A stretch of 64,000 nt of DNA, taken from NCBI GenBank assembly GCA_002898535.1, contig BEHN01000001.1, positions 325,564 through 389,563 on the forward strand. The letters run 5' to 3'. Source of the DNA: a bacterium HR11 (GTDB lineage: Bacteria > Acidobacteriota > HRBIN11). This document shows, piece by piece, positions 1-64,000 of the stretch. Position 1 is the first letter of the stretch. Each line of letters starts with the position of its first letter. The translations under genes were made by a program, and so were the position numbers. The notes beneath the pieces were generated by a model that searched no databases, was not told the origin of the DNA, and was given only the letters and a program-made list of their open reading frames with translations.

Positions 1-57
1 TGGTCTGTGGTCTATGGTCCGTAGTCTTCTTTGGACCTAACACCGAATACCGAAGAC
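1..57. repeat. heptamer-type intergenic repeat (TCTATGG family)
   Basis: The first 25 bases repeat variants of a 7-base unit (TCTGTGG, TCTATGG, TCCGTAG). The same family returns near 13257-13292, 26085-26190, 50250-50280, 62155-62180 and 62258-62275. It lies just past the 3' end of the 27-haem cytochrome gene. No gene is seen here. Confidence 0.6.
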
Positions 58-2910
58 CTATTCATGGCACTCTTGACAGACTTTAGGGTCGGGGCGGAGG
101 CGGCCGGCCGCGTGACAGGTCCCGCAGGCCAGGCCTAAGTCCTCGGGACTGGCATGGAGGCGATGCGGGAACATGCGTCCGTCGGCCCGCCGGGTGACCT
201 CCGGCGGGCCGAGGCCGTGACAGTCCTGACAGGCCCGGCGGACTTCCGGGGCGTGGTGGCAAGGGCCGCAGGCCAGGCCCGGTCGCAGGACCTCGGCGGG
301 TTCCCGGACCTCGTGGGGCCGATGGCACGTCTCGCACGTCAGGGCCTGGACAGTGATGTGCTTCGCATGGGAAAAGGTATAGTCCCGATAGGGGGCTGTC
401 TGAAGTTCGATCCCCTGATGACAGTTCATGCAGGAAGACGTATAGGGGACCTGCACCCAGGGTGGGAGACGGACCGGCCGACCTTGGACGGCCTCTTGGA
501 CCTGCCGGTAACTCCAGGCCAACAGGGCCAAGGCATAGTCGGGATTGTGAATCCCGTTGGCCTGGCGGACGAGTTCAAGGTTCGCCTTTACGTCTTGCAA
601 GACCGGGGCGGCGGGTGCCCAGCGGACGGCCGATGCATAGGCCGTCTCGACGTCCCGCAGGGCCCGTTCGAGGACGGTCTTCCACTGGAGATAAATCTTC
701 CGGTACCGGGTCCCGTGGCAGGCCATACAACTGACCTCGTTGGCCCGCCGGAGGCCGCCCCGGGCCGCGTGTTCGAGGAAGTGACATCCCTCGCAGTCGA
801 CGCCCGTCAGGAACATCTTGCTGGGTCGGGGCGGGACGCCCTTCCCGCCGAGGCCGGCGTACAGGTCCCGGGTGGCGGTATGGCCGCTCAAATGGCATCG
901 TTCGCAGGCCGTGGCGGCCGGCGTCAGGGGGAGACGACCGTGCTGAATTTCCTGATGACAGTCGGTGCACTCGACTTTATGTTCCGTCACGTGCTGATGG
1001 TGGAGGTAGGCTTCGTCCCCGAACCGGGCCAGTCGTTGCGGCTCGTTGTGACAGGTCAGACAGCGCTCCCGGGGAACGGCCCCCTCGCCCCGGATACTCC
1101 TCTGATGGCACCACACGCAGTCCATCCCGAAACGCCGGACGTCGCCGTGGTCGAAGCGGACGCCTTGGGCCTCGACGGGTCCGGCGGGCGGAATGTGGCA
1201 GAGCTCGCATCGGGCCGGTCCGACGCCCAAGCGTTGGTTCTTGAAGTGGCACAGGAAGCACGTCGATTCGGTGACCGTGATGTGAAGGCCCTGGACGATC
1301 TGGGAATGGCAGGACGTACAGCGGAGGCGCATCCCCCGCCGGAGCTCCAGAAGGTGGGGCGCATGGTCGAAGACGATGCCATGGAAGACTTCCTTGCCTT
1401 GAAGCAAACGCCGTTCGTGACACCGCAGGCAACTGGCGTCCTCGACCTCGGCCCAGGGGTTCGGCCCGTAAGTGTGGGTGATGTACTGGACGGCCATCGA
1501 GAGGGCCTCATACTTCTTCCGGAATTCGGACGTGATGCCCGGCGGGATATGGCAATCCACGCAGGGGACGTTCCGATGCGTCGACGCCTTCCAGGACTGA
1601 TAGTAGGGTTGCATGACGTGGCAAGAGCCGCAGAAGGCCGGCGTCGAGGTCACCTGCATTAACAAGAAGACGGTTAACAGGAGGCCGCCCAGGCCGACCA
1701 TCAACCAGAGGGCGCCCCATCGGACGCTCCCCCGCTCGTCGGGGGGGCCCTCCGGCGGCTTCTCGCCAGAAAGGCCGGCCCGTCGGATCTCCAAGAGGGC
1801 AACCGTCAGGAGGAGGTAAAACCAAAAAGCGATGAGGAGAAACCGTTGGGCCGTCCGATGACCCCGCCAACGCTGGACCTCGCTCCGGATCTCACCGGCG
1901 ATGGAACGGACCTTTCGGGTCTCGGCCTCGATATCCCCGACCCGCAGGCTGTGAACGACCGGCTGGATGCCGCTCAGGAAGGTCCGCGCCTCTTCCAGCC
2001 GCTCCGCCATCGCCCGGGTCGGGACGCCGACGGCCCGGGCCGCCTCGAGGGCTGTCTGGGCTTCCTGAAGGTCGGCGGTGGCGGTCCTCAGGAGGGTCTG
2101 AATCTCGGCGGCGACCTTCATGGGTCGTTGGCCGGTCTCATGGCACTTTCCGCAGACCTCCACGAGCCGTTCGGGGTCGACCCGGGCCGTCGCATGGTTG
2201 TCGTGACAGGCCACGCAGGCCGGTAGACCCCGGCTCAGAAAGGCCCGGGCGTGGGGGCTCTGGAGGAACATTTCCATGGACCGGGTATGGCACAACCCGC
2301 AGACTTCCGAGACTTCCCGAACGCTGGGCGGGGCGGCCCCGTGCTTGCCATGGCAAGTCGCACAGTGAGGCGCCCGGGGATGGCCCGAGGCCAACGCCTG
2401 GAAGTGAACGCTGGCGCGGTACCGATCCACGACATCGGCCGACAGGCCGTACCGTTCCATGAGCTCCTTCTGAGCGTGACACCGACCGCAGGTCTCGGCG
2501 ACATTCTCTCGATAGACCCGGCTTCGGGGGTCTTGGGCCGGCCGGATGTCGTGGGTCCCGTGGCAGTCCGTACAGACGGCGACCCGGGTATCGCCCCGGG
2601 CCAAGGCCCGCCCGTGATACGAACTCTGATAATACAGGTACTGGTCGATGGGGATGTTAAAAGGCCGCATCCGCTCCGGGTCGCTGTGGCAGTCGGCGCA
2701 GAGCCGGGGGATTTGAGACCGCTGGGGCACGCCCCGGAAGTCCTTGCCGTGGGCGGCCTCCATCTCGAGCGGGCCCTCGACGCCGCCGTGGCAGGCCGTA
2801 CAGGCCACGCCCTTACGGCTATGGACGTCCTCCGTAAAGCGGGCCTTCAGCTCGCTGTGGCACGTCAGACATGTGGACGCCAGGACGAAGATGAAGACGG
2901 CCGCATTCAA
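58..2910 (-). CDS. 27-haem cytochrome c with internal NapC/NirT domain
   Basis: A 950-residue multihaem cytochrome, probably anchored in the inner membrane facing the periplasm. I count 27 CxxCH motifs: nine between residue 14 and about 260, then a coiled stretch, two hydrophobic segments at about 355-375 and 398-418, then a NapC/NirT/NrfH-like start (FCGSCH followed by CVDCHIPPG), with haems continuing to the last residues (CQECHE). The first part resembles the neighbouring 11-haem protein including its membrane helix, so this looks like a fusion of that type to a NapC-type quinol dehydrogenase and a further haem string. The start is TTG with a GAGG ribosome site seven bases upstream. It begins 12 bases after the short cytochrome b gene, so it should accept electrons from that complex or from quinol directly. 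Haem count is read directly; function is inferred. Confidence 0.88.
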   Translation of the reverse strand: MNAAVFIFVLASTCLTCHSELKARFTEDVHSRKGVACTACHGGVEGPLEMEAAHGKDFRGVPQRSQIPRLCADCHSDPERMRPFNIPIDQYLYYQSSYHGRALARGDTRVAVCTDCHGTHDIRPAQDPRSRVYRENVAETCGRCHAQKELMERYGLSADVVDRYRASVHFQALASGHPRAPHCATCHGKHGAAPPSVREVSEVCGLCHTRSMEMFLQSPHARAFLSRGLPACVACHDNHATARVDPERLVEVCGKCHETGQRPMKVAAEIQTLLRTATADLQEAQTALEAARAVGVPTRAMAERLEEARTFLSGIQPVVHSLRVGDIEAETRKVRSIAGEIRSEVQRWRGHRTAQRFLLIAFWFYLLLTVALLEIRRAGLSGEKPPEGPPDERGSVRWGALWLMVGLGGLLLTVFLLMQVTSTPAFCGSCHVMQPYYQSWKASTHRNVPCVDCHIPPGITSEFRKKYEALSMAVQYITHTYGPNPWAEVEDASCLRCHERRLLQGKEVFHGIVFDHAPHLLELRRGMRLRCTSCHSQIVQGLHITVTESTCFLCHFKNQRLGVGPARCELCHIPPAGPVEAQGVRFDHGDVRRFGMDCVWCHQRSIRGEGAVPRERCLTCHNEPQRLARFGDEAYLHHQHVTEHKVECTDCHQEIQHGRLPLTPAATACERCHLSGHTATRDLYAGLGGKGVPPRPSKMFLTGVDCEGCHFLEHAARGGLRRANEVSCMACHGTRYRKIYLQWKTVLERALRDVETAYASAVRWAPAAPVLQDVKANLELVRQANGIHNPDYALALLAWSYRQVQEAVQGRPVRLPPWVQVPYTSSCMNCHQGIELQTAPYRDYTFSHAKHITVQALTCETCHRPHEVREPAEVLRPGLACGPCHHAPEVRRACQDCHGLGPPEVTRRADGRMFPHRLHASPEDLGLACGTCHAAGRLRPDPKVCQECHE

Positions 2911-2922
2911 TGCCAGCCTCGT

Positions 2923-3888
2923 TCAACGATAGCTTCCGACCCACGCCAGGGCGATATAGCCCAGCGCCGTCCCCAGGGCCCACCAGCGGAGGGTCCCCCG
3001 CCGCCGGTCGTCCAGCCAGGGCAAAAGGGTCCAGAAGGCCAGCAACGCCAGGAAGCCCCATCCCAGGGCCCATCCCGGCGCTCGGGGTTCCAGCCACTGA
3101 AGGGGTCGAAAATACCAGGGGGCGCGTGTCACGGTCGGGGGATGCAAGACATCGGCGACCTCGGGATGGAGAGGCGGAGCCAAGACGGCCAGGGTCGTCA
3201 GGCCGCCGACCCACAGCAGAAGGGCGCTTAGACCCCAGTGGACCCAATCCGGATAGACCGGCCGACCCAGACTGGGCCGCCGGAGTCCAGACCGAAAAGA
3301 GGCATGTACGTGCGTAAAGGCCAGGAGGACAAAAAGTCCCGGCAGAGCCGAAACGTGCAGAAAATAAAAGCGCGTCAGGGTATCCTGCGTGACGTCGATC
3401 CCCCCGACGAGGAAGGAAAATAAGGCCCCGAGGCCGGGAAGTCGGCGGATTTCTTCCAGGGCCCGCACGGTCGTCCAGAGGCCCGTCTGACTCCAGGGCA
3501 GGAGGTGACCGGTCACGTCCGAGAGGACCAGCAAGGCCAGGAGGCCCGTCCCGACGAGCCACTGACCCCGAAGGCGCAGGTAGTCCCGCTGGATGAGGAT
3601 CCCCAGGCCGTGGAGGACGGCCAGCCCGGTCAGGACGTAGGCCCCCCAGTGATGGACCGAGTGGATGACCTCCCCCAGGAAGACTCGATAGCGGATCAGG
3701 TTCACGCTTTCGAAGGCCCGTTCGACCGTCGGCCGGTAGTAAAAGGCCAGCAAAGCCCCCGTGAAGGCCTGAATGCCGAAGCCCAGCAAGAGGAGAAGAC
3801 CCGGGAGGTGATGCCATCCGAAGGCCCACCGGGTCGTCCGCCACGACCGCAGTATCCAGCTCCGGGAATCACCGCTTTCCCGCTGCAT
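2923..3888 (-). CDS. cytochrome b-like subunit, second bc-type set
   Basis: A 321-residue membrane protein of the cytochrome b/b6 family. Two His pairs for the two b haems are visible: HSVHHWG with HGLG about 14 residues later, and FLHVS with HVHAS. About eight hydrophobic helices follow the pattern of the longer cytochrome b at 6217-7284. The quinol-site PEWY motif is replaced by APWY and the C-terminal part is shortened. I chose the ATG at 3888 (MQRES) because upstream in-frame codons run through the intergenic octamer repeat. It follows a Rieske gene and precedes the 27-haem cytochrome gene. Whether it still has a competent Qo site is uncertain. Confidence 0.85.
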   Translation of the reverse strand: MQRESGDSRSWILRSWRTTRWAFGWHHLPGLLLLLGFGIQAFTGALLAFYYRPTVERAFESVNLIRYRVFLGEVIHSVHHWGAYVLTGLAVLHGLGILIQRDYLRLRGQWLVGTGLLALLVLSDVTGHLLPWSQTGLWTTVRALEEIRRLPGLGALFSFLVGGIDVTQDTLTRFYFLHVSALPGLFVLLAFTHVHASFRSGLRRPSLGRPVYPDWVHWGLSALLLWVGGLTTLAVLAPPLHPEVADVLHPPTVTRAPWYFRPLQWLEPRAPGWALGWGFLALLAFWTLLPWLDDRRRGTLRWWALGTALGYIALAWVGSYR

Positions 3889-4269
3889 GGTAGATTCGGC
3901 AAGTCGGCAGATAGGCAGATGGGCAGTCGGCAGGTCGGGAGATGGGAGCGCAGGCGCCCGCCTGTGCAGTTTGTAGTAGCGCAATTCATTGCGCGTCTCA
4001 TGCGGCGATAAATCGCCGCACTACAACTACAAACGGTTTCATCCCAGCCCCATCCTCGGAACACCAGCAGTCATGCCGGTGTCCACCTTAGGAACCGGGA
4101 GTCATCCCGTATCTTCCCCCAGAGCCGGGAGTCACCCCACCACTCCCATCCTCGGAACGCCAGCAGTGATGCCGGCGTCCTCCTGTCCCGGCGCCGCCAG
4201 TCATGGCGGCGTCCACCCCAGCGTGCCGGTCCTCATCGCCCTATGCTCTATGCCCTTTGCCCCCTGCCC
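3889..4269. repeat. repeat-filled gap: octamers plus palindromic units
   Basis: No gene is seen in these 381 bases. Positions 3897-3950 are a degenerate octamer run (GGCAGATG/GGCAGTCG). Positions 4055-4240 hold about five palindromic units of the ACACC..GCCGGTGT type, for example 4061-4082 and the GCCGCCA-GTCA-TGGCGGC hairpin near 4190-4215. At 3970-4035 lies an imperfect inverted pair, GTAGTGC..CATTGCG / TCGCCGCACTAC. These could form hairpins between two genes of the same operon. Confidence 0.6.
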
Positions 4270-4692
4270 CTAAAACCGAATGTATACCTGCCCGTGGACG
4301 ACCTCGACCGCATATCGCGGGAGGGCGCTCGGCGGCGGACCCTGCAGGACGTTGCCGCTGAGGTCGAATACACCCCCATGACAGGGGCACAGGATGACGT
4401 CCCGCTGGGGCGCCCAGCTCACACCGCACCGCCGATGGGTGCACAGCGCCGAAAAGGCCAGCCACTGGTGTTCGTTCCGCCGGATCAGCAGGACGGGCCG
4501 GTCGGCGACGAAGACGACCCGACTACTGCCCGGGGCCAGCATGTCGGCGGACCCGACCCGATAGCCCGAGGTGCTCGACCCGACATTCTCCCGGGGCGGC
4601 CGCAAAAACCGCCACAGGGCGTAGAGTCCGGACCCCGCCCACAGCGTCCCCACCAGTCGGACCAGCCACTCCAGGAAGAGCCGCCGCCTCAT
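4270..4692 (-). CDS. Rieske iron-sulfur protein (second set)
   Basis: A 140-residue Rieske protein for a cytochrome bc-type complex. An Arg-rich start and one hydrophobic helix (residues about 8-27) anchor it; the [2Fe-2S] boxes are CTHRRC and CPCHGG, with the ligand Cys/His pairs intact. The ATG at 4692 overlaps the stop codon of the 11-haem cytochrome gene as ATGA, which fixes the start and implies translational coupling. The next gene downstream, across the repeat-filled gap, is the short cytochrome b. Confidence 0.9.
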   Translation of the reverse strand: MRRRLFLEWLVRLVGTLWAGSGLYALWRFLRPPRENVGSSTSGYRVGSADMLAPGSSRVVFVADRPVLLIRRNEHQWLAFSALCTHRRCGVSWAPQRDVILCPCHGGVFDLSGNVLQGPPPSALPRYAVEVVHGQVYIRF

Positions 4693-6191
4693 GGCTTCCG
4701 TTCCTCGTCCCGGGACCGGGCCTCGATTTGGCGGATCTTGAGATACAGGGCGACGACCAGGAGCGTGATCCAGAGCGTCGCGAAGGCGAGGCCCTTCCGA
4801 CGGAAATCGAATTCGGCCAGGGCCCGCTGGCCCGCGGCTTGAGCCTGTCGGGCGAGCTGGACGGCCGGCTCGACGACCTTCTCGACCTCGGCGGGGTCGG
4901 CCGTGTGGACGACCGTCCGGGCCTTCAGGTAGGCACCGTGCACGTCCCGAAGCTGGAACCAGGCGTCGGCCACGTCCATGCCCTTCTGTTCGGCGGCCGT
5001 CAAGACCCGTCGGGCTTCCTCTTCCAGGGTGACCAAACGGCGAATCGTTTCGTACATCCTGCGGGCCGTCTGCGTGCCTTTGTCGTCCATCGAGTGGCAC
5101 TTCCGGCACGTAAAGACGGGGGCCTCGGGCCGGAGCTGGTCCAGGGACGTCGTCGGGACCTGGTGATTGCCGTGGCAGGCCTCGCATTGTGGGAGGCCCT
5201 TCTTTTCGAAGGCGGCCGCGTGGGGGCTCTTGTTGAAGTACTCGGCGTTCAGGGCATGGCAGAGGCCGCACACGTGGGAGAGCGTCTGCACGCCGGGCGG
5301 CATGGCGCCGTGGTTGCCGTGACAATCATTGCAGGCCGGGGCGCCCGTGTCGTGCTTTTCCAGCAAGGCCCGCCCGTGGGCCGTCGAGGCATAGAGGTCA
5401 TATTGATTCGTCGGGATCCCGTAAGGCTTCATGGACTCGGGGTCGCTGTGGCACCGGGCGCACATGATGGGCACGTTGACGGCGTAAACGCTGGACCGGG
5501 GGTCCTTCGGGGGATAGACGGTATGGGCCGTGTGACAGTCCGAACAGGTGGCGACCCGGGTGTCGCCCTGCCGGAGTCGTTGGCCGTGCCGGCTCGTCCA
5601 GTACTTTTCCAGCTGGTCCGTCGGGAGGGCCGGGTTGAACTTCCGCATATAGGCAGGGTCGGCATGACATCGAGCGCACAAGAAGACCTCTTGGGTCGGG
5701 TACGTCGGCGACTGGGGGTCTCGGGCCGATCGAATTTCGTGGACGCCGTGACAGCCGACACAGGTCGCCACGTCGGCCTTCCCGTGCACGCTGGTCTCAA
5801 ACCGCTGGAACTGGACGGTGTCGATCGAGCTGGCCCACTGGGCCATCCGGGCTTCGTTCGCGTGGCAGGCGTTGCAGGTCTGCGTGACCTGAGCCCCCTT
5901 GGGAACGCCGATGTAACCCTTCTTGGGGTCCATCGCCGCGTCCATATCGGCCTGGGTCGGGTCACCGCCGTGACAGCCGGCACAGGTGATCCCCTTCTGG
6001 AAGTGAATGTCGTTGACGTACCTCTGGGAAGGGGCGTCCTCCAAGAGCTCCCGATGGCACGTCCGACACTGGTCTTGCGTCTGGGCCTGTCCGGTCCCCA
6101 GACCGCCACCGAGGCCGAACCCTACCAGGAGGCCGACGATGAGCCAGATCCTCCGACGACGGTCGCGCTTCAGTGTTCGTTCATGCCCCAT
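4689..6191 (-). CDS. 11-haem c-type cytochrome
   Basis: A 500-residue periplasmic cytochrome with a signal peptide (residues about 12-36, ending GQAQ), eleven CxxCH motifs between residues 42 and about 365, a helical region, and a C-terminal membrane helix (residues about 465-487). Spacing and motifs (CARCHADP, CNDCHGNHG, CEACHGNH) resemble the N-terminal third of the 27-haem protein at 58-2910, suggesting duplication. It lies between the first cytochrome b and the second Rieske gene and overlaps the latter by 4 bases. Likely role: electron carrier to or from the bc-type complexes. Partner and potential cannot be read from sequence. Confidence 0.9.
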   Translation of the reverse strand: MGHERTLKRDRRRRIWLIVGLLVGFGLGGGLGTGQAQTQDQCRTCHRELLEDAPSQRYVNDIHFQKGITCAGCHGGDPTQADMDAAMDPKKGYIGVPKGAQVTQTCNACHANEARMAQWASSIDTVQFQRFETSVHGKADVATCVGCHGVHEIRSARDPQSPTYPTQEVFLCARCHADPAYMRKFNPALPTDQLEKYWTSRHGQRLRQGDTRVATCSDCHTAHTVYPPKDPRSSVYAVNVPIMCARCHSDPESMKPYGIPTNQYDLYASTAHGRALLEKHDTGAPACNDCHGNHGAMPPGVQTLSHVCGLCHALNAEYFNKSPHAAAFEKKGLPQCEACHGNHQVPTTSLDQLRPEAPVFTCRKCHSMDDKGTQTARRMYETIRRLVTLEEEARRVLTAAEQKGMDVADAWFQLRDVHGAYLKARTVVHTADPAEVEKVVEPAVQLARQAQAAGQRALAEFDFRRKGLAFATLWITLLVVALYLKIRQIEARSRDEERKP

Positions 6192-6216
6192 AGCCTCGCA
6201 CCTGACACCGAGCTCC

Positions 6217-7284
6217 CTATGAACGGAACCCCCAGAGGGTCATCGTGATGATGTACACCAGGACGACCCACCCGATGAGGTGAGCGATTTCGTTCCGATA
6301 CTTGCCGACCTTGCCCTCCCAGAAGGGGACCGTCATCCACAGGAGGCCGCCGAGCGTGAAGAGCAAGAGGCCCACGAATTCCCCCTCCAGGAAGAGAATC
6401 TTCGCCGGTAGGACCTTCAGGGTCTGGTACATGAACAGGAAGTACCACTCGGGTTTGATCCCCGGCGGCGCCGGCGCAAAGGGGTCGGCCTTCGGGCCCA
6501 ACTCCCACGGATAAAAGACGGCCAGGAAGGCCAGGACATTCAGGACGATCAACCACAAGAGAAGGTCCCGGAGCAGGAAATTCGGGAAGAAGGGCATCCG
6601 CCGCTTTTCCGACTCGGGTCGCCCGGCCCAGGACTCGGGTTCGGCGATGCCCTGGCGCTGGATGAACAGCAGATGGAGGGCCAGCAGGACGGTGAAGATG
6701 CCCGGCAGGAGCGCCACGTGCAGGCCGAAAAAGCGGGCCAGGGTCGCCCCGCTGACCTCCTCGCCGCCTCGAAGGATCCGGACGAGCTCCCGACCGATGA
6801 CGGGGACCGAGCCGACGATTTCGGTCCCGACCCGCGTCGCAAAGAAGGCCAGCTGGTTCCAGGGCAGGAGATACCCTGTAAAGCCAAAGAACAGGGCCAG
6901 CGCCAGGAGGAGAAAGCCGCTGACCCACGTGAGCTCCCGGGGCTTTCGATAGGCTCGCGTGAAGTACACGCTGAACATGTGGATGAAGACCGTCAGGATC
7001 ATCAGGTTGGCGCCCCAGCTGTGAATCGACCGGATCAGCCATCCGAACCGGACCTGGGACATGATGAAACGCACACTCTCGTAAGAGGCGTCCTCGCCGA
7101 CCCGGTAGTACATCAGGAGGAGGATGCCCGTCGTCACCTGGACCAGGAACAGGAAAAGGCTGACGCCGCCGAAGTAGTACCAGATGGCGTGCCGGTGCAT
7201 GGGCACGTACTTGTGAGACATGAACTCGACGAGGGCCTGAAGCTGATACCGCTCGTCGAGCCACTCATAAATGCGCCGCCACAT
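6217..7284 (-). CDS. cytochrome b, full-length bc1/b6f-type subunit
   Basis: A 355-residue membrane subunit of a quinol:cytochrome c oxidoreductase. It has the paired haem-ligand His residues (SIHSWG..HMFSV and [13 protein letters not shown]), the Qo-site motif KPEWYFL near residue 275, and about eight transmembrane helices. The N-terminal four-helix and C-terminal three-helix parts are in one chain, as in bc1. It starts 38 bases after the first Rieske gene and is followed by the 11-haem cytochrome, which may replace cytochrome c1. No cytochrome c1 gene is present nearby. Confidence 0.92.
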
Positions 7285-7322
7285 AGCCGCTACCCGGGGT
7301 CCTCACGGGCTGAACGGTTACG

Positions 7323-7757
7323 TTAAGCCTCCCGCGTGACATACACGTCATCCCCCCGGAGGACGACCTTGAACGGCTCCAGGGGACGCGGCGGGGGACC
7401 GGCGATGTTGATGCCGTTGAGGTCGAAACGCCCGTTATGACAGGCGCACCAGATCAGCTTCCAGTCCGCCCGGTACTGCACGATACAAGCCAGATGCGTA
7501 CAGGTCGCCCCGAAGGCCTTGAAGTCCCCAAACTCTGTCCGAATGAGAAGCACGGGCTGATTGCCAAATCGGACGACCCGCCCCGAGTTGGGCTCGAAGT
7601 CGTCGACCTTGCCGACCTTGACGGCCGAAAGCCGCGCTTCCGGTACTCGGGGCGGGATGATGTACTGAATAACGGGATACAGCACAGAGGAGACCCACCC
7701 GACGATGCCCAGCCCGAGGAGCCAGTCGACAAAGCTCCGCCGTGTCACGCCTCTCAT
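7323..7757 (-). CDS. Rieske iron-sulfur protein (first set)
   Basis: A 144-residue Rieske subunit. It starts with a Tat-like RRSF motif and a single hydrophobic anchor (residues about 10-32); the [2Fe-2S] ligand boxes are CTHLAC and CACHNG. A GGGAGG ribosome site precedes the ATG at 7757. It pairs with the full-length cytochrome b directly downstream. The second Rieske at 4270-4692 has the same layout but a different linker, consistent with an old duplication of the bc module. Confidence 0.92.
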   Translation of the reverse strand: MRGVTRRSFVDWLLGLGIVGWVSSVLYPVIQYIIPPRVPEARLSAVKVGKVDDFEPNSGRVVRFGNQPVLLIRTEFGDFKAFGATCTHLACIVQYRADWKLIWCACHNGRFDLNGINIAGPPPRPLEPFKVVLRGDDVYVTREA

Positions 7758-7824
7758 CCGCCACCCTCCCGAACCGAAGTCCCAGATGCCGGAGGTTAGG
7801 TCCTACTTAATGTCGGTCATCGGC

Positions 7825-7869
7825 GCTGGGTGTTCGGCGTCGGAGGACGCGCAAGACCGAACACCCAGC
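7825..7869. repeat. 13-bp perfect inverted repeat
   Basis: GCTGGGTGTTCGG at 7825-7837 is the exact reverse complement of 7857-7869, with a 19-base loop. It lies between the small cytochrome c and the Rieske gene. Similar CCGAACACC/GGTGTTCGG arms occur at 19487-19555 and fragments at 22520-22550 and 28700-28800, so this is one member of a repeat family. It is not followed by a T tract on either strand. Confidence 0.75.
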
Positions 7870-7943
7870 ACCCCAAACATGTACTTCATGCCCCCGCAGG
7901 TCTGGGCCCTGGAGCCGGAGCCCGGACCCCGGCACCCGAGACA

Positions 7944-8315
7944 TCACTTCTTGCCCTTTAGGGAGAACAGCCATTCGGCCAGCGTCTTGAGCTCCGCCTC
8001 CGTCCCCTTGAAGAGGACCTTGTGCTTCTTGCCGTCCTTTTCGACCTTTTTGAGAAGCCAGTCCTGAATCCACTGGGCGCTCTCGACCTTCGAGCCGACG
8101 TCCGAGAGGTCCGTCACCTTCGCTTCCGCTTCTCCCCCTTCCGCGGCTCGCTTGGCCTCGATGCCCTCGGCCTTGATGCTGTGGCACATCGTGCACTTGT
8201 ACTTGGTGAACAGCTCCTTGCCCGAAGCGGCCTTCTCCTGGGCCGTCGCCACCCCGACCAGGCCGACGACCAGGAGGGCCGCCCATAACATCCATAACCA
8301 TGATGACATTCGCAT
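7944..8315 (-). CDS. small periplasmic cytochrome c
   Basis: A 123-residue monohaem cytochrome c. A signal peptide ends at about residue 26 (VATAQ), followed by one CTMCH haem site near residue 40 and a Lys-rich C-terminus. I take the ATG at 8315 because an AGGAGG ribosome site lies five bases upstream; an in-frame ATG at 8309 is the alternative. A longer reading frame upstream runs through repeat DNA and is not used. It is the first gene after the terminator at 8470-8517, so it probably heads the transcript with the Rieske/cytochrome b genes. Likely soluble electron shuttle. Confidence 0.88.
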   Translation of the reverse strand: MRMSSWLWMLWAALLVVGLVGVATAQEKAASGKELFTKYKCTMCHSIKAEGIEAKRAAEGGEAEAKVTDLSDVGSKVESAQWIQDWLLKKVEKDGKKHKVLFKGTEAELKTLAEWLFSLKGKK

Positions 8316-8329
8316 GGTGGACCTCCTTC

Positions 8330-8470
8330 TTCCAGGATGCAGGATGCAGGATAGGAGGGAATTGAAGGCCGGCTTCGACGGCAAGTACCCGGATGTCGGG
8401 TGTCAGGCTCGGGATTTACCCATATCCAGAGTCCCTATCCTGCATCCTGCATCTCGCATCGTGCATTCCA
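8330..8470. repeat. CTGCATC-family short repeats
   Basis: Variants of TGCATCC/AGGATGC recur at 8334-8354 and 8446-8468. The same family appears at 26200-26230, 31540-31560 and 52828-52862. The repeat sits in the leader of the small cytochrome c gene. No coding signal is seen. Confidence 0.55.
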
Positions 8471-8517
8471 AAATAAAAGGGCGGCCCCCTCCCCGCACCT
8501 CCGTGCAGAGAGGGGGC
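8470..8517 (-). terminator. Rho-independent terminator after the mtrB-like gene
   Basis: On the minus strand an 8-bp perfect stem (8510-8517 with 8484-8491) encloses a second small stem (GCAC/GTGC) and is followed by a T-rich run (CCTTTTATTTT, about 8470-8480). It lies 54 bases past the stop of the outer-membrane barrel gene and separates it from the downstream cytochrome c/Rieske/cytochrome b transcript. Confidence 0.75.
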
Positions 8518-8570
8518 GGGTAGTGGGGGGTGCTGGATTCCTTGCCTTCCTGACGACTCCGGCGTCTGCC

Positions 8571-10898
8571 CTAAAACGTATAGCTGACCTTCATGTAGAA
8601 CACGGTGACGTTATAGCCCTTCAGTTGAGTCCCCATGAGGGTCGCTCCGTTGAACGCTCCCGTCGCGGTGACCGGGATATATACGAAGCCGACGGTACTC
8701 AGGTCGTCGTCATAGCGGAACTTTTCCCACAGGGCACCGACCGTGTACACGAGCCCCCGGGTGACCGTGTACCGCAGGCTGGCATTCAGGACATGGAACC
8801 GGACGTCGTCGACCTGGCCAAAGTTCACCGGCTCGAAGGGATTTGCATCGTTGGCCGACGTTCCGACGGGGCTCACGAAGGCGACGGCCCCGTCCGACTT
8901 CGAATACGTGTAGGATACGTCCGCCGTCAGCTTCCGGGGCTTCAGCAGGACGGCCTGCAGGCCCCCGCCCAGGCTGTGGAGCTTGTCTTTTTCGTCCGAC
9001 GTCCAGTTGCTGAGGGAGTCCAGACCGGTCTCCCGCACGTAGGGGTCCCCGACCCCGCCCGGGACCCATTGCCGGGCCTTGGTGCGGTTCTTGTAATCTT
9101 CCAGACTGTAGAAAGCAAAGAGGCTGACCTGCTCCGTCAGGGCGTAATCGGCGTCCACCGAATAAACGGTCCGGCGGTCGTTCAGGAGGCCCAAGGGGGA
9201 GTCCCGGAAGTCGTCCTTCCCGTAGACGACCGAACCCGAGAGGGTCAGCTTGTCCGTAGGACTCACCGAGGCCATCACCAAGATGCTGTCTCGGTCCCGA
9301 TTCGCCTGGTCGTACTTCCGCAGGAAGGGGATCTGGGGCGGGTTCTCGACCTCCTCCTCACCCAGGTGAGAAGCGATGAAGGGGATCATGAAGTCGTACT
9401 CGCCCCGCCGTTGGGACCGCTCGTAGGCCGCCCGCAGGGTCAGCCAGGACAGGGGCGTCGTGTCCAGAGCGACCTTGAAGATGTTGTCGTCCTGCTCGGC
9501 GACTTCCCGGAAGACCCGGTCCGTCCGGATGAACCGGTAGCCGAGCGTGAGCGTCGTCGACTTCCAGACGTCCAAGCTGAGGTCCACCAAAAAGCTATTC
9601 TTCTTGAAGCCGGTCGGGACGTTCGCCGCCGGTTCGGGCTCCCAGACGGCGTCCATCCGGACGTGGCCCGGGAAGTGGATCTGTTCGGACTTGTTGTCCC
9701 AGTGATAGAAGTTGTACTTCAGCTTAAGGCGGGCGAACCGCAGGGGCTTGGAAGTCAGCAGGACCTGGAGCTGGGTGACGTCGACCTTCAAGTCCGCCTG
9801 CTGAATCGGCAGGCTGGCCTTGTCCCAGGCGTCGAAGGGGACGGGCTCACCGGGGACCCCGCTCGGGGCCCCTTTACTGATCGCCCGGTTGGACGTGTAG
9901 GGCACTAAGGGGTCGTTCTGGGTCAGACGCCCGAAGGAAGCCGTGGCCGAAAGCCGACTCTGAAGGGGGAGGTCCATCAGGACGCCGCTGAACGAGAAGT
10001 AGTGCGCCCGGTTATTGGGATACAGGTCGATCAGGCCCGTCGCCGGCCCGGCCAAGTAGGACTGAATGTAAGCCGTGGGGGACGTGCTGTCCGTTGCCCG
10101 ATAAGGGTTTGCCCACGTCAGGGTGTCGATGTTGTTCGCAAAGTCCGAGAAGTAGTAGCTGAAGTTCACGAAGAGGGGCTTGCGGCCGTACTCGGCAGCA
10201 AGACGCACCTGGGTCGTGTCGTAGTCGATGGGTTCGGGGATCTCGACCGTATTGCCAAAGCCGAAGCTTCCGCCGAAGGGTCGCGTGCCTTCACGTTTCT
10301 CAAAGCTGGTCTCGGCCGTCAGCCGGAAGGGGTCCCAGGCGACGACTTTCAGGTCGGCCCGGAAGGTCTTCCGAAAGAGGGCCTCATCGAAGGTCGCGGC
10401 CCCGGGGAGGTAGCCCAGGATGCGGCCGACCAGGTCCGTCGGCGACCGGGACGACTGCAGGTCGCTTTGAAGCCGCGGACTCAACTGGAGATGGCCGGTC
10501 CCGATGCCCGAAAACAGAGACTGAGCGTCAAAGGCGAACCGGTGGGGGATCTTGTCGTAGGTCAGGTCCAGCTTGAACCATCCGAACCGCTGGCTCGTCA
10601 GCCGGAGGAGCTGGTCGTCCCGGGCGATGTTCTTCGCCAGGGCTTCTAAGACGTAAGCACCCCGGCGATACCGGACCGTCACGTCGCCCCACGAACCCGG
10701 CGGAAAGGCTCGATACTCGGTGAACTTCGCCGAATCCCGGAGATGGCTCACGGCGGCGGCCGTGACCTCCGTCTGGACCGTTACCGTAGGGCGGACTTCC
10801 TCTTGCTGGGCCTTCTCCTCTTGGGCCCATCCGTAAGGTAGGACAGACAAGAGCAGGATCGCCCCTAAGATGGCAAACATCTTCCCACGTCCCGACAT
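8571..10898 (-). CDS. MtrB/PioB-family outer-membrane beta-barrel
   Basis: A 775-residue outer-membrane protein. It has a signal peptide (residues about 1-25, ending GWAQ), then strand-rich sequence with alternating hydrophobic residues and a final aromatic residue (VSYTF), typical of barrels. The YDKIPHRF...SGIGTGHLQL region near residues 118-140 matches the MtrB/PioB decahaem-associated family, whose barrels hold an MtrA-type cytochrome across the outer membrane. Its 775 residues are near the family's usual 650-750. A GGAGGG ribosome site precedes the ATG. It begins 12 bases after the decahaem cytochrome gene, the classic mtrA-mtrB pairing. No outer-surface MtrC-type cytochrome is in this window. 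Confidence 0.87.
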   Translation of the reverse strand: MSGRGKMFAILGAILLLSVLPYGWAQEEKAQQEEVRPTVTVQTEVTAAAVSHLRDSAKFTEYRAFPPGSWGDVTVRYRRGAYVLEALAKNIARDDQLLRLTSQRFGWFKLDLTYDKIPHRFAFDAQSLFSGIGTGHLQLSPRLQSDLQSSRSPTDLVGRILGYLPGAATFDEALFRKTFRADLKVVAWDPFRLTAETSFEKREGTRPFGGSFGFGNTVEIPEPIDYDTTQVRLAAEYGRKPLFVNFSYYFSDFANNIDTLTWANPYRATDSTSPTAYIQSYLAGPATGLIDLYPNNRAHYFSFSGVLMDLPLQSRLSATASFGRLTQNDPLVPYTSNRAISKGAPSGVPGEPVPFDAWDKASLPIQQADLKVDVTQLQVLLTSKPLRFARLKLKYNFYHWDNKSEQIHFPGHVRMDAVWEPEPAANVPTGFKKNSFLVDLSLDVWKSTTLTLGYRFIRTDRVFREVAEQDDNIFKVALDTTPLSWLTLRAAYERSQRRGEYDFMIPFIASHLGEEEVENPPQIPFLRKYDQANRDRDSILVMASVSPTDKLTLSGSVVYGKDDFRDSPLGLLNDRRTVYSVDADYALTEQVSLFAFYSLEDYKNRTKARQWVPGGVGDPYVRETGLDSLSNWTSDEKDKLHSLGGGLQAVLLKPRKLTADVSYTYSKSDGAVAFVSPVGTSANDANPFEPVNFGQVDDVRFHVLNASLRYTVTRGLVYTVGALWEKFRYDDDLSTVGFVYIPVTATGAFNGATLMGTQLKGYNVTVFYMKVSYTF

Positions 10899-10910
10899 GG
10901 CCTCCCTCCT

Positions 10911-11888
10911 TCAGCGGGCTAAGCTTTTGCCGGATGGATGGTTGCTTCCGTGAATCTGGGAGTGGCAGTTCAGACAGTTCCGGTAGAACGCCCGGTTGTT
11001 CAAGGCTTGAAATACCGAGAGTCCTTGAGCGGCCTGCTGGGGATTCAAGGCATACAGCGTACCCGGGTGGCGGCTATTGGAATGACAACTCTGGCACAGG
11101 AAGGGCGTCTTCGACACCAGGAGCTTGTTGTGGGACGACCCGTGCGGCGTATGACACGTCACACAGCTTTCCGTCACCGGGGGGTGTTCCCACAAGAAGG
11201 GACCCCGCTTTTCCGTGTGGCACTCATAGCACTTCTCGTTGATCGAATTGGCGGCGATGAGCTTGTCGGTCACCGTCCCGTGGGGGTTGTGACAGCTCGT
11301 GCACGTCATCCGGCCCTCCCGGATGGGATGGTGCGAATTCTTGTGGATCTCGGCCTTCACCTGCTGGTGGCATGTCGTACAGGTCTCGACTTCCGTCGGC
11401 TTGGCCAGCATCTTCGGATGGCCGCTATGGACGCTGTGGCAATTTGTGCAGGCCAAATTCCGGCTTTCGTGGGGGCTCCCATGCCAGAGGGCGACCTTCG
11501 TCGTCATCGTCTCATGACAGCTCAGACAGACGGCATTCCGCTCCTCGACGGAGAGCTTCGACTTCGGACCCAGGACCTGGATAGAAGTGTTCCCTGACTC
11601 CGCCGGAGCGGCCCCGTTGCCAGGAACCTCGCCGCCCTGCTCCTTCACGTGCGCCGCCCCGGGGCCGTGGCAGGTCTCACATCCGAACTTGGCCTCCGGC
11701 GTGCGCTTGTCTTCCTTCACGCCGTGAGTGGTCTGGATGTAACTCTGGTAGTACGGTGCGTGACACTCGCGACACGTCTGCGTGCCCGCGTAGCCCTTCG
11801 CGGGGGGAGCCTCCGGGGCCGCCAAGGCGAACGTCGTGAGGAGAAATCCGACCAGACATCCGACGAGGATGAGCACTTTCTGCTTCAT
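10911..11888 (-). CDS. MtrA/DmsE-type decahaem cytochrome c
   Basis: A 325-residue periplasmic cytochrome with a signal peptide (residues about 1-23) and exactly ten CxxCH motifs, from CRECH near residue 39 to CLNCH near 305. Many distal His residues (CTNCHSVHSGH, CTSCHNPHG, CVTCHTPHG) fit bis-His ligation, as in MtrA and DmsE. Size and haem count match the family. It has a strong GGAGGGGG ribosome site and is the first gene of a pair with the MtrB-like barrel 12 bases downstream, so the two probably form a trans-outer-membrane electron conduit. Confidence 0.93.
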   Translation of the reverse strand: MKQKVLILVGCLVGFLLTTFALAAPEAPPAKGYAGTQTCRECHAPYYQSYIQTTHGVKEDKRTPEAKFGCETCHGPGAAHVKEQGGEVPGNGAAPAESGNTSIQVLGPKSKLSVEERNAVCLSCHETMTTKVALWHGSPHESRNLACTNCHSVHSGHPKMLAKPTEVETCTTCHQQVKAEIHKNSHHPIREGRMTCTSCHNPHGTVTDKLIAANSINEKCYECHTEKRGPFLWEHPPVTESCVTCHTPHGSSHNKLLVSKTPFLCQSCHSNSRHPGTLYALNPQQAAQGLSVFQALNNRAFYRNCLNCHSQIHGSNHPSGKSLAR

Positions 11889-12267
11889 CGCCCCCTCCTT
11901 GTCCTCTGTTAAAGACTTGGGCTTTTAGAGTCTGCCGATGGGTGATCTGTACAATTTCCGTTCCAAACGGCCTTCTCCGTCGTCCGGGACGTGCGACCTC
12001 GTCACTTGTCCACAGGGCCCGCCGAAAGGAGCCTGGGGGGTAGGGATGCAGGGTAGGAAAAGATAGAAATACGGATGGAAGGCTCCCGCCCTACTCACTG
12101 AGAGCGGGGTCTGGGTCCATTCGGCCGATAGGCAGATGGGCGTTTTCATCTCAGCCCCGCGCGCAAGGACGGATTCGCTGGATAATAGATATCTGCTTGC
12201 GCGAAATCACCCACCCGCGGGTGATTTCACCCGCAGTTCCCCGGGAGGGCCCGGGAGCGGAAGGGCA
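11889..12267. other. gap with a 10-bp hairpin; probable promoter region
   Basis: No gene is supported. A perfect inverted repeat (10-bp arms 12203-12212 and 12219-12228, six-base loop) lies 40 bases past the lipoprotein cytochrome gene. It lacks a T tract, so it may be an operator or a weak terminator. Short AT-richer stretches at 12050-12070 and 12178-12195 stand out from the GC-rich background and could hold the decahaem gene's promoter, but no clear -35/-10 pair can be named. Confidence 0.4.
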
Positions 12268-12600
12268 TCATTGACGTCGCAGGAAAGCTACCAGGTCCTG
12301 AATTTCCTGTGCGGTCAAGGCGATACGGGGCATCGGGGGAAACCCCGGATTGCGGGGCCGGCGCCCGGTCTGGCGGTAGACGACCTCGGGGTCGGTGAGC
12401 CACAGTTCCAGCGTAGTGGCGTCATAGCGGCGGCCGACGCCCCGCAGGTCGGGTCCCGTCTTGGGACCCTGGCCGATCGTATGGCAGTAAGGGCATCCTC
12501 GCTCTTGGAAGACCTGGGCACCCCGCCGGGGGTCCCCTGAGGCGCATCCAAAGCCCAGGAGGACGATCAGACACCCCAGGCCCCAAGCCCATCGAGCCAT
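12268..12600 (-). CDS. lipoprotein cytochrome c
   Basis: A 110-residue monohaem cytochrome c. The N-terminus has a hydrophobic stretch ending in a lipobox-like FGC (Cys near residue 19), so it is probably lipid-anchored. The haem motif is CPYCH near residue 36 and a likely Met ligand lies in FPPMPRIAL near residue 90. The ATG at 12600 was chosen over an upstream one at 12639, which lies in repeat DNA. It is the first of the cytochrome genes on this strand, upstream of the mtrA-like gene, but 379 bases separate them. Confidence 0.83.
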   Translation of the reverse strand: MARWAWGLGCLIVLLGFGCASGDPRRGAQVFQERGCPYCHTIGQGPKTGPDLRGVGRRYDATTLELWLTDPEVVYRQTGRRPRNPGFPPMPRIALTAQEIQDLVAFLRRQ

Positions 12601-12602
12601 CT

Positions 12603-12660
12603 TGCTCCTCACAAATCGGCAGTCCGGGAGTTCGGCCATTCGGGAATTCGGCCGTTGGGT
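12603..12660. repeat. GGCAGTTC/GGGAATTC octamer array
   Basis: Degenerate 8-base units (GGCAGTCC, GGGAGTTC, GGGAATTC, GGCCGTTG). The family recurs at 13468-13508, 22945-22990, 23058-23100, 47908-47952, 48105-48155, 61000-61025 and 63478-63505. It sits just upstream of the lipoprotein cytochrome gene. Confidence 0.6.
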
Positions 12661-12702
12661 CGTAGGAAGCAGGCCATCGGGACTCGGCCCTCAGGATAAC
12701 AA

Positions 12703-12772
12703 AGCCGTTCGGGCGGTGAGAAGTGAGATGGAGAGCGGAAAGGGCACCTCCACGGAAGCACGATGTTTCAGG
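12703..12772 (-). repeat. dispersed 70-bp element, copy 1
   Basis: This unit reads AGCCGTTCGGG..AAGGGCACCTCC..GAAGCACGATGTTTCA. Close copies in the same orientation are at 33066-33146 and 33437-33514. More diverged copies lie at 13006-13080, 13307-13376, 17867-17937, 33357-33436, 33605-33678, 45038-45111, 50141-50213 and 61271-61340. No open reading frame or transposase is associated. Confidence 0.7.
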
Positions 12773-12777
12773 CATTC

Positions 12778-12861
12778 GGCAGATGGGCAGGTCGGCAGAT
12801 AGGCAGGTCGGCAGATGGGCAGATGGGCAGGTGGGCAGGTCGGCAGGTCGGGAGATGGGCG
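12778..12861. repeat. ten-copy degenerate octamer array (GGCAGATG)
   Basis: Ten consecutive 8-base units, GGCAG(A/G)T(G/A/C), keep strict register from 12778 to about 12857. It joins a dispersed 70-bp element on its left and palindromic units on its right. Related arrays are at 3897-3950, 33147-33205, 33520-33600, 45112-45225 and 48150-48195. There are no spacers, so it is not a CRISPR array. Confidence 0.8.
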
Positions 12862-13005
12862 TCTATCCACGGGACACCGGCCGTCGTGCCGGTGGCTTCC
12901 GTAGAGAGCCGGCCGTCCTGCGGGCGTCCTCCTCATGCACCGCCCGTCCTGGCCGGGTCGATCCCCTTTGAACACCGCCAGGGATGGCGGTGTCATCCTT
13001 AACAA
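12862..13005. repeat. cluster of palindromic repeat units
   Basis: Four or more units of the pattern ACACCGgCC-n4-GGCcGGTGT. The clearest is 12972-12993, with a 9-bp perfect stem ACACCGCCA/TGGCGGTGT and a GGGA loop. The same hairpin recurs at about 33295-33316, and relatives at 4055-4240, 52965-52985 and 57200-57230. Possibly a bidirectional terminator or a REP-like element. Confidence 0.7.
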
Positions 13006-13080
13006 GCTTGAAAAATCGAGATGGCCGGGCCACCGTTTTCCCGGATGGGAACCGCATTTCTCCCAACCGAACGGCTCTGA
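13006..13080 (+). repeat. dispersed 70-bp element, copy 2
   Basis: Reads AAGCTTGAAAAATCGAGATGG..CTCCCAACCGAACGGCTCTG. Nearly the same sequence is at 33357-33436 in the same order after palindromic units, so the whole composite block appears duplicated between the two sites. Confidence 0.65.
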
Positions 13081-13101
13081 TAACAAAGAATTCATCTCAA
13101 A

Positions 13102-13124
13102 ACCCTCTCCCTGGGGGAGAGGGT
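13102..13124. repeat. 10-bp perfect hairpin, ACCCTCTCCC/GGGAGAGGGT
   Basis: Perfect 10-bp arms with a three-base TGG loop, followed by AGGGTGAGGG. It resembles the CTCTCCC-type REP palindromes common in high-GC bacteria. No T tract follows. Confidence 0.6.
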
Positions 13125-13510
13125 AGGGTGAGGGCCTTGATCCAGAGCTTCTCTCTCACTGAGATCAGGGACTCTTGAGACGAGTTCAGAGAGGGACTTG
13201 AGATGGATTCCACAAGCCATCCCCTCAAGACGAGGAGGCCCCCTGGGCCCAAGCCGGTCTATGGTCCGTGGTCTATGGTCTATGGTCGGATTTATGAGAG
13301 CGCTTCAAAGCCCTTCGGTTCGTGAGAATGGCGTCGGAACAACCTTTCCCATCCCCCGGAAAGTACGATTTTTCAAGGTGACGGAGTGACGAAGGGACGA
13401 GCGACGGTCTTGGGCCGGTCGGCCGGTCGGCCGATAGGGCCCTGGATGGCAGGGCTTTTGGGACCCTCGGCCGAACTCCCGAATTCCCGGACTGCCGAAT
13501 TCCCGAAAAG
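13125..13510. repeat. mixed repeats upstream of the hydrogenase operon
   Basis: No gene is seen. The stretch holds TCTATGG heptamers (about 13257-13290), a dispersed 70-bp element (13307-13376), a short GGTCGGCCGGTCGGCC run (about 13418-13433) and GGAATTC-type octamers (13468-13508). The 36 bases at 13257-13292, heptamers running into CGGATTTATGAGA, are matched closely at 50250-50285. Confidence 0.6.
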
Positions 13511-13614
13511 CATCCGTCCCAGAATTGAGACTCCCATCCGACTCCAGGGTCCCACTTTTCGGACAGCCGCCGTCTGGATTTTCGCCCGAGGCCGATCCCT
13601 CTTCGGCCGAGGGC

Positions 13615-13628
13615 GGCACAGAAATTGT
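13615..13628 (+). promoter_or_regulatory. possible sigma-54 promoter before hyaA
   Basis: GGCACA-GAAA-TTGT has the spacing of the sigma-54 consensus GGCACG-N4-TTGC, with the -12 C replaced by T. It would place transcription start about 25 bases before the hydrogenase ATG. Uptake-hydrogenase operons are often sigma-54 dependent. The -12 mismatch and lack of other support keep this weak. Confidence 0.25.
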
Positions 13629-13665
13629 AACCGATTTCTTTCCGACTCCCTCGGCGAGGTGGTCT

Positions 13666-14814
13666 ATGTGGGGTGGCATCCAGACTCTCCATACCTGGGA
13701 ACGTTCAGGCCTCCTGGACGACGCCTGGAGTCGTCGGGAGTTCCTGAAGTTCTGCGGGCGGATGGCAGTCCTTCTGGGACTTTCGGACGCCTTCATCCCC
13801 ACGATCGCTCGAGCCCTGGAGACGGCGGTTCAGAATCGGCGGCCCTCGATCATCTGGCTGGAGTTTCAGGACTGTGCCGGCAACACGGAGTCCTTCACCC
13901 GGGCGAATTCCCCATCGGTGGCCCAGGCGGTCTTAGAAGCTGTGTCCCTGGACTATCACGAGACGCTCATGGCGGCGGCCGGGCATCGGGCCGAGGAAGC
14001 CCGTCGGAAGGCCCTGGAGGCGAACAAGGGTCAGGTCATCGTCGTGGTCGAGGGCTCGATCCCCACGAAGGACGACGGGATTTACTGCACCATCGGCGGC
14101 CAGACGGCCCTGCAGATCATCCGGGAGGTAGAGCCTTACGCCTTGGTCTTTGTGGCCGTCGGGACCTGTGCGGCCTTCGGCGGCCTCCCCAAGGCGAATC
14201 CGAACCCGACGGGCGCCGTCGGGGTCGAGGACGTCGTCCGGACGAAGCCGGTCATCAACCTACCGGGGTGCCCGGCGAATCCGGACGTCCTGATGGGGCT
14301 TCTGGTGCACTATCTGGTCTTCAACCGTCTGCCGGACCTGGACGCCCAGCGGCGGCCCCTGTTTGCGTACGGCAAGCGGATTCACGACACCTGCGAGCGG
14401 CGGCCCCATTTTGATGCCGGTCAGTTCGCCCTCGCCTTTGACGATTACGGCGCCCGGCAGGGCTACTGCCTCTACAAGCTCGGATGCAAGGGCCCCGAAA
14501 CCTATAACATCTGCGCGTCTTTGCGCTGGAACATGCAGGCCAGCTGGCCCGTCAAGGCCGGCCATCCCTGCATCGGCTGTTCGGAGCGGGACTTCTGGGA
14601 CCGGTTCACGCCTTTTTACGAGCGGCTCCCCGAGGTTCGGGCCTTCGGTGTGGAACAGCGGGCCGACCGCCTGGGCGGCACGCTGGTCGGCGTGACGGCT
14701 GTCGGCGTCCTGGCCCATGCGATTTACACCTGGGCGGTCCGACGGGCCGAGCGGAAGGCGGAAGAGCTGGCCAAGAAGGAAGAAGAAGCCAAGCCGAAAC
14801 CCCCTGAAGGCTAA
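13666..14814 (+). CDS. hyaA: NiFe hydrogenase, small subunit (group 1, membrane-bound)
   Basis: A 382-residue electron-transfer subunit. A Tat signal (SRREFLKFC, residues about 22-31) leads it to the periplasm, and a C-terminal helix (about residues 325-345) anchors it. Iron-sulfur ligands are visible: the first proximal motif as DCAGNTES, VGTCAAFGG, LPGCPANP, HDTC..GYC, then CKGP, NIC and HPCIGC. In the first motif the second Cys of the usual CxxC is Asn. The ATG at 13666 is preferred over one 141 bases upstream in repeat DNA because it gives a normal Tat leader. It is followed 12 bases later by the large subunit and begins a long hydrogenase operon. Confidence 0.93.
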   Translation: MWGGIQTLHTWERSGLLDDAWSRREFLKFCGRMAVLLGLSDAFIPTIARALETAVQNRRPSIIWLEFQDCAGNTESFTRANSPSVAQAVLEAVSLDYHETLMAAAGHRAEEARRKALEANKGQVIVVVEGSIPTKDDGIYCTIGGQTALQIIREVEPYALVFVAVGTCAAFGGLPKANPNPTGAVGVEDVVRTKPVINLPGCPANPDVLMGLLVHYLVFNRLPDLDAQRRPLFAYGKRIHDTCERRPHFDAGQFALAFDDYGARQGYCLYKLGCKGPETYNICASLRWNMQASWPVKAGHPCIGCSERDFWDRFTPFYERLPEVRAFGVEQRADRLGGTLVGVTAVGVLAHAIYTWAVRRAERKAEELAKKEEEAKPKPPEG

Positions 14815-14826
14815 AGGAGGGGGATC

Positions 14827-16542
14827 ATGGCTCGCATCGTCGTCGACCCCATCACCCGCATCGAGGGGCACCTCCGCATCGAGGCCGAGGTGGACGGCGG
14901 ACGCATCGTACGGGCCTATTCGTCCTGTACGATGTGGCGGGGTGTCGAGCGGATCCTCATCGGGCGGGACCCCCGGGACGCCTGGGCCTTCGCCCAGCGC
15001 ATCTGCGGGGTCTGCACGACCGTTCACGCCTACGCCTCCATCCGGGCCGTGGAGGACGCCCTGGGCATCGACGTCCCCCCGCTGGCCCAGGCCTTCCGGA
15101 ACCTCATGATCGCCACGCAGAACGCCCATGACCACGTCATGCACTTCTACCACCTGCATGCCCTCGACTGGGTCAACGTCCCGAATGCTCTGAAGGCGGA
15201 CCCCAAGAAGACGGCCGACCTGGCGCACGCTGTCTCTGACTGGCCGAACTCCAGTGAGGCCTACTTCCGGGACGTCCAGAGCAAGCTCAAGAAGTTCGTC
15301 GAATCGGGCCAACTCGGGATCTTTGACAACGCTTACTGGGACCATCCGGCCTACAAGCTCCCGCCCGAGGCCGACCTCCTGGCCGTCGCCCACTACCTGG
15401 AGGCCCTGGACTGGCAACGGCGGGTCATCCGCATCCTGACCTTCCTGGGCGGCAAGGACCCCCATCCGAACTTCGTGGTCGGTGGCGTGCCCCTGTCGGT
15501 CAACTTGGCGTCCCCGTCGGTTGTTAACGCCGAGGTCCTCTCCATGATCAAGACCCACATCGACGAACTGAAGGCGTTCGTCGAGAAGGTCTACATCCCG
15601 GACCTCATCGCCATCGCCGGCTTTTACAAGGAATGGGCTCAGTGGGGTGCCGGCGTCGGCAACTACCTGGCCTACGGCGAACTCCCCGAGGGCAAGACGA
15701 ACGAAATCGACCGCCTGTATCTCCCCCGAGGGGCCATCCTGGGACGAGACCTCCAGACGGTCCACGACGTCGACCCCAAGGACCCCGAACAGGTCCAGGA
15801 GTCGGTGGCTCACTCGTACTACCGTTATGGCCGGGGCGACAACGTCCTGCTCCACCCCTTCGAGGGCGAGACGGAGCCGAACTACACGGGTCCCAAGCCG
15901 CCGTATGAGTACCTCAACGTGGAGGGCAAGTACAGCTGGCTGAAAGCGCCCCGCTGGCGGGGCCACAGCATGGAGGTCGGCCCCCTGGCCCGGATGCTGG
16001 TCGCCTATGCGAAGGGCAAGCCCTACGTGAAGGAGAAGGTCGACTACGTCCTCCAGAAGCTGGACGCACCCCTCACGGCCCTGTTCTCGACGCTGGGCCG
16101 GACGGCCGCCCGGGCCATCGAGGCCTGGGTCATGGCGGATTATCTGCCGCAGGTCTACGACCGCATCGTCTCCCTCATTCGCATGGGCGACACGACGACC
16201 TTCAACGGCCTCAAGTGGGACCCCTCGACATGGCCCCGGGAAGCGAAGGGCTTCGGCTACATGGAGGCACCGCGTGGGGCCCTTGGCCACTGGGTCACCA
16301 TCCGGGACGGCAAGATCGCTCACTACCAGTGCGTCGTCCCCTCGACATGGAACGGCGGTCCCCGGGACGCGGCCGGTCAGCCCGGCCCCTACGAGGCCGC
16401 CCTGGAGGGCACGCCGATTCAGAATCCGGAAGCGCCCCTCGAGCTCCTGCGGACAGTCCATTCCTTTGACCCCTGCATGGCCTGTGCGGCGCACATCTAC
16501 GACGCCCAGGGTCGGGAAATCGTCCGGGTCCGGGTCCAGTGA
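14827..16542 (+). CDS. hyaB: NiFe hydrogenase, large (catalytic) subunit
   Basis: A 571-residue catalytic subunit that splits or forms H2 at a NiFe(CN)2CO centre. The two Cys pairs that bind nickel are present: RICGVCTTVH near residue 58 and DPCMACAAH near residue 550. After the final His there is a 15-residue tail (IYDAQGR...VQ), removed by the HyaD-type protease once nickel is in place. The N-terminus DPITRIEGHL is canonical. AAAGGAGGGGG precedes the ATG. It sits in order small-large-cytochrome b, the layout of respiratory uptake hydrogenases. Confidence 0.96.
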   Translation: MARIVVDPITRIEGHLRIEAEVDGGRIVRAYSSCTMWRGVERILIGRDPRDAWAFAQRICGVCTTVHAYASIRAVEDALGIDVPPLAQAFRNLMIATQNAHDHVMHFYHLHALDWVNVPNALKADPKKTADLAHAVSDWPNSSEAYFRDVQSKLKKFVESGQLGIFDNAYWDHPAYKLPPEADLLAVAHYLEALDWQRRVIRILTFLGGKDPHPNFVVGGVPLSVNLASPSVVNAEVLSMIKTHIDELKAFVEKVYIPDLIAIAGFYKEWAQWGAGVGNYLAYGELPEGKTNEIDRLYLPRGAILGRDLQTVHDVDPKDPEQVQESVAHSYYRYGRGDNVLLHPFEGETEPNYTGPKPPYEYLNVEGKYSWLKAPRWRGHSMEVGPLARMLVAYAKGKPYVKEKVDYVLQKLDAPLTALFSTLGRTAARAIEAWVMADYLPQVYDRIVSLIRMGDTTTFNGLKWDPSTWPREAKGFGYMEAPRGALGHWVTIRDGKIAHYQCVVPSTWNGGPRDAAGQPGPYEAALEGTPIQNPEAPLELLRTVHSFDPCMACAAHIYDAQGREIVRVRVQ

Positions 16543-16557
16543 ATAGGGAGGCCGGCC

Positions 16558-17262
16558 ATGGCGGAACGACCTGAGTCTCGAATCATTTACATGAAGGTGT
16601 GGCAGGCGCCGGTCCGGATCGCCCACTGGCTGATGTTTGCCAGCGTCGTCACCCTGGGGATCACGGGGTACCTCATCGGGAATCCGCCGTTCTCTGCGCC
16701 CGTCGAGGCTTCCCGGATCTACACCTTCGGGACGATTCGATTCCTCCACTTCTTGGCGGGTTATGCGCTCCTTGCCTCGTTCCTGCTCCGGCTGTACTGG
16801 GGATTCGTCGGGAATCGCTTCAGCCGATGGGTCACGATGCTTCCCGTCCGGAAGTGGCAGTGGCGCTGGATGGGCGGCGAGATCTCGAGCCTCCTCTGGC
16901 CGCGCATCCGGTACCGGGTTTATACGGGTCATTCCCCGCTGGGCAACGTCTCCTACCTCCTGGTCTACCTCGGGGTCCTGTTCTCGATCGTCACGGGGTT
17001 CACGCTGTACGCCCATCAGAAGTACACGCCCTTCTGGCGGACCCTCGGCGCTTGGGGCCTGACCCTTTTCGGCCATAACCTCAACTTCGTCCACCTCCTC
17101 CATCACCTGATGTTGTGGTTCTTTGCCATCTTCCTGGTCGTCCACCTGTACCTGGTCGTGTACACGATGGTCGTGACCCGGACGACGGAAATCGACACGA
17201 TGATATCGGGGAAGAAGTTCGTCTTTGAGGAGGAATTAGCGTCCGAAGCCGAAAAGCCCTAA
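16558..17262 (+). CDS. hyaC: hydrogenase b-type cytochrome subunit
   Basis: A 234-residue integral membrane protein of the HyaC/HupC family that passes electrons from the hydrogenase small subunit to quinone. Four hydrophobic helices are visible; likely haem-ligand His residues are in RIAHWLMF (near residue 22), FLHFLAGY (near 65), and LLHHLMLW (near 180). It starts 15 bases after the large-subunit stop with a GGGAGG ribosome site. Size is normal for the family. Confidence 0.93.
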   Translation: MAERPESRIIYMKVWQAPVRIAHWLMFASVVTLGITGYLIGNPPFSAPVEASRIYTFGTIRFLHFLAGYALLASFLLRLYWGFVGNRFSRWVTMLPVRKWQWRWMGGEISSLLWPRIRYRVYTGHSPLGNVSYLLVYLGVLFSIVTGFTLYAHQKYTPFWRTLGAWGLTLFGHNLNFVHLLHHLMLWFFAIFLVVHLYLVVYTMVVTRTTEIDTMISGKKFVFEEELASEAEKP

Positions 17263-17278
17263 GGGGTTCCCCTCCCGC

Positions 17279-17316
17279 GCCCGCCTCGCCCGGCTCGGTG
17301 CCGGGTCGGGGCGGGT
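17279..17316 (+). other. strong GC hairpin between hyaC and hyaD
   Basis: A nested stem, CCCGCC..GGCGGG outside CCCGGC..GCCGGG, lies 17 bases past hyaC and is followed by only TTTGGGGG. It may attenuate or protect the structural-gene part of the transcript (hyaABC) relative to the maturation genes. The short T run argues against a full terminator. Confidence 0.5.
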
Positions 17317-17395
17317 TTGGGGGAGTGCAGTCTCTGGCCTCCGGCCTGTGAGATTTGCCTGCAAGGGGTCCCCTGAAAAGGGGACGGAGGCGGAA

Positions 17396-17953
17396 ATGCC
17401 GATTGCGGTCGTGGGATTGGGCAATCTGCTTCTGGGCGATGAAGGCGTGGGCATCCACGCCGTACGGCTCCTGCGAGAGCGATTCGCCCGACCCGATGTC
17501 ACCTACTTAGACGGAGGCACCCTGGGCCTGAGCCTCCTGCCTTACTTGGAGGAGGCAACTCGTCTGCTATTCCTGGACGCCATCCGGGCGGACGCCCCGC
17601 CTGGGACCGTCCTCCGCGTGTCCCTCCTCGACGGACCCACGCGGATCCCCCTGAAGGTCTCGGCCCACGATATCGCCCTGCCCGACCTGGTCGCCCTCCT
17701 GAAGCTCCGGCGGGGCGAGGACCTCCGGACTGTCGAGCTTTTGGGTGTCGTCCCGGCGCGGATCGAACCCTCGACGGAACTTTCCCCGACGGTGCAGGCG
17801 AGCTTGCCGGACCTCGTCTCTTGGGCCCTCCGAATCCTTCGGCAGTGGGGCGCCCTGGATCACCAGAGCCGTTCGGTTCGTGGGAGTGGTGCCCGATCGG
17901 CCTTTTCCACCGCCCCGAGGTACGACTTTTCAAAGGGACGGAGTGACGAGTGA
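17396..17953 (+). CDS. hyaD: hydrogenase maturation protease
   Basis: A 185-residue endopeptidase of the HyaD/HupD (peptidase M52) family that trims the large-subunit tail. It begins PIAVVGLGNLLLGDEGVG, with the nickel-sensing Glu and Asp residues at GDEG (about residue 17), FLDA (about residue 60), and SAHD (about residue 90). The ATG at 17396 follows GGAGG. The last 27 or so residues (from about SVRGSGARS) are translated from a dispersed 70-bp intergenic element (17867-17937), so the natural C-terminus was probably shorter before the repeat entered. Confidence 0.9.
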   Translation: MPIAVVGLGNLLLGDEGVGIHAVRLLRERFARPDVTYLDGGTLGLSLLPYLEEATRLLFLDAIRADAPPGTVLRVSLLDGPTRIPLKVSAHDIALPDLVALLKLRRGEDLRTVELLGVVPARIEPSTELSPTVQASLPDLVSWALRILRQWGALDHQSRSVRGSGARSAFSTAPRYDFSKGRSDE

Positions 17954-17990
17954 CGACGGAGTGACGAGTGACGACGGAGTGATGGTGTAA
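17867..17990 (-). repeat. dispersed 70-bp element, copy 4, plus GAGTGACGA runs
   Basis: AGAGCCGTTCGGTTCGTGGGAG..GAGGTACGACTTTTCAAAGG matches the copies at 13307 and 45038. It is followed by tandem GACGGAGTGACGAGT units (17937-17985), a motif also seen at 13377-13390, 50120-50140 and 59670-59700. The element overlaps the 3' end of hyaD. Confidence 0.7.
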
Positions 17991-18060
17991 GGGTTATCCC
18001 GACCTGCCGACTGCCCATCTGCCGGGTGCTTAAAAATCGTCCTTCCCAGAGGAAGGGCCT

Positions 18061-18339
18061 ATGTGTTTAGGCGTGCCGGGTCGAGTCGTCGAAGTCAACG
18101 GCCTTGTGGCCGTCGTCGATTTCTGGGGGACTCGCCGGAAGGTCCGGCTCGAGACGGTCGACCAGCCGGTCCAACCCGGCGATTACGTCTTGGTCCACGT
18201 CGGTTTTGCCATCCGGCGGATTCCGGAAGAGGAGATCGAAGAGACGCTGGCCTTCTATGACTCCGTCGTGCGGGCGGCTGAGAATGACTTAATGGGTGCA
18301 GACGTCCGGAGCGAGATCGACGCCGCCCGGGGGGATTGA
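18061..18339 (+). CDS. hypC: hydrogenase maturation chaperone HypC
   Basis: A 92-residue HypC/HybG-family chaperone. The N-terminus MCLGVPGRVVEV has the Cys2 that holds the Fe(CN)2CO unit with HypD and the large-subunit precursor. The first three codons follow a conserved GGAAGGGCCT ribosome region that is itself repeat-like (GTGCTTAAAAATCGTCC). It is followed almost directly by hypD. Confidence 0.95.
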   Translation: MCLGVPGRVVEVNGLVAVVDFWGTRRKVRLETVDQPVQPGDYVLVHVGFAIRRIPEEEIEETLAFYDSVVRAAENDLMGADVRSEIDAARGD

Positions 18340-18341
18340 CC

Positions 18342-19481
18342 ATGGAAGCGGTCCGCGACGAGGGCGCATGGAAGCGGTTGGAGTTCCGGGATCCCGAGCG
18401 GGTCCAGGCCCTGCGGCAGACCCTTCAGCGGCTCTGCGACCAGATCGGGCGGCCCGTGTCGGTCATGCATGTCTGCGGGACTCACGAACAGAGCATCGCC
18501 CGTTTTGGCCTGCGGAGTCTCCTCCCCCGGAACCTGAACGTGTTTATGGGGCCCGGCTGTCCCGTCTGCGTGACGGACATGCCGGAAGTCGACGAGGCGG
18601 TGGCCCTGGCCCTCCGGGGCGTCATCGTCGCCACTTTCGGCGACATGTTCCGGGTCCCCGGGAGCGTGATGTCCCTGGCCGAGGCCAAGGCCCAGGGCGC
18701 CGACGTGCGGGTCGTCTACAGTCCCTGGGACGCCCTGCGGCTGGCCCAATCGACGGACCGGGACGTCGTCTTTTTCGCTACAGGCTTTGAGACGACCGCC
18801 GTCGCCACGGCCGCCGTGATCCTATCGAAGCCGCCGCCGAACTTCTCGGTCCTGTCGGCCCACAAGTACATCCCGCCGGTCATGGAGATCATCGCCGAGA
18901 TGCCCGATACCCGGGTGCAGGGTTTCTTGGCGGCCGGCCATGCGGCGACTATCACGGGGTGGAAGATCTTCGAGCGGTTCGTCGAGCGTCACCGGATTCC
19001 CGTCGTCGTCGGGGGCTTCGAGCCCCTCGACATCCTGGCGGCCCTGACCCAGTTGGTCGAACTCATCCGGGACGGCGACCTGCGGGTCGTCAACGCCTAT
19101 CCCCGATGCGTCACGCCGGAGGGAAACCGCCAGGCCCAGCGTCTGCTCTGGGAGGTCTTCGAGACCGTCGGCGGCACCTGGCGCGGCATCGCCCACATTC
19201 CGAACGGCAACCTCCGGATTCGGTCGAAATATGCCGGGGTCGACGCCCGGCGGCGTTACGACATCGACGTGAGCGACCTCCTGAAGGGGGCGCCGCCCCG
19301 GCTCACGCAGGAGTGCATCTGCGGGGACATTATGGCCGGGATCGCGTCCCCCTACGACTGCCGCCTCTTTGGGAAGGAGTGCACGCCCCAGAATCCCGTC
19401 GGGGCCTGCATGGTCAGTAGCGAGGGGACCTGCAAGATTTGGTACGAGTACGGGGGTCACGTCGTCGTGGAGGACCCTTAG
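18342..19481 (+). CDS. hypD: hydrogenase maturation protein HypD
   Basis: A 379-residue iron-sulfur protein that, with HypC, is the scaffold where CN and CO are added to iron. Family signatures are all present: MHVCGTHEQ, GPGCPVCVT, FATGFETTA, and the C-terminal cluster ligands in CICGDIM..DCRLFGKEC..GACMVSSEGTC. The ATG at 18342 is two bases past the hypC stop; a TTG at 18336 overlapping that stop is an alternative. Length is standard. Confidence 0.96.
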   Translation: MEAVRDEGAWKRLEFRDPERVQALRQTLQRLCDQIGRPVSVMHVCGTHEQSIARFGLRSLLPRNLNVFMGPGCPVCVTDMPEVDEAVALALRGVIVATFGDMFRVPGSVMSLAEAKAQGADVRVVYSPWDALRLAQSTDRDVVFFATGFETTAVATAAVILSKPPPNFSVLSAHKYIPPVMEIIAEMPDTRVQGFLAAGHAATITGWKIFERFVERHRIPVVVGGFEPLDILAALTQLVELIRDGDLRVVNAYPRCVTPEGNRQAQRLLWEVFETVGGTWRGIAHIPNGNLRIRSKYAGVDARRRYDIDVSDLLKGAPPRLTQECICGDIMAGIASPYDCRLFGKECTPQNPVGACMVSSEGTCKIWYEYGGHVVVEDP

Positions 19482-19485
19482 GAGC

Positions 19486-19560
19486 AGTGTTCGGTTTTCG
19501 GCGTCGGGTATCGGGTTTGAGGCCCGAGCCCGAATCCCGGGCGTCTGACACCGAACACCC
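19486..19560. repeat. GTGTTCGG/CCGAACAC inverted intergenic repeat
   Basis: Arms GTGTTCGGT (about 19488) and ACCGAACAC (about 19549) flank GGGTATCGGGTTTGAGGCCCGAG-type sequence, matching the family at 7825-7869. It separates hypD from the formyltransferase-like gene. Confidence 0.6.
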
Positions 19561-19624
19561 AGAGTGCACGAGCCTAAATCAGTAGTCGGGCCATGAGGCC
19601 CAGTTCGAACCGAGAGGGACGAAG

Positions 19625-20401
19625 ATGACGGGTCGGTTGCGAGTCGTCGTGATGGTCGGTCCCCGGGGCGAAGGTCTCGAGGCCCTGCTGGATTACGGTA
19701 GTCGGTCGCCGGACTATACGATCGTCGGGGCTTTGGTGACGACCCCGGACAGCACGGCCATCCCGGTCCTCGAGCGGTATGACATCCCCTGGGTCTGCCA
19801 TGACATTCAGGCCTTCTACCGGGCGCGCCAGGTGCCCGTCCGGGACCTTCAGCATCGACCGGACTACGACGACCGGAGTCTCCGGTACATCGGGGCTTGG
19901 GATCCGACGCACTTGGTCCTGTTTCGGTATATCTATATCGTGACGCCTGTCCTCTTGAGCGCCTTTCCCGGCCGGGTCCTGAACGTCCATGACGGGGACC
20001 TCACCCGGCGGGACCCCACCGGGCGACCCCTCTACCGTGGCCTTCACGCGACCCGGGATGCCATCCTCGACGGGGCGACGGCGACCCGCTCGACCGTGCA
20101 CATCGTCACCGAGGAAGTCGACATGGGTCCGCCGATTTTATTGTCGCCGGCCTATCCGGTCCATCGCCGTCTCGTTCGACAGGCCCAGTGGGCCGGCGCC
20201 CTGGACGTCCTGAAGGCTTACGCGTACGCCCATCGGGAATGGATGATTCGGGACAGTTGGGGAAAGCTGATTCATACGGCCCTGACCTTGTGGTCGCAGG
20301 TTCCCTTACGGATCTTGGGCGACCGGGTCTTTTGGGGCGACCGGCCGGGTCCGTGGGTCCTCCGGGCTTACATCGCCCGACGGGAGACAGCGGCACCATG
20401 A
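19625..20401 (+). CDS. formyltransferase-like protein, probable split HypX N-terminal half
   Basis: A 258-residue protein with a formyl-THF-enzyme fold. The Asn-x-His motif (LNVHDGD, near residue 120) and a downstream Asp (EEVDMGPPIL, near residue 165) match the Asn-His-Asp triad of 10-formyl-THF transferases and hydrolases. It lies between hypD and hypE and overlaps the next gene, an enoyl-CoA-hydratase-family protein, by ATGA. In HypX/HoxX these two domains are normally one chain of roughly 540-570 residues that makes the active-site CO from formyl-THF by way of formyl-CoA. I infer that this pair is a two-subunit HypX. It could instead be an unrelated formyltransferase, but the position and order argue for HypX. 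Confidence 0.72.
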   Translation: MTGRLRVVVMVGPRGEGLEALLDYGSRSPDYTIVGALVTTPDSTAIPVLERYDIPWVCHDIQAFYRARQVPVRDLQHRPDYDDRSLRYIGAWDPTHLVLFRYIYIVTPVLLSAFPGRVLNVHDGDLTRRDPTGRPLYRGLHATRDAILDGATATRSTVHIVTEEVDMGPPILLSPAYPVHRRLVRQAQWAGALDVLKAYAYAHREWMIRDSWGKLIHTALTLWSQVPLRILGDRVFWGDRPGPWVLRAYIARRETAAP

Positions 20402-21264
20402 AGGAAAAAGAAGGCGAGGTCGTCGAAGAACTCTACCACATCCGGGTGACCCGACGGGACGCCATCGGGGTCATCACCCTGGACCGGCCCGAGCGGTTCA
20501 ACGCCCTGGACGTCCAGATGGCCCAGGACCTGCGTAAGGCGGCCCTCGCCTTGGCGCGAGACCGGACGATCCGGTGCGTGATCCTGGCCGGCCACGAGCG
20601 GGTCTTCTGTAGCGGGGCCGACCTCCGGTATGTCCAACAGGGCGGTGACGAAGCCGACTTCTCCTACCTCCAGCCGGAGGCCCGGGAGGTCCAGAGGAGC
20701 TACGGGGCGGCCTTCAAGCAGATCCTGGAATACCTCCACAGCACGATTTCCGAGATCCGACGGGCGCCCAAGCCCTTCATCGCCGCCGTCCGGGGCGTCG
20801 CCGCCGCCGGCGGCTTCGGCCTGGCGATGAGCTGTGACCTCGTCTATGCCTCGGAGGACACCTGGTTCGAGTGGGCCTATTCGAAAACGGGTCTCACGGG
20901 AGCCGAAAGCTCGACCTTTCTCCTGCCCCGCCTGATCGGCCTCCGGCGGGCCCTCGAGATGGCCTTCCTGAACCCCCGCTGGAGCGCCCAGGAAGCCTGG
21001 TCGCTGGGCCTGATCAACGGCGTCTTCCCCCGGGACCGGTTCGATGAAGAAGTCTGGCGGGTCGCCGAACGCCTGGCCGAGGGACCGACCCGGGCGTTCG
21101 GCATCACAAAGCGGCTCCTCAACGAGGCGGCCGGCATGGACCGCCTGGACGTCCACCTGGACAAGGAACTCCAGTGGCTGGCCGAAATCGCCGAGGGGGC
21201 CGACTTCTGGGAAGGCCTGCGGGCCTTCTTTGAAAAGCGGAAGCCCCAGTTTCGGGGAGAGTGA
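20398..21264 (+). CDS. enoyl-CoA hydratase-family protein, probable split HypX C-terminal half
   Basis: A 288-residue crotonase-fold protein. The CoA-binding and oxyanion features are visible: ALDVQM, VFCSGADLRY (near residue 82), and AAVRGVAAAGGFGLAMSCDLVYAS (from near residue 130). Its ATG overlaps the stop of the formyltransferase-like gene, so the two are translationally coupled. In HypX the crotonase-like C-terminal domain decarbonylates formyl-CoA to CO. Within a hyp operon this is the simplest role. A lone enoyl-CoA hydratase for fatty or aromatic acids is the alternative. Confidence 0.75.
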   Translation: MKEKEGEVVEELYHIRVTRRDAIGVITLDRPERFNALDVQMAQDLRKAALALARDRTIRCVILAGHERVFCSGADLRYVQQGGDEADFSYLQPEAREVQRSYGAAFKQILEYLHSTISEIRRAPKPFIAAVRGVAAAGGFGLAMSCDLVYASEDTWFEWAYSKTGLTGAESSTFLLPRLIGLRRALEMAFLNPRWSAQEAWSLGLINGVFPRDRFDEEVWRVAERLAEGPTRAFGITKRLLNEAAGMDRLDVHLDKELQWLAEIAEGADFWEGLRAFFEKRKPQFRGE

Positions 21265-21333
21265 TATTCGGGGGTCGGTAATTCGATCCCTGTAGAAACC
21301 CAGCACCCGACACCGGAGACGGAGCAGTCGACG

Positions 21334-22386
21334 ATGGCCGGAAACGTGCGTTCGCTTCAGTGTCCGGTCCCGACGCGGACCCACCGCCAGGTCCTCCTGG
21401 GCCACGGAAGCGGGGGCCGGCTGATGCACGACCTCATCGAGGCCGTCTTTCGTCCCCGGCTTCTGCCGGCAGACCTGACGTGCTTGAATGACGCCGCCTA
21501 CTTTCACGTCGCCGGCTACCGTCTGGCCATCACGACGGACTCCTTCGTCGTCGACCCCATCTTCTTCCCGGGCGGTGACATCGGCCAACTGGCCGTCCAC
21601 GGGACCGTCAACGACCTGGCCGTCAGCGGGGCCCGGCCCCTGGTCCTGAGCGCCGCCTTTATCCTCGAAGAGGGCTTTCCCATCGAGGACCTGGAGCGGG
21701 TCGTCGACTCGATGCGCGAGGCCAGCGCTCGGGTCGGCGTGCCTATCGTCACAGGCGACACGAAGGTCGTCCAACGGGGCAAGTGCGACCGAGTGTTCAT
21801 CAACACGACGGGCGTCGGCGTCCTGATGACGGAGCGGGTCCTTTCGGCCGACCAGGCTCGGCCCGGGGACCTGATCCTCCTGAACGGGGACATCGCCGCT
21901 CACGGCATCGCCATCCTGGCGGCCCGGGGAGAGCTCGAGTTGGACACGCCCATCGTCTCGGACACGGCTCCCCTGCATACGCTGGTCGAGACCATTTTAG
22001 AAGGCGACCCCGAGGTCCGTTGCATGCGGGACCTGACGCGGGGCGGGCTCGCCAGTGCCCTCAACGAGATCGCTCAGAGCTCGGGCGTGGGGATCCGTAT
22101 CTGGGAAGACCGGATCCCCATCCGGGATGAGGTCCGGGGCGTCTGCGAGGTCCTGGGGCTCGACCCCTTGCATGTGGCGAACGAAGGGAAGCTGATCGCC
22201 GTCGTCGCCCGGGCGGACGCCGAGGCCGTCCTGGCCCGGATGCGGACCCACCCCCTCGGTCGGGAGGCGGCCATCATCGGCGAGGTCGTCGAAGACGCCC
22301 GGTCGATGGTCCTCATGAAGACTCAAGTCGGGGGCTTCCGGGTCGTCGACATGCTGGCCGGCGAGCAGTTGCCCCGGATCTGCTAA
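21334..22386 (+). CDS. hypE: hydrogenase maturation protein HypE
   Basis: A 350-residue ATP-dependent dehydratase (PurM/AIR-synthase fold) that turns the carbamoyl group on its own C-terminal Cys into thiocyanate, the source of the CN ligands. LLGHGSGGRLMHDL near the start and FVVDPIFFPGGDIG are typical, and the chain ends PRIC with the required terminal Cys. It lies 69 bases after the crotonase-like gene. Confidence 0.96.
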   Translation: MAGNVRSLQCPVPTRTHRQVLLGHGSGGRLMHDLIEAVFRPRLLPADLTCLNDAAYFHVAGYRLAITTDSFVVDPIFFPGGDIGQLAVHGTVNDLAVSGARPLVLSAAFILEEGFPIEDLERVVDSMREASARVGVPIVTGDTKVVQRGKCDRVFINTTGVGVLMTERVLSADQARPGDLILLNGDIAAHGIAILAARGELELDTPIVSDTAPLHTLVETILEGDPEVRCMRDLTRGGLASALNEIAQSSGVGIRIWEDRIPIRDEVRGVCEVLGLDPLHVANEGKLIAVVARADAEAVLARMRTHPLGREAAIIGEVVEDARSMVLMKTQVGGFRVVDMLAGEQLPRIC

Positions 22387-22592
22387 GGGGTAGATCGGCC
22401 ATGAGGCATAAGGGACATCGGGGGATAGGTCCTTGTGCTTACGGGATGTCGAACCTTCAGGAGCCCAAGACGGGAGCCCGGGACGGGGAAAACCTGAACC
22501 GCGTCCCCCGACCCCTATCCCTAACACCCAACACCGAACCGCCTGATCGCCAGACTGCCCTACTGCCTGACCGTCTGCTTAGGTACGCTATC

Positions 22593-23006
22593 ATGCATGA
22601 ACTTTCCATCATGCAGGCTTTAGTCGATACCATCGAGGACCTCGTCCGACGACACAGAGCCCAACGGGTCGTCCGGCTGGTCGTCGAGGTCGGTGAGATG
22701 TCCAACGTGATCCCCATGTATCTCCGGAATGCCTTCTTAGCCTTCCGGGAGGTGAAACCCTTCCTGGCCCAGGCCGAGCTGGAGATCCGTTTCGTCCCCC
22801 TGCGACTCCGGTGCGAATCCTGCGGCTTTGAGTTCCAGCCTCAGGGCTATCGATACCGCTGTGTCGAGTGCGGGGCGACCCGAGTCCGGGTCATACAGGG
22901 TGAGGAATTGCTCCTGCGGGACGTCGAGCTGGAGGTCGAGTCCGAGAATCCGGGAGTTCGGGAATCTGGGAACTCGGCCGTTCAGGAGTGGGGTCTCACG
23001 GGCTGA
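22593..23006 (+). CDS. hypA: nickel metallochaperone HypA
   Basis: A 137-residue HypA that, with HypB, delivers nickel to the large subunit. It begins MHELSIMQ with the nickel-binding His2 and has the structural zinc motif CESC..CVEC. The family is usually about 113-120 residues. The extra C-terminal tail (about 20 residues from ENPGVRESG) is translated from a GGGAGTTC-type octamer repeat at 22945-22990. The ATG at 22593 is fixed by the invariant N-terminus; the upstream in-frame region is intergenic. Confidence 0.94.
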   Translation: MHELSIMQALVDTIEDLVRRHRAQRVVRLVVEVGEMSNVIPMYLRNAFLAFREVKPFLAQAELEIRFVPLRLRCESCGFEFQPQGYRYRCVECGATRVRVIQGEELLLRDVELEVESENPGVRESGNSAVQEWGLTG

Positions 23007-23100
23007 AGGGCTATGATGAAGGAACCGTCCCTCTCAGGTGAATGGGATTCACCTGAGGACTCCCCAACGGCCGGACTGCCGAACTCCCGAATTCCCGAAT
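22935..23100. repeat. octamer repeats overlapping hypA 3' end and hypA-hypB gap
   Basis: GGGAGTTC/GGGAATCT units at 22945-22990 lie inside the hypA coding end. The reverse-complement form (CCGAACTCCCGAATTCCC) is at 23075-23098 just before hypB, so the two could pair in RNA. Between them is AGGTGAATGGGATTCACCT (23036-23054), a near-perfect 9-bp palindrome. Confidence 0.6.
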
Positions 23101-23116
23101 GGCTGGGAGCGAAGCG

Positions 23117-23788
23117 ATGGCGGAGATTCGAACCGTTCGAGTCATGGAGAGTCTCCTGAAGGCCAACGACTACGTGGCCCAACGCCTCCGGCAGGCGTGG
23201 GACCAGGGCCGGACTTTTGTCGTCAACCTGATATCGGCCCCGGGCGCCGGCAAGACGACCCTGCTGGAGGCGACCCTGCCGGTCCTGATGGACCGGTACC
23301 GCGTCGGCGTCCTGGAAGGTGACATCGAGACGGAGCGGGACGCCGAACGGATCCGGGCCCTGGGCGTCGAGGCCGTCCAGGTCACGACAGGCGGGACCTG
23401 CCACCTGGAGGCCCCCATGGTCGAGCAGGCCTGGCGTCTCATGGATAACGAGCTTGACTTTTTGTTCATCGAGAACGTGGGGAACCTCGTATGCCCGGCG
23501 AGCTTCGACCTGGGGGAGCACCTCCGGGTCGTCCTGCTCTCGGTCCCCGAGGGGGACGACAAACCGGCCAAGTACCCCAAGGCCTTCCGGACGGCCCAGG
23601 CTCTGGTCATCACGAAGGCCGACCTGCTGGAGACGATGGACTTCTCGGTCGAGCGGGCCCGCCGGGAGGCCCTGGAGATTCAACCCGAACTTCAGGTCTT
23701 TGTCGTGTCGGCCAAGACGGGCGCGGGGATTCCGGCATGGACGCAATTCCTGGAACAGCGACGACGGCAGACGTTTCCGGACGCTTGA
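23117..23788 (+). CDS. hypB: nickel-inserting GTPase HypB
   Basis: A 223-residue GTPase for nickel insertion. Walker A is SAPGAGKTT near residue 42; the G-domain metal site Cys-His (GGTCHLEAP) and VITKADL (guanine recognition) are present. It lacks the N-terminal CxxCGC nickel site and His-rich stretch found in some homologues. I chose ATG 23117; ATG 23099 (MAGSEAM) is an alternative inside the repeat edge. Its end overlaps the hypF start by up to 52 bases. Confidence 0.93.
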   Translation: MAEIRTVRVMESLLKANDYVAQRLRQAWDQGRTFVVNLISAPGAGKTTLLEATLPVLMDRYRVGVLEGDIETERDAERIRALGVEAVQVTTGGTCHLEAPMVEQAWRLMDNELDFLFIENVGNLVCPASFDLGEHLRVVLLSVPEGDDKPAKYPKAFRTAQALVITKADLLETMDFSVERARREALEIQPELQVFVVSAKTGAGIPAWTQFLEQRRRQTFPDA

Positions 23789-26061
23789 GCGTCGAGCGCC
23801 TTCAAGTCCGAGTCCTGGGGGTCGTCCAGGGTGTCGGGTTCCGGCCCTTCGTGTACCGTCTGGCCTCGGAGTTGGGCCTGACCGGATGGGTCTGCAACGA
23901 CGGCCTCGGCGTCCTCATCGAGGTCGAGGGCCCGTCCCCGGCCCTCCTGGGGTTCCTGGAACGCCTCCCCCGGGAGAAGCCGCCGCCGGCCTTTCTCTAC
24001 GCCATCGACCATCGATTCCTCGAGCCCGTCGGATATACGACCTTCACGATCCGAGAGAGCCGGGCCGGCGAGACTCGCCGGGTGTGGGTCCTGCCGGACC
24101 TGGCGGTCTGTCCCGCCTGTCGCCGAGAAGTCTTGGACCCGAGCGACCGTCGGTTCCGGTACCCCTTCACGAACTGCACCCACTGCGGCCCCCGGTTCAC
24201 GATCATCGAGGACCTCCCCTACGACCGGCCCCGCACGTCCATGAAGGCTTTTCGGATGTGTCCCGACTGCGAGCGGGAGTATCATGACCCGAAGGACCGG
24301 CGGTTTCACGCCCAACCCAACGCCTGCCCCCGATGCGGGCCCTGTCTGGAGTTCCGCACGCCCGACGGGACGCCCGTCGCCCGGGGCGACGAGGCCTTTT
24401 GCTTGGCGGCCGAGAAGGTCCGGACCGGGGCGGTCATCGCCCTGAAGGGCCTCGGCGGCTACCACCTGGTCGTGGACGCTCGGAACGAGCCGGCTGTCGC
24501 ACGTCTCCGGGCCCGCAAGCGTCGGCCTTTCAAGGCGTTCGCCGTCATGTACCCCGACCTGGAGACCCTGCGTCGTCACGTGGAGGTCCCGTCTTTTGCG
24601 GAAGCCCTCCTGACGTCGCCGCAGGCGCCCATCCTGCTTCTGCCTCGGACGCCGGCCGGATGGCGGGAGATCGCGCCCTCGGTCGCGCCCCGGTCCCCCT
24701 ACTTAGGCGTTTTCCTGCCCTACACGCCCCTGCACATCTTACTCCTGTCCGAACTGGGCTTCCCCGTCGTGGCGACGTCGGGGAACCTCTCCGACGAGCC
24801 GATCCAGTATCGAGACGAGGAGGCCCTCCAAGCCCTGGCGGACCTCTGTGACGGCTTCCTCCTGCACGACCGACCGATCGTCCGCCATGCCGACGACTCG
24901 GTCCTTCAGGTCATCACCCGGCCCCGGGCCAAGCCCCAGCTCCTGCGGCGGGCCCGGGGCTACACGCCCCTGCCGGTCCTGGCGCCGAGACCGCTCCCGC
25001 CCCTCCTCGCCCTGGGCGGTCACATGAACGCGACCTTCGCCCTGAGCCGGGACCGGGAGATCGTCCTCTCCCAGCACATCGGCGACCTGGATGGCTACGA
25101 GGCCCGTCAGGTCTACCGGCGGACGTTGGAGGACTTCCTACGCCTCTACGACGTTCATCCCCAAGCCGTCGCCCACGACCTCCACCCGGACTATTTCACG
25201 ACGCGCTTGGCTGAGGAGTGGGGTACGCCCCGATTCGCCGTCCAGCACCACCACGCCCACCTGGCGGCCTGTATGCTGGAAAACCAGCTCGAAGGGACCG
25301 TCCTGGGCCTCACGTGGGACGGGACTGGCTATGGCCTGGACGGCACCGTATGGGGCGGAGAATTCCTGATGGGCGACCCCCGGGATTTTCGGCGTGTCGC
25401 TTCCCTGTGGCCCTTCCGCCTCCCCACAGGCGAAAAGGCCGTCCGGGAACCCTGGCGGGTCGCCCTGGCCCTTTTATGGGAGAGCTTTGGGCCGGACTTT
25501 CCCCGAGACCTTCCCTTGTTCCGGGAGATTCCGGAGCGGGCCGTCGAGCTCGTCCTGCAGGTCCTTCGGCAGGGCCTTCTGAGCCCTGTCACGACCAGCA
25601 TGGGTCGTCTCTTCGACGGTGTCAGCGCCCTGCTCGGCATCTCCTTCTACAACAGCCATCAGGCCCAGTCGGCCCAGCTCCTGGAGTACGCCGCCTGGCA
25701 GTATGGCCCCGGGGCGCATCCCCTTCCCCTCCCCATCCGGGAAGCCGACATCCTGCGGCTGGACTGGCGAGAACTCATCCGAGCCCTGGTCGATCGATTC
25801 CGGCGGGGCGCTCCCCCGGAAGCCCTGGCGGCCGCCTTCCACGACGCCCTCGTCCGGGCCGCCGGGGCCATCGTCGAACGCCTCGGCGTCCCGAGAGTCG
25901 CGATGGCCGGCGGCGTGTTCTGCAACCGCTATCTCACGGAGGCCCTCCTGACCGACCTGGAGGCGCGGGGTCTCCAGGGCTTCATCCACACCCAGCTCCC
26001 CCCGACGGACGGGAGCCTCGCCGTCGGCCAGCTGTGGGTCGCCGCCCATCACCTCGAATAG
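23737..26061 (+). CDS. hypF: carbamoyltransferase HypF
   Basis: A 774-residue protein that makes the thiocarboxamide precursor of cyanide from carbamoyl phosphate and ATP. Domains in order: acylphosphatase (VQGVGFRPFVYRLA, near residue 30), paired zinc fingers (CPAC, CTHC, CPDC, CPRC, residues about 125-200), a YrdC-like domain, and a Kae1-like domain with QHHHAHLAA near residue 505. The ATG at 23737 overlaps hypB in another frame. A TTG at 23785, which overlaps the hypB stop as TTGA, would give a more usual N-terminus 16 residues shorter. Last gene of the hydrogenase operon. Confidence 0.94.
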   Translation: MDAIPGTATTADVSGRLSVERLQVRVLGVVQGVGFRPFVYRLASELGLTGWVCNDGLGVLIEVEGPSPALLGFLERLPREKPPPAFLYAIDHRFLEPVGYTTFTIRESRAGETRRVWVLPDLAVCPACRREVLDPSDRRFRYPFTNCTHCGPRFTIIEDLPYDRPRTSMKAFRMCPDCEREYHDPKDRRFHAQPNACPRCGPCLEFRTPDGTPVARGDEAFCLAAEKVRTGAVIALKGLGGYHLVVDARNEPAVARLRARKRRPFKAFAVMYPDLETLRRHVEVPSFAEALLTSPQAPILLLPRTPAGWREIAPSVAPRSPYLGVFLPYTPLHILLLSELGFPVVATSGNLSDEPIQYRDEEALQALADLCDGFLLHDRPIVRHADDSVLQVITRPRAKPQLLRRARGYTPLPVLAPRPLPPLLALGGHMNATFALSRDREIVLSQHIGDLDGYEARQVYRRTLEDFLRLYDVHPQAVAHDLHPDYFTTRLAEEWGTPRFAVQHHHAHLAACMLENQLEGTVLGLTWDGTGYGLDGTVWGGEFLMGDPRDFRRVASLWPFRLPTGEKAVREPWRVALALLWESFGPDFPRDLPLFREIPERAVELVLQVLRQGLLSPVTTSMGRLFDGVSALLGISFYNSHQAQSAQLLEYAAWQYGPGAHPLPLPIREADILRLDWRELIRALVDRFRRGAPPEALAAAFHDALVRAAGAIVERLGVPRVAMAGGVFCNRYLTEALLTDLEARGLQGFIHTQLPPTDGSLAVGQLWVAAHHLE

Positions 26062-26074
26062 GTCTGGAAAAGAC

Positions 26075-26235
26075 CACCGACCATAGACCACAGACCCTGG
26101 ACCTGTTTCGGAAGCCTGGTTTGCACCGTCTCGAGACGGGGTATTCCGATGACTCGGTCGGGTCTGGGGTCTATGGTCCGTGGTCTCTTTTAGGTATCTT
26201 GCATCCCGTATCCTGCATCTTGTATCTTGTCTAAC
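26075..26235. repeat. heptamer and CTGCATC repeats between hypF and regulator
   Basis: GACCACCGACCATAGACCACAGACC (26082-26106) and its inverse GGGTCTATGGTCCGTGGTC (about 26168-26186) form an inverted pair, followed by TTGCATCCCGTATCC-type units up to 26230. No coding signal is seen. Confidence 0.6.
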
Positions 26236-26253
26236 TCATCATCGGGAAGGGCC

Positions 26254-27039
26254 ATGGACTGGCAAGAGGGCTTCCAGCGTTACCTGGTCCGCTACTCGAA
26301 GGGCGAGGTCATCTTCCACGAGGGGGACCTGGGGAACGAGATGTACGTCATCCAGTCCGGGAAGGTCCGCATCTTTAAAAACATCAACGGCATGGACCAG
26401 ACGCTGGCCGTCTTGGAAAAGGGTGACTTCTTCGGGGAAATGGCCGTCCTGGAGGGCATCCCGCGGACGGCCTCCGCCGAGGTCGAAGAAGACTGCGAGC
26501 TGATCCGTATCAACAGCGCCAACTTCGTGGCCATGATCCAGGCGAATCCCGAGATCGCCCTCCGGATCATGCGGAAGCTCTCGATCCGCCTCCGAGAGAC
26601 GACCGACCAGCTCCAACGGCTCTTGCAGGTCTCGACGGCCGTCTTTTCGAGCTACGACGCCCCACCCGTGCAGGTCGCCCCCGAACCGCCCAAGGAAGCG
26701 CGCAGAGTCCTTGCCCATCTGATCTCAGCGGCCACGGGCCGGACCTATCCCGTCACGAAGGACGTCACGATCATCGGCCGCTACGACAAGGTCACGGGCC
26801 TGGCCCCGGACGTGGACCTCACGGACGAGGACCCCCACCGGTACGTCTCCCGCCGCCACGCCGTCCTGCTTTATGAAGAAGGCCAATGGAAGCTTATCGA
26901 GGAGATCGGGGCCGTCAACGGGACATTCCTGAACAAGAAGCGGCTCCCGAACGGCGTGCCGGTCCCCATCCGGGACGGCGACCAGGTCACCTTCGCCAAC
27001 GTGACCCTGACGTTCCGGGTCGTCCAGGAAGCGGGCTGA
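26254..27039 (+). CDS. cyclic-nucleotide-binding/FHA domain protein
   Basis: A 261-residue two-domain signalling protein. Residues about 10-125 are a CRP-type cNMP-binding domain (GDLGNEMYVIQSGKVRIF, then GDFFGEMAVLEGIPRTASAE with the phosphate-binding Glu/Arg). Residues about 165-258 are a forkhead-associated domain (IIGRYD, SRRHAVL, NGTFLN). No DNA-binding HTH is seen, so it probably senses a nucleotide and docks to a phosphothreonine protein. The ATG at 26254 follows GGGAAGG. It is separated from hypF by 192 bases of repeats. Confidence 0.9.
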   Translation: MDWQEGFQRYLVRYSKGEVIFHEGDLGNEMYVIQSGKVRIFKNINGMDQTLAVLEKGDFFGEMAVLEGIPRTASAEVEEDCELIRINSANFVAMIQANPEIALRIMRKLSIRLRETTDQLQRLLQVSTAVFSSYDAPPVQVAPEPPKEARRVLAHLISAATGRTYPVTKDVTIIGRYDKVTGLAPDVDLTDEDPHRYVSRRHAVLLYEEGQWKLIEEIGAVNGTFLNKKRLPNGVPVPIRDGDQVTFANVTLTFRVVQEAG

Positions 27040-27047
27040 CCGGCCCG

Positions 27048-28670
27048 TCAGCGGGCTGACCGGGCCTCGCCCCGCAGGACATACTTCAGGATTTTCCCCT
27101 GGGGGTTCTTGGGGAGTTCGTCTCGGAACTCGACGAGGCGAGGGTACTTATAATTAGCCAGTCGGTCCCGACAGAAGGCGATCAGTTCCTCGGCCGACAC
27201 CCGGCCCCGAAACTCCGGCCGTAGGACGACGACAGCCTTGACCGTCTCACCCCGATAGGGGTCGGGGACACCGATGACGGCCGCCTCCAAGACGGCGGGG
27301 TGTTCTAACAGGACGCCCTCAACCTCCCGGGGCCACACCTTGAAGCCGGACACGTTGATGATGTCCTTCCGACGCTCGATCCAGTACACCCATCCTTGGG
27401 CGTCCATCTTGCCCAAGTCGCCCGTATAGAGCCATCCCTCTCGAAGCGTCTGGGCCGTCTCCTCCGGCTTGTTCCAGTACCCCTTGAACACGTGGGGCCC
27501 CCGGACGACGATCTCGCCGACCTCCCCGATCGGCCGGGGCTGACCCGTCTCGGGGTCGACGATGTGGACCTCGCTCCCAGGAATCGGTCGACCGACGGAC
27601 AAGGCTCCCGTCTCGGGGTCGACGGGGGCCCGTTCCCCGAAGGGCGTCCACGTACCGGGCGAGGTCGTCTCGGTCATGCCCCACACGTTATGGATGTAGA
27701 CGCCCGTCGCCCGCTCCCACCGCTCGACGACGGCCGGCTGGACGGGCGCGCCGCCGCTAAAGACCTTCTGGAGCGTACGGAGACGCCCGGGGTCGAAGGC
27801 GTCCGAGTTCATCATGGCGATGAAGGCCGTGATCGAGCCGATGACGAAGGTGGCGCCCCGTCGCTCGGTCTGGCGGATCGCCTCGTCGGCCTGAAACCGG
27901 TACAACAGGACCATCGGGATCCCGACATAGACGGCGGCGGCGATGTGGCCGACCGTACCCGTGATGTGGAATAAGGGGGCGACGGCCAAGACGCAGTCGT
28001 CCTCCGTAAGGCCGCAGAGACGCTCGTAGGTCCGGGCGTTGAACAGCAGGTTGCCGTGGGCGATCATGGCGCCTTTGGGGGGACCTGTCGTCCCGGACGT
28101 GTAGTGGAGATAAGCCACGTCGTCGGTACCCAGGGCGATCGGCTCGGGGATCCGGCCGGCGTATCGGGTGACCAGGTCCCGATAGCTCCACCCCCTCTCG
28201 GGCGGGCCGCCTTCCGGCGGCGGGATCACGTCCGGTAGGGGAGCTTGTGGGTCGAGGTGGTCATAGGGAGAAGTCGTGACGACAAATCGGACGCCGACCC
28301 GCTCGGCGACGGACTGGACCCAGGCGACGTCCCGTTGCTGGCACACGAGGCCGACGGCGCCGGCGTCCTCCAAGTGGTAAGCCAGCTCCCGCTCCTTAAA
28401 CATGATGTTGAGGGGGACGACGATCCCACCGGCTTTCCAGACGGCAAAATGGGTCACGACGGCGGCCGGTTCGTTTTGCAGGAAGACGGCGACCCGGTCG
28501 CCCCGCTTCAGGCCCAGATCCCGCAGGGCGACGGCCAGAGCGTTGCTTTCCGCCTCAAGGGTCCCGTAGTCCAGGGTCCGGTCAAAGTAGTAAATGGCCG
28601 GGCGGCCCGGACGCCGGGCGGCCCGAAGTCGCAACAGATCGACCATGGAGGTCACGCGGATTTCTTCCAT
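27048..28670 (-). CDS. AMP-dependent acyl-CoA synthetase
   Basis: A 540-residue ANL-superfamily acid:CoA ligase. The P-loop YTSGTTGPPKGAM (near residue 170), the NVWGMTETT and YTGDLG motifs, and the C-terminal lysine (PQGKILKYVL near the end) are intact. Substrate is not readable; long- or medium-chain or aromatic/hydroxy acids are possible. AAGGAGG precedes the ATG at 28670. It converges with the cNMP/FHA gene (8 bases apart) and follows a HpaB-like and an alcohol dehydrogenase gene on the same strand. Confidence 0.9.
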   Translation of the reverse strand: MEEIRVTSMVDLLRLRAARRPGRPAIYYFDRTLDYGTLEAESNALAVALRDLGLKRGDRVAVFLQNEPAAVVTHFAVWKAGGIVVPLNIMFKERELAYHLEDAGAVGLVCQQRDVAWVQSVAERVGVRFVVTTSPYDHLDPQAPLPDVIPPPEGGPPERGWSYRDLVTRYAGRIPEPIALGTDDVAYLHYTSGTTGPPKGAMIAHGNLLFNARTYERLCGLTEDDCVLAVAPLFHITGTVGHIAAAVYVGIPMVLLYRFQADEAIRQTERRGATFVIGSITAFIAMMNSDAFDPGRLRTLQKVFSGGAPVQPAVVERWERATGVYIHNVWGMTETTSPGTWTPFGERAPVDPETGALSVGRPIPGSEVHIVDPETGQPRPIGEVGEIVVRGPHVFKGYWNKPEETAQTLREGWLYTGDLGKMDAQGWVYWIERRKDIINVSGFKVWPREVEGVLLEHPAVLEAAVIGVPDPYRGETVKAVVVLRPEFRGRVSAEELIAFCRDRLANYKYPRLVEFRDELPKNPQGKILKYVLRGEARSAR

Positions 28671-28689
28671 GGTCGGCCTCCTTCTGTTT

Positions 28690-28800
28690 CGGGCGTTCGG
28701 GCCTCGGGGGTCCGGCAGGACTGTCGGGTGCCCCGAATGCCCGAGGGGAACGTCGCCGCCTTCCCGGCCCCCGATCCCGAGCACCCGATACCCGGCACCT
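28690..28800. repeat. GGGTGCCCGA/CACCCGATACC intergenic repeat
   Basis: A GGGCGTTCGGGCCTCGGGG..CCCGAATGCCCGAGG inverted pair, followed by GAGCACCCGATACCCGGCACC. This is the same family as 21266-21325 and 19486-19560. It lies between the HpaB-like and acyl-CoA synthetase genes. Confidence 0.5.
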
Positions 28801-28804
28801 AATC

Positions 28805-30244
28805 CTAATCCCCCAATAGCGCCTCGACAAGTCGGCGGCCGGCGGAGAAGTCATAGCCTCGCAAGATCTCGATGACACTGGCCTCGATGGAACCCTCGGC
28901 GTGAACCATCGTGACGTTCTCATAGCCGCCCAGGAGACCGACCAGCTCCCGGGCCAACAGAAACAGCCGGAATCGGCGTTCCCCGGAGACCGTCGCCCGG
29001 CCCGTGAGGTACTTCTCAAGGACAGGACGCAGGTCGGGATGGGCCCAGTCGTCCCCGCTGGGGGCCGTCGCCGCCAAGCCGCCGGCACAGTCGATGAAGG
29101 CTTGGGTCGCCGAAAGATAGTGGGTGTTCGAGTAAAGCTTCCCCAGGTTGACGCAGAGGGGATCGGGATAGACGAGGCCCGTCGTCGGGTCGGCGTGACA
29201 CCGGTAGGCCGCCAGATGCGCCGCCATACGTTGGACTTCAGCCAGAAGGATGAGCTCGACCAGATTGCGGCGGATGTGACTCTTGTCGGCGATGCCGTTG
29301 GCCTCGGCGATCTCCCGAGCGAGGGCCGCCATCAGGTCGGCCTGGGCCGCCCGGTAGGAGATGGCCGAAAAGCGGTGCCACAGAGCGAACGTCAGGGCCA
29401 ATCGACTGGCGTACTCGGTCTCTCCCGCCAAGAAGACCCGTTCCCAGGGGACGAAGACGTCGTCGAAGACGACGAGCGCCTCGGTCAGTGTATTGTGCCG
29501 CACGCGCGGGCCTTCCAGGGGGTGACGGGCGCTCTCCAGCTCGACCATCGGGCGGGTGACCATCGTGATGCCCGGGGCGTTGGCCGGGACGGCAAAAGCG
29601 ACGGCATAGTCAGCGTCCTCTGAGCTGAGAGACCGGCACGGGATGACGATCAGCTCGTCGGCGACCTGCGCCTGCGTGATATGGGCCTTGGCCCCCCGCA
29701 CGACGATGCCGTCTGACCGTCGCTCCCGGACCCGCACGTACAGGTCGGGGTCGGCCTGCTGGTGGGGCCGCAGGGACCGGTCGCCCTTGACGTCCGTCTG
29801 GGCGACCGACACGGCCCGGTCGCCGTGCGCCACGTAACGGTGATATTCGAGGACCCGGCGCCGGTAGTCCGTGCCCCGGGCCCGGTCCAGGGCGGCCGTC
29901 ACGATGTGGAGGGCAAATAGGGCGTCCGAGCCGATGACCTTGGCGATGTTGAAGACACCCCGGGAGCGATGGGTCGTCGCCTCGATGAGACGCGACCGGC
30001 GGAGCAAGTCGTCGGTCGAGGTCGGAGACCGGTACAACGTGCTGATCGGCTCGCCCGTGTCGTCCGTCGTAACGAGCTCGGCCTGTAGTTCCGGGTCGAA
30101 ATGGAGGTCGAACAAAAGGGCGCTGTGACGGGCTGGGACCTGGAGGATGGGATGCCGGGTCACGTCGGCGACCGGCTCCCCCCGGTAGTAGACCCGCCGC
30201 CCATCGACGAGCCCTTCCAGGAATTGCGCACCGTTTCGCAACAT
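28805..30244 (-). CDS. HpaB/4-hydroxybutyryl-CoA dehydratase-family flavoprotein
   Basis: A 479-residue member of the family that includes 4-hydroxyphenylacetate 3-monooxygenase (HpaB) and 4-hydroxybutyryl-CoA dehydratase (AbfD), both acyl-CoA-dehydrogenase-like FAD folds. The start MLRNGAQFLEGL..RVYYRGEPV is typical. The AbfD cluster ligands (three Cys and one His) are mostly absent: the first region reads THRSRG, and Tyr stands where the last Cys should be, although a His (ALWHRF, near residue 290) remains. So it is probably a flavin-only hydroxylase or isomerase. It sits with acyl-CoA ligase, alcohol dehydrogenase and aldehyde dehydrogenase genes. Confidence 0.85.
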   Translation of the reverse strand: MLRNGAQFLEGLVDGRRVYYRGEPVADVTRHPILQVPARHSALLFDLHFDPELQAELVTTDDTGEPISTLYRSPTSTDDLLRRSRLIEATTHRSRGVFNIAKVIGSDALFALHIVTAALDRARGTDYRRRVLEYHRYVAHGDRAVSVAQTDVKGDRSLRPHQQADPDLYVRVRERRSDGIVVRGAKAHITQAQVADELIVIPCRSLSSEDADYAVAFAVPANAPGITMVTRPMVELESARHPLEGPRVRHNTLTEALVVFDDVFVPWERVFLAGETEYASRLALTFALWHRFSAISYRAAQADLMAALAREIAEANGIADKSHIRRNLVELILLAEVQRMAAHLAAYRCHADPTTGLVYPDPLCVNLGKLYSNTHYLSATQAFIDCAGGLAATAPSGDDWAHPDLRPVLEKYLTGRATVSGERRFRLFLLARELVGLLGGYENVTMVHAEGSIEASVIEILRGYDFSAGRRLVEALLGD

Positions 30245-30316
30245 AAGGCTCCCTCTATAGGGAAGGCAGTAAGGCAGTAAAGCCATGGGGCGGTATGGAC
30301 GCCGCCCCCCTCCGCC

Positions 30317-31456
30317 TTACGGCCCCACTGCCCAACTGATGACCTGCCGGGCGACTTCGCCGCTGGCCAAGACGTCCATAGCCTCATTCATGTCGGTCAG
30401 CGAGATCGTCCGGCTCAGGAGGACGTCCACCGGCAAGAGACCGGCCTGATAGAGGGCCAGCCACCGAGGAATGTCCCGCCGGGGGACGGAAGAACCCATG
30501 TAGGACCCCCGGATGGTCCGCTCTTCACCGACGATCGTCACGGCCGGGACCGAGAACATCCGGCTCGGATGGGGAAGCCCGATCGTCACCGTCGTCCCGC
30601 CCCGGCGAGTCGCCTGATAGGCCTGCTGGAGGACCTGCTCGGAGCCGACGGCCTCAAAGACGTAGTGGGCTCCGCCGCCCGTGACGTCCCGGACGGTCTG
30701 AACCGGGTCCTCCTGACGAGCGTGGACGACATGCGTGGCACCGACCCGGCGGGCCAAATCCAGTTTGGACTCGACGACGTCCACGGCGATGATGGGCCAG
30801 GCCCCGGCCAGACGAGCCCCCATGACGACGCTGAGGCCGACGCCGCCCAAGCCGAACACGGCGACCGACGTCCCCGGCTCGACCCGGGCCGTATTCACGA
30901 CGGCTCCGAGGCCCGTCAACAGCGCACAGCCAAACAGGGCCGCCTTCTCGAAGGGCACCGAGGGGTCGATCCGGACGAGCGATTCCTGGGCCGCGACCGT
31001 ATAGCGGGAAAAGGCCGAAACGCCCAGATGGTGATGCAAAGGACGCCCCTGGGCGTCCCGGAATCGGACGGACCCGTCCAGGAGCGTGCCGGCGACGTTC
31101 GCCCGGTTGCCGTTTTCACATAAAGCCGGTCGACCGGTCACGCAGGGGATACAGCGGCCACAGGCCGGGACAAAGGAAAACACGACGTGGTCGTCCGGTT
31201 TCAGGTCCTGCACGCCGGGGCCGACCTCCCGGACGATGCCGGCCGCCTCATGCCCCAAGACCATCGGCATGGGCCGAGGCCGGGAACCGTCGACGACCGA
31301 GAGGTCCGAGTGACAAATCCCGGCGGCGGCGACCTCGACGAGGACCTGCCCGGGACCGGGTCCCTCCAATTCGACTTCCTCGATGACGAGGGGCTGGGAC
31401 ACCCGGTAAGGTGGTGGCTTGCCCATCTCGTACAAGACGGCAGCAACCGTCTTCAT
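30317..31456 (-). CDS. zinc-dependent alcohol dehydrogenase, class III-like
   Basis: A 379-residue medium-chain dehydrogenase. Catalytic zinc ligands are in GICHSD and GHEAAG, the structural zinc has four Cys (CGRCIPC..CENG), and the NAD site is VFGLGGVGLS near residue 200. AGGAG precedes the ATG at 31456. It probably interconverts an alcohol and aldehyde for the adjacent aldehyde dehydrogenase. Substrate unknown. Confidence 0.93.
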   Translation of the reverse strand: MKTVAAVLYEMGKPPPYRVSQPLVIEEVELEGPGPGQVLVEVAAAGICHSDLSVVDGSRPRPMPMVLGHEAAGIVREVGPGVQDLKPDDHVVFSFVPACGRCIPCVTGRPALCENGNRANVAGTLLDGSVRFRDAQGRPLHHHLGVSAFSRYTVAAQESLVRIDPSVPFEKAALFGCALLTGLGAVVNTARVEPGTSVAVFGLGGVGLSVVMGARLAGAWPIIAVDVVESKLDLARRVGATHVVHARQEDPVQTVRDVTGGGAHYVFEAVGSEQVLQQAYQATRRGGTTVTIGLPHPSRMFSVPAVTIVGEERTIRGSYMGSSVPRRDIPRWLALYQAGLLPVDVLLSRTISLTDMNEAMDVLASGEVARQVISWAVGP

Positions 31457-31604
31457 TCGAAAGCTCCTCGTAGCGAATAGCGAGTAGGGAGTGGCGACAG
31501 TTCCCGTTCGCCACTCGCTATCCGCCCTTCCGCAAACCACCCCTATCTTGCATCCCGCATCGACACACCATCCATGGGCCTCCGGTACCGGCAGGACCGA
31601 AGCC

Positions 31605-33050
31605 CTACGCCCCCAGCCGGATGGCGACCATCTGGATGTTCGTCATCTCCTCGATGGCGTATCGGACGCCCTCTCGACCGATGCCGCTCCGGCGGTTGCC
31701 GCCGTAGGGCATGTGGTCGGCCCGAAACGTCGGGGCGTCGTTGATGATGACGCCCCCGAAGTTCAGCCGGCGGATGGCCTGAAAGACCCGCTGGATGTCC
31801 CGCGTAAAGACGGCGGCCTGCAGACCGTATTCCGTCGCATCGGCCTGGCGGAGGGCTTCCTCGAAGTCGTCGTACTCGATGACGTTGGCGATAGGGGCAA
31901 AGGCCTCTTTGGCGACGACCTTCATCTGGGGCTTCACGTTCACCAGGACCGTCGGCCAGTAGACGGGGCCTTCCCGTCGGCCGCCCGTGACGACCTGAGC
32001 GCCCGCCTGCGTCGCCTCGGTGACCCAGGCCTCGATCCGTCGGGCCTCCCGCTCGTCGATCATCGGCCCGACGTCGACCCGCTCGTCCAGGGGGTCGCCG
32101 ACGACCATCGACTCCGTCTCCCGGACGAACCGCTCCAGGAAGGAGTCGTAGACCGGCCGCTCGGCATAGACCCGTTGGACCGAAAGGCAGACTTGACCCG
32201 AGTTGTAGTAGGCCCCGACGGCACACCGCCGGGCCGCCCACGCCAGGTCGGCGTCCGGGGCGATGATGACCGGGGACGTGTTGCCCAGTTCGAGGGTGAC
32301 CTTCTTGATGCCGGCGATCTGCGTGATGCGTTCTCCGACGTCGGGGCTCCCCGTAAAGGTCACTTTTGCCACGCGGGGGTCCCGCACGAGCCATTCCCCG
32401 ACCGTGTGGCCCGGTCCGACGACGAGGTTGATGGCCCCCGGCGGGAGGCCCGCCTCTTCCAGGACCCGGCATAGCAGGACCGACGTCAGGGGCGTCGAGC
32501 TGGCCGGCTTCAGGACCAAGGCGTTGCCCGCCGCAATCGCCGGGGCGACCTTGTGGGCGACCAGGTTCAGGGGGAAGTTGAAGGGCGTGATGGCCGCCAC
32601 GACGCCGACGGGCCGCCGGACGTAAAACCCGAAGTAGCCCTCGCCAGCCGGGACGGCGTCCAGGGGGACGGTCTCGCCGTGAATCCGCCGGGCCTCCTCG
32701 GCGGCGATCGTGAACGTCGTGACGGCCCGGTCGACCTCGACACGGGCCCACTTCAGGGCCTTCCCCGCCTCGGCCGCGATCGTCCGGGCGAACTCGTCCC
32801 GCCGTTCTCGGATGAGGGCCGCCGTCCGACTCAGGATCTCCGACCGCTTGTAAGCCGGGAGCTCGGCCATGACGGGAGCGGCCCGCTGGGCGGCGGCGAT
32901 GGCCGCATCGACGTCGTCCTCCCGGGCCATCGGGACCGTCCCGATGACCTCCCCGCTGTACTTATTCCGGACCTCCAGGGGCGGCCCGCCGGAGACCCAC
33001 TGGCCCCCGATATAGAGCTTCGCTTCTCCGAATTCAAACCGAATGGCCAT
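31605..33050 (-). CDS. NAD(P)-dependent aldehyde dehydrogenase
   Basis: A 481-residue ALDH-superfamily enzyme that oxidises an aldehyde to an acid. It has the proton-accepting Glu in TLELGNTSP and the catalytic Cys in SGQVCLSVQ (near residue 285), plus the NAD-binding FTGSPDVGERI. The pattern resembles lactaldehyde/succinate-semialdehyde/phosphonoacetaldehyde types. Upstream of its ATG the sequence becomes repeat DNA within 15 bases, so its promoter must lie in or beyond the repeats. Confidence 0.92.
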   Translation of the reverse strand: MAIRFEFGEAKLYIGGQWVSGGPPLEVRNKYSGEVIGTVPMAREDDVDAAIAAAQRAAPVMAELPAYKRSEILSRTAALIRERRDEFARTIAAEAGKALKWARVEVDRAVTTFTIAAEEARRIHGETVPLDAVPAGEGYFGFYVRRPVGVVAAITPFNFPLNLVAHKVAPAIAAGNALVLKPASSTPLTSVLLCRVLEEAGLPPGAINLVVGPGHTVGEWLVRDPRVAKVTFTGSPDVGERITQIAGIKKVTLELGNTSPVIIAPDADLAWAARRCAVGAYYNSGQVCLSVQRVYAERPVYDSFLERFVRETESMVVGDPLDERVDVGPMIDEREARRIEAWVTEATQAGAQVVTGGRREGPVYWPTVLVNVKPQMKVVAKEAFAPIANVIEYDDFEEALRQADATEYGLQAAVFTRDIQRVFQAIRRLNFGGVIINDAPTFRADHMPYGGNRRSGIGREGVRYAIEEMTNIQMVAIRLGA

Positions 33051-33059
33051 GGCGGTGAC

Positions 33060-33690
33060 TTCTCCATTAGCAGAGCCGTTCGGGAGGTGACAAGTGAGAT
33101 GGAGAGCGGAAAGGGCACCTCCGCGAAAGCATGATGTTTCAGGCAGTCGGCAGATGGGCAGTCGGCAGGTGGGCAGTCGGCAGATAGGCAGATGGGCAGG
33201 TCGGGCGACGGGCGTCTATCCTCGGAACACCGGCCGTCCTGCGGGCGTCATTCTCATGAACCGCCCGTCATGGCCGGGTCGATCCCCTCTGAACACCGCC
33301 AGGGATGGCGGTGTCCATCCCCTCTGAACATCGCCAGTAATGGCGGTGGCATCCTTAACAAGCTTGAAACATCGAGATCGCCGGGCCACCGTTTTCCCTT
33401 ATGGGAGCACCATTTCTCCCAACCGAACGGTTCTGTTAGCAGAGCGGTTCGGGAGGTAAGAAGTGCGATGGGAAGCGGAAAGGGCACCTCCACGAAAGCA
33501 CGATTTTTCAAGCAGTCGGCCGATGGGCCGGTGGGCAGTCGGCAGGTCGGCCGGTGGGCCGGTCGGCCGACCTGCCTATCGGCCGACTTGCCCATCTGCC
33601 GAATGTTTGAAACATCGTGCTTCCCGGGAGATGGGAGAGATTGTTCTGACGCCATTCTCATGATCCGAACGGTTCTGTTAGATTAAGCAG
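33060..33690. repeat. composite repeat block: four 70-bp elements, octamers, palindromes
   Basis: In order: dispersed element (33066-33146), octamers (33147-33205), palindromic units (33205-33355), a second dispersed element (33357-33436) joined head-to-head to a third (33437-33514) through CCGAACGGTTCTG-TTAG-CAGAGCGGTTCGG, then octamers (33520-33600) and a fourth element (33605-33678). The first half repeats the order found at 12703-13080, so a composite of about 380 bases seems duplicated. No gene is seen. Confidence 0.75.
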
Positions 33691-33754
33691 CCGTAGAGTA
33701 ACCAGGCCATAAGGCCCGGCCCGCTAAGGCGATCGGCCGATGGGTCGATCGCTG

Positions 33755-33925
33755 ACCACCGAGACGCAGAAAACGCAGGCGCTACCGATGGGATTTCCAG
33801 CTCTCCAGCTTCCCCTTTCTCTGCCTCCTCGGCGTCTCTGCGGTACATGTATACCCGAGGCTTGCCGCCAGCCCCGGCCGGCTCACCCGTGTCCGGTAGG
33901 GGCCGGGAAATCCGGCCCCCCGGTT
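33755..33925. repeat. CCGAGACGCAGA inverted pair and a GC hairpin
   Basis: ACCACCGAGACGCAGAAAACGCAGG (33756-33780) is partly inverted at 33820-33844 (CCTCGGCGTCTCTGCGGT). At 33899-33919 a perfect 8-bp stem GGGGCCGG/CCGGCCCC with a GAAAT loop lies just past the cyclase gene and could help end its transcript, although no T run follows on that strand. No gene is seen between 33691 and 33942. Confidence 0.5.
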
Positions 33926-33942
33926 AAGTTTATAGGACCGAA

Positions 33943-34908
33943 TCATCGGATGGCGACCGCCGTCGCCCACGTCTGACCGGAGCCCTTCACCCGCAGGATG
34001 GACAAGACGATCATGAACTCATAAGCCTTGTCCCGAACCAGCTCTTCCGTGACCGCGTTCTCGAAAAGCATGATGCCATTCTTGGTGATCAGCTCCTGGT
34101 GAGGTGCAAAGGCCGTACCCTCCGGCCCCGGGACGGCATCGATGCCCCAGGTGTCGGCCCCGAGGACGGCGATCCGCCGCTGGACAAACCACTTGGCGGC
34201 GTCCATGTAGATGCCCGGTTCGCTACTGATCCACCGCTTCGGGTCCTTGTCCAGGACCTTCATCCACCCCGTGTGGAGGAGAACGACGTCGCCCGGACCG
34301 ATGCGGATGTTCCCCTGGCGCTTGATAGCCGCCTCGATGTCGGCGACCGTGATGACATAGTTGTCAGGCTGTAGGACATCGACGCCCTTCAGGCCGGCGA
34401 TGTCCAGGAGGACGCCCCGGGTCACGATGGGCTTGAGTTTGTCACAGCTATTCATCTTTAAGCCCGTCGGCGTGAAGATGTCCCGCCAGGGCCGGCCGTT
34501 GTACCACCGGTCGTTTAGGCCGATGTGGCCGAGGCAGTCAAGCTGACTGAAGGAGCCGAGCCAACCGAAGACGACCTCTTCGGACCACTGGAGCTTGTTA
34601 GCCCCCAGGTAACCGACGACCGAGTGATAGGGCATGTGCATGCTGAAGGTCCGCGGTGCAAAGGCCGGGACGCCTTCCCGCAGGACCATCGAAAGGTGAT
34701 AGGCTTTGCCCTCCTTGATGAGGGCGGCGGCTTCCTTGACCTTGGTGGGTGTGATCTCGTTCAAGGCGCCCTGTTCGTCGTCGGCACCATACCGACTGGG
34801 CCACCACTTTTCCTCCTGGCCGATGCTCAGGCCGACGAGGGCCACGACGCCGATGAAGCCGGCGAGGGCCAGGAGGCCTTTCCTGGCACGAAGGTTCAAG
34901 GCTTTCAT
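33943..34908 (-). CDS. cyclase-family (kynurenine formamidase-like) hydrolase, exported
   Basis: A 321-residue protein of the metal-dependent cyclase family. A signal peptide or anchor spans residues about 10-30 (LLALAGFIGVVALVGL). The metal-binding region reads SQLDCLGHIGLNDRWYNG (near residue 120), the variant form of the HxGTHxDxPxH motif. VLLHTGW and a late Glu (NAVTEELV) also fit. GGAGGGTGACC precedes the ATG. Substrate unknown; exported location suggests action on an external amide or ester. It stands alone between repeat DNA and an outer-membrane protein gene. Confidence 0.8.
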   Translation of the reverse strand: MKALNLRARKGLLALAGFIGVVALVGLSIGQEEKWWPSRYGADDEQGALNEITPTKVKEAAALIKEGKAYHLSMVLREGVPAFAPRTFSMHMPYHSVVGYLGANKLQWSEEVVFGWLGSFSQLDCLGHIGLNDRWYNGRPWRDIFTPTGLKMNSCDKLKPIVTRGVLLDIAGLKGVDVLQPDNYVITVADIEAAIKRQGNIRIGPGDVVLLHTGWMKVLDKDPKRWISSEPGIYMDAAKWFVQRRIAVLGADTWGIDAVPGPEGTAFAPHQELITKNGIMLFENAVTEELVRDKAYEFMIVLSILRVKGSGQTWATAVAIR

Positions 34909-35144
34909 GGTCACCCTCCCATCATGGGTATTATCATGGGTATTAAAGTTAACAGATTCAGTATTGGGCGTTCGGAGCAAGGTCCTGGAACGACCGAATG
35001 CTCCCTTCTCTACCGAGCATATCCGAACCGCCCAGCCGTCGGGACTTCGTCTCCGACGATCGGGACAGGGGCCCTCACGCCGGTCCCCATTGCACTCTAA
35101 GAGGGCCCGGCGTCGAGGGCCCGAGGACGGTTGGAGTTTGGGCT
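34909..35144. other. non-coding gap
   Basis: It holds a TATCATGGGTATTATCATGGGTATTAAAG direct repeat (about 34926-34948; unit ATCATGGGTATT) close to the cyclase ribosome site, and GGCGTTCGG/CCGAATGC fragments. The AT-rich ATCATGGGTATT pair may be a promoter or operator for the cyclase gene; no firm call. Confidence 0.35.
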
Positions 35145-36056
35145 TTAGAACGAGTAACCCAGGTGGATCCGAAAGTCCAGATGGGACTGGGCCGGACCGT
35201 TTTTGCCGGACAGGGTAAAGCCGTGCGGATACCACTCGTCCTGCAGGCCGACGAGGACCCAGGTGAGGAAGAACTTCCCGTAAGACAGGGTCACCGACGG
35301 AAGCAAGCACCACTGATGGCCATCCGTGTTAGGCTCTTCACGGCCATTGACCTTAAGGGGACCAAACCCGCGGCGGCGGACCTGCAGGTCGACTGTCAGA
35401 CTCGTCTTCTCCCCGATGGGATAGCTGTACGTGACGCCGACCGTAGGGATGGTTAAGTCGCCGGGGTCGACCTCATCCTCGCCGTCTTGGTGGACCAGGG
35501 TCATGATGTAGTAGGCACCGCCATAGACGGTCAGCGAGCCTTTCGGAAGGCTGAAGGGGTACTTCACGGTACCGTTCAGGATGATTTCGTCACTCTGGTT
35601 CGTCGCCGAGATCCGCCCCGGCTCGACGGGCCGCGGCGCGAGGTCGAAGACGTAAGCCCCCGAGAGGTTGAAGTACTTAGTACTCAGGGTCCCATACGTC
35701 CAGAACCAGAAGGGGACGAGGCCGCTTGAGACGGTCGTCCCTCCGCTGGTCACCTTCACGTTGCCAAACAGGGTCAGGGCCCCGACGGTGAAAGCGGGGC
35801 TCAGCTCGTCGGCCACGCCCTTCACCGGCGTCGTGTACTGCGCCAGGGCGAACCAATAGGGGACCTCGATTTTAAAGGTGGGGTCGGGTCGGTATTTGGT
35901 TCCGCCAGTGTCATATAATTCCTTGATCGTCACCGTACTGGCGGCGACCAGGACCGTCCACTGGGCCTGGCTGGAGGCGGCCGTCCCGGTCAGGAAGACA
36001 GCCGCCAGGACCAATGCGCGAACGCCGCGCCACGGAAGCCGTCGATGGACCTTCAT
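35145..36056 (-). CDS. predicted outer-membrane protein of unknown function
   Basis: A 303-residue exported protein with a signal peptide (residues about 1-32, ending SSQAQ) and many alternating-polarity strands, ending in aromatic LGYSF, which suggests a 10-14-strand barrel. No enzyme motif is recognised. Its nearest same-strand neighbour is the cyclase gene 236 bases downstream. GGAGGGGG precedes the ATG. It might be a channel for a small organic acid or alcohol handled by nearby genes; that is a guess from context. Confidence 0.7.
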   Translation of the reverse strand: MKVHRRLPWRGVRALVLAAVFLTGTAASSQAQWTVLVAASTVTIKELYDTGGTKYRPDPTFKIEVPYWFALAQYTTPVKGVADELSPAFTVGALTLFGNVKVTSGGTTVSSGLVPFWFWTYGTLSTKYFNLSGAYVFDLAPRPVEPGRISATNQSDEIILNGTVKYPFSLPKGSLTVYGGAYYIMTLVHQDGEDEVDPGDLTIPTVGVTYSYPIGEKTSLTVDLQVRRRGFGPLKVNGREEPNTDGHQWCLLPSVTLSYGKFFLTWVLVGLQDEWYPHGFTLSGKNGPAQSHLDFRIHLGYSF

Positions 36057-36192
36057 AGCCCCCTCCAAAAGGTAAGAGTCCAATACGCAGGCCACTCCGG
36101 CAGTCGGGCGACCCCATAAGCCGGCCCATGACATGTCTCCATGACCCAAACATCTTACCACCGGTCGGATTGTAAGGAATCCTATTTACCTG

Positions 36193-36912
36193 TCAACTCG
36201 AACTTCCGGCCCCCGACGCCCCGTCGGTCGCGACCTCGCCCCGCTCGATGGTCACGACCCGATCGACTAAAGGGGCGATCACGCGCGGGTCTGACTCGGC
36301 GACCAAGAGGGTCACGCCCGTCTCCCGGACCCGGGCGAGGACGTCGGCCATACGGGCGGCCATCTCGGGGGCCAGGCCCTCGAAGGGCTCGTCCAGCAGG
36401 AGCCAGCGTCGGCCGGCCATCAGCGCCCGAGCCAGGGCGGCCATCTTCTGTTGACCTCCGCTGAGCCACGTGGCCCGCCGGTCCGCCATCGTCCGCACGT
36501 CGGGCATGAGGTCGTAGACCCAGCGGAGCCGCTCGGCGGCGTCCGGGAAGCCCATCGCCCATGCCGGGAGCAAGATGTTCTCTTCGACCGTCAGGGACCC
36601 GACAAGCCGCCGGTCCTCGGGCATGTAGCCAATGCCGAGGCGGGCCCGCTCATAGGACCGGAGCCGCCCGACGTCCTGACCGTCCAGGCGGACCTGGCCC
36701 GACCGGACCGGCAGGAGGCCCATGATGCTCTTCAGGGTCGTCGTCTTGCCGGCACCGTTGCGACCGACGAGGCCGACGGCCGTACCCGTCGGGACCGTCA
36801 ACGTGACGCCCCGTAGAATCCCGTACGCACCGATGAAGACCCAGACATCCTGAAGCTCTAACACGGCCCTTCCCCTTTTCGAGACGGGCGTGATACGTGG
36901 GTCGTGGCTCAT
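36193..36912 (-). CDS. livF: branched-chain amino acid-type ABC transporter ATPase (LivF)
   Basis: A 239-residue ABC ATPase. Walker A GRNGAGKTT (near residue 52), signature LSGGQQKMAALARAL, and Walker B WLLLDEPFEGLAP are intact. It starts 33 bases after livG and completes the cassette livK-H-M-G-F. The first 16 residues before VLELQDVW are unusual; a GTG at 36864 is a possible shorter start. Confidence 0.9.
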   Translation of the reverse strand: MSHDPRITPVSKRGRAVLELQDVWVFIGAYGILRGVTLTVPTGTAVGLVGRNGAGKTTTLKSIMGLLPVRSGQVRLDGQDVGRLRSYERARLGIGYMPEDRRLVGSLTVEENILLPAWAMGFPDAAERLRWVYDLMPDVRTMADRRATWLSGGQQKMAALARALMAGRRWLLLDEPFEGLAPEMAARMADVLARVRETGVTLLVAESDPRVIAPLVDRVVTIERGEVATDGASGAGSSS

Positions 36913-36945
36913 GGGACTCCACCATCACCTATGAGCCATAACCCA

Positions 36946-37692
36946 TCAGCCGGACTTTGTCTTGGACGGAGCGGCCAAGACCTCCGAAAGGACGGCCTGG
37001 GGGTCGCCGTCGGCGACGACCCGCCCGCCCTGAAACACAAGGACCCGCTGGGCGTATCGCAAGACGACGTCCATGTCGTGTTCGACGAAGAGGACCGTCA
37101 CACCGGCGGGAAGCAAGGTCTCCATGAGCGTGTCCATGAGGGGAAACTTCTCCCGGACGCTGACGCCGCTGGTCGGCTCGTCCATCAGGAGGAGCCGGGG
37201 TCGCAGGGCCAACGCCAGGGCCACGTCCAGGAGCTTCCGCTTCCCTTCCGGCAGTGTATATGTCGGCCGGTCGGCGTCGTCGGCCAGACCGAACCGGGCC
37301 AGCAGGTCCATCGCCGGTTCGACCCAGGCCCTCCGCCGGAGGGGCCACCAGGGGTCCATCATCCGGCCCTCCCGGGCGGCCCACGCCAGGAGCATGTTTT
37401 CCAGGACCGTCAAATTCGAGTAGAGCTGGGGGACCTGGAACGTGCGGGCGATCCCCAGACGGGTGATCGTCCGGGGATGCAGGCCCGTGATGTCCCGGCC
37501 CATAAACCGGATGGTCCCCCGCTCGGGCGGGATATAGCCCGTCACGAGGTTCAGGAACGTCGTCTTGCCCGCTCCATTCGGGCCGACGATGCCGACCTGC
37601 TCGCCTTCTCGGACCTGGACGGACAGGTCCTCGGCGGCGACGACTTGGCCGAAGCGACGCGTGAGGCCCTCGGTCTCCAACACGACCGTCAT
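36946..37692 (-). CDS. livG: branched-chain amino acid-type ABC transporter ATPase (LivG)
   Basis: A 248-residue ABC ATPase with Walker A GPNGAGKTT and Walker B LLLMDEPTSGV. The signature loop reads LPEGKRKLLDVALAL rather than LSxGQ, as in several LivG proteins. Its ATG overlaps the livM stop by 4 bases. Confidence 0.92.
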   Translation of the reverse strand: MTVVLETEGLTRRFGQVVAAEDLSVQVREGEQVGIVGPNGAGKTTFLNLVTGYIPPERGTIRFMGRDITGLHPRTITRLGIARTFQVPQLYSNLTVLENMLLAWAAREGRMMDPWWPLRRRAWVEPAMDLLARFGLADDADRPTYTLPEGKRKLLDVALALALRPRLLLMDEPTSGVSVREKFPLMDTLMETLLPAGVTVLFVEHDMDVVLRYAQRVLVFQGGRVVADGDPQAVLSEVLAAPSKTKSG

Positions 37693-38633
37693 GATACAGC
37701 CTTCCGAAATCGAAGATGGCGAAGGGTCCAAAGGCCCCGGGGCATAAAGAGGATCAGCAGGAGCATCATCCCGCCCAGGACCATCTGCCACGTATAGGGC
37801 GCGTACTTCAGAGCATACGTTCGGAGAAACTCGAATACGACTGCCCCGATGAGGGGCGCCAGGACACTTTCGGTCCCGCCTAACAGCGTGATGAATACGA
37901 ACTCGCCGGCCGTCGTCCAGTAGGCCAACTGGGGATCGACATGGCCGACGTTCAAGGCTGTTAAAACACCCCCGAGACCGGCCAAACCGGCCGCCAGGAC
38001 GTAGGCCCAGTAGACGACCTGCCAGACCGAACTTCCGAGATACTCCAGACGGACCTCGTTGTCCCGAACGGCCCGGAGGGCATACCCCAGGGGCGATTCC
38101 AGAAATAGATGGATCAGGCCGAGGGCGACGGCCGTACAGACCAAAGTGGCTTCGTAGAGGACCGACCGGAGCGTGTCGACCGACCACGCCGTGCCCAGCA
38201 CGGTCGGCGGGGGAATCCGGAGTCCGTCTGTACCGCCCGTGATCCAATAGGCCTTGAGTAGCCAGCCGTACAGGATCATCGTGAAGGCCAGGCTCAGCAT
38301 GGCGAAGAAGATCTCCCGGTACCGGGTGATCCAGAGGCCGGTCAGGGCGGCCACGGCCATGCTGGCGATGACGGCCCCGACGAGGAGAAGCCCGGCTTCC
38401 CGGACGCCGAGGAGCCGCACCATGAAGGCGGCCGTGTAGGCGCCCGTCGCAAAAAACAGACTCTGCCCAAAGGAGACCAGGCCGGCCCGCATCAGCAGGG
38501 CCACGCTGAGGGCCGCCAGACCCCGGGCCAGGGCCAGGGAAAACAGAAAGACCGTCCATCGGGGCAGGACCCAGCCCATCGCCCCGAGCCCGACGAAGCT
38601 CAGGACCCCGATCAGGACTGCCCGAGGTTTCAT
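37689..38633 (-). CDS. livM: branched-chain amino acid-type ABC transporter permease (LivM)
   Basis: A 314-residue inner-membrane permease with about eight helices and the LivM features SFGQSLFFATGAYTAA and YALRAVRDNEVRLEYLG. It overlaps livH (ATGA) upstream and livG downstream. ATG 38633 was chosen over one nine codons upstream because of that overlap. Confidence 0.93.
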   Translation of the reverse strand: MKPRAVLIGVLSFVGLGAMGWVLPRWTVFLFSLALARGLAALSVALLMRAGLVSFGQSLFFATGAYTAAFMVRLLGVREAGLLLVGAVIASMAVAALTGLWITRYREIFFAMLSLAFTMILYGWLLKAYWITGGTDGLRIPPPTVLGTAWSVDTLRSVLYEATLVCTAVALGLIHLFLESPLGYALRAVRDNEVRLEYLGSSVWQVVYWAYVLAAGLAGLGGVLTALNVGHVDPQLAYWTTAGEFVFITLLGGTESVLAPLIGAVVFEFLRTYALKYAPYTWQMVLGGMMLLLILFMPRGLWTLRHLRFRKAVS

Positions 38634-39529
38634 AGCCGTCGGACCTCCATCCGACCCCAAAGCCCCCGGGGTCGCAGAATCAAAACGAGGGCCATGACGA
38701 GGTAGATCACGAACAACTCCAGGACCGGGAACAGGTGTACGGCCGCCGCCCGGAGGAGACCGATCAGGAGGGCCCCCACGGCGGCGCCCTCCAGGCTTCC
38801 CAGGCCCCCGAGGACGACGACGGCGAAGGCCAGGACGATCACCTCGGCCCCCATCCCCGGCATGACGGCAATCATCGGAGCCGTCATCGCACCCCCGAGG
38901 CCGGCCAAGACGGTCCCCATCGAGAAGGCCAGGACGGACATCCGGGGCACGTTGATGCCCAGGGCCATACTCATCTCGGGGTCCTCGATCATGGCCACGA
39001 TGATCCGGCCCGTCCGGGTCCGGCGGATAAAGACACTCACGAGGATCCCGACGACGACAGCCGTCCCGACCAGGAGGAGACTGTACCCGGGATAGGTAAT
39101 GTCCCCGATGGAGACCTCCCCGAGGAGCGTGTACGGGGCATACGCATAGATGGGGTCGACGCCCCAGACCAGCTTGGTGAGGTCCTCAAAGATCAAAAAC
39201 AACGCGTAGGTCGCCAGGAGTTGATAGACCGGCTCCCGGGAATACATCCACCGCAGGATTCCCCGCTCGACGAGAGGCCCCACGACGACGCCCACGGCGA
39301 GGGCCGCCAGGGGGATCATCAGATAGACCCCGTAGGGCCAGAGGTCCCGGCGTCCGTAAAGCCCGATGAGGGACGCCGCCGTGTAGGCCCCCAGGGCATA
39401 GAAACTCCCGTGGGCGATGTTGAGGACCCGCAGGACCCCGTAAATCAGGCTCAGGCCCAAGGCGATCAGAAAGAGCCACGCCGCATAAATCAAGCCGTCG
39501 GTCCCGATGACGACCAGCGTGTCGATCAT
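38630..39529 (-). CDS. livH: branched-chain amino acid-type ABC transporter permease (LivH)
   Basis: A 299-residue permease with about eight helices and the LivH start GLSLIYGVLRVLNIAHGSFYALGAY. It lies 12 bases after the binding-protein gene. Such transporters carry branched amino acids, but also amides, urea and aromatic or dicarboxylic acids. Confidence 0.94.
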   Translation of the reverse strand: MIDTLVVIGTDGLIYAAWLFLIALGLSLIYGVLRVLNIAHGSFYALGAYTAASLIGLYGRRDLWPYGVYLMIPLAALAVGVVVGPLVERGILRWMYSREPVYQLLATYALFLIFEDLTKLVWGVDPIYAYAPYTLLGEVSIGDITYPGYSLLLVGTAVVVGILVSVFIRRTRTGRIIVAMIEDPEMSMALGINVPRMSVLAFSMGTVLAGLGGAMTAPMIAVMPGMGAEVIVLAFAVVVLGGLGSLEGAAVGALLIGLLRAAAVHLFPVLELFVIYLVMALVLILRPRGLWGRMEVRRL

Positions 39530-39541
39530 CTTACCGCCCCG

Positions 39542-40870
39542 TCACGGACATCGGGCGCCTGGGAACCCCTGGCGGATCCAGTCCTCGCTCTTGACGCCGT
39601 CCGGCGGGTTCACGCACTCGGCCGGGAAAGTCACTACGTTCGTCAGCCGCACCTCTTTCTGCTGGGGATCATAGGGACCCGTGATGCCATAAGCCGTCGG
39701 CTCGACGGCCTGATGGCCCTTGCCGATGGCCATCCGGATCGGGCCGCTGGGCGTCTCAAACTCCAGATACTCGAGGGCGGCGATGACCTGATCGACCGTG
39801 GGCCACTGGCCTTCATTCGCCGCTAAAGCCTTCTCAAAGGCGGCTTTCACACCCAAGAGGGCCTGGGCCATGTGATAGGACGCGTAGACCGGCCGAATCC
39901 CGTAACGGTCCCGGTACGCCCGGACGAACCACTGGTTCAGCGGCGTGTTCGGCGCAAAGGGCCCATGGGGCCCGCGCGCCCCGACGATGATTCCCGGCGG
40001 GACGTCCCGACCCAGCCGGGGGAGCATCGTCTCTCCCGGCGTGAAGGCGATCAGACTCCGACGGTGCAGGCCCCGGGGCGTCATCTGGATCGTGAAGCCC
40101 TCGAGGTCCCCACCCCAGAAGCTCGAGTGGATGAACTCGGGCCGGGCCGCCAGGAGGGCCGAAATCTCGGTCGAGAACTCCCCCGCAAACAGCTTGGGGA
40201 ACTGCTCGGAGACGACCTTCACGTCCGGCTTTAGCTTGAGCAGAGCGTCCCGAAAGGTATTCCACGAGTCCTGTCCCCAGGCATAGTTCTGATTCAGGCC
40301 GGCGATCGTCCGGACGTTCGGCCGGACTCTCAAGAGATAACGAGCCAGGCCGATGCTGTCGATGACTTGATGGGCGCTCGTCCGGAAGACGTACCGGTAC
40401 GTCCGGTCCTCGAAGATCCGGTTCGTCCCGCAGTCGAACAAGAACGTCAGGACCTTCAACTCCTCGGCGACCGGGGCGACGGCCAGGCAGTCGGCACTCG
40501 AGATGTAGCCGACCACGAAGTCGACCTTCTCCTCCAGGACGAGACGGCGGAGCTCGGCGACCTGCCGTTCGGCCCCGCCGGCCTCGTCGACGTAGACGGC
40601 CCGCAGGGGCACGCCCCCGATGCCCGGCCGGTCATAAGGCTTGGGTCCACTCCCGGCATTCAACTGCTCGATGAGGAGTTCGGCGGCGTTTCGGGCCGGC
40701 ACGCCGAAGGGTGCGGCGGCGGCGCCGGACAGGAAGACGACGATGCCGACTTTGAGCTGGGCCGGGGCGCCCGGCGGGGTGGGTGCCTGGGGCGACCCGG
40801 GCGGCGTCGAAGCCAATAATAGTATATTTATCAAAATAAAAATATTCAATACACTGAAGCGACGACTCAT
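39542..40870 (-). CDS. ABC transporter substrate-binding protein (LivK type)
   Basis: A 442-residue periplasmic binding protein (type I fold) with a signal peptide (residues about 1-27). It opens KVGIVVFLSGAAA and has the family's GIGGVPLRAVYVDEAGG stretch. GGGGGAG precedes the ATG. It feeds the adjacent livHMGF cassette. With acyl-CoA ligase and dehydrogenases nearby, a carboxylic acid ligand is as likely as an amino acid. Confidence 0.9.
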   Translation of the reverse strand: MSRRFSVLNIFILINILLLASTPPGSPQAPTPPGAPAQLKVGIVVFLSGAAAAPFGVPARNAAELLIEQLNAGSGPKPYDRPGIGGVPLRAVYVDEAGGAERQVAELRRLVLEEKVDFVVGYISSADCLAVAPVAEELKVLTFLFDCGTNRIFEDRTYRYVFRTSAHQVIDSIGLARYLLRVRPNVRTIAGLNQNYAWGQDSWNTFRDALLKLKPDVKVVSEQFPKLFAGEFSTEISALLAARPEFIHSSFWGGDLEGFTIQMTPRGLHRRSLIAFTPGETMLPRLGRDVPPGIIVGARGPHGPFAPNTPLNQWFVRAYRDRYGIRPVYASYHMAQALLGVKAAFEKALAANEGQWPTVDQVIAALEYLEFETPSGPIRMAIGKGHQAVEPTAYGITGPYDPQQKEVRLTNVVTFPAECVNPPDGVKSEDWIRQGFPGARCP

Positions 40871-40903
40871 GAGGCTCCCCCCTCTGAGAGGATCAAACCC
40901 ATT

Positions 40904-41677
40904 TTAGCCGGCCGTGAGACCCCCGTCAACGACAAGAACGTGACCCGTCACGTACCGGGCCGCCGGCGAGGCCAAAAACACGGCGACCCCCTTCAGGTCC
41001 TCGGGCTGACCGACGCGACCCATCGGGATCGTTGAACGAATCCGGTCGCCGGCTTGTTCCAGCACACCGCGCGTCATCCGCGTTTCGAAGAACCCCGGGG
41101 CGATCACGTTCACCCGCACGCCGTAGGGCGCCCACTTCACGGCCAGGTCCCGGCTCAAGGCAATGATGCCTCCCTTGGAAGCGGTGTAGCCGACGGCGGC
41201 CAGGACGTCCTCGGGCATCCCGATCCAGCCGGCCACGGACGCCACGTTGACGATGCTCCCGGACCCCTGACGGATCATATGGCGGCCGACGGCCTGACAC
41301 GTCAGGAACGTACCCGTCAGGTTCGTCCGGAGGACCCACTCCCAACGTTCGAGGGGCATCTCCAGGGAGGGTGCTCCCCAGGCGACGCCGTGGGCGTTCA
41401 CCAGGACGTCGACGCGACCGGCCTTTTCGAGGACCGTCCGGACGACCGTCTCGACCTGAGACGGGTCGCCGACGTCGGCCGCCAGGGCCTCACAGGCCAG
41501 GCCTCGGGCCGTCAGGGCCTGCTCGGTCTCGTCCAGCCATTCTCGCCGCCGGGCCACGATGAACACGCGGGCGCCGGCCTCGGCCAGGCCCTCGGCCATC
41601 GCCCGTCCGAGGCCCCGGGAGCCGCCCGTCACCAAGGCGACCTGCCCCGTCAGGTCAAAGAGCGCCTGCACGTGCAT
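40904..41677 (-). CDS. short-chain dehydrogenase/reductase
   Basis: A 257-residue classical SDR. Cofactor motif TGGSRGLGRAM near residue 17, NAHGV, the catalytic Ser (VASVAGW) and YTASKGG (Tyr/Lys) are all present, so it should be active with NAD(P)H on a ketone or alcohol. GGAGG precedes the ATG. It runs in the same direction as the liv genes, 33 bases upstream of the binding-protein gene. Confidence 0.92.
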   Translation of the reverse strand: MHVQALFDLTGQVALVTGGSRGLGRAMAEGLAEAGARVFIVARRREWLDETEQALTARGLACEALAADVGDPSQVETVVRTVLEKAGRVDVLVNAHGVAWGAPSLEMPLERWEWVLRTNLTGTFLTCQAVGRHMIRQGSGSIVNVASVAGWIGMPEDVLAAVGYTASKGGIIALSRDLAVKWAPYGVRVNVIAPGFFETRMTRGVLEQAGDRIRSTIPMGRVGQPEDLKGVAVFLASPAARYVTGHVLVVDGGLTAG

Positions 41678-41851
41678 GAATGCCTCCGTCCAGGGGGTAC
41701 AAAACGGGCATTTGACATCCCCGCAGATTCATCCTAAGATACCATACTCACGTTCCCCCCGATATGGAAAGGAAGCGACGTGGCGGGGCGCGCCCATCCC
41801 GAGGCCGGTAGGATGGAAGTCCCCCTACGTCACGCCAGGGGAGGTCAGTCC

Positions 41852-42331
41852 ATGCAGGTCATGAGCATACCCCTGCAGGCGGAATGGCTCGTATGCGCTG
41901 ACACGATTAAAGTCACGACGGACCGGAAGATCGGCCTCTACAACCTGACGGACCGCATCGCGGCCTTTATCGAGAAGACGGGGCTTCAGGAGGGGATCGT
42001 CGTCGTCAGCACGCTTCACACGACGACGGCCATCTTCATCAACGAGTTTCAAGACGCCCTCTTACGGGACATCCAGCAGGTCTTGGAAGACCTGGTCCGG
42101 GAGGACCAGTTCTACTATCACAACTGCGACGACTACTCGGATTGTGAGCGGAGGAACGCCACGGCCCACCTGCGTTCGCTCCTCCTGGGTCATCAGGTCG
42201 TCATCCCCGTCCATCAAGGTCGGCCCGCCGTCGGGACGTGGCAGAACATCATCTTGGCCGAACTCGACGGGCCCCGGACCCGTTCGATTCACCTCCAGGC
42301 GATGGGCCTCCCCCGAAACGGCCGTCTGTAA
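41852..42331 (+). CDS. YjbQ/UPF0047 family protein
   Basis: A 159-residue YjbQ-family protein. The hallmark STLHTTTAIFINE (near residue 53), and later HLRSLLLGH and GTWQNIILAELDGPR, match. Some members have weak thiamine-phosphate synthase activity, but the natural role is unknown. The ATG at 41852 follows GGGGAGG. It is transcribed divergently from the SDR gene. Confidence 0.92.
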   Translation: MQVMSIPLQAEWLVCADTIKVTTDRKIGLYNLTDRIAAFIEKTGLQEGIVVVSTLHTTTAIFINEFQDALLRDIQQVLEDLVREDQFYYHNCDDYSDCERRNATAHLRSLLLGHQVVIPVHQGRPAVGTWQNIILAELDGPRTRSIHLQAMGLPRNGRL

Positions 42332-42369
42332 CCCAGGCCGTCCCCCTCATGAAACCGTAAGCCTCCGGC

Positions 42370-43251
42370 CTACGGTGCACGTCCTGTCGTCCACTGCCAG
42401 GCGACGCACCGGACGTGACCCAGCAGGTCTCGCCACTGTCCGATGCACCGTCCTCCCAGACGACTCAGCCACTGAATGACACGCGGGGCTTGGCCGGCCC
42501 CGACCTCGACGATGAGGACTCCCCCCGGCCGCAGACGGCGTTTCGCCTGCCGGCCCAGGGTCGTGTACACGTAGGACGGGCCCCGCGGATGAAAGAGGGC
42601 CGCCGGGGGCTCATAGTCTCGGACCTCGGGCGGGGCCTGGCGCCATTCTCGGCGGGTCATATACGGCGGATTGGCGATGACGAGGTCCCACAAAGGCCGG
42701 GGCGGCGTGGCATCGAGCCAGTGTCCGCACCATACGTGGACCCGGTCGTGGACGCCGTACCGTTCTGCATTCTGACGGGCGGCCCGGACGGCTGTCAGCG
42801 ATATGTCGACGGCCCAGACACGGCATCTCGGGTAGGCCCGGGCCAGGGCGATCGCCAGGGCCCCGACGCCGGTCCCGACGTCGACGATGGCCCCGGCCCA
42901 CGCCCGGTCGGGCCACAGGTCCAGGACGGCCTCGACCAGGGTCTCGGTCTCCGGTCGGGGAATGAAGACGCCGGTCGGGACGACCAAGTCGGCCATATCC
43001 CAAAAGCCCCAGGTCCCCAGGACGTACTGGAGGGGCCATCCGCCCAGCCATCGGTCCACGGCGGCCCGGAATTGGGCCTCGACCGACGGGGGGACGTCCC
43101 GGTCCAGGTCGGCCATCACGGCTTCGGGTGGAGTGCGGAAGCCGTCGGCCAGCAGACGTACCAGGCGGAGGAAGACTTGCTCCGTCGAGAGGTTCGGGCA
43201 CTGTTGCCGGACCCGGCGAAGGGCTTCCTGGATCAGGGTGCGGGCTTGCAT
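42370..43251 (-). CDS. prmC: release factor glutamine methyltransferase (PrmC/HemK)
   Basis: A 293-residue SAM-dependent methyltransferase for the GGQ glutamine of peptide release factors. The N-terminal helical domain ends in PLQYVLGTWGFW; VDVGTGVGALAIALA is the SAM site and VIANPPYM (near residue 200) is the NPPY catalytic motif. It follows the kinase-like gene by 16 bases. No prfA gene is adjacent. Confidence 0.94.
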   Translation of the reverse strand: MQARTLIQEALRRVRQQCPNLSTEQVFLRLVRLLADGFRTPPEAVMADLDRDVPPSVEAQFRAAVDRWLGGWPLQYVLGTWGFWDMADLVVPTGVFIPRPETETLVEAVLDLWPDRAWAGAIVDVGTGVGALAIALARAYPRCRVWAVDISLTAVRAARQNAERYGVHDRVHVWCGHWLDATPPRPLWDLVIANPPYMTRREWRQAPPEVRDYEPPAALFHPRGPSYVYTTLGRQAKRRLRPGGVLIVEVGAGQAPRVIQWLSRLGGRCIGQWRDLLGHVRCVAWQWTTGRAP

Positions 43252-43267
43252 CGAGGCACCGGAAGGC

Positions 43268-45028
43268 TCACGGCGGGGCGACTCGACGGGCCTTTTGACA
43301 GACTTCTTCGGCTTCGGCCCAGGCTCGGGCGTAGGCTGGGTCCTCAGGGCTCATGCAGGCCAGGGCTTGAATTCGTGTATCACAGGCCCGGACCCAGGCC
43401 TGCTGGGCTTCCGCCGTCGCCGCCTGCCGCTGGAGCGCTTGGACCTGGGCGGGCGTCATCGAGCAGGTCGGCGGGACGGCCGGGACTGGTAGGCCCTCCG
43501 GGGGCCGCAGGATATCGGAGCTCGGGAGTACCGGCGGGGTACCCGACGTTTGGAAGACCCGAGCGCCTCCATAGAGGAGAGCCGCACCGATGAGCAGGCC
43601 GACCAAGCCGGCCACCACCCAGGACCTCTTCGACATCCGACCCGGTCCCGTCGAGACCTCGGGCACCGCCGGTTCGGCCGCCGGGACCTCCGGTACGGGT
43701 CGGGGTTCCACCCGAGTCATGACGGCTCGCAGACGGGCGTCCAGGTCCTGGAGATAATCTACGGCGGGGCCTACGACGGGGGCCCGATTCCACTCGAGCC
43801 GTTTCCAAGCGGTCCAGGCGTCTAACAGACGCCCCTGGGCTAAAGCCGATTCCATCTCGGAGCGCCATCGGGGAAAGGCCGCCGAAGGCTTCTCTCGCAG
43901 GGACGGCCCGGCCGGACGGGGGGCTTCGGAAGACGTCCAAGGTTCAGGCGCCAGGGGCTCCAGAGGTCCATCCCGAAATCCCTGCACCACACGAGACCGT
44001 CGTTCCTCGACCCAACTTTCCTGGGCCAGGCTCTGGGCGACCCAGGGGTCGAAGCGTTGGAGGACTTCGTGGAACCACAGGGCGGCTTCTTCATCTCGGT
44101 CTCGTAAGGCCCGAAATCGCCACTCCTTGATCTGATTTTCCATCTGGCGGCGATAGTCTGCGTAATACCCTTGGGGGTCGCGAAAGAACCGCTGAAGATG
44201 GGCTTCGTCGGCTTCGAGACCGACCCGCCGGTACAGGCGGTTCAGCGACCGAGCCAGGGCCGTCAGGTCCGGCCGGCTCGGTTCCAGCAGACTCCGGACC
44301 CAGGCGTCCAGTTCGCCAGGGAGCCAGGGGGCCACGGCCTGTAAGGGAAGCCGCAGGGTCCATACGGGCTGACCGGATTCGTCCTGGACCCACGGCCATC
44401 GGCCCGTCAGCAGAAAATAGGCCGTCACGCCGAGGCTGTAAGTATCCCACAGACGGCCGGTCGGGACGTCGGTTTCGGACGTGCCCGAAAGCCCGCCCAG
44501 GCGGGCCGCCTCCCAGGGACACGCAAAGCCATAGGCCGACGCATAACCTGGGGCGACGACCGGCGGGACGATACGGACTTGACCGGTCTCGTCCAGGAAG
44601 ATGGTCGAAAGACCCAGCCGACCGTGACTGGCTTCCCGGCGGCCCGCCTCGTCCATGCGGTGATAGAATTCCTGAAGTCCCCGGAGGACCTGCTCCAGGA
44701 CCATGCAGGCCACGGGCCATGGGAATAGAGGGACGTGCGAAAAGAACTGATCGAGGGGCTGGAGCCGGCCTGCCTCGAAGACCACGTAAAGGTCCAGACC
44801 CTCGTGAAAGCGACCGGCCGGCCGGAGAAAGACGGAAGGTGGCAAGCCCTGCCAGTTGTCCAAAAGTTCTTCGATGGACCGCCGAAAGGCCTCGTGGAAG
44901 TAATCAAACCGAAGGACCCGCCAGATGCGGACGGGGACGCCCTCCCGGACGTCCAGCGCCTCCCAGAGCTCCCCGACCGTCGTCCGTCGGGTCACCCGGG
45001 CGTCACGGTAGCGTGTCCACGGGTTCAT
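43268..45028 (-). CDS. membrane-anchored protein kinase-like protein, probably a pseudokinase
   Basis: A 586-residue protein. Residues about 60-290 resemble a Ser/Thr kinase fold: the catalytic-loop position reads SHGRLGLSTIFLDETG where HRDLKPxNILL is expected, so the catalytic Asp and the Asn are lost. The DFG position reads PPVV. The later DTYSLGVTAYFLLTGRWPW fits kinase subdomain IX. A linker, one membrane helix (about 485-505) and a Cys-containing periplasmic tail follow. ATG 45028 was chosen because the sequence upstream is a dispersed 70-bp element. Probably a regulatory scaffold. Confidence 0.75.
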   Translation of the reverse strand: MNPWTRYRDARVTRRTTVGELWEALDVREGVPVRIWRVLRFDYFHEAFRRSIEELLDNWQGLPPSVFLRPAGRFHEGLDLYVVFEAGRLQPLDQFFSHVPLFPWPVACMVLEQVLRGLQEFYHRMDEAGRREASHGRLGLSTIFLDETGQVRIVPPVVAPGYASAYGFACPWEAARLGGLSGTSETDVPTGRLWDTYSLGVTAYFLLTGRWPWVQDESGQPVWTLRLPLQAVAPWLPGELDAWVRSLLEPSRPDLTALARSLNRLYRRVGLEADEAHLQRFFRDPQGYYADYRRQMENQIKEWRFRALRDRDEEAALWFHEVLQRFDPWVAQSLAQESWVEERRSRVVQGFRDGPLEPLAPEPWTSSEAPRPAGPSLREKPSAAFPRWRSEMESALAQGRLLDAWTAWKRLEWNRAPVVGPAVDYLQDLDARLRAVMTRVEPRPVPEVPAAEPAVPEVSTGPGRMSKRSWVVAGLVGLLIGAALLYGGARVFQTSGTPPVLPSSDILRPPEGLPVPAVPPTCSMTPAQVQALQRQAATAEAQQAWVRACDTRIQALACMSPEDPAYARAWAEAEEVCQKARRVAPP

Positions 45029-45034
45029 ATTCAC

Positions 45035-45245
45035 CTGACACAGCCCTTCGGTTCGTGAGAATGGCGTCAAGACGGCCTTTTCCATTGGCCGGAAAGCGCG
45101 ATTTTTCAAACGTCTGGCAGATAGGCAGGTCGGTCGATAGGCCGATAGAGCCCACGGGCGGTGAGGAAGCGACTCTCGGGCTTCTTCCGACTATCTGCCG
45201 ACCTGCCTATTTGCCCATCTGCCCATGCTTGAGAAATCGTCATCC
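45035..45245. repeat. dispersed element, octamer array and flank
   Basis: A 70-bp element (45038-45111, minus orientation) is followed by octamers (45112-45225; GGCAGATA, GGCAGGTC and their inverse CTGCCGACCTGCC) and a degenerate element end (GAGAAATCGTCATCC). It lies between the kinase-like gene and the lipoate ligase-like gene. Confidence 0.65.
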
Positions 45246-45287
45246 TCCGAGGGTCGGAAGGGCTGAATCCATCCGGGTTTTCAGGGA

Positions 45288-46052
45288 CTAAGCGGCTCTG
45301 CTCATCTCGAAAAGGGCCTGGAGGCGTCGGACCTCTTCCTCATCGATGAGGTCGACGGGAGGAGTCGCCCACGTCCATCCGAAGACAGTCCCAAAACCGA
45401 CTTGCAGGGCTTCTCGCAAGTCCCGAAGGGACGGCGGCCCGCCGCATACCTCCCGGAGCGTCGTGAAGGCCGGCCGGAAAAGGCCTGGTCGGAAGACCGC
45501 CGCCAGCCGGGAGTCAAAGTCTAACAAGATCGACCCGTGCTGAAGGACGGCCGAGCGGCCCCATCGCTGAGCGCTCCCGATCAGTTTACGACCGTCGACC
45601 GTGATTTCATAGTGCGCCGTCTCGGCAAAACAGAAGCCGTCGAGTCGACCGGCCGGCCGGGTCGGGCGTGCGATGTCGGCCTGCGGGAGGCCCAACCGAT
45701 GAAGGGCTGTCTGCAGGGCTTGGCTGATGCGTTCGTAGGCCTCCAGGGGCTTCGCCACCCTTAGTTGAGCCGGCGTGGCGATGACGCTGTACGTGAGTTC
45801 ATGATGATGGAGGACGGCCGCCCCGCCGGTCGGACGCCGGACGACGTCCACGCCGAGGTCCCGGCAGGCTTTCAGGTCCACGACCCTCTCCGCCGTCTGA
45901 TGGTAGCCCAGGGACACCGTGGGCCGGACCCACTGGTAGAACCGCACGACCGGCGGCCGGTCCGGTCCGTGGGTCTTCCACAGCCAGAAGTCCAGGGCCA
46001 TGTTCCAGGCCCCGGTCCGAGGCCCGTCTTGGAGGACGTAAGCCACCGGCAT
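45288..46052 (-). CDS. lipoate/octanoate transferase (LplA/LipM family)
   Basis: A 254-residue member of the biotin/lipoate protein ligase family. It has GAWNMALDF at the start, the lipoyl-binding RRPTGGAAVLHHHELTYS (near residue 75), a CF motif (GFCFAET) and the conserved Lys in GRKLIGSAQRW. The short length and CF motif point to an octanoyltransferase (LipM-like) rather than a two-domain ligase. ATG 46052 was chosen because homologues start near MxxAxxxxDG. It is 29 bases downstream of the ATP-grasp gene. Confidence 0.87.
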   Translation of the reverse strand: MPVAYVLQDGPRTGAWNMALDFWLWKTHGPDRPPVVRFYQWVRPTVSLGYHQTAERVVDLKACRDLGVDVVRRPTGGAAVLHHHELTYSVIATPAQLRVAKPLEAYERISQALQTALHRLGLPQADIARPTRPAGRLDGFCFAETAHYEITVDGRKLIGSAQRWGRSAVLQHGSILLDFDSRLAAVFRPGLFRPAFTTLREVCGGPPSLRDLREALQVGFGTVFGWTWATPPVDLIDEEEVRRLQALFEMSRAA

Positions 46053-46081
46053 GGGAACCGCCCAGGAGCGGCATGATGTCG

Positions 46082-47149
46082 TTATACCGTCCCGTCCTCC
46101 CGGAAGACCTGACACCGGATCCCCTGCCGGACCTTCGTGAGGACGGCCCGGCCCGTGAACCGCAGGTCTTCCGGGAGTCGGCCCTCCCGGCACGCCGCCC
46201 AGATGGCCCGGGCCAGATTATACGGGACGACCCGTCGGAGACCGATGTAGGAAGTCGTCAACCGGGGGTTGATTTCCATTAGCCACGCTTCCCCGTCGGC
46301 CAGGACCAGGTCCACGCCGACGTAGCCCCGCAAGCCCGGGACCTGCCGGACGGCGGCCTCGGCCACCTCGAACGCCCGGACCCTCAGGGGATGCTGTAGG
46401 GGGACGACGCCGCCTCGATACGTGAAGGGGCATCCGGGGACGACCCGTTGGCCGTTCAGGCTCAAGGGGCGAACACGCCCGTCGTCGGTCACCAAGAGGG
46501 AGACACTGGCATGATCGCCGGGCACGAGTCGCTGAAGTAGAATCTTTTCACAGCGGGTCGTCTGAGCCAAGAGCTCCTGGGCCACGGTCAGTTCCTCCGG
46601 TGACCGGACCCGACAGACGCCCTCACAGCCGGCGCCGTCGACGGGCTTGACGACGAGGGGAAAGCCGAAGCGGATGGCTTCCACCAGCAGGTCGGCCCGG
46701 CGGACGAGCCGGGTCTCCGGCGTCGGAAGGCCGGCGGCCCGGAAGTGCTCGTGACAGGCCCATTTGTCCGTCGCGACGGCCACGGCCATCGGCCGCGAGC
46801 CTACGATGAAGAGGCCGACCGTCTCGACGAGGGCACTGAGACGGGTCAGGACGCCGTTCGTCTCTGGGGCGATGACGAGGGCGGCCTCGCAGGTCTCCAA
46901 GAGGTCGGTCAGGACGGCTTCATACTCGCCGGGCGTCACGTCGACGACGACGTCCGCCCCCCGGGGGCGCCGGGTCAGCCGCCGGTCGTGGGTCGTCACG
47001 GTCCGGACGGCCCCCCAGGCTCGAAAGTCGGTCAGGACGGCTTCAAGCATCGCCCGGCCCTCGGCGGTCAGGCCGGTCGGGAGCTCGCCGGGCGGCCAGC
47101 CCCCGCCGGTGACGAACTCAAAGACGAGGACGCGAGGCGTTCGGTTCAT
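46082..47149 (-). CDS. ATP-grasp ligase, MfnD-like (methanofuran side chain)
   Basis: A 355-residue ATP-grasp protein. VVKPVDGAGCEG (near residue 165) and the metal site LMEINPRLTTSYIGL (near residue 300) are clear. The opening VLVFEFVTGGG is typical of the tyramine-glutamate ligase (MfnD) group and of ATP-grasp proteins in methylotroph C1 clusters. Its place beside mch, ftr and fwd genes supports a role in methanofuran or methanopterin side-chain assembly. The ATG at 47149 overlaps the divergent HisA-like ATG in the shared CATG; in-frame ATGs at 47158 and 47167 would overlap it further. Confidence 0.8.
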   Translation of the reverse strand: MNRTPRVLVFEFVTGGGWPPGELPTGLTAEGRAMLEAVLTDFRAWGAVRTVTTHDRRLTRRPRGADVVVDVTPGEYEAVLTDLLETCEAALVIAPETNGVLTRLSALVETVGLFIVGSRPMAVAVATDKWACHEHFRAAGLPTPETRLVRRADLLVEAIRFGFPLVVKPVDGAGCEGVCRVRSPEELTVAQELLAQTTRCEKILLQRLVPGDHASVSLLVTDDGRVRPLSLNGQRVVPGCPFTYRGGVVPLQHPLRVRAFEVAEAAVRQVPGLRGYVGVDLVLADGEAWLMEINPRLTTSYIGLRRVVPYNLARAIWAACREGRLPEDLRFTGRAVLTKVRQGIRCQVFREDGTV

Positions 47150-47885
47150 GCGAGTCATCCCGGTCATCGACGTTCGGCATGGTATTGTAGTCCACGCCGT
47201 CCGGGGCGACCGAATTCACTATCAGCCCGTCGTCAGCACCCTGGCGGAGCGACCTGACCCACTCGCCGTCGCCCGGGCGTTTCAAGACCGACTGGGTCTT
47301 CGAGAACTCTACGTCGCTGACCTGGACGCCCTGGAGAGCGGCACCGTCCAGTGGGACGTCTTGGAACGTCTCGTCCGGGATGGGGCGACCCAGCTCATGG
47401 TCGACGCCGGCGTCACGGACGTCGAGTCGGCCCGGCGTCTACTCGACGTCGGCGTCCACCGGGTCGTCGTCGGGTCCGAGACCCTGCGTGGGTCTGAGGC
47501 CCTGATGGCCTTGAGCACCTTACCCCCGACCCGACGGGTCTTCAGCCTGGACCTGCGGACGGGCCAGGTCCTATCCCGGAACGCTCGATGGGCCGGTGGG
47601 CCTCCCTGGCCGGTCCTCGATGAGCTCCTGCGGGCCGGGTGGACCGAGGTCATCGTCTTGGACTTAGTTCGAGTCGGGACGCAGACCGGCCCCGATACGG
47701 CCCTCCTGACTGAAGTCCGCCGTCGATACCCCGGCCTCACCCTGCTGGCGGGCGGCGGGGTCCGCCATGTCGAGGACCTCCGCACGCTTGAGGCCCTCGG
47801 CGTAGACGGCGTCCTCGTGGCGACTGCCCTCCACCGGGGTACGATCACAGCCGCCCACATTCGGGATTTACAGATCGGCCCGTGA
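47148..47885 (+). CDS. HisA/HisF-related barrel protein of the C1 cluster
   Basis: A 245-residue beta/alpha barrel that begins RVIPVIDVRHGIVVHAVRG. It has LYVADLDAL and the phosphate-binding LLAGGGVRH and GVDGVLVATALH, but it is distinct from histidine HisA. HisA-related proteins of this type occur with tetrahydromethanopterin genes in methylotrophs and methanogens; their exact reaction is unsettled. It is divergent from the ATP-grasp gene with no spacer between them. The C-terminal end runs into octamer repeats. Confidence 0.82.
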   Translation: MRVIPVIDVRHGIVVHAVRGDRIHYQPVVSTLAERPDPLAVARAFQDRLGLRELYVADLDALESGTVQWDVLERLVRDGATQLMVDAGVTDVESARRLLDVGVHRVVVGSETLRGSEALMALSTLPPTRRVFSLDLRTGQVLSRNARWAGGPPWPVLDELLRAGWTEVIVLDLVRVGTQTGPDTALLTEVRRRYPGLTLLAGGGVRHVEDLRTLEALGVDGVLVATALHRGTITAAHIRDLQIGP

Positions 47886-48231
47886 GAACGGGGTCGGAAG
47901 CAAAGGGCAGTTCGGCAGTTCGGGAATTCGGGAGTTCGGCAGTCCGGGAAGGCTGTTCGGCGGCAAACGTAGAAGGCAGGGGGCGTCCATCGTGCTAAGT
48001 CCCCACGCCTCCCTAAAGCTTTCTTGACTCTTCGCCCCCTCCTGTCGCCGACCGCTGGCGCTGGCCTTCAGGCTTCACCCCCGCCCCGGCTGGCCCCCAA
48101 TGCCCGGGTTCCCGAACTCCCGAATTCCCGGATTGCCGAATTCCCGAACTCCCGACCTGCCCATCTGCCGACCTGCCGACTGCCCATCTGCCGATCTCAC
48201 CCACCGAACGGCTCTGATAGACTGAGACCCG
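47886..48231. repeat. repeat-filled gap between HisA-like and mch
   Basis: Octamers GGCAGTTC/GGGAATTC at 47908-47952, the inverse CCGAATTCCC set at 48110-48155, and GCCGACCTGCC units at 48155-48195. It ends with CCGAACGGCTCTGATAG (48208-48224), the right end of the dispersed 70-bp element. The two octamer sets are inverted and could pair. A GTAGAAGGCAGGGGG..TCCCCACGCC..AAGCTTTC block at 47968-48025 recurs near 61030-61090. No gene. Confidence 0.6.
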
Positions 48232-49179
48232 CTATCCTGTCCCGAATGACCGCTTCAGGACGACCGGGTCGACCTGGCCCGCCCGGAAGCTACGCCCGCT
48301 GACGACGTTGGTGACGACGACTTCCGCCGGACTGAAGAGAAGGGGGTCGATGCGGTAAAAGTCGAAATCATAGACTTTGAATATCTCATAAAACGGCCGC
48401 CCATAGTCGGGCGAGGCCGACGATGGTAGCCGGGGCACAAGGGCTTCCAGCTCGGCGTCGTCGGCCTGGACGGTTAAGTACACACGACTGCCGTACAGGA
48501 CGGCGTCGTTCGTCCGCCCGAGGGCATGAACGTCGTCCTCGGCCGGCGGGGGGAGCGGGCAGACGCCCATGCCGTGCAAGACCCGTCGGACGTCAAAGCC
48601 CAGGACGTGAAGCTTGTGAAGGGCCGTCTCGACTGAGCGGGCGGCGACCTGGACGCCCCCGGCCAGGCTGGCCGTCGGGGCGACCAGCAGGGCCAGACGG
48701 GCCGGTTCGACGCCCGCCCGTTGGGCGATGAAGTCGGCGACGTCGGCCGTCGGGAGATGTCGGGTTTCCAGACAGAGGACGGCGACATCGGCCGACTCCT
48801 GATAGCCGAGATGCTCGTAGAGTTCCATCTCGGCCCGGATGAGGGCTCGGGCGGGGCCGCTTCCCATCGCAAAGTAATCTCCATGCCGGACGGCCCAGCC
48901 GGCGTACTGGGCGGCCAGGCAGGCCTCGGCCGGGTGGTCCGTGGAGACGATCACGGCTGGCCAGGTCATGTCCCCCCACGTCTGCCACGTGAGGGCCACG
49001 GTCCCGAGGCCGCCCATGCAGACTTCGGCCAAACGCCGACCGGCTTCGAGGCCGCCAGGGACGTGCACGCCACAATCCAGGACCTCCGTCCCCCCGGGGA
49101 GGACGTGAACGGCGATTCCCAGGGCCTCGGCCTCGGCGGCCATCCGCCGGACGAGGTCATAAGCCCGCCGATTCAACAT
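48232..49179 (-). CDS. mch: methenyl-tetrahydromethanopterin cyclohydrolase
   Basis: A 315-residue Mch that interconverts 5,10-methenyl-H4MPT and 5-formyl-H4MPT. It opens MLNRRAYDLVRRM, with VPGGLEAGRRLAEVCMGGLGTV near residue 40 and YFAMGSGPARAL near 103. GRTNDAVLYGS (near residue 220) is also a family hallmark. Length matches the usual 310-325. GAGGA precedes the ATG. It lies 12 bases after the MNT nucleotidyltransferase gene, so a toxin-antitoxin pair sits between it and ftr. Confidence 0.95.
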   Translation of the reverse strand: MLNRRAYDLVRRMAAEAEALGIAVHVLPGGTEVLDCGVHVPGGLEAGRRLAEVCMGGLGTVALTWQTWGDMTWPAVIVSTDHPAEACLAAQYAGWAVRHGDYFAMGSGPARALIRAEMELYEHLGYQESADVAVLCLETRHLPTADVADFIAQRAGVEPARLALLVAPTASLAGGVQVAARSVETALHKLHVLGFDVRRVLHGMGVCPLPPPAEDDVHALGRTNDAVLYGSRVYLTVQADDAELEALVPRLPSSASPDYGRPFYEIFKVYDFDFYRIDPLLFSPAEVVVTNVVSGRSFRAGQVDPVVLKRSFGTG

Positions 49180-49191
49180 AGGCGTTCCTCG

Positions 49192-49548
49192 TCATCCTTC
49201 TGGCGTATCCCCCCAGACCTCGATGCCCGACTCGATTACGGCATACCAGGTCGGCGCCTCGTGTTTCAGACGCTCCCACTCTTCCTCCGTGTACACGAAC
49301 AGGTCCACTCCGACCGGGAATCCGACGGGGAGATACTCGACCATCCGCTCCCGGCGGGGCTTATCCGAAGAGGCGACGATCACGCACAGGTCCACGTCAC
49401 TCCCGGGGCGGGCCTGGCCCGTCACCCAGGAGCCGAACCAAAGGACCCGGCGCACCTCAGGATGCTCGGCCCGGAGTCGGGCGACGTAATCTCGGACGGC
49501 CCGGGCGATACGTTCCCGGTCAGCCGATTTGACGACGACAGAACTCAA
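49192..49548 (-). CDS. MNT-type nucleotidyltransferase (antitoxin)
   Basis: A 118-residue minimal nucleotidyltransferase. The motif FGSWVTGQARPGSDVDLCV (near residue 37) and the later Asp in VDLFVYT complete the catalytic triad. It follows and overlaps a HEPN gene by 29 bases; such pairs are toxin-antitoxin modules in which MNT modifies HEPN. No ATG is available; the TTG at 49548 has GGAGG six bases upstream and gives a natural length. Confidence 0.87.
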   Translation of the reverse strand: MSSVVVKSADRERIARAVRDYVARLRAEHPEVRRVLWFGSWVTGQARPGSDVDLCVIVASSDKPRRERMVEYLPVGFPVGVDLFVYTEEEWERLKHEAPTWYAVIESGIEVWGDTPEG

Positions 49549-49909
49549 GGAGAGCCTCCGCGCAACGGATCGCCTGCTCGGCGTCCTGCCGGGTATAGAA
49601 ATCTGTCGGGGCCCCCGTGTCGAAACTGTTCGGGTAACGGGTCGGGATATAGTGCTTGTCCAGGGTTCGGGCACAGTCGATCAGGTCAGGCGTCGGCCGG
49701 GCATCCGGCGGCAAGTTCCCGATCAGAGCCGTAAGAGTATGACCCCATGCTTCCATCCCAAGCTTTTGGAACACAGCTTTTAAGGCCTTTTCCGCCGCCT
49801 GCTGAGCGGCAAAGCAACTCCATTCAAAGTCCCCATCTTCCAAAGCATGGCGGGCGTGGCGCAAGTCGGCCTCCGCCTGCCGGAACCAATCCGCATATCG
49901 GTTCGCCAC
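49520..49909 (-). CDS. HEPN-domain protein (toxin)
   Basis: A 129-residue HEPN protein. The helical pattern and the end motif RTLDKHYIPTRYP contain the R-x4-H typical of HEPN ribonucleases. GTG is the start, with GGAGGAG upstream. Paired with the MNT gene downstream. This module is inserted between ftr and mch. Confidence 0.88.
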   Translation of the reverse strand: MANRYADWFRQAEADLRHARHALEDGDFEWSCFAAQQAAEKALKAVFQKLGMEAWGHTLTALIGNLPPDARPTPDLIDCARTLDKHYIPTRYPNSFDTGAPTDFYTRQDAEQAIRCAEALLEFCRRQIG

Positions 49910-50278
49910 GGTCGTTCTCCTCCGTGGACCCGCAGGCAGGACGCCTGCGTTCCCACAGGCGGGACGCCTGCGCTCCTCCGATCAAAGTCCCTTCCCCGAC
50001 GGCCGGGCGGCCGGATGGCCGCGACCCCGCTCGGGCAAGCGGGCCTGAGATGAAATGACCCTGCTCTTGGGCGAGCGGGGCTGGGATAAAAACGGCCCAT
50101 CGGCCGGCCGGGTTCCTTCGTCACTCCGTCACTTCGTGACTTTGAAACATCGTGCTTCCGGGGGCGATGGAAAAAGCCGTTCCGACATCATTCTCCCGAA
50201 CCGAACAGCTCTGCTATGTTAGAACCAGTCTCATAAATCCGACGGAACCGGTCTATGGTCTGTGGTCTATGGTCGGAT
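49910..50278. repeat. repeat-filled gap between HEPN and ftr genes
   Basis: GCAGGACGCCTGCGTTCCCACAGGCGGGACGCCTGCGC direct repeats (49933-49975), CCCGCTCGGGCAAGCGGGCC / GGGCGAGCGGGG (50031-50082), the dispersed 70-bp element (50141-50213) and TCTATGG heptamers (50250-50278). The last 36 bases match 13257-13292. No gene is seen, although it must hold the HEPN promoter. Confidence 0.6.
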
Positions 50279-51178
50279 TTATGAGATCGCTTGTAGCAGA
50301 TCTCGAAGCCGGATCTGGTAGGGGCCCAGCCGGCCGCCGTAGTTGCCGGCCGTGATGTAGCGGGCCCCGTTCTGGGCGGCCGCTTGCAGGCCCCGGCGCA
50401 TGGCCTCTTCGACGGCCGCCAGGCTCAAGCCGTCGACGACGATCTCATAGGTGCAGTTGAGGCCCTGGGGGACCCGCGTGTTTGGGACGAGGCTCCGCAG
50501 GGTCGGACAGAAGGCGTCGTTCGTCGAGGCCGTCAGGAACTTATACCGCCGGGCGCCGACCTTACTGCCGCTTCGGCAGACGCCTCCCGGGAAGGGCAGG
50601 ATCACGCCCGGGACGGTCCGCATCGCCTGCACGGCCGCCTCGGCGGCCCGAAGGGTCGAGGCGGCGTCCGTCCCCAGGAGGATGAGGTTCCCGCCGCCGA
50701 CGGCCCGGGCGATGCCGAAGCGTTCCTCGACGAGGAACTCCCCGTCCATGACGGGGATCCGCCAGAATCGCCGTCCGTCCAGGCGCTTGCTGACCTGATA
50801 GCCGTCGCCGAAGTAACGGATCTGACCGCCGACGTTGACGGTCGGGTCGCTTTCCAGGCCGTTGTAGCAGGCCGTCGTGGCCGCCGTCAGGACGCACTGG
50901 CCGATGCGTTCCATCAAACGCTGGCCGAGGTCCTCGGCCCGGACGGTCATAAGGAGGACGCTCACGCCGGGCCGTCCGTCCGGCGTCTCGTCCGGGGCCA
51001 GTTCCCGTTCGATGCCGGCCTCACAGCCACAGCCGATGACCGACGTGGCAAAGCCTGTCATGGACTGGGCGGCCGTCCAGGCCCAGGCCGCCGTCTCGGC
51101 CGTGATGACGACCCGGGCGGCCCACATCTCGAAGGCCTCGGCAAACGTGTCTTCGACTTCGGCTTCATACAGCCGCAT
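50279..51178 (-). CDS. ftr: formylmethanofuran:tetrahydromethanopterin formyltransferase
   Basis: A 299-residue Ftr/FhcD that moves the formyl group between methanofuran and tetrahydromethanopterin. It opens VEDTFAEAFEMWAARVVITAE; SVIGCGCEAGIE, RYFGDGYQVSK and FPGGVCRSGSKVG are family hallmarks. Length is standard. GGAGAGGAGGGG precedes the ATG. It lies 19 bases after the RFA-P synthase gene, in a run that also contains the fwd genes. Confidence 0.96.
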   Translation of the reverse strand: MRLYEAEVEDTFAEAFEMWAARVVITAETAAWAWTAAQSMTGFATSVIGCGCEAGIERELAPDETPDGRPGVSVLLMTVRAEDLGQRLMERIGQCVLTAATTACYNGLESDPTVNVGGQIRYFGDGYQVSKRLDGRRFWRIPVMDGEFLVEERFGIARAVGGGNLILLGTDAASTLRAAEAAVQAMRTVPGVILPFPGGVCRSGSKVGARRYKFLTASTNDAFCPTLRSLVPNTRVPQGLNCTYEIVVDGLSLAAVEEAMRRGLQAAAQNGARYITAGNYGGRLGPYQIRLRDLLQAIS

Positions 51179-51197
51179 ACGGCACCCCTCCTCTCCT

Positions 51198-52199
51198 TCA
51201 CGCCGTATCGACCCAGAGCCGGCGACCCTGATGATTGGGGGCGACGACCTCGATGGTCGCCGCCTCGGCGAGCGGCCGTCCGTCGGGGCCGGACCGACGG
51301 CGGAGGGCCGCCGCCAGCCGCTCGGCCTGGGCTTCGTCGGCCGCCAGTCCGTAGACCGTCGGCCCCCAGGAACTCTGGCCCGCCCCGGCGGCCCCTAATT
51401 CAAGCAGGGCCTCGACGCACGCCGCCGAGACGGGGTTCGCATAACGGCCGCCCTGAACGGGCGCGAAGGCATCTCCGACGATCTGCTGGATTTCGGTCAG
51501 GGCGCGTCCGAAAGTCACGATGTCCCCTTCCAGAAGGGCCGGCAGAAGTTGGAGCAGGACGAGGCGGCAGAGCCGTCCGACCGTCTCCGGGCTCATCGAG
51601 ACCCGTCGGGCAAAGGCCTCCTCCTCGACGTCGCCGTAAATCCCCCGGGCGTCCCTGGGAATGACCAGCACAAAGCGCCAGCCCGGCGGCAAGGCGTACC
51701 GTCCCAAGAGAGGCGCCAGGCCGGCGTCGGTCCCGTCCGTACGACGACCGCCCTCCAGGACGAGACCCCCGTATAAATAAGTCCAGGTCCCGACGCCTGA
51801 GCGCCGGCCACGCCCGGCCAGGCGGCAGAGCTCGACGGCCGGGAGGTCCCAACCGACCATCCGGGCCAGGGCCTCGACGACGGCCAAGTGAAGCTGGGTC
51901 CCGGACCCCAGGCCGACGTGGGCCGGGATCACCTGATGGACCTCGATGGCCGCGCCCGGCGGTACGGTCCGACCCGCCGTCCGGGCCGCCTCGAAAAACC
52001 GCTCGGCGATAGCCCGGACCCGCTCTGCCCAGGGCCCACGGACCGTGAGGTCGGACGCCGGCCGGACGGCGACCCGAACGACGGGCCGCTCGACGGCGAC
52101 CCCCAGGCCCCCAAAACGTCGCCCCAGGCCACCTTCCAAGTCCAGCATCCCCAGATGCAGACGGGCAGGGGCCTGGACCCAAATCGTCCTCTCCGTCAT
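51198..52199 (-). CDS. mptG: beta-ribofuranosylaminobenzene 5'-phosphate synthase
   Basis: A 333-residue GHMP-fold enzyme for the first committed step of tetrahydromethanopterin synthesis (4-hydroxybenzoate or 4-aminobenzoate plus PRPP). The start VQAPARLHLGMLDL and the loop PAHVGLGSGTQLHLAVVEAL are characteristic, as is the C-terminal GQSSWGPTVYGLA. The ATG overlaps the DUF447 stop by 4 bases. It shows that the organism makes its own methanopterin-type cofactor. Confidence 0.94.
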   Translation of the reverse strand: MTERTIWVQAPARLHLGMLDLEGGLGRRFGGLGVAVERPVVRVAVRPASDLTVRGPWAERVRAIAERFFEAARTAGRTVPPGAAIEVHQVIPAHVGLGSGTQLHLAVVEALARMVGWDLPAVELCRLAGRGRRSGVGTWTYLYGGLVLEGGRRTDGTDAGLAPLLGRYALPPGWRFVLVIPRDARGIYGDVEEEAFARRVSMSPETVGRLCRLVLLQLLPALLEGDIVTFGRALTEIQQIVGDAFAPVQGGRYANPVSAACVEALLELGAAGAGQSSWGPTVYGLAADEAQAERLAAALRRRSGPDGRPLAEAATIEVVAPNHQGRRLWVDTA

Positions 52200-52780
52200 G
52201 GCGGTCGTTCCGATGAGGCCTGCGTCGCGGCCGCCCGTTGCACATACTCGGTCAGGAGGTCCATGGCCGCGTGCTCCCGGGGTCCGCCCGTCTTATCGAC
52301 GATGACCTGCAGACGCTTCCAATCGGCCAGGATGGCGTCCATCGGCAGGAAGCGGACCCGCGTCGCCAGGATGGCCGCCTCGATGACGGCCGCCTGGGCC
52401 CGATTATAGCCGATGAACTCCCGTTGGAACCCGGCGTAGACGACCCGACCCGTCACCCGGGCCCGGGGCTCCCGGGCATCGACGTCTAAGACCTCCAGCT
52501 CCCGCCAGGAACAGGCATCGTCCAGGACGGCACCTCGGACGACGCGGGCCGGGTGCCAGGGGAACTCGGGGTCCGAGATGGCGGCCGCCGCAAAGAAGTA
52601 CACATTGTCCGTCAGGTTGACGACCGCCTGCCGCGTAACGACCACGTTTCGAAAAGTCTTCGTGTCTTGATAGGGCTTCAAGACGATGACGGCATCGCCC
52701 CACTCGACGCCCATCGGGGCAAAATTGACGTGCCCGTTTTCATCACATGTCGTCACGATGGTCTCGACGATGAATGGCAC
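52196..52780 (-). CDS. DUF447-family protein of the methanopterin cluster
   Basis: A 194-residue DUF447 protein (flavin-reductase-like split barrel). It opens ETIVTTCDENGHVNFAPMGVEW, the signature of the family, which is found in methanogens and in H4MPT-containing bacteria. Reaction unknown; a methanopterin-related reduction is possible. GTG start, with AAGGGG eight bases upstream. Overlaps mptG by ATGA. Confidence 0.88.
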   Translation of the reverse strand: MPFIVETIVTTCDENGHVNFAPMGVEWGDAVIVLKPYQDTKTFRNVVVTRQAVVNLTDNVYFFAAAAISDPEFPWHPARVVRGAVLDDACSWRELEVLDVDAREPRARVTGRVVYAGFQREFIGYNRAQAAVIEAAILATRVRFLPMDAILADWKRLQVIVDKTGGPREHAAMDLLTEYVQRAAATQASSERPP

Positions 52781-52799
52781 GGCCGAGTCCCCTTGAAAT

Positions 52800-52973
52800 C
52801 AGCGACCGCGGACTCGGCATTACCGTATAAGATGCAAGATACCGAATGCAAGACGTAAGATGTCAGGCCGCTTATCGCTTTGGGGCAAGTCAGCAGTGGG
52901 CAAATAGGCAGGCAGGGAAATAGGGAGCGCAGGCGTCCCGAGCAGTCGCCCCTTATCCTCCCAACGCCGGCCG
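52800..52973. repeat. short-repeat gap before fwdC end
   Basis: AGATGCAAGATACCGAATGCAAGACG units (52828-52858), GGGCAAGTCAGCAGTGGGCAAATAGGCAGGCAGG octamers (52882-52917) and a palindromic unit (GCCGGCCGTCATGCCGG, 52965-52981) that reaches into the fwdC stop region. It contains no gene. Confidence 0.5.
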
Positions 52974-53795
52974 TCATGCCGGGGCCCACTGCAGGATCTC
53001 GCCCTTCCCGGGGACGGCCGTATCACCGGTATAGCGATGGTAGACGCCTTCCAAGGCTTCCGGGGGGATCGGGAATCCCAGAGTTTGCAGGTAGCGAAAG
53101 TACAGGCGCAGAAAAACCGGTCGGTACGTACAGGCGTAGAGAAAGGTCGGCAGAAGCGCCACGGGCCGGAAGGCGACGATCGTCCCCCGGACCATCCAGG
53201 CGCCGGTCCGGATCCCGGCGGCGCCGAACAAAAAGATCGTCCCGCCCCGCATGTGGAGACCGGCAAAGTCCCCGACCGTCCCCCCCACGGCGATGAGACC
53301 CCGGCGGAGCCGCATACCGACCTCCGGGCCGGCAGACCCCTCGATGAGGATCGTCCCGCCCTGCATGCCCACGGGGCTTCCCCGGTAGCCGGCCCCGACC
53401 TGACCGCCGGCGTTCCCGTGGACGTAAATCCGCCCGCCGGTCATCTCGGCCCCCAGCCAGTCGGAAGCGTTTCCGAAGACTTCGATCGTCCCGCCCCGCA
53501 TGAAGGCGCCCAGGTGCATCCCCACGTCCCCACGGATGACGATCCGCCCCCGCGTCATGCCCCGGCCGATCCAGCGGACTTTTCGGAGGTCGCCCTCGAT
53601 GCGAATCTCTTCACCGTCGCCGTCGACTTCGACCTCGAAGAAGTCCCCGAGCCGTCGGGTCCGCTTCCCCAGAAAGACCGGCAGGGCCTGGATCTCTTCT
53701 CGCGACTTGCCGGCCAGGACGTCCGGACAGACGACCTCGGCTTCTAAGGGGACGTGCGGCGTCTCCCGAAGTTTCAAGGTAATGGTTCCGGCCAT
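52974..53795 (-). CDS. fwdC: formylmethanofuran dehydrogenase subunit C
   Basis: A 273-residue right-handed beta-helix subunit (GXGXG family). Repeated GGxIxVxGxAG turns run from residue about 85 to 205 (RGGTIEVFGNASD, TGGRIYVHGNAGG, QGGTILIEGSAG). It is the structural core that holds subunits A, B and D in the Fwd/Fmd/Fhc complexes. It lies 71 bases after fwdA, with a repeat-like octamer (GGCAGATGGGC) between them. Confidence 0.95.
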   Translation of the reverse strand: MAGTITLKLRETPHVPLEAEVVCPDVLAGKSREEIQALPVFLGKRTRRLGDFFEVEVDGDGEEIRIEGDLRKVRWIGRGMTRGRIVIRGDVGMHLGAFMRGGTIEVFGNASDWLGAEMTGGRIYVHGNAGGQVGAGYRGSPVGMQGGTILIEGSAGPEVGMRLRRGLIAVGGTVGDFAGLHMRGGTIFLFGAAGIRTGAWMVRGTIVAFRPVALLPTFLYACTYRPVFLRLYFRYLQTLGFPIPPEALEGVYHRYTGDTAVPGKGEILQWAPA

Positions 53796-53866
53796 CGCTC
53801 CAGGGGCTCGCCTTCAGCGTTCGGGTAGATAGGCAGATGGGCCATCTTTATCCAAGCCCCGCTCGC

Positions 53867-55507
53867 CTAAGAGCGGGGTCCGGCGCCGCAAGGGCGGACC
53901 TCGGCCGAATGGATTCGCTCCAGCTCGACGGGGTAATTCGCAAAGGAGACCGTGTAGTAGTGCTCAAAGAGCGGCCGGAGAAAGGTCTCGATGCCCTCGT
54001 CGTAAGCGGGCCGGACGACGAATTCCCGACCCAGGACCGTCTTTCGAATCTCGCCGTCCTCGACGACGACCTCGCCGGCCTTGATGACGTACCGGGGCCG
54101 GGCGAACATCCGGCCCGGGTCCGGGTCCTCATCGTAAATGACGATATCGGCATCGGCCCCGGCGCCCAGATGGCCTTTTTGCGAGAGGCCCAGGGCCCGC
54201 GCCGGGCCCGCCGACGTGATGACGACGATTTCAGACAGCGTGTATTCCCGGTCGATGTCTGGGAGGACGATTCGCTTCAGGACCTTGGATGGCAGGGCCT
54301 TCAGACGCTCCCGGCGATAGTCGGCGTCCATCAGAAGGCGGATAATTTCCGGATACCGCCAGAAGGCGCCTCCATTGGGGTGGTCCGTCGTCAGGAAGAT
54401 CCGCCAGGGATCTTGGACCAACAGGAGAAGCTCGAGACCCACGGCCCACTGGACGGCGTTGACCAGGCTTCGCTCCCGGTAGACGTACGGGACGATGCCG
54501 CACCCCGTCTCGTTCTCGATGTCCATGTTGCCCCACTTGTGGCCCGTCAGTTGATACAGGAGGTACTGCCAGGGCCCGTCGGCCGTGACCGTGACGGTGT
54601 CGCCGAAGAGGACGGCCCCGGCGTCGGCCGTCAGGTTCGGGTGGTCGTTCAGGTACTCGGCGATGCGCGGGGCCTCGGACCGGAACGTGGACCAGTCGTC
54701 GCCGCCGTAGGCATGGAACTGCAGGTGGGCCAAATGCGCCCGTCGGCCCTCCAGGAGCTTCATCGTCTCGAGGGTCGTGGCGAAGTTGCCCGGCAGGCCG
54801 AGTTGGTTGCAGTGGAGATGGAGGGGATGGGGCAGGCCGAGGTCCTCGGCGATCTGGGCCAGGGCCGTGATGATCCGGGCCGGCGTCACCCGTTGGTAGC
54901 CGGGGACCGGCTCAAAGAGGCCCTGGACGTTTTGGCCCCACTTCCAGGCGGCGACCCCGCCGGGGTTGACGGCTTTCAGGCCGTAGGCCTTGGCGGCCCA
55001 TACCAGCCAGGCGACGACGTGGCGGACCCGCTCGTAGTCCTCCGCCTCCAGGAGGTCCATGACGATCTCGTTGTTCCCGATCAGGAGGTAACAGCCCTTG
55101 TCTACGATAGGGGTGTCGCGAAGTTCCTCATGGGTGTGCTTGGCCGTCAGGACCGGGACGGCGGCCTCGAAGATCGTCGTCCAGCCCATCGAAGCGTACA
55201 TGTAGCCGGTCGCGAAGGTCGAGGGCGCCACGCCGCCGATGCCGGCTCGACGGGCGGGCGTGCGGGCCAGGGCGACGGCCCGCCGGTGGTCTTCGGGGAT
55301 CATCTCCCGGGCGAAGTTGATGGCCGCCCCGGCGATGTGGGTGTGGATGTCGACCCCGCCGGGCAGGACGACCATCCCCGTGGCGTCGATGACCCGCCCG
55401 CCCGGCACGTCCTCCACGATGCGACCGTCCGCCACACAGACGTCTCGGCAAACCCCGTCCAGGCCGTGGACGGGGTCGTAGACCTTGCCGCCCTTGATGC
55501 GAAGCAT
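53867..55507 (-). CDS. fwdA: formylmethanofuran dehydrogenase subunit A (formate-releasing hydrolase)
   Basis: A 546-residue amidohydrolase that binds two zinc ions and hydrolyses or forms formyl-methanofuran with formate. Metal ligands are visible: HTH in VDIHTHIAG (near residue 58), the lysine to be carboxylated in LKAVNPGG, His in LHCNQLG and HLQFHAYGG, and Asp in TTDHPNGG. The ATG at 55507 gives the standard [12 protein letters not shown] start. Three bases upstream is an unbroken run of 14 G (coding strand), which replaces a normal ribosome site and could vary in length. Downstream of fwdB. Confidence 0.95.
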
Positions 55508-55510
55508 CGT

Positions 55511-55524
55511 CCCCCCCCCCCCCC
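55511..55524 (-). promoter_or_regulatory. 14-base G homopolymer at the fwdA start
   Basis: On the coding strand 14 consecutive G end three bases before the fwdA ATG, preceded by CCCCAT. The run can act as a Shine-Dalgarno-like G tract. An ATG formed at its 5' edge (55526) is +1 relative to fwdA, while an upstream frame (from 55561) is in phase. A change in length would switch these relations, as in slipped-strand phase variation. Run length may also be a sequencing artefact. Confidence 0.6.
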
Positions 55525-55593
55525 ATGGGGTATGACCCGCCGCCTGGGTCCGTGCCGGCACCCAAGCCCCCTTCGTCGGGGTGAACCGTGCTG

Positions 55594-56919
55594 TTAAGAG
55601 TCCGCGCCGACCGACGATGTCTCACCGCCGGTCCGGCCCGCCAGGGCCTGGCGGATGCGTCGGAGGACCTCCTCGTCGGTCGGGTACGGCGACCGCAGGG
55701 CCGGTCGGAGGGGGATCGGGACCTCGTCCATGCGGTAGACGGTCCCCCCGGCGCTGATACCCGTCGCCGCCGTCAGGATCCCGACCCGGGCGATGCGCAT
55801 CGTCGTACTGACCTTGGGGTCCAGGACGATCGTCGGGACCCGCTTCAGGTGCTCGATGGCCGGCTGGGGCATCGTCGCCGCCGGGTCGGCCCCGACGACC
55901 AGGACGGCGTCTACGTCGCCCCGGACGAGGAGGTCAATGGTCGAAAATTCTCCCGGATTGTAGCGAGGATAACCCCGGTTGAAGCAGACGCCGAAGGGAT
56001 AGCCCGTCGTCCAGCGGAGGACCGTGTCGGCGCCCGTGACGTTGCCGTGGCCCCGCATCGGCATGGCGATGAACTTCGTGAAGGCGTTCAGCTCGGCCGC
56101 CAGCGTCAGGACGGCCGACGAATTCATGTACTTCCCCCGCGTCATCGTCAGGCCCATCCCGAAGAATATCACGCCGAACCGGGCCCGCTTCATCCGCTCC
56201 GCCAGGTCCCGGAGCTGGTCGAGGGTCAGGCCCGTCTGGGCGACCCGCTCCGGGTCGACGGGCTGGTCCTTGATGATGGCCCGGAGGGCCGTCAGGACCT
56301 CGAAGTCCCGACCGGGCCGGATCTGCAGGAAAATGTCCGCCGCCCGGGCGCTGGGCGTCTCCCGGATGTCGACGAGGACCATCGTGCGGTCCTTCCGCCC
56401 GTTCGGGGTAAACTTCCCCTTGGGCGTCAGCGTGTACTTCGTAAAGTGCCGCGGATGGCACTCGGCCGGGTTGCCGCCCCAGTAGATGATGAGGTCGGCC
56501 CGGTTCTTGACCTCCCCCAACGTGCACGCCGGTTTGCCGCCCACCTGGACGGCTATCTCCGTCGGGCCGTGTCAGAGGGAGGTATGGCTGTCGACGATGC
56601 CGCCCGCCAGCTCGGCGAGGAACACGGCCTCCCGCTGGGCCTCCGAGGTGATGTTGCTGAGGCCGTAAATCAACGGCAGGTCGGCCCGGTCCAGGATCTC
56701 GGCCGCCCGTTCGACGGCGGCGTCCAGGGACGCCGGCTTCCCGTCGATCAGGGCGTCCGGATACAGCCGCTCGGCCGTATGATGGAGAAACCAGGCCTCG
56801 CCGAGGCTACAGGCGTTCTTCGCCTTGACGATGCGGTCCCCCTCGGCGTGGAGCTCGATGTCGTCGCACACACAGCCACAGAAGGTACACGTCGCGTTCT
56901 GGACGACGGTCACGGCCAT
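55594..56919 (-). CDS. fwdB: formylmethanofuran dehydrogenase subunit B, selenocysteine-containing
   Basis: A 441-residue catalytic subunit of the Mo/W-bis-MGD enzyme that reduces CO2 to formate inside the Fwd complex. The [4Fe-4S] motif [15 protein letters not shown] opens the chain. Codon 116 is an in-frame TGA (56572-56574) in the setting SL-U-HGPTE, the place of the metal-ligating Cys118 or Sec in archaeal FwdB/FwuB. Both sides are in one frame and fully conserved in style ([27 protein letters not shown]). A bacterial-type SECIS hairpin follows at 56536-56553. The ATG at 56919 has GGAGG six bases upstream; a GTG at 56925 is too close to it. A plain nonsense mutation is the alternative. 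Confidence 0.88.
56536..56553 (-). promoter_or_regulatory. putative SECIS element in fwdB mRNA
   Basis: Starting 19 bases after the UGA, GCCGUCC pairs with GGGCGGC (seven pairs, one of them U-G) around an AGGU tetraloop. Bacterial SECIS hairpins have a short stem about 16-37 bases past the UGA and a G within the first two loop bases, often GGU; all of these hold here. The first bases after UGA (CACGGCCC) match the fdhF-type context. A competing, shorter hairpin (GACGG/CCGUC) with an AGAUAG loop is possible. Confidence 0.72.
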
Positions 56920-56979
56920 CCACAACCTCCGGCTTTACCGTTCCTGTGACCCGTCCGGACCGGACGGGACTCGGAACGT

Positions 56980-57168
56980 TCAGCCCAGGACTCCGCCCCG
57001 CCAGCTCCCACGGACCCGACGGGGCATGTAAGCGCCCTCGTAAAGCATTTCCCAGGCCGGCGGGGACGGCGTTTCGCCCTCCGGCACCGAGGCCGTTTCA
57101 CGGGTCGGCCCGTCCGACCCATCCCAGACGGCCCGGGTCTCCTGTTTCGACTCCATCGTCGTCCTCAC
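56980..57168 (-). CDS. possible small protein between fwdD and fwdB
   Basis: A 62-residue frame starting at GTG 57168, or 58 residues from the ATG at 57156. It is rich in Glu, Pro, Gly and Arg and ends WEMLYEGAYMPRRVRGSWRGGVLG. No family is recognised and the ribosome site is weak. It stands in the fwd operon direction, 60 bases before fwdB, and the sequence is less repeat-like than other gaps, so it may be a real small subunit or linker. Equally it may be chance. Confidence 0.35.
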   Translation of the reverse strand: MRTTMESKQETRAVWDGSDGPTRETASVPEGETPSPPAWEMLYEGAYMPRRVRGSWRGGVLG

Positions 57169-57444
57169 GGGACCCTCGGAATAACGGGCAAGAATTCATA
57201 ACGCCGACCATCATACCGGCGGCATCCCATCCGAGACGGACCAAGACGAGAGCACCGTCGGATTGGGAACGCCGGGAACAATCCGGGAGCATCCCGGTCC
57301 AAAGACCGGTCGGGTGGGCGCAGACAGACTATGGAACTCAAAGAGTGAGGGCCCTGGGGGTCGAGACACCCGTCCCGAGCCCCCGATACCCGACGACCGG
57401 ATCATCCAAGCGCACCTTTATGATACCCCAGGCGACCCCTCTTT
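57169..57444. other. gap between fwdD and the small frame
   Basis: Contains a palindromic unit (CCGACCATCATACCGGCGG, about 57203-57221), TCCGGGAGC..GCATCCCGG, and short CCCGAGCCCCCGATACCCGACGACC repeat sequence (57375-57399). No gene or terminator with a T tract is seen. Confidence 0.45.
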
Positions 57445-57819
57445 TCAAATTCCAGCCGGGTCGACAGAACCCTCCGGGACCGCCTCGACGGGCTCGATCT
57501 CGACCTCCCAGCCCTTGGAGGTCGGCATCCCCGTCCCGTCCGTATCGCCGCCCATCAGACGGCAGGTCGGCGGGCCGTAAGGGACAAAGACGATGCCAGC
57601 CGGGACCTTGCCCGCCTGGCATCGAAAGACGGCCTCTCCGTATTCGGTCCGGACCCGGACGGTCCCGCCGGGCGAGACCCCGAGGGCCTTCATGTCTTCG
57701 GGATGCATCGTCAGAGTCGTCACGATCTCTTCGTAGTCGGCCGTGTCTTTCCCGACGTTAATTTGCCGGCCTTGCTTGGCCGTGCGGCCGGCGATCAGGA
57801 TGAACCGTCGTTCTGCCAT
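57445..57819 (-). CDS. fwdD: formylmethanofuran dehydrogenase subunit D (MGD-binding)
   Basis: A 124-residue molybdopterin-dinucleotide-binding subunit. The start FILIAGRTAKQG, the middle MHPEDMKALGVSPGGTVRVRTEYG and the end FVPYGPPTCRLMGGDTDGTGMPTSKG match archaeal FwdD/FmdD closely in layout. It supplies the second half of the pterin pocket for FwdB. This subunit is expected only where FwdB carries Mo/W-MGD, which supports a catalytic dehydrogenase. GGGAGG precedes the ATG at 57819. Confidence 0.93.
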   Translation of the reverse strand: MAERRFILIAGRTAKQGRQINVGKDTADYEEIVTTLTMHPEDMKALGVSPGGTVRVRTEYGEAVFRCQAGKVPAGIVFVPYGPPTCRLMGGDTDGTGMPTSKGWEVEIEPVEAVPEGSVDPAGI

Positions 57820-58023
57820 GCTACCTCCCCGGACGAAATTCGGGGAATCCATTCCATCGATTCCAGGGCAGGGGCGAGGGATACAGCGTACAGAATGCAA
57901 GACGCCGTTGGCAAGGCACTGGGCCCCCGGGCTCAGAAATCGGAGAGGCGTGCCTGGGAATCCCCCCATCCGGCCACCCGGTGGGAGGGGCATCCCTCCC
58001 ACCGGGCCAGCCCATGCCAGGCT

Positions 58024-58485
58024 TCATTTGGCTTCCAAGATCTTCAGCACGACTTGCGCCAGGATGCGGACCGTAGCGTCCGGGTCCTCCAAAGCGATCC
58101 GTCGTAATGTGGGGATGGCTGCCTTATCCCCAAAGTCGATGAGGGCCAAGACGGCCGTCGACCGGATCGACGGATGGGGGTCACTCTGAGCGACCTTCAG
58201 GACGGGTTCAAAGCCCCGCTTGTCCCCGATCTTCCCTAAGGCCAGGGCCGCGTTCCCACGCGTCCAGGGATTCTGGAAGGTCAGGGCTACCAACAGGGGT
58301 TCCACGGCCGGCGTACCGATACGGGCCAGGGCTGCCACAGCGGCGTCCTGTGTGGCCTTGTCGGGCGCGCCCAACTGCTGGATAAGAGAGCAAATTTCTG
58401 CAGATCGGTCCTGTGCGAAGGCCCCGCCCAAGGCGGCGAGCAGGACCGCCCATCCGACCAGGGTATAGCGTCGAACCCACATCAT
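58024..58485 (-). CDS. exported HEAT-repeat protein
   Basis: A 153-residue protein with a signal peptide (residues about 8-25, ending GAFAQ) and about four HEAT-like helical repeats (ALARIGTPAVEPLLVAL, ALGKIGDKRGFEPVLKV, ALIDFGDKAAIPTLRRI). These give a protein-binding scaffold. A GGGGGTGACC precedes the ATG at 58485. It lies 32 bases after the quinoprotein dehydrogenase gene and may assist it in the periplasm. Confidence 0.85.
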   Translation of the reverse strand: MMWVRRYTLVGWAVLLAALGGAFAQDRSAEICSLIQQLGAPDKATQDAAVAALARIGTPAVEPLLVALTFQNPWTRGNAALALGKIGDKRGFEPVLKVAQSDPHPSIRSTAVLALIDFGDKAAIPTLRRIALEDPDATVRILAQVVLKILEAK

Positions 58486-58517
58486 GGTCACCCCCTGATA
58501 GGTGCGGTCATGGTGTT

Positions 58518-59642
58518 TTATTTTTTGTAGCTGATGCGGTAGATAGCGTGCGCTTGGTCGTCCGACACGAGCATGGAGCCGTCAGGGAGGATGAGCAGGT
58601 CGACGGGTCGGCCCCACACGCCCTCATAGGTATTTCCCTGGACCCATCCCTCGGCGAAGACCTCGTAGCCGACTACCTGGTCGCCCTTCAGGCGGACGAC
58701 CGTGATACGATAGCCACTCGGTGTCGAACGGTCCCACGACCCGTGTTCGGCGATGAACATCTGGTTCTGGTACTCCCGGGGGAACATCTTGCCCGTGTAG
58801 AAACGAACGCCCAGGGGCGCGGCGTGGGGCGGAAGCTCCAAGACCGGCGGCGTGAACTCGGTGCAAGCCCGCTTTTTCCCGAATTCGGGGTCCGACACGG
58901 ACTTCCCGAAACAATACGGAAATCCGAAGTGAAGACCCGGTCGAGGTGCGCTGTTCAGCTCTTCCGGCGGCACGTTATCGCCCAGGCCATCCCGTCCGTT
59001 GTCCGTGAACCAGAGGGTCTTCGTCCGGGGATTCCAGTCGAAGCCGACCGAATTCCGGACGCCCATCGCATAAGGCTCCAGACCCGTCCCGTCGGCGTTC
59101 ATCCGCATGATCGTGGCGTATAGGTCCGGCTTGGGTTCGCAGATGTTACAGGGTGCCCCGATGTTGAAGTAGAGTTTGCCATCCGGGCCGAAACGTAAGT
59201 ACTTCCAACCGTGCGGGGCGTCCGACGGCAAGTCCCCTCGGACGACGACGGGCGATGGCGGACTTTTGAGATTGTCTTCAATGCGGTCAAACCGCAAGAT
59301 CCGATTCACCTCGGCGACGTACAGGGCCCCGTCCCGGAAGGCGACGCCATTCGGCATGTAGAGGCCCTCGGCGATGGTGATGACCTCGTCAGCCTTGTAG
59401 TCCCGGTTCGTATCGACGACGGCGTAAACCTTCCCATGCGTACGGGTCCCTACGAATACAGTGCCCTTCGCCCCCAAGGCCATCGACCGGGCATCAACGA
59501 CCCGGGCGTAAACGTCGATGGTGAAACCGGGCGGTAGCTTCACCTTGTCCAGATGGACCGGCGGTAGAGCGCCTTGTCCCCCAGCCCCGCCGGCCATCAC
59601 CCCGACCAGGAGGACAGCCAGAAATATCGACCAGCGGCGCAT
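58518..59642 (-). CDS. PQQ-type soluble sugar/sorbosone dehydrogenase-like protein
   Basis: A 374-residue exported beta-propeller of the glucose/sorbosone dehydrogenase family, with a signal peptide (residues about 1-23). LPPGFTIDVYARV, AEGLYMPNGVAFRDGALYVAE, GVRNSVGFDWNPRTKTLWFTDNGRD and RPVDLLILPDGSMLVSDD are family hallmarks. Some members bind PQQ; true substrate unknown. GGAGGGG precedes the ATG. The neighbouring MoxJ-like/cytochrome c fusion would suit a quinoprotein electron-acceptor role. Confidence 0.88.
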   Translation of the reverse strand: MRRWSIFLAVLLVGVMAGGAGGQGALPPVHLDKVKLPPGFTIDVYARVVDARSMALGAKGTVFVGTRTHGKVYAVVDTNRDYKADEVITIAEGLYMPNGVAFRDGALYVAEVNRILRFDRIEDNLKSPPSPVVVRGDLPSDAPHGWKYLRFGPDGKLYFNIGAPCNICEPKPDLYATIMRMNADGTGLEPYAMGVRNSVGFDWNPRTKTLWFTDNGRDGLGDNVPPEELNSAPRPGLHFGFPYCFGKSVSDPEFGKKRACTEFTPPVLELPPHAAPLGVRFYTGKMFPREYQNQMFIAEHGSWDRSTPSGYRITVVRLKGDQVVGYEVFAEGWVQGNTYEGVWGRPVDLLILPDGSMLVSDDQAHAIYRISYKK

Positions 59643-59927
59643 TGTCCCCTCCTTTTGGATAGTTATTCAGAGTGACGGCATGACGAAGTGACGAGATGAC
59701 GGGGGCCAAATCTTGGCCGCTTGGCTCGGAGGCCTGCTTTCCAAGTCCCTGGCCAAGTGCCCGACGCTGAACCCCCATACCAATCCCCCTTTCATCCGAG
59801 ATAGAAATAAGACAGGCCGAAGACCTCGGTCCGCGATTTCAGGACGCCAAGCGTCATGCGAGCGTCCCGGCGGGACCGAGGCCCTTTAAGGGACGTCCAT
59901 GTCCCATTTCTCGTCTTCATCCCAGCA
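59643..59927. other. non-coding gap
   Basis: GAGTGACGGCATGACGAAGTGACGAGATGACG direct repeats (59671-59702) belong to the family seen at 17937-17985. A GGACGCCAAGCGTCATGCGAGCGTCCC stretch near 59842 can fold. No gene is seen. Confidence 0.4.
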
Positions 59928-60890
59928 TTAATCCGTCGACTGGCGGGGCGCTATCTTCCCCAGCGTAAGCGCGCGCAGGTACTGGTAAAGGGCCTCTATT
60001 TGGGTCTTATCCAATAGGCCCCGATAGGCCGGCATACCGCGGCCAGGCCGGCCCTCCCAGATAGCCCGGATGAATTCGGGGTAGCTGAGTTGGAGAAAGC
60101 GTTGTCGAAGCTCCAGACCCCGGCGGCCTAAGACGGCCTGAGTCCCATGACACCGGTCGCAGTAACGATAATACAGCGCCTCCCCGACCCGGGCCGCCGC
60201 CAGGTCCTCCGGCGGGGGCTGGTCCGGAATCACGGAAGACTCTTCGACGTTCGCCGTCAGTAACTCGGCGGGCGCGACGCCGTAGGATTCCAAGACACCC
60301 TGAATCCGGTCGGCGCACCGGAAGAGGTCCGAATCCGACGCGGATGCCCCCTCCCAGGCGGATTTCGGCCACTCCAGGGGCGGAAGGGGTTGAGGGACCG
60401 GAAGCGCTTGGAGGCGGTTTTCCACGTCCGTGACGGCCACGAAGTAACCGGCCAGGGGCGCCCAAACCAGGCCGGCGTCAATCTTCCCCCGATGAAGGTC
60501 TGCAAAGAGCGCGCACGCACCTGCCGGCGAAAGGGGATAAGGTACGACTTGGGCGAACTTATAGCGGGCCGCGATCGTCTCGGCCGGGGTATCGGCCAGG
60601 AGACCGACCCGGAGGCGAGACAAGACCGGGTCGTCCCAGGCCCGGGGAACACCGTCCGGTCTGTCGAGGAGTACCAAGACATAGGTTTGCGTGTAAGGGC
60701 GCACCCGTCGGAGAAGGTCCGGGAGACCAGCCTGTATAGACGTCAGGGCCTCGCAGGATTCCTTCGGCCAGCGGGCCCGAAGGGCGGCAAAGTCACACAC
60801 GGCCGGTAGATCCTCCCCCCCGCCCGGAGACGCCAGGGAAAGACCGACGAACCCCACAAAGGTGAGAAAAAGCTTAGATAATGAATGCAT
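59928..60890 (-). CDS. MoxJ-like binding protein fused to cytochrome c
   Basis: A 320-residue exported protein. After a signal peptide (about 1-20), residues about 25-205 resemble the quinoprotein-dehydrogenase-associated binding proteins (MoxJ/XoxJ), with RVGLLADTPAETIAARY and GKIDAGLVWAPLAGYF. Residues about 225-312 are a class I cytochrome c with haem site CDRCH (244-248) and likely Met ligand in GRGMPAYRG (Met286). MoxJ and the cytochrome partner are normally separate genes. It probably accepts electrons from a PQQ dehydrogenase such as the one next door. GGGAGGT precedes the ATG. Confidence 0.83.
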   Translation of the reverse strand: MHSLSKLFLTFVGFVGLSLASPGGGEDLPAVCDFAALRARWPKESCEALTSIQAGLPDLLRRVRPYTQTYVLVLLDRPDGVPRAWDDPVLSRLRVGLLADTPAETIAARYKFAQVVPYPLSPAGACALFADLHRGKIDAGLVWAPLAGYFVAVTDVENRLQALPVPQPLPPLEWPKSAWEGASASDSDLFRCADRIQGVLESYGVAPAELLTANVEESSVIPDQPPPEDLAAARVGEALYYRYCDRCHGTQAVLGRRGLELRQRFLQLSYPEFIRAIWEGRPGRGMPAYRGLLDKTQIEALYQYLRALTLGKIAPRQSTD

Positions 60891-61366
60891 GTCAGGTACC
60901 TCCCACCCCTTGTCCAGTATATCTCAATAGGATTTTCGTCGTCAACGTGTCGGGGGGCGGACCCGTCGTCCGTTTTCCAGGTGTTGGCCTCCGATCGGGA
61001 GTTCGGGAATTCGGCCGTTCGGCGGCCGACATAGAAGGCAAGGGGGCATCCATCGTTCCCAGTCCTCACGTCTCCCCGAAGCTTTCCTGACCCTTCGCCA
61101 CATGGGCTCATAGCCCATGTGGGCTCATAGGTCATGGCCGCATGGGCTCATGGCTTATAGCTGATGGCTCATGGGACTATGAGCCATGAGCTATGAGCCA
61201 ATAGCGGTTATGAACCATCCATCACCCTGGCTCGTCACTTCGTTACTTTGTCACCCCGTCCCTTCATCCCTTTGAAACATCGTGCTTCCCGGGGGATGGA
61301 AAAGGCCGACCCGACGCCATTCTCACGGGCTGAACCGTTCATCCGCCCAAGACATCGGGCCAGCGG
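60891..61366. repeat. repeat-filled gap, including GGCTCATAG palindromes
   Basis: Octamers at 61000-61025, a block at 61030-61090 that matches 47968-48025, and GGCTCATAGCCCATGTGGGCTCATAG-type repeats (61103-61203) with several inverted copies (TGAGCCATGAGCTATGAGCC). TCACTTCGTTACTTTGTCACC runs follow (61231-61252), then the dispersed 70-bp element at 61271-61340. The TCATAGCC family also appears at 36903-36955. No gene. Confidence 0.65.
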
Positions 61367-62140
61367 TCAAGTCCCGGCCAAAGCCCGAATGGCGTCCAGG
61401 AGGGGGCCGACGACGGACCGGACGGCCTCGACAGGCCGGTCGGGTCGGTCCAGGACGGCTTGGACGACGGCGCTCCCGACGATGACCCCGTCGCACAGGT
61501 CGGCGACGGCTCGGATGTGCTCCGGTTTCGAGATGCCGAAGCCGACATAGACCGGCACGGGGCTGACGGCCCGGAGGCGTTGGAGGAACGACCCCAGGAG
61601 GGGGTCCAGCGTGTCCCGCATGCCCGTCACGCCGAGGGTCGAGACGGCGTACACGAAGCCCCGGGACCGCCGGGCGACGGCCGCCAGGCGGTCATCCGAG
61701 AGATTGTTCGAGGCCAATAGGACCAAGGCCAACCCCTGGGCCTCCAGGAAGTCGGCGACGGGCCCGGCCTCTTCCAAAGGCAGGTCCGGAACGATCCAGC
61801 CCGCCAGGCCGGCCTCGGCCGAGGCGGCGGCCGCCCGCTCCAGGCCCATCCGGTGGAGGGGATTCAGATAGGTCATTAGGTAGAATCGCCGGTCCGGCCA
61901 CCGTCGGCAGAGCCCCCTGAGGTCGTCCAAGAGCCGGGTCAGTCGGGGTCGATGTCGCAGAGCCCAGGCGACGGCCTTCTGGATCGTCGGCCCATCGGCG
62001 ATGGGGTCCGAAAAGGGGTAGCCGACCTCGACGGTCGGGACGCCCATCGCCAGGAGGGTTTCCAAGACGTCCAGAGAGGTCGGCGGGTCCGGAAAGGCAT
62101 ACGGGTAGTACACGATGAGTTGCAGGGAGCGTCCCCCCAT
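61367..62140 (-). CDS. trpA: tryptophan synthase alpha subunit
   Basis: A 257-residue TIM barrel that cleaves indole-3-glycerol phosphate to indole. The catalytic Glu is in VEVGYPFSDP and the Asp in the following ADGP; IVPDLPLEEA and the phosphate site VGFGISKPEH plus GVIVGSAVV are intact. The N-terminus is short and reads VYYPYAFPDPPTS where PYLTAGDP is usual. ATG 62140 is preferred (GAGGGG seven bases upstream). It lies 95 bases after trpB, separated by heptamer repeats. Confidence 0.93.
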   Translation of the reverse strand: MGGRSLQLIVYYPYAFPDPPTSLDVLETLLAMGVPTVEVGYPFSDPIADGPTIQKAVAWALRHRPRLTRLLDDLRGLCRRWPDRRFYLMTYLNPLHRMGLERAAAASAEAGLAGWIVPDLPLEEAGPVADFLEAQGLALVLLASNNLSDDRLAAVARRSRGFVYAVSTLGVTGMRDTLDPLLGSFLQRLRAVSPVPVYVGFGISKPEHIRAVADLCDGVIVGSAVVQAVLDRPDRPVEAVRSVVGPLLDAIRALAGT

Positions 62141-62235
62141 GACTGGACCCCTCATCAGAAGACCATAGACCACGGACCCCAGAGGGGCCTTGGCGCCCCG
62201 TCTCAAGACGGGGCGAACCGGATGAATCCAACCGG

Positions 62236-63459
62236 TCATCCGGTAGGCCTGGGGTCCATGGTCGGTGGTCCTCCTTCCGCCCCGGATACGCCCAGGACGG
62301 TATCGAGGTCTTTATCGCCCCGGCCGGAGAGGTTCACGACGATGCAGGTATACCGCCGGCGAATTTCCGGGTGGGCCGCCAGGAAGCCAATCGCGTGGGC
62401 CGGTTCGAGGGCCGGCAGGATACCTTCCAGTCGGGCCAGGAGCCGGAAACCCTCCAGGGCTTCCTCGTCGGTACAGGCCTCATACCGCACGCGGCCCGTC
62501 CGGGCCAGGTACGCATGTTCCGGGCCGACGCCCGGGTAGTCGAGGCCGGCCGAAATCGAATGAGTCGGTAAGACCTGGCCGTCCTCGTCCTGGAGGAAGA
62601 GGCTCCGGGCGCCGTGGACGATGCCCTCCGTCCCCCGCAGGACGCTCGCCGCATGTTGACCCGTCTCGAGGCCCCGCCCCCCGGCCTCGACGCCGATCAT
62701 GTCGACTGGATCGTCTAAAAAGGGGTGGAACAGGCCGATGGCGTTGGACCCCCCGCCGACACAGGCGACCAGGAGGTCCGGGAGCCGTCCCTCCATCAGC
62801 AAGACCTGCTGACGGACTTCGCGACCGATGACGCTCTGGAAGTCCCGGACGATCATCGGAAACGGATGAGGCCCGACGACGGACCCCAGGAGATAGTGGG
62901 TCGTCCGAACGGAGGCGACCCAGTCCCGGAGGGCCTCGTTGATGGCGTCTTTCAGGGTCTGGGTCCCGGACTCGACGATGCGGACCTCGGCGCCCATGAG
63001 CTTCATGCGGAAGACGTTCAGCCGCTGGCGTTCGGCGTCGACGGCCCCCATGTAAATGCAACACTGAAGGCCCATCCGGGCCGCCACGGCCGCCGTGGCG
63101 ACCCCGTGCTGGCCGGCGCCCGTCTCGGCGATGACGCGCGTCTTGCCCATGTAGCGGGTCAGCAGGATTTGGCCGACGGTGTTATTGATCTTGTGAGCCC
63201 CCGTGTGCAGGAGGTCCTCCCGTTTCAGGTAGATGCGGGTCCCCAGGTGTCGGCTCAAGCGTTCGGCATAATACAGGGGCGTCGGACGTCCGGCGTAGGT
63301 CGTCAGGAGGTCCTGAAGCTCTCGCTGAAAGGCCGGGTCGGTCCGGCACCGTTCGTAGGCCGCTTCCAGCTCCTCCAGGGCGGGGATCAGGATCTCGGGG
63401 ACGAAGCGGCCACCAAAGGGACCAAAGTACCCGTCTGCCGTCGGTTGCTCGATGTACAT
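62236..63459 (-). CDS. trpB: tryptophan synthase beta subunit
   Basis: A 407-residue PLP enzyme that joins indole and serine. It opens [13 protein letters not shown]; the PLP lysine is in HTGAHKINN (near residue 89), the phosphate loop is GGGSNAIG, and [13 protein letters not shown] is present, so it is the TrpB1 type that pairs with TrpA. Length is standard. GAGG precedes the ATG. Confidence 0.97.
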
Positions 63460-63477
63460 GGGCGTGCCTCAAGGGGC

Positions 63478-63510
63478 AGGCAGTCGGGCAGTTCGGCAAT
63501 TCGGCAGATA
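63478..63510. repeat. octamer repeat upstream of trpB
   Basis: GGCAGGCAGTCGGGCAGTTCGGCAATTCGGCAG, a short member of the GGCAGTTC family, between trpB and the SGNH hydrolase gene. Confidence 0.55.
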
Positions 63511-63562
63511 GAAGAAGGCCAGACGGTCCGTGGGGACTCTTGTCCGACAAATTTCTACCTTC

Positions 63563-64000
63563 TTACCTTTCACGTCGACCTGCCTCACGGCCCGATGGCC
63601 CTTCATGATACGCCCCGCCCTGCCGCCGGGCCAGCCCCGGCCAGCGGTCCATCATCGGCGTAGGACCTTGCGGCCCCTGGGACGGGACGCCCGGGTACGG
63701 GCATTCCTGACCCGAGAGGAAGCGGCGCAGGTCCAGAGACGGTAGGTCGAGACCCAGCCGTTCGTGGAGGAACCGAATCAGTTCTTCAGCGATGACGGCG
63801 TGGCCGATGGGCGACGGGTGATAAGGGTCATGGCCATAAAAGCCCCCCAGGGGGTAACTGAAATCGATGCGGATGCCGCCGATGAGGTAGCCCTGGGTTC
63901 GGATGCGGTCGTACAGAGCGTAGAGGTCAAATACGAAGACGTTCTCGGGATGCTCGGCGGCGATGCGTCGGATGGCTTCGTTGTACCCCCGGACGTGAGC
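63563..64000 (-). CDS. SGNH/GDSL-type hydrolase, C-terminal part (runs off the window)
   Basis: An open frame on the minus strand enters at base 64000 and ends in TAA at 63563-63565, giving the last 145 residues of a protein. GHDPYHPSPIGHAVIAEELIRFL contains the Asp-x-x-His of SGNH/GDSL esterases; the Ser block should lie upstream, beyond the window. The final 40 or so residues are Pro/Gly/Arg-rich and without similarity. Its start is not in this window. Confidence 0.7.
   Translation of the reverse strand, partial: AHVRGYNEAIRRIAAEHPENVFVFDLYALYDRIRTQGYLIGGIRIDFSYPLGGFYGHDPYHPSPIGHAVIAEELIRFLHERLGLDLPSLDLRRFLSGQECPYPGVPSQGPQGPTPMMDRWPGLARRQGGAYHEGPSGREAGRRER

Follow-up and report, generated by a model that had tools for sequence, protein, structure and literature searches.

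Does a fwdB gene that is broken by an in-frame TGA in a bacterial genome encode an intact formylmethanofuran dehydrogenase subunit, and if so, how is the TGA read? The gene lies in the window (the whole stretch of 64,000 nucleotides analysed, from contig BEHN01000001.1 of bacterium HR11, an Acidobacteriota genome of 2.99 Mb in 49 contigs). The explanation that we consider highly probable as a whole is a C1 operon in which FwdB is a selenoprotein, accompanied by a second, small gene with its own UGA and SECIS-like hairpin.

The fwdB frame and its setting

When re-read on the minus strand (56919..55594), the fwdB frame comprises 442 codons and ends in TAA. Its single in-frame TGA, codon 116 (56574-56572), is embedded in SL-TGA-HGPTE, in agreement with the preliminary description, which had given this codon as the only break in a frame of 1326 bases. 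No other inactivating change was found in the gene. The read-through product scores 513.6 bits against TIGR03129 (the curated equivalog cut-off is 327.8), and FwdB chains from the PDB match it over the whole length (E 1e-115 to 7e-102). The TGA had been assigned to the Mo/W-ligand column in front of HGP, and alignment with solved FwdB places it there: the column is occupied by Cys in 8rja and 5t5i and by an unknown residue X, presumably selenocysteine (Sec), in 9sfi. The N-terminal [4Fe-4S] Cys motif is also kept, as a ten-residue segment and a following NAC align with CPFCGTLCDD...NAC of 5t5i.

The operon is on the minus strand in the order fwdD, fwdB, fwdA, fwdC, DUF447 gene, beta-RFAP synthase gene and ftr, followed by a toxin-antitoxin-like pair and mch (Table 1), and fae is located on the same contig. 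The locus is a tetrahydromethanopterin C1 pathway operon. FwdF and FwdG were not seen among the annotated genes of the window.

Table 1. Positions of the operon genes, UGA codons and hairpins in the window
Feature	Position	Strand	Basis
fwdD, molybdopterin-binding subunit	57445..57819	-	PF01568; NF042908 (below its cut-off)
Small ORF, unannotated, between fwdD and fwdB; 73 aa with putative Sec59 when read through UGA	56935..57156	-	
UGA of the small ORF (putative Sec59)	56980..56982	-	TGA in 71/71 distinct relatives
SECIS-like hairpin of the small ORF, CCGUCC-GGUCC-GGACGG, 15 nt from the U of UGA	56951..56967	-	
fwdB, formylmethanofuran dehydrogenase subunit B, 441 aa with predicted Sec116	55594..56919	-	TIGR03129 match, PDB FwdB chains, frame
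In-frame UGA of fwdB (predicted Sec116), metal-ligand position	56572..56574	-	Aligned with Cys or X of solved FwdB
SECIS-like hairpin of fwdB, GCCGUCC-AGGU-GGGCGGC, within the coding region	56536..56553	-	Pairing in relatives, invariant loop codons
fwdA, amidohydrolase subunit	53867..55507	-	TIGR03121, 719 bits (cut-off 392.75)
fwdC	52974..53795	-	TIGR03122, 279 bits (cut-off 130.65)
DUF447 protein	52196..52780	-	PF04289 and PF20766
Beta-RFAP synthase family protein (H4MPT biosynthesis)	51198..52199	-	TIGR00144, 170 bits (cut-off 113.5)
ftr/fhcD formyltransferase	50279..51178	-	TIGR03119, 434 bits (cut-off 292.6)
mch cyclohydrolase	48232..49179	-	TIGR03120, 430 bits (cut-off 228.8)

Directly upstream of the fwdA start, 14 consecutive C occupy positions 55511-55524 (G on the fwdA strand). 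Length changes in this tract could alter fwdA expression, or the tract may be a weak spot of the assembly. The toxin-antitoxin-like pair between mch and ftr (49192-49909, minus strand) consists of an MntA-like nucleotidyltransferase and a second small protein. Beside mch (46082-47885) are encoded an ATP-grasp protein (closest to MfnD, at a score below cut-off) and a HisA/HisF-related protein, which are candidates for methanofuran or H4MPT biosynthesis. A protein with a MoxJ-like substrate-binding domain fused to a cytochrome-c-like domain (59928-60890, minus strand) may be linked to methanol or quinoprotein oxidation, and a Ni/Fe-hydrogenase large subunit is encoded at 14827-16542 (plus strand; best matches below curated cut-offs).

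Viewed alone, an in-frame TGA in a single metagenome-derived genome could mark a pseudogene or a sequencing error. Computational comparison with relatives contradicts this. A Sec-motif scan of genome contigs gave 83 stretches; the 80 loci listed from these comprise 70 bacterial Sec-fwdB loci (Planctomycetota and Acidobacteriota, apart from a few loci with no taxon name) and 10 archaeal ones. At every locus, the frame stays open to either side of the TGA within the reach of the contigs. In the independently assembled sister species (L102, Acidobacteriota bacterium isolate JZ-1.bins.94.201901), the TGA and the frame are kept, and downstream of the TGA the two genes differ by 44 synonymous and 7 nonsynonymous codon changes. 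The preliminary description had named a misread TGC or TGT and further inactivating mutations in relatives as grounds for rejection; the TGA recurs in independent genomes, and no other lesion was found. Conservation of the TGA refutes the pseudogene or error reading, and the probability that we still assign to it is vanishingly small. The scan pattern required TGA and carries no information on the Sec/Cys ratio; separate protein searches turned up FwdB of either type, Sec or Cys, in Planctomycetota and in Acidobacteriota.

The genome also encodes the means to decode the codon. The absence of Sec machinery had been named as a further ground for rejecting a Sec-encoding fwdB, and the machinery is present: tRNA-Sec (75.3 bits, with an ARAGORN call of SeC(tca)), selB (280 bits), selA (502 bits) and selD (296 bits), all scoring above curated cut-offs. 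Two other genes of this genome, selD itself (L018, G000:C19) and a formate dehydrogenase fragment with a UHGPT motif (L148, G000:C8), each contain one in-frame TGA with a strong hairpin after it. The presence of selA in 20 of 20 named genomes with Sec-fwdB was set aside as non-discriminating, because selA is widespread across the phylum, with 29 of its 33 sampled genomes carrying it.

The hairpin after the fwdB UGA and the origin of the gene

The preliminary description had reported a 7-bp stem closing an AGGU loop at 26-29 nt after the UGA, and this hairpin was recovered at 56553..56536. The pairing holds in 452 of 462 cells across 66 distinct bacterial Sec-fwdB genes, versus 20 of 70 cells in 10 archaeal Sec-fwdB genes, which are without a hairpin after the UGA. 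Archaeal SECIS elements are located in the 3' UTR. Among 424 codon columns in 68 bacterial Sec-fwdB genes, only two show no synonymous variation, and these are the codons of the hairpin loop: CAG in 68/68 genes, and TTG for 65/65 of the Leu codons, versus a TTG share of just 18% among Leu codons in these genes. Between the window and the sister species, there is no codon difference of either type within the first 24 codons after the UGA. In one relative (L110), the stem contains a compensatory C-G to U-A change. Covariation is otherwise weak (RNAalifold covariation term of about +0.5), because the stem pairs vary little, and a lower stem beneath the hairpin, sought in 69 sequences, found no support.

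The folding energy of the window hairpin is unremarkable, with a z of -1.27 against shuffles and -0.2 against synonymous recodings, neither of which is significant. Across groups, the mean z against synonymous recodings is -1.1 for bacterial Sec, -0.35 for bacterial Cys and +0.4 for archaeal Sec genes. Given these weak values, energy alone was dropped as evidence for a SECIS. The constraint appears to act on sequence and pairing and not on stability, and for the window hairpin the case is a comparative one. bSECISearch looks for a hairpin just downstream of the UGA with a G within the first two loop bases; the fwdB hairpin has this position and this G, and is under selection. The Rfam model SECIS_1 (RF00031) did not match the window, yet it was equally silent in control genomes, including E. 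coli.

From these comparisons, the window almost certainly encodes a Sec-FwdB with a bacterial SECIS, and Sec insertion by this element is very likely. SelB and Sec-tRNA would read UGA116 owing to the coding-region hairpin just downstream, and Sec116 would then ligate Mo/W.

Bacterial FwdB is described as acquired from archaea (PMC10100899). The preliminary description had seen in this gene an archaeal Sec enzyme adapted to bacterial decoding. The bacterial SECIS part of that claim stands, and the tree does not choose between inherited Sec and a Cys-to-Sec change. In the tree, 67 bacterial Sec-FwdB form one group (SH-aLRT 100) apart from 14 archaeal sequences, and the window sequence, L102 and L092, all from Acidobacteriota, branch outside the other Sec genes as drawn. 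An origin from bacterial Cys-FwdB, by a Cys-to-Sec codon change and acquisition of a new SECIS, would be in line with this separation of the bacterial from the archaeal Sec genes and with the presence of Cys-FwdB in both phyla. However, AU tests reject neither the grouping of bacterial Sec with bacterial Cys sequences (p 0.57) nor its grouping with archaea (p 0.51), so the tree is compatible with both histories, and we give the Cys-to-Sec origin an even chance.

In FwdB-like proteins of some Planctomycetota (L131, L133-L136), the ligand position is occupied by Gly or Ser. Residues at this position appear to form a series of Sec, Cys, Gly/Ser and loss, in which the Gly/Ser forms would be intermediate between Cys forms and FhcB-like proteins that lack the ligand.

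A small frame with a conserved UGA between fwdD and fwdB

The new part of this analysis is a small ORF with a conserved UGA. It runs from 57156 to 56980 up to its TGA, and its read-through product ends 15 nt before fwdB. With tblastn, the C-terminal motif of this product was found upstream of most bacterial Sec-fwdB genes. It reads GR[YF]MPRRIRGSxxGRxLG-U-[TSAM]F around the UGA, within the wider core WExI..GR[YF]MPRRIRGSxxGRxLGU[TSAM]F. When any codon was allowed after the motif, TGA was found in 77/77 occurrences (71/71 distinct sequences), followed in frame by T, S, A or M and then F in every case; the stops farther downstream are mixed (TGA 35, TAA 25, TAG 11). Of the 18 codons that precede the UGA, most vary freely at the third position and hardly at all at the first two.

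The small ORF also has a hairpin of its own. In relatives, the distance from the U to the hairpin is 15 or 18 nt; six base pairs form the stem and five nucleotides the loop, whose second and third positions are almost always G-U. Stem pair 4 is C-G, U-A or U-G. Across 49 sequences, there are 21 double-change cells (shuffle mean 7.9; 0/500), and covariation scores 0.229 (0.134 in shuffles; 0/500), with much lower scores in slid registers; in both comparisons the shuffles ignore kinship. On the FwdB tree, pair 4 needs about 10 changes, and fully independent pairs are too few for a sign test. The window hairpin folds at -22.1 kcal/mol (z -2.85).

The frame continues for just about 11-38 codons past the UGA, as it might if the UGA were an ordinary stop and the hairpin an intergenic terminator or an unrelated element. 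This is very unlikely: the codon is TGA in all 71 distinct relatives, the GU-containing loop is at SECIS distance on a stem with compensatory changes, no T-run follows the hairpin in the window, and codon constraint continues beyond the UGA, with Phe encoded by TTC or TTT in 71/71 sequences (third base free) and Pro present in 66/71. Translation through the UGA as Sec is, in all likelihood, how this frame is read, which would make its product a probable unrecognised small selenoprotein. What computation shows for the two genes is the frames, the UGAs, their conservation, the RNA-level constraint and the Sec machinery; from there, insertion of Sec, metal ligation and a role for the small protein are inferred. 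Searches with the protein in Pfam, NCBIfam, PDB and plasmids gave no credible match, and its AlphaFold model (pLDDT 60, low confidence) contains just a short beta-hairpin. It has conserved Arg and Gly residues and one predicted Sec near the C-terminus; a second, conserved Cys is missing, and with it any redox motif that would hint at a role.

The distribution of the small gene follows that of the Sec enzyme. It is present at 65 of the 70 bacterial Sec-fwdB loci, in two phyla and in the order fwdD-small gene-fwdB. Of the five loci without it, L048, L064 and L074 offer under 500 nt of upstream flank, which leaves 65 of 67 assessable loci with the gene, and at the remaining two (L055, L083) fwdD is likewise absent nearby. 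The gene was absent from every Cys-fwdB locus examined (mostly with flanks of about 9 kb) and from all archaeal loci examined, and no homologue with Cys at the Sec position was found among the fwd loci examined. In a genome with both forms of fwdB (G680), it adjoins the Sec copy, with the Cys copy 8 kb away.

Since the gene keeps company with the Sec form, its product may be a partner of the FwdB/FwdD site or a factor in its maturation. A different role would follow if the ORF ended at its UGA and the hairpin were part of a regulatory or selenium-sensing leader, acting only in cis, that couples fwdB translation to Sec supply. Such a leader would be sensible for a gene that itself needs Sec; the tail past the UGA is short and often ends at or overlaps the fwdB start, and conserved residues fill the 25 codons before the UGA, much as arrest peptides have conserved residues just ahead of their stop region. 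We nevertheless consider a leader unlikely, given the coding-type constraint past the UGA described above and four loci in which the ORF is conserved even though other genes lie between it and fwdB. In L054, a second FwdB-like gene is inserted between the small-ORF UGA (4145) and the fwdB start (5662, plus strand), and the genes that intervene in L066, L087 and L089 are unrelated ones, which argues for a trans-acting protein over a leader. The tandem FwdB-like gene in front of Sec-fwdB in L054 has Thr at the metal-ligand position (SL-T-HG).

On this comparative evidence, the small protein is rather likely to be a trans-acting partner of Sec-FwdB. We favour, with similar and moderate confidence, a new family of small selenoproteins that would be the obligate partner of the Sec-type but not the Cys-type bacterial enzyme, for example as a subunit or as a loading or protecting factor for the Se-Mo/W site. 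In the proposed mechanism, the 73-aa product with Sec59 would most likely act in trans as partner or maturation factor of the Sec-form FwdB/FwdD module.

For an ancient CO2/formyl enzyme, these results point to an active-site Sec decoded by a coding-region SECIS of bacterial type in two phyla, in genes that standard annotation breaks at the UGA. Should the small ORF prove real, a well-studied C1 enzyme would have a conserved selenoprotein companion, overlooked because it is short and contains a UGA. Because this companion follows only the Sec form, it would offer a direct experimental way into the question of why Sec is used by some FwdB and Cys by others.

Comparison with known systems

The Sec-FwdB of the window belongs to an already published type. 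The main text of Kim et al. 2016 (PMC4807772) describes Sec-FmdB in the Rhodopirellula-like planctomycete P2 and a Lake Washington fosmid, with an fmdD-B-A-C operon and full Sec machinery, and FwdB is listed among the selenoprotein families that occur in bacteria and archaea alike (PMC9312934, PMC13188914). The window gene is therefore not the first of its type. It shares with the system of Kim et al. a bacterial Sec-containing FwdB/FmdB, the D-B-A-C gene order and the Sec machinery, and the tree places it in one Sec clade with many Planctomycetota genes. It differs in its host, an Acidobacteriota bacterium, and in its loop, which is AGGU and not the AGUU found there. No mention of the small ORF was found in passages of that paper's main text.

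Small prokaryotic selenoproteins in a 2026 inventory of 119 families (PMC13188914) resemble the predicted product of the small ORF in being short, with one Sec and a SECIS just downstream. However, neither the LG-U-[TSAM]F motif nor a tie to the fwd operon is found in any family listed there.

The bacterial Fhc complex shares the subunit family and the C1 pathway with the window operon. FhcB has lost the metal ligand and the cofactor (PMC10100899), whereas the window FwdB retains the predicted Sec ligand and the N-terminal Cys motif.

Archaeal FwuB of methanogens is the same subunit with a UGA-encoded residue at the same ligand column. In contrast to the window gene, it contains no in-frame hairpin after the UGA, and it belongs to a separate clade.

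In its decoding signals, the window gene resembles bacterial formate dehydrogenase (FdhA/FdhF), which has the same UGA-HGP motif and a downstream hairpin in the coding region. The preliminary description had pointed out a likeness to the fdhF context after the TGA; 16 nt (UGACACGGCCCGACGG) are common to fwdB and the formate dehydrogenase gene of the same genome. The two enzymes differ in that formate dehydrogenase belongs to another subunit family, and the fwdB loop is located a few nucleotides farther from the UGA.
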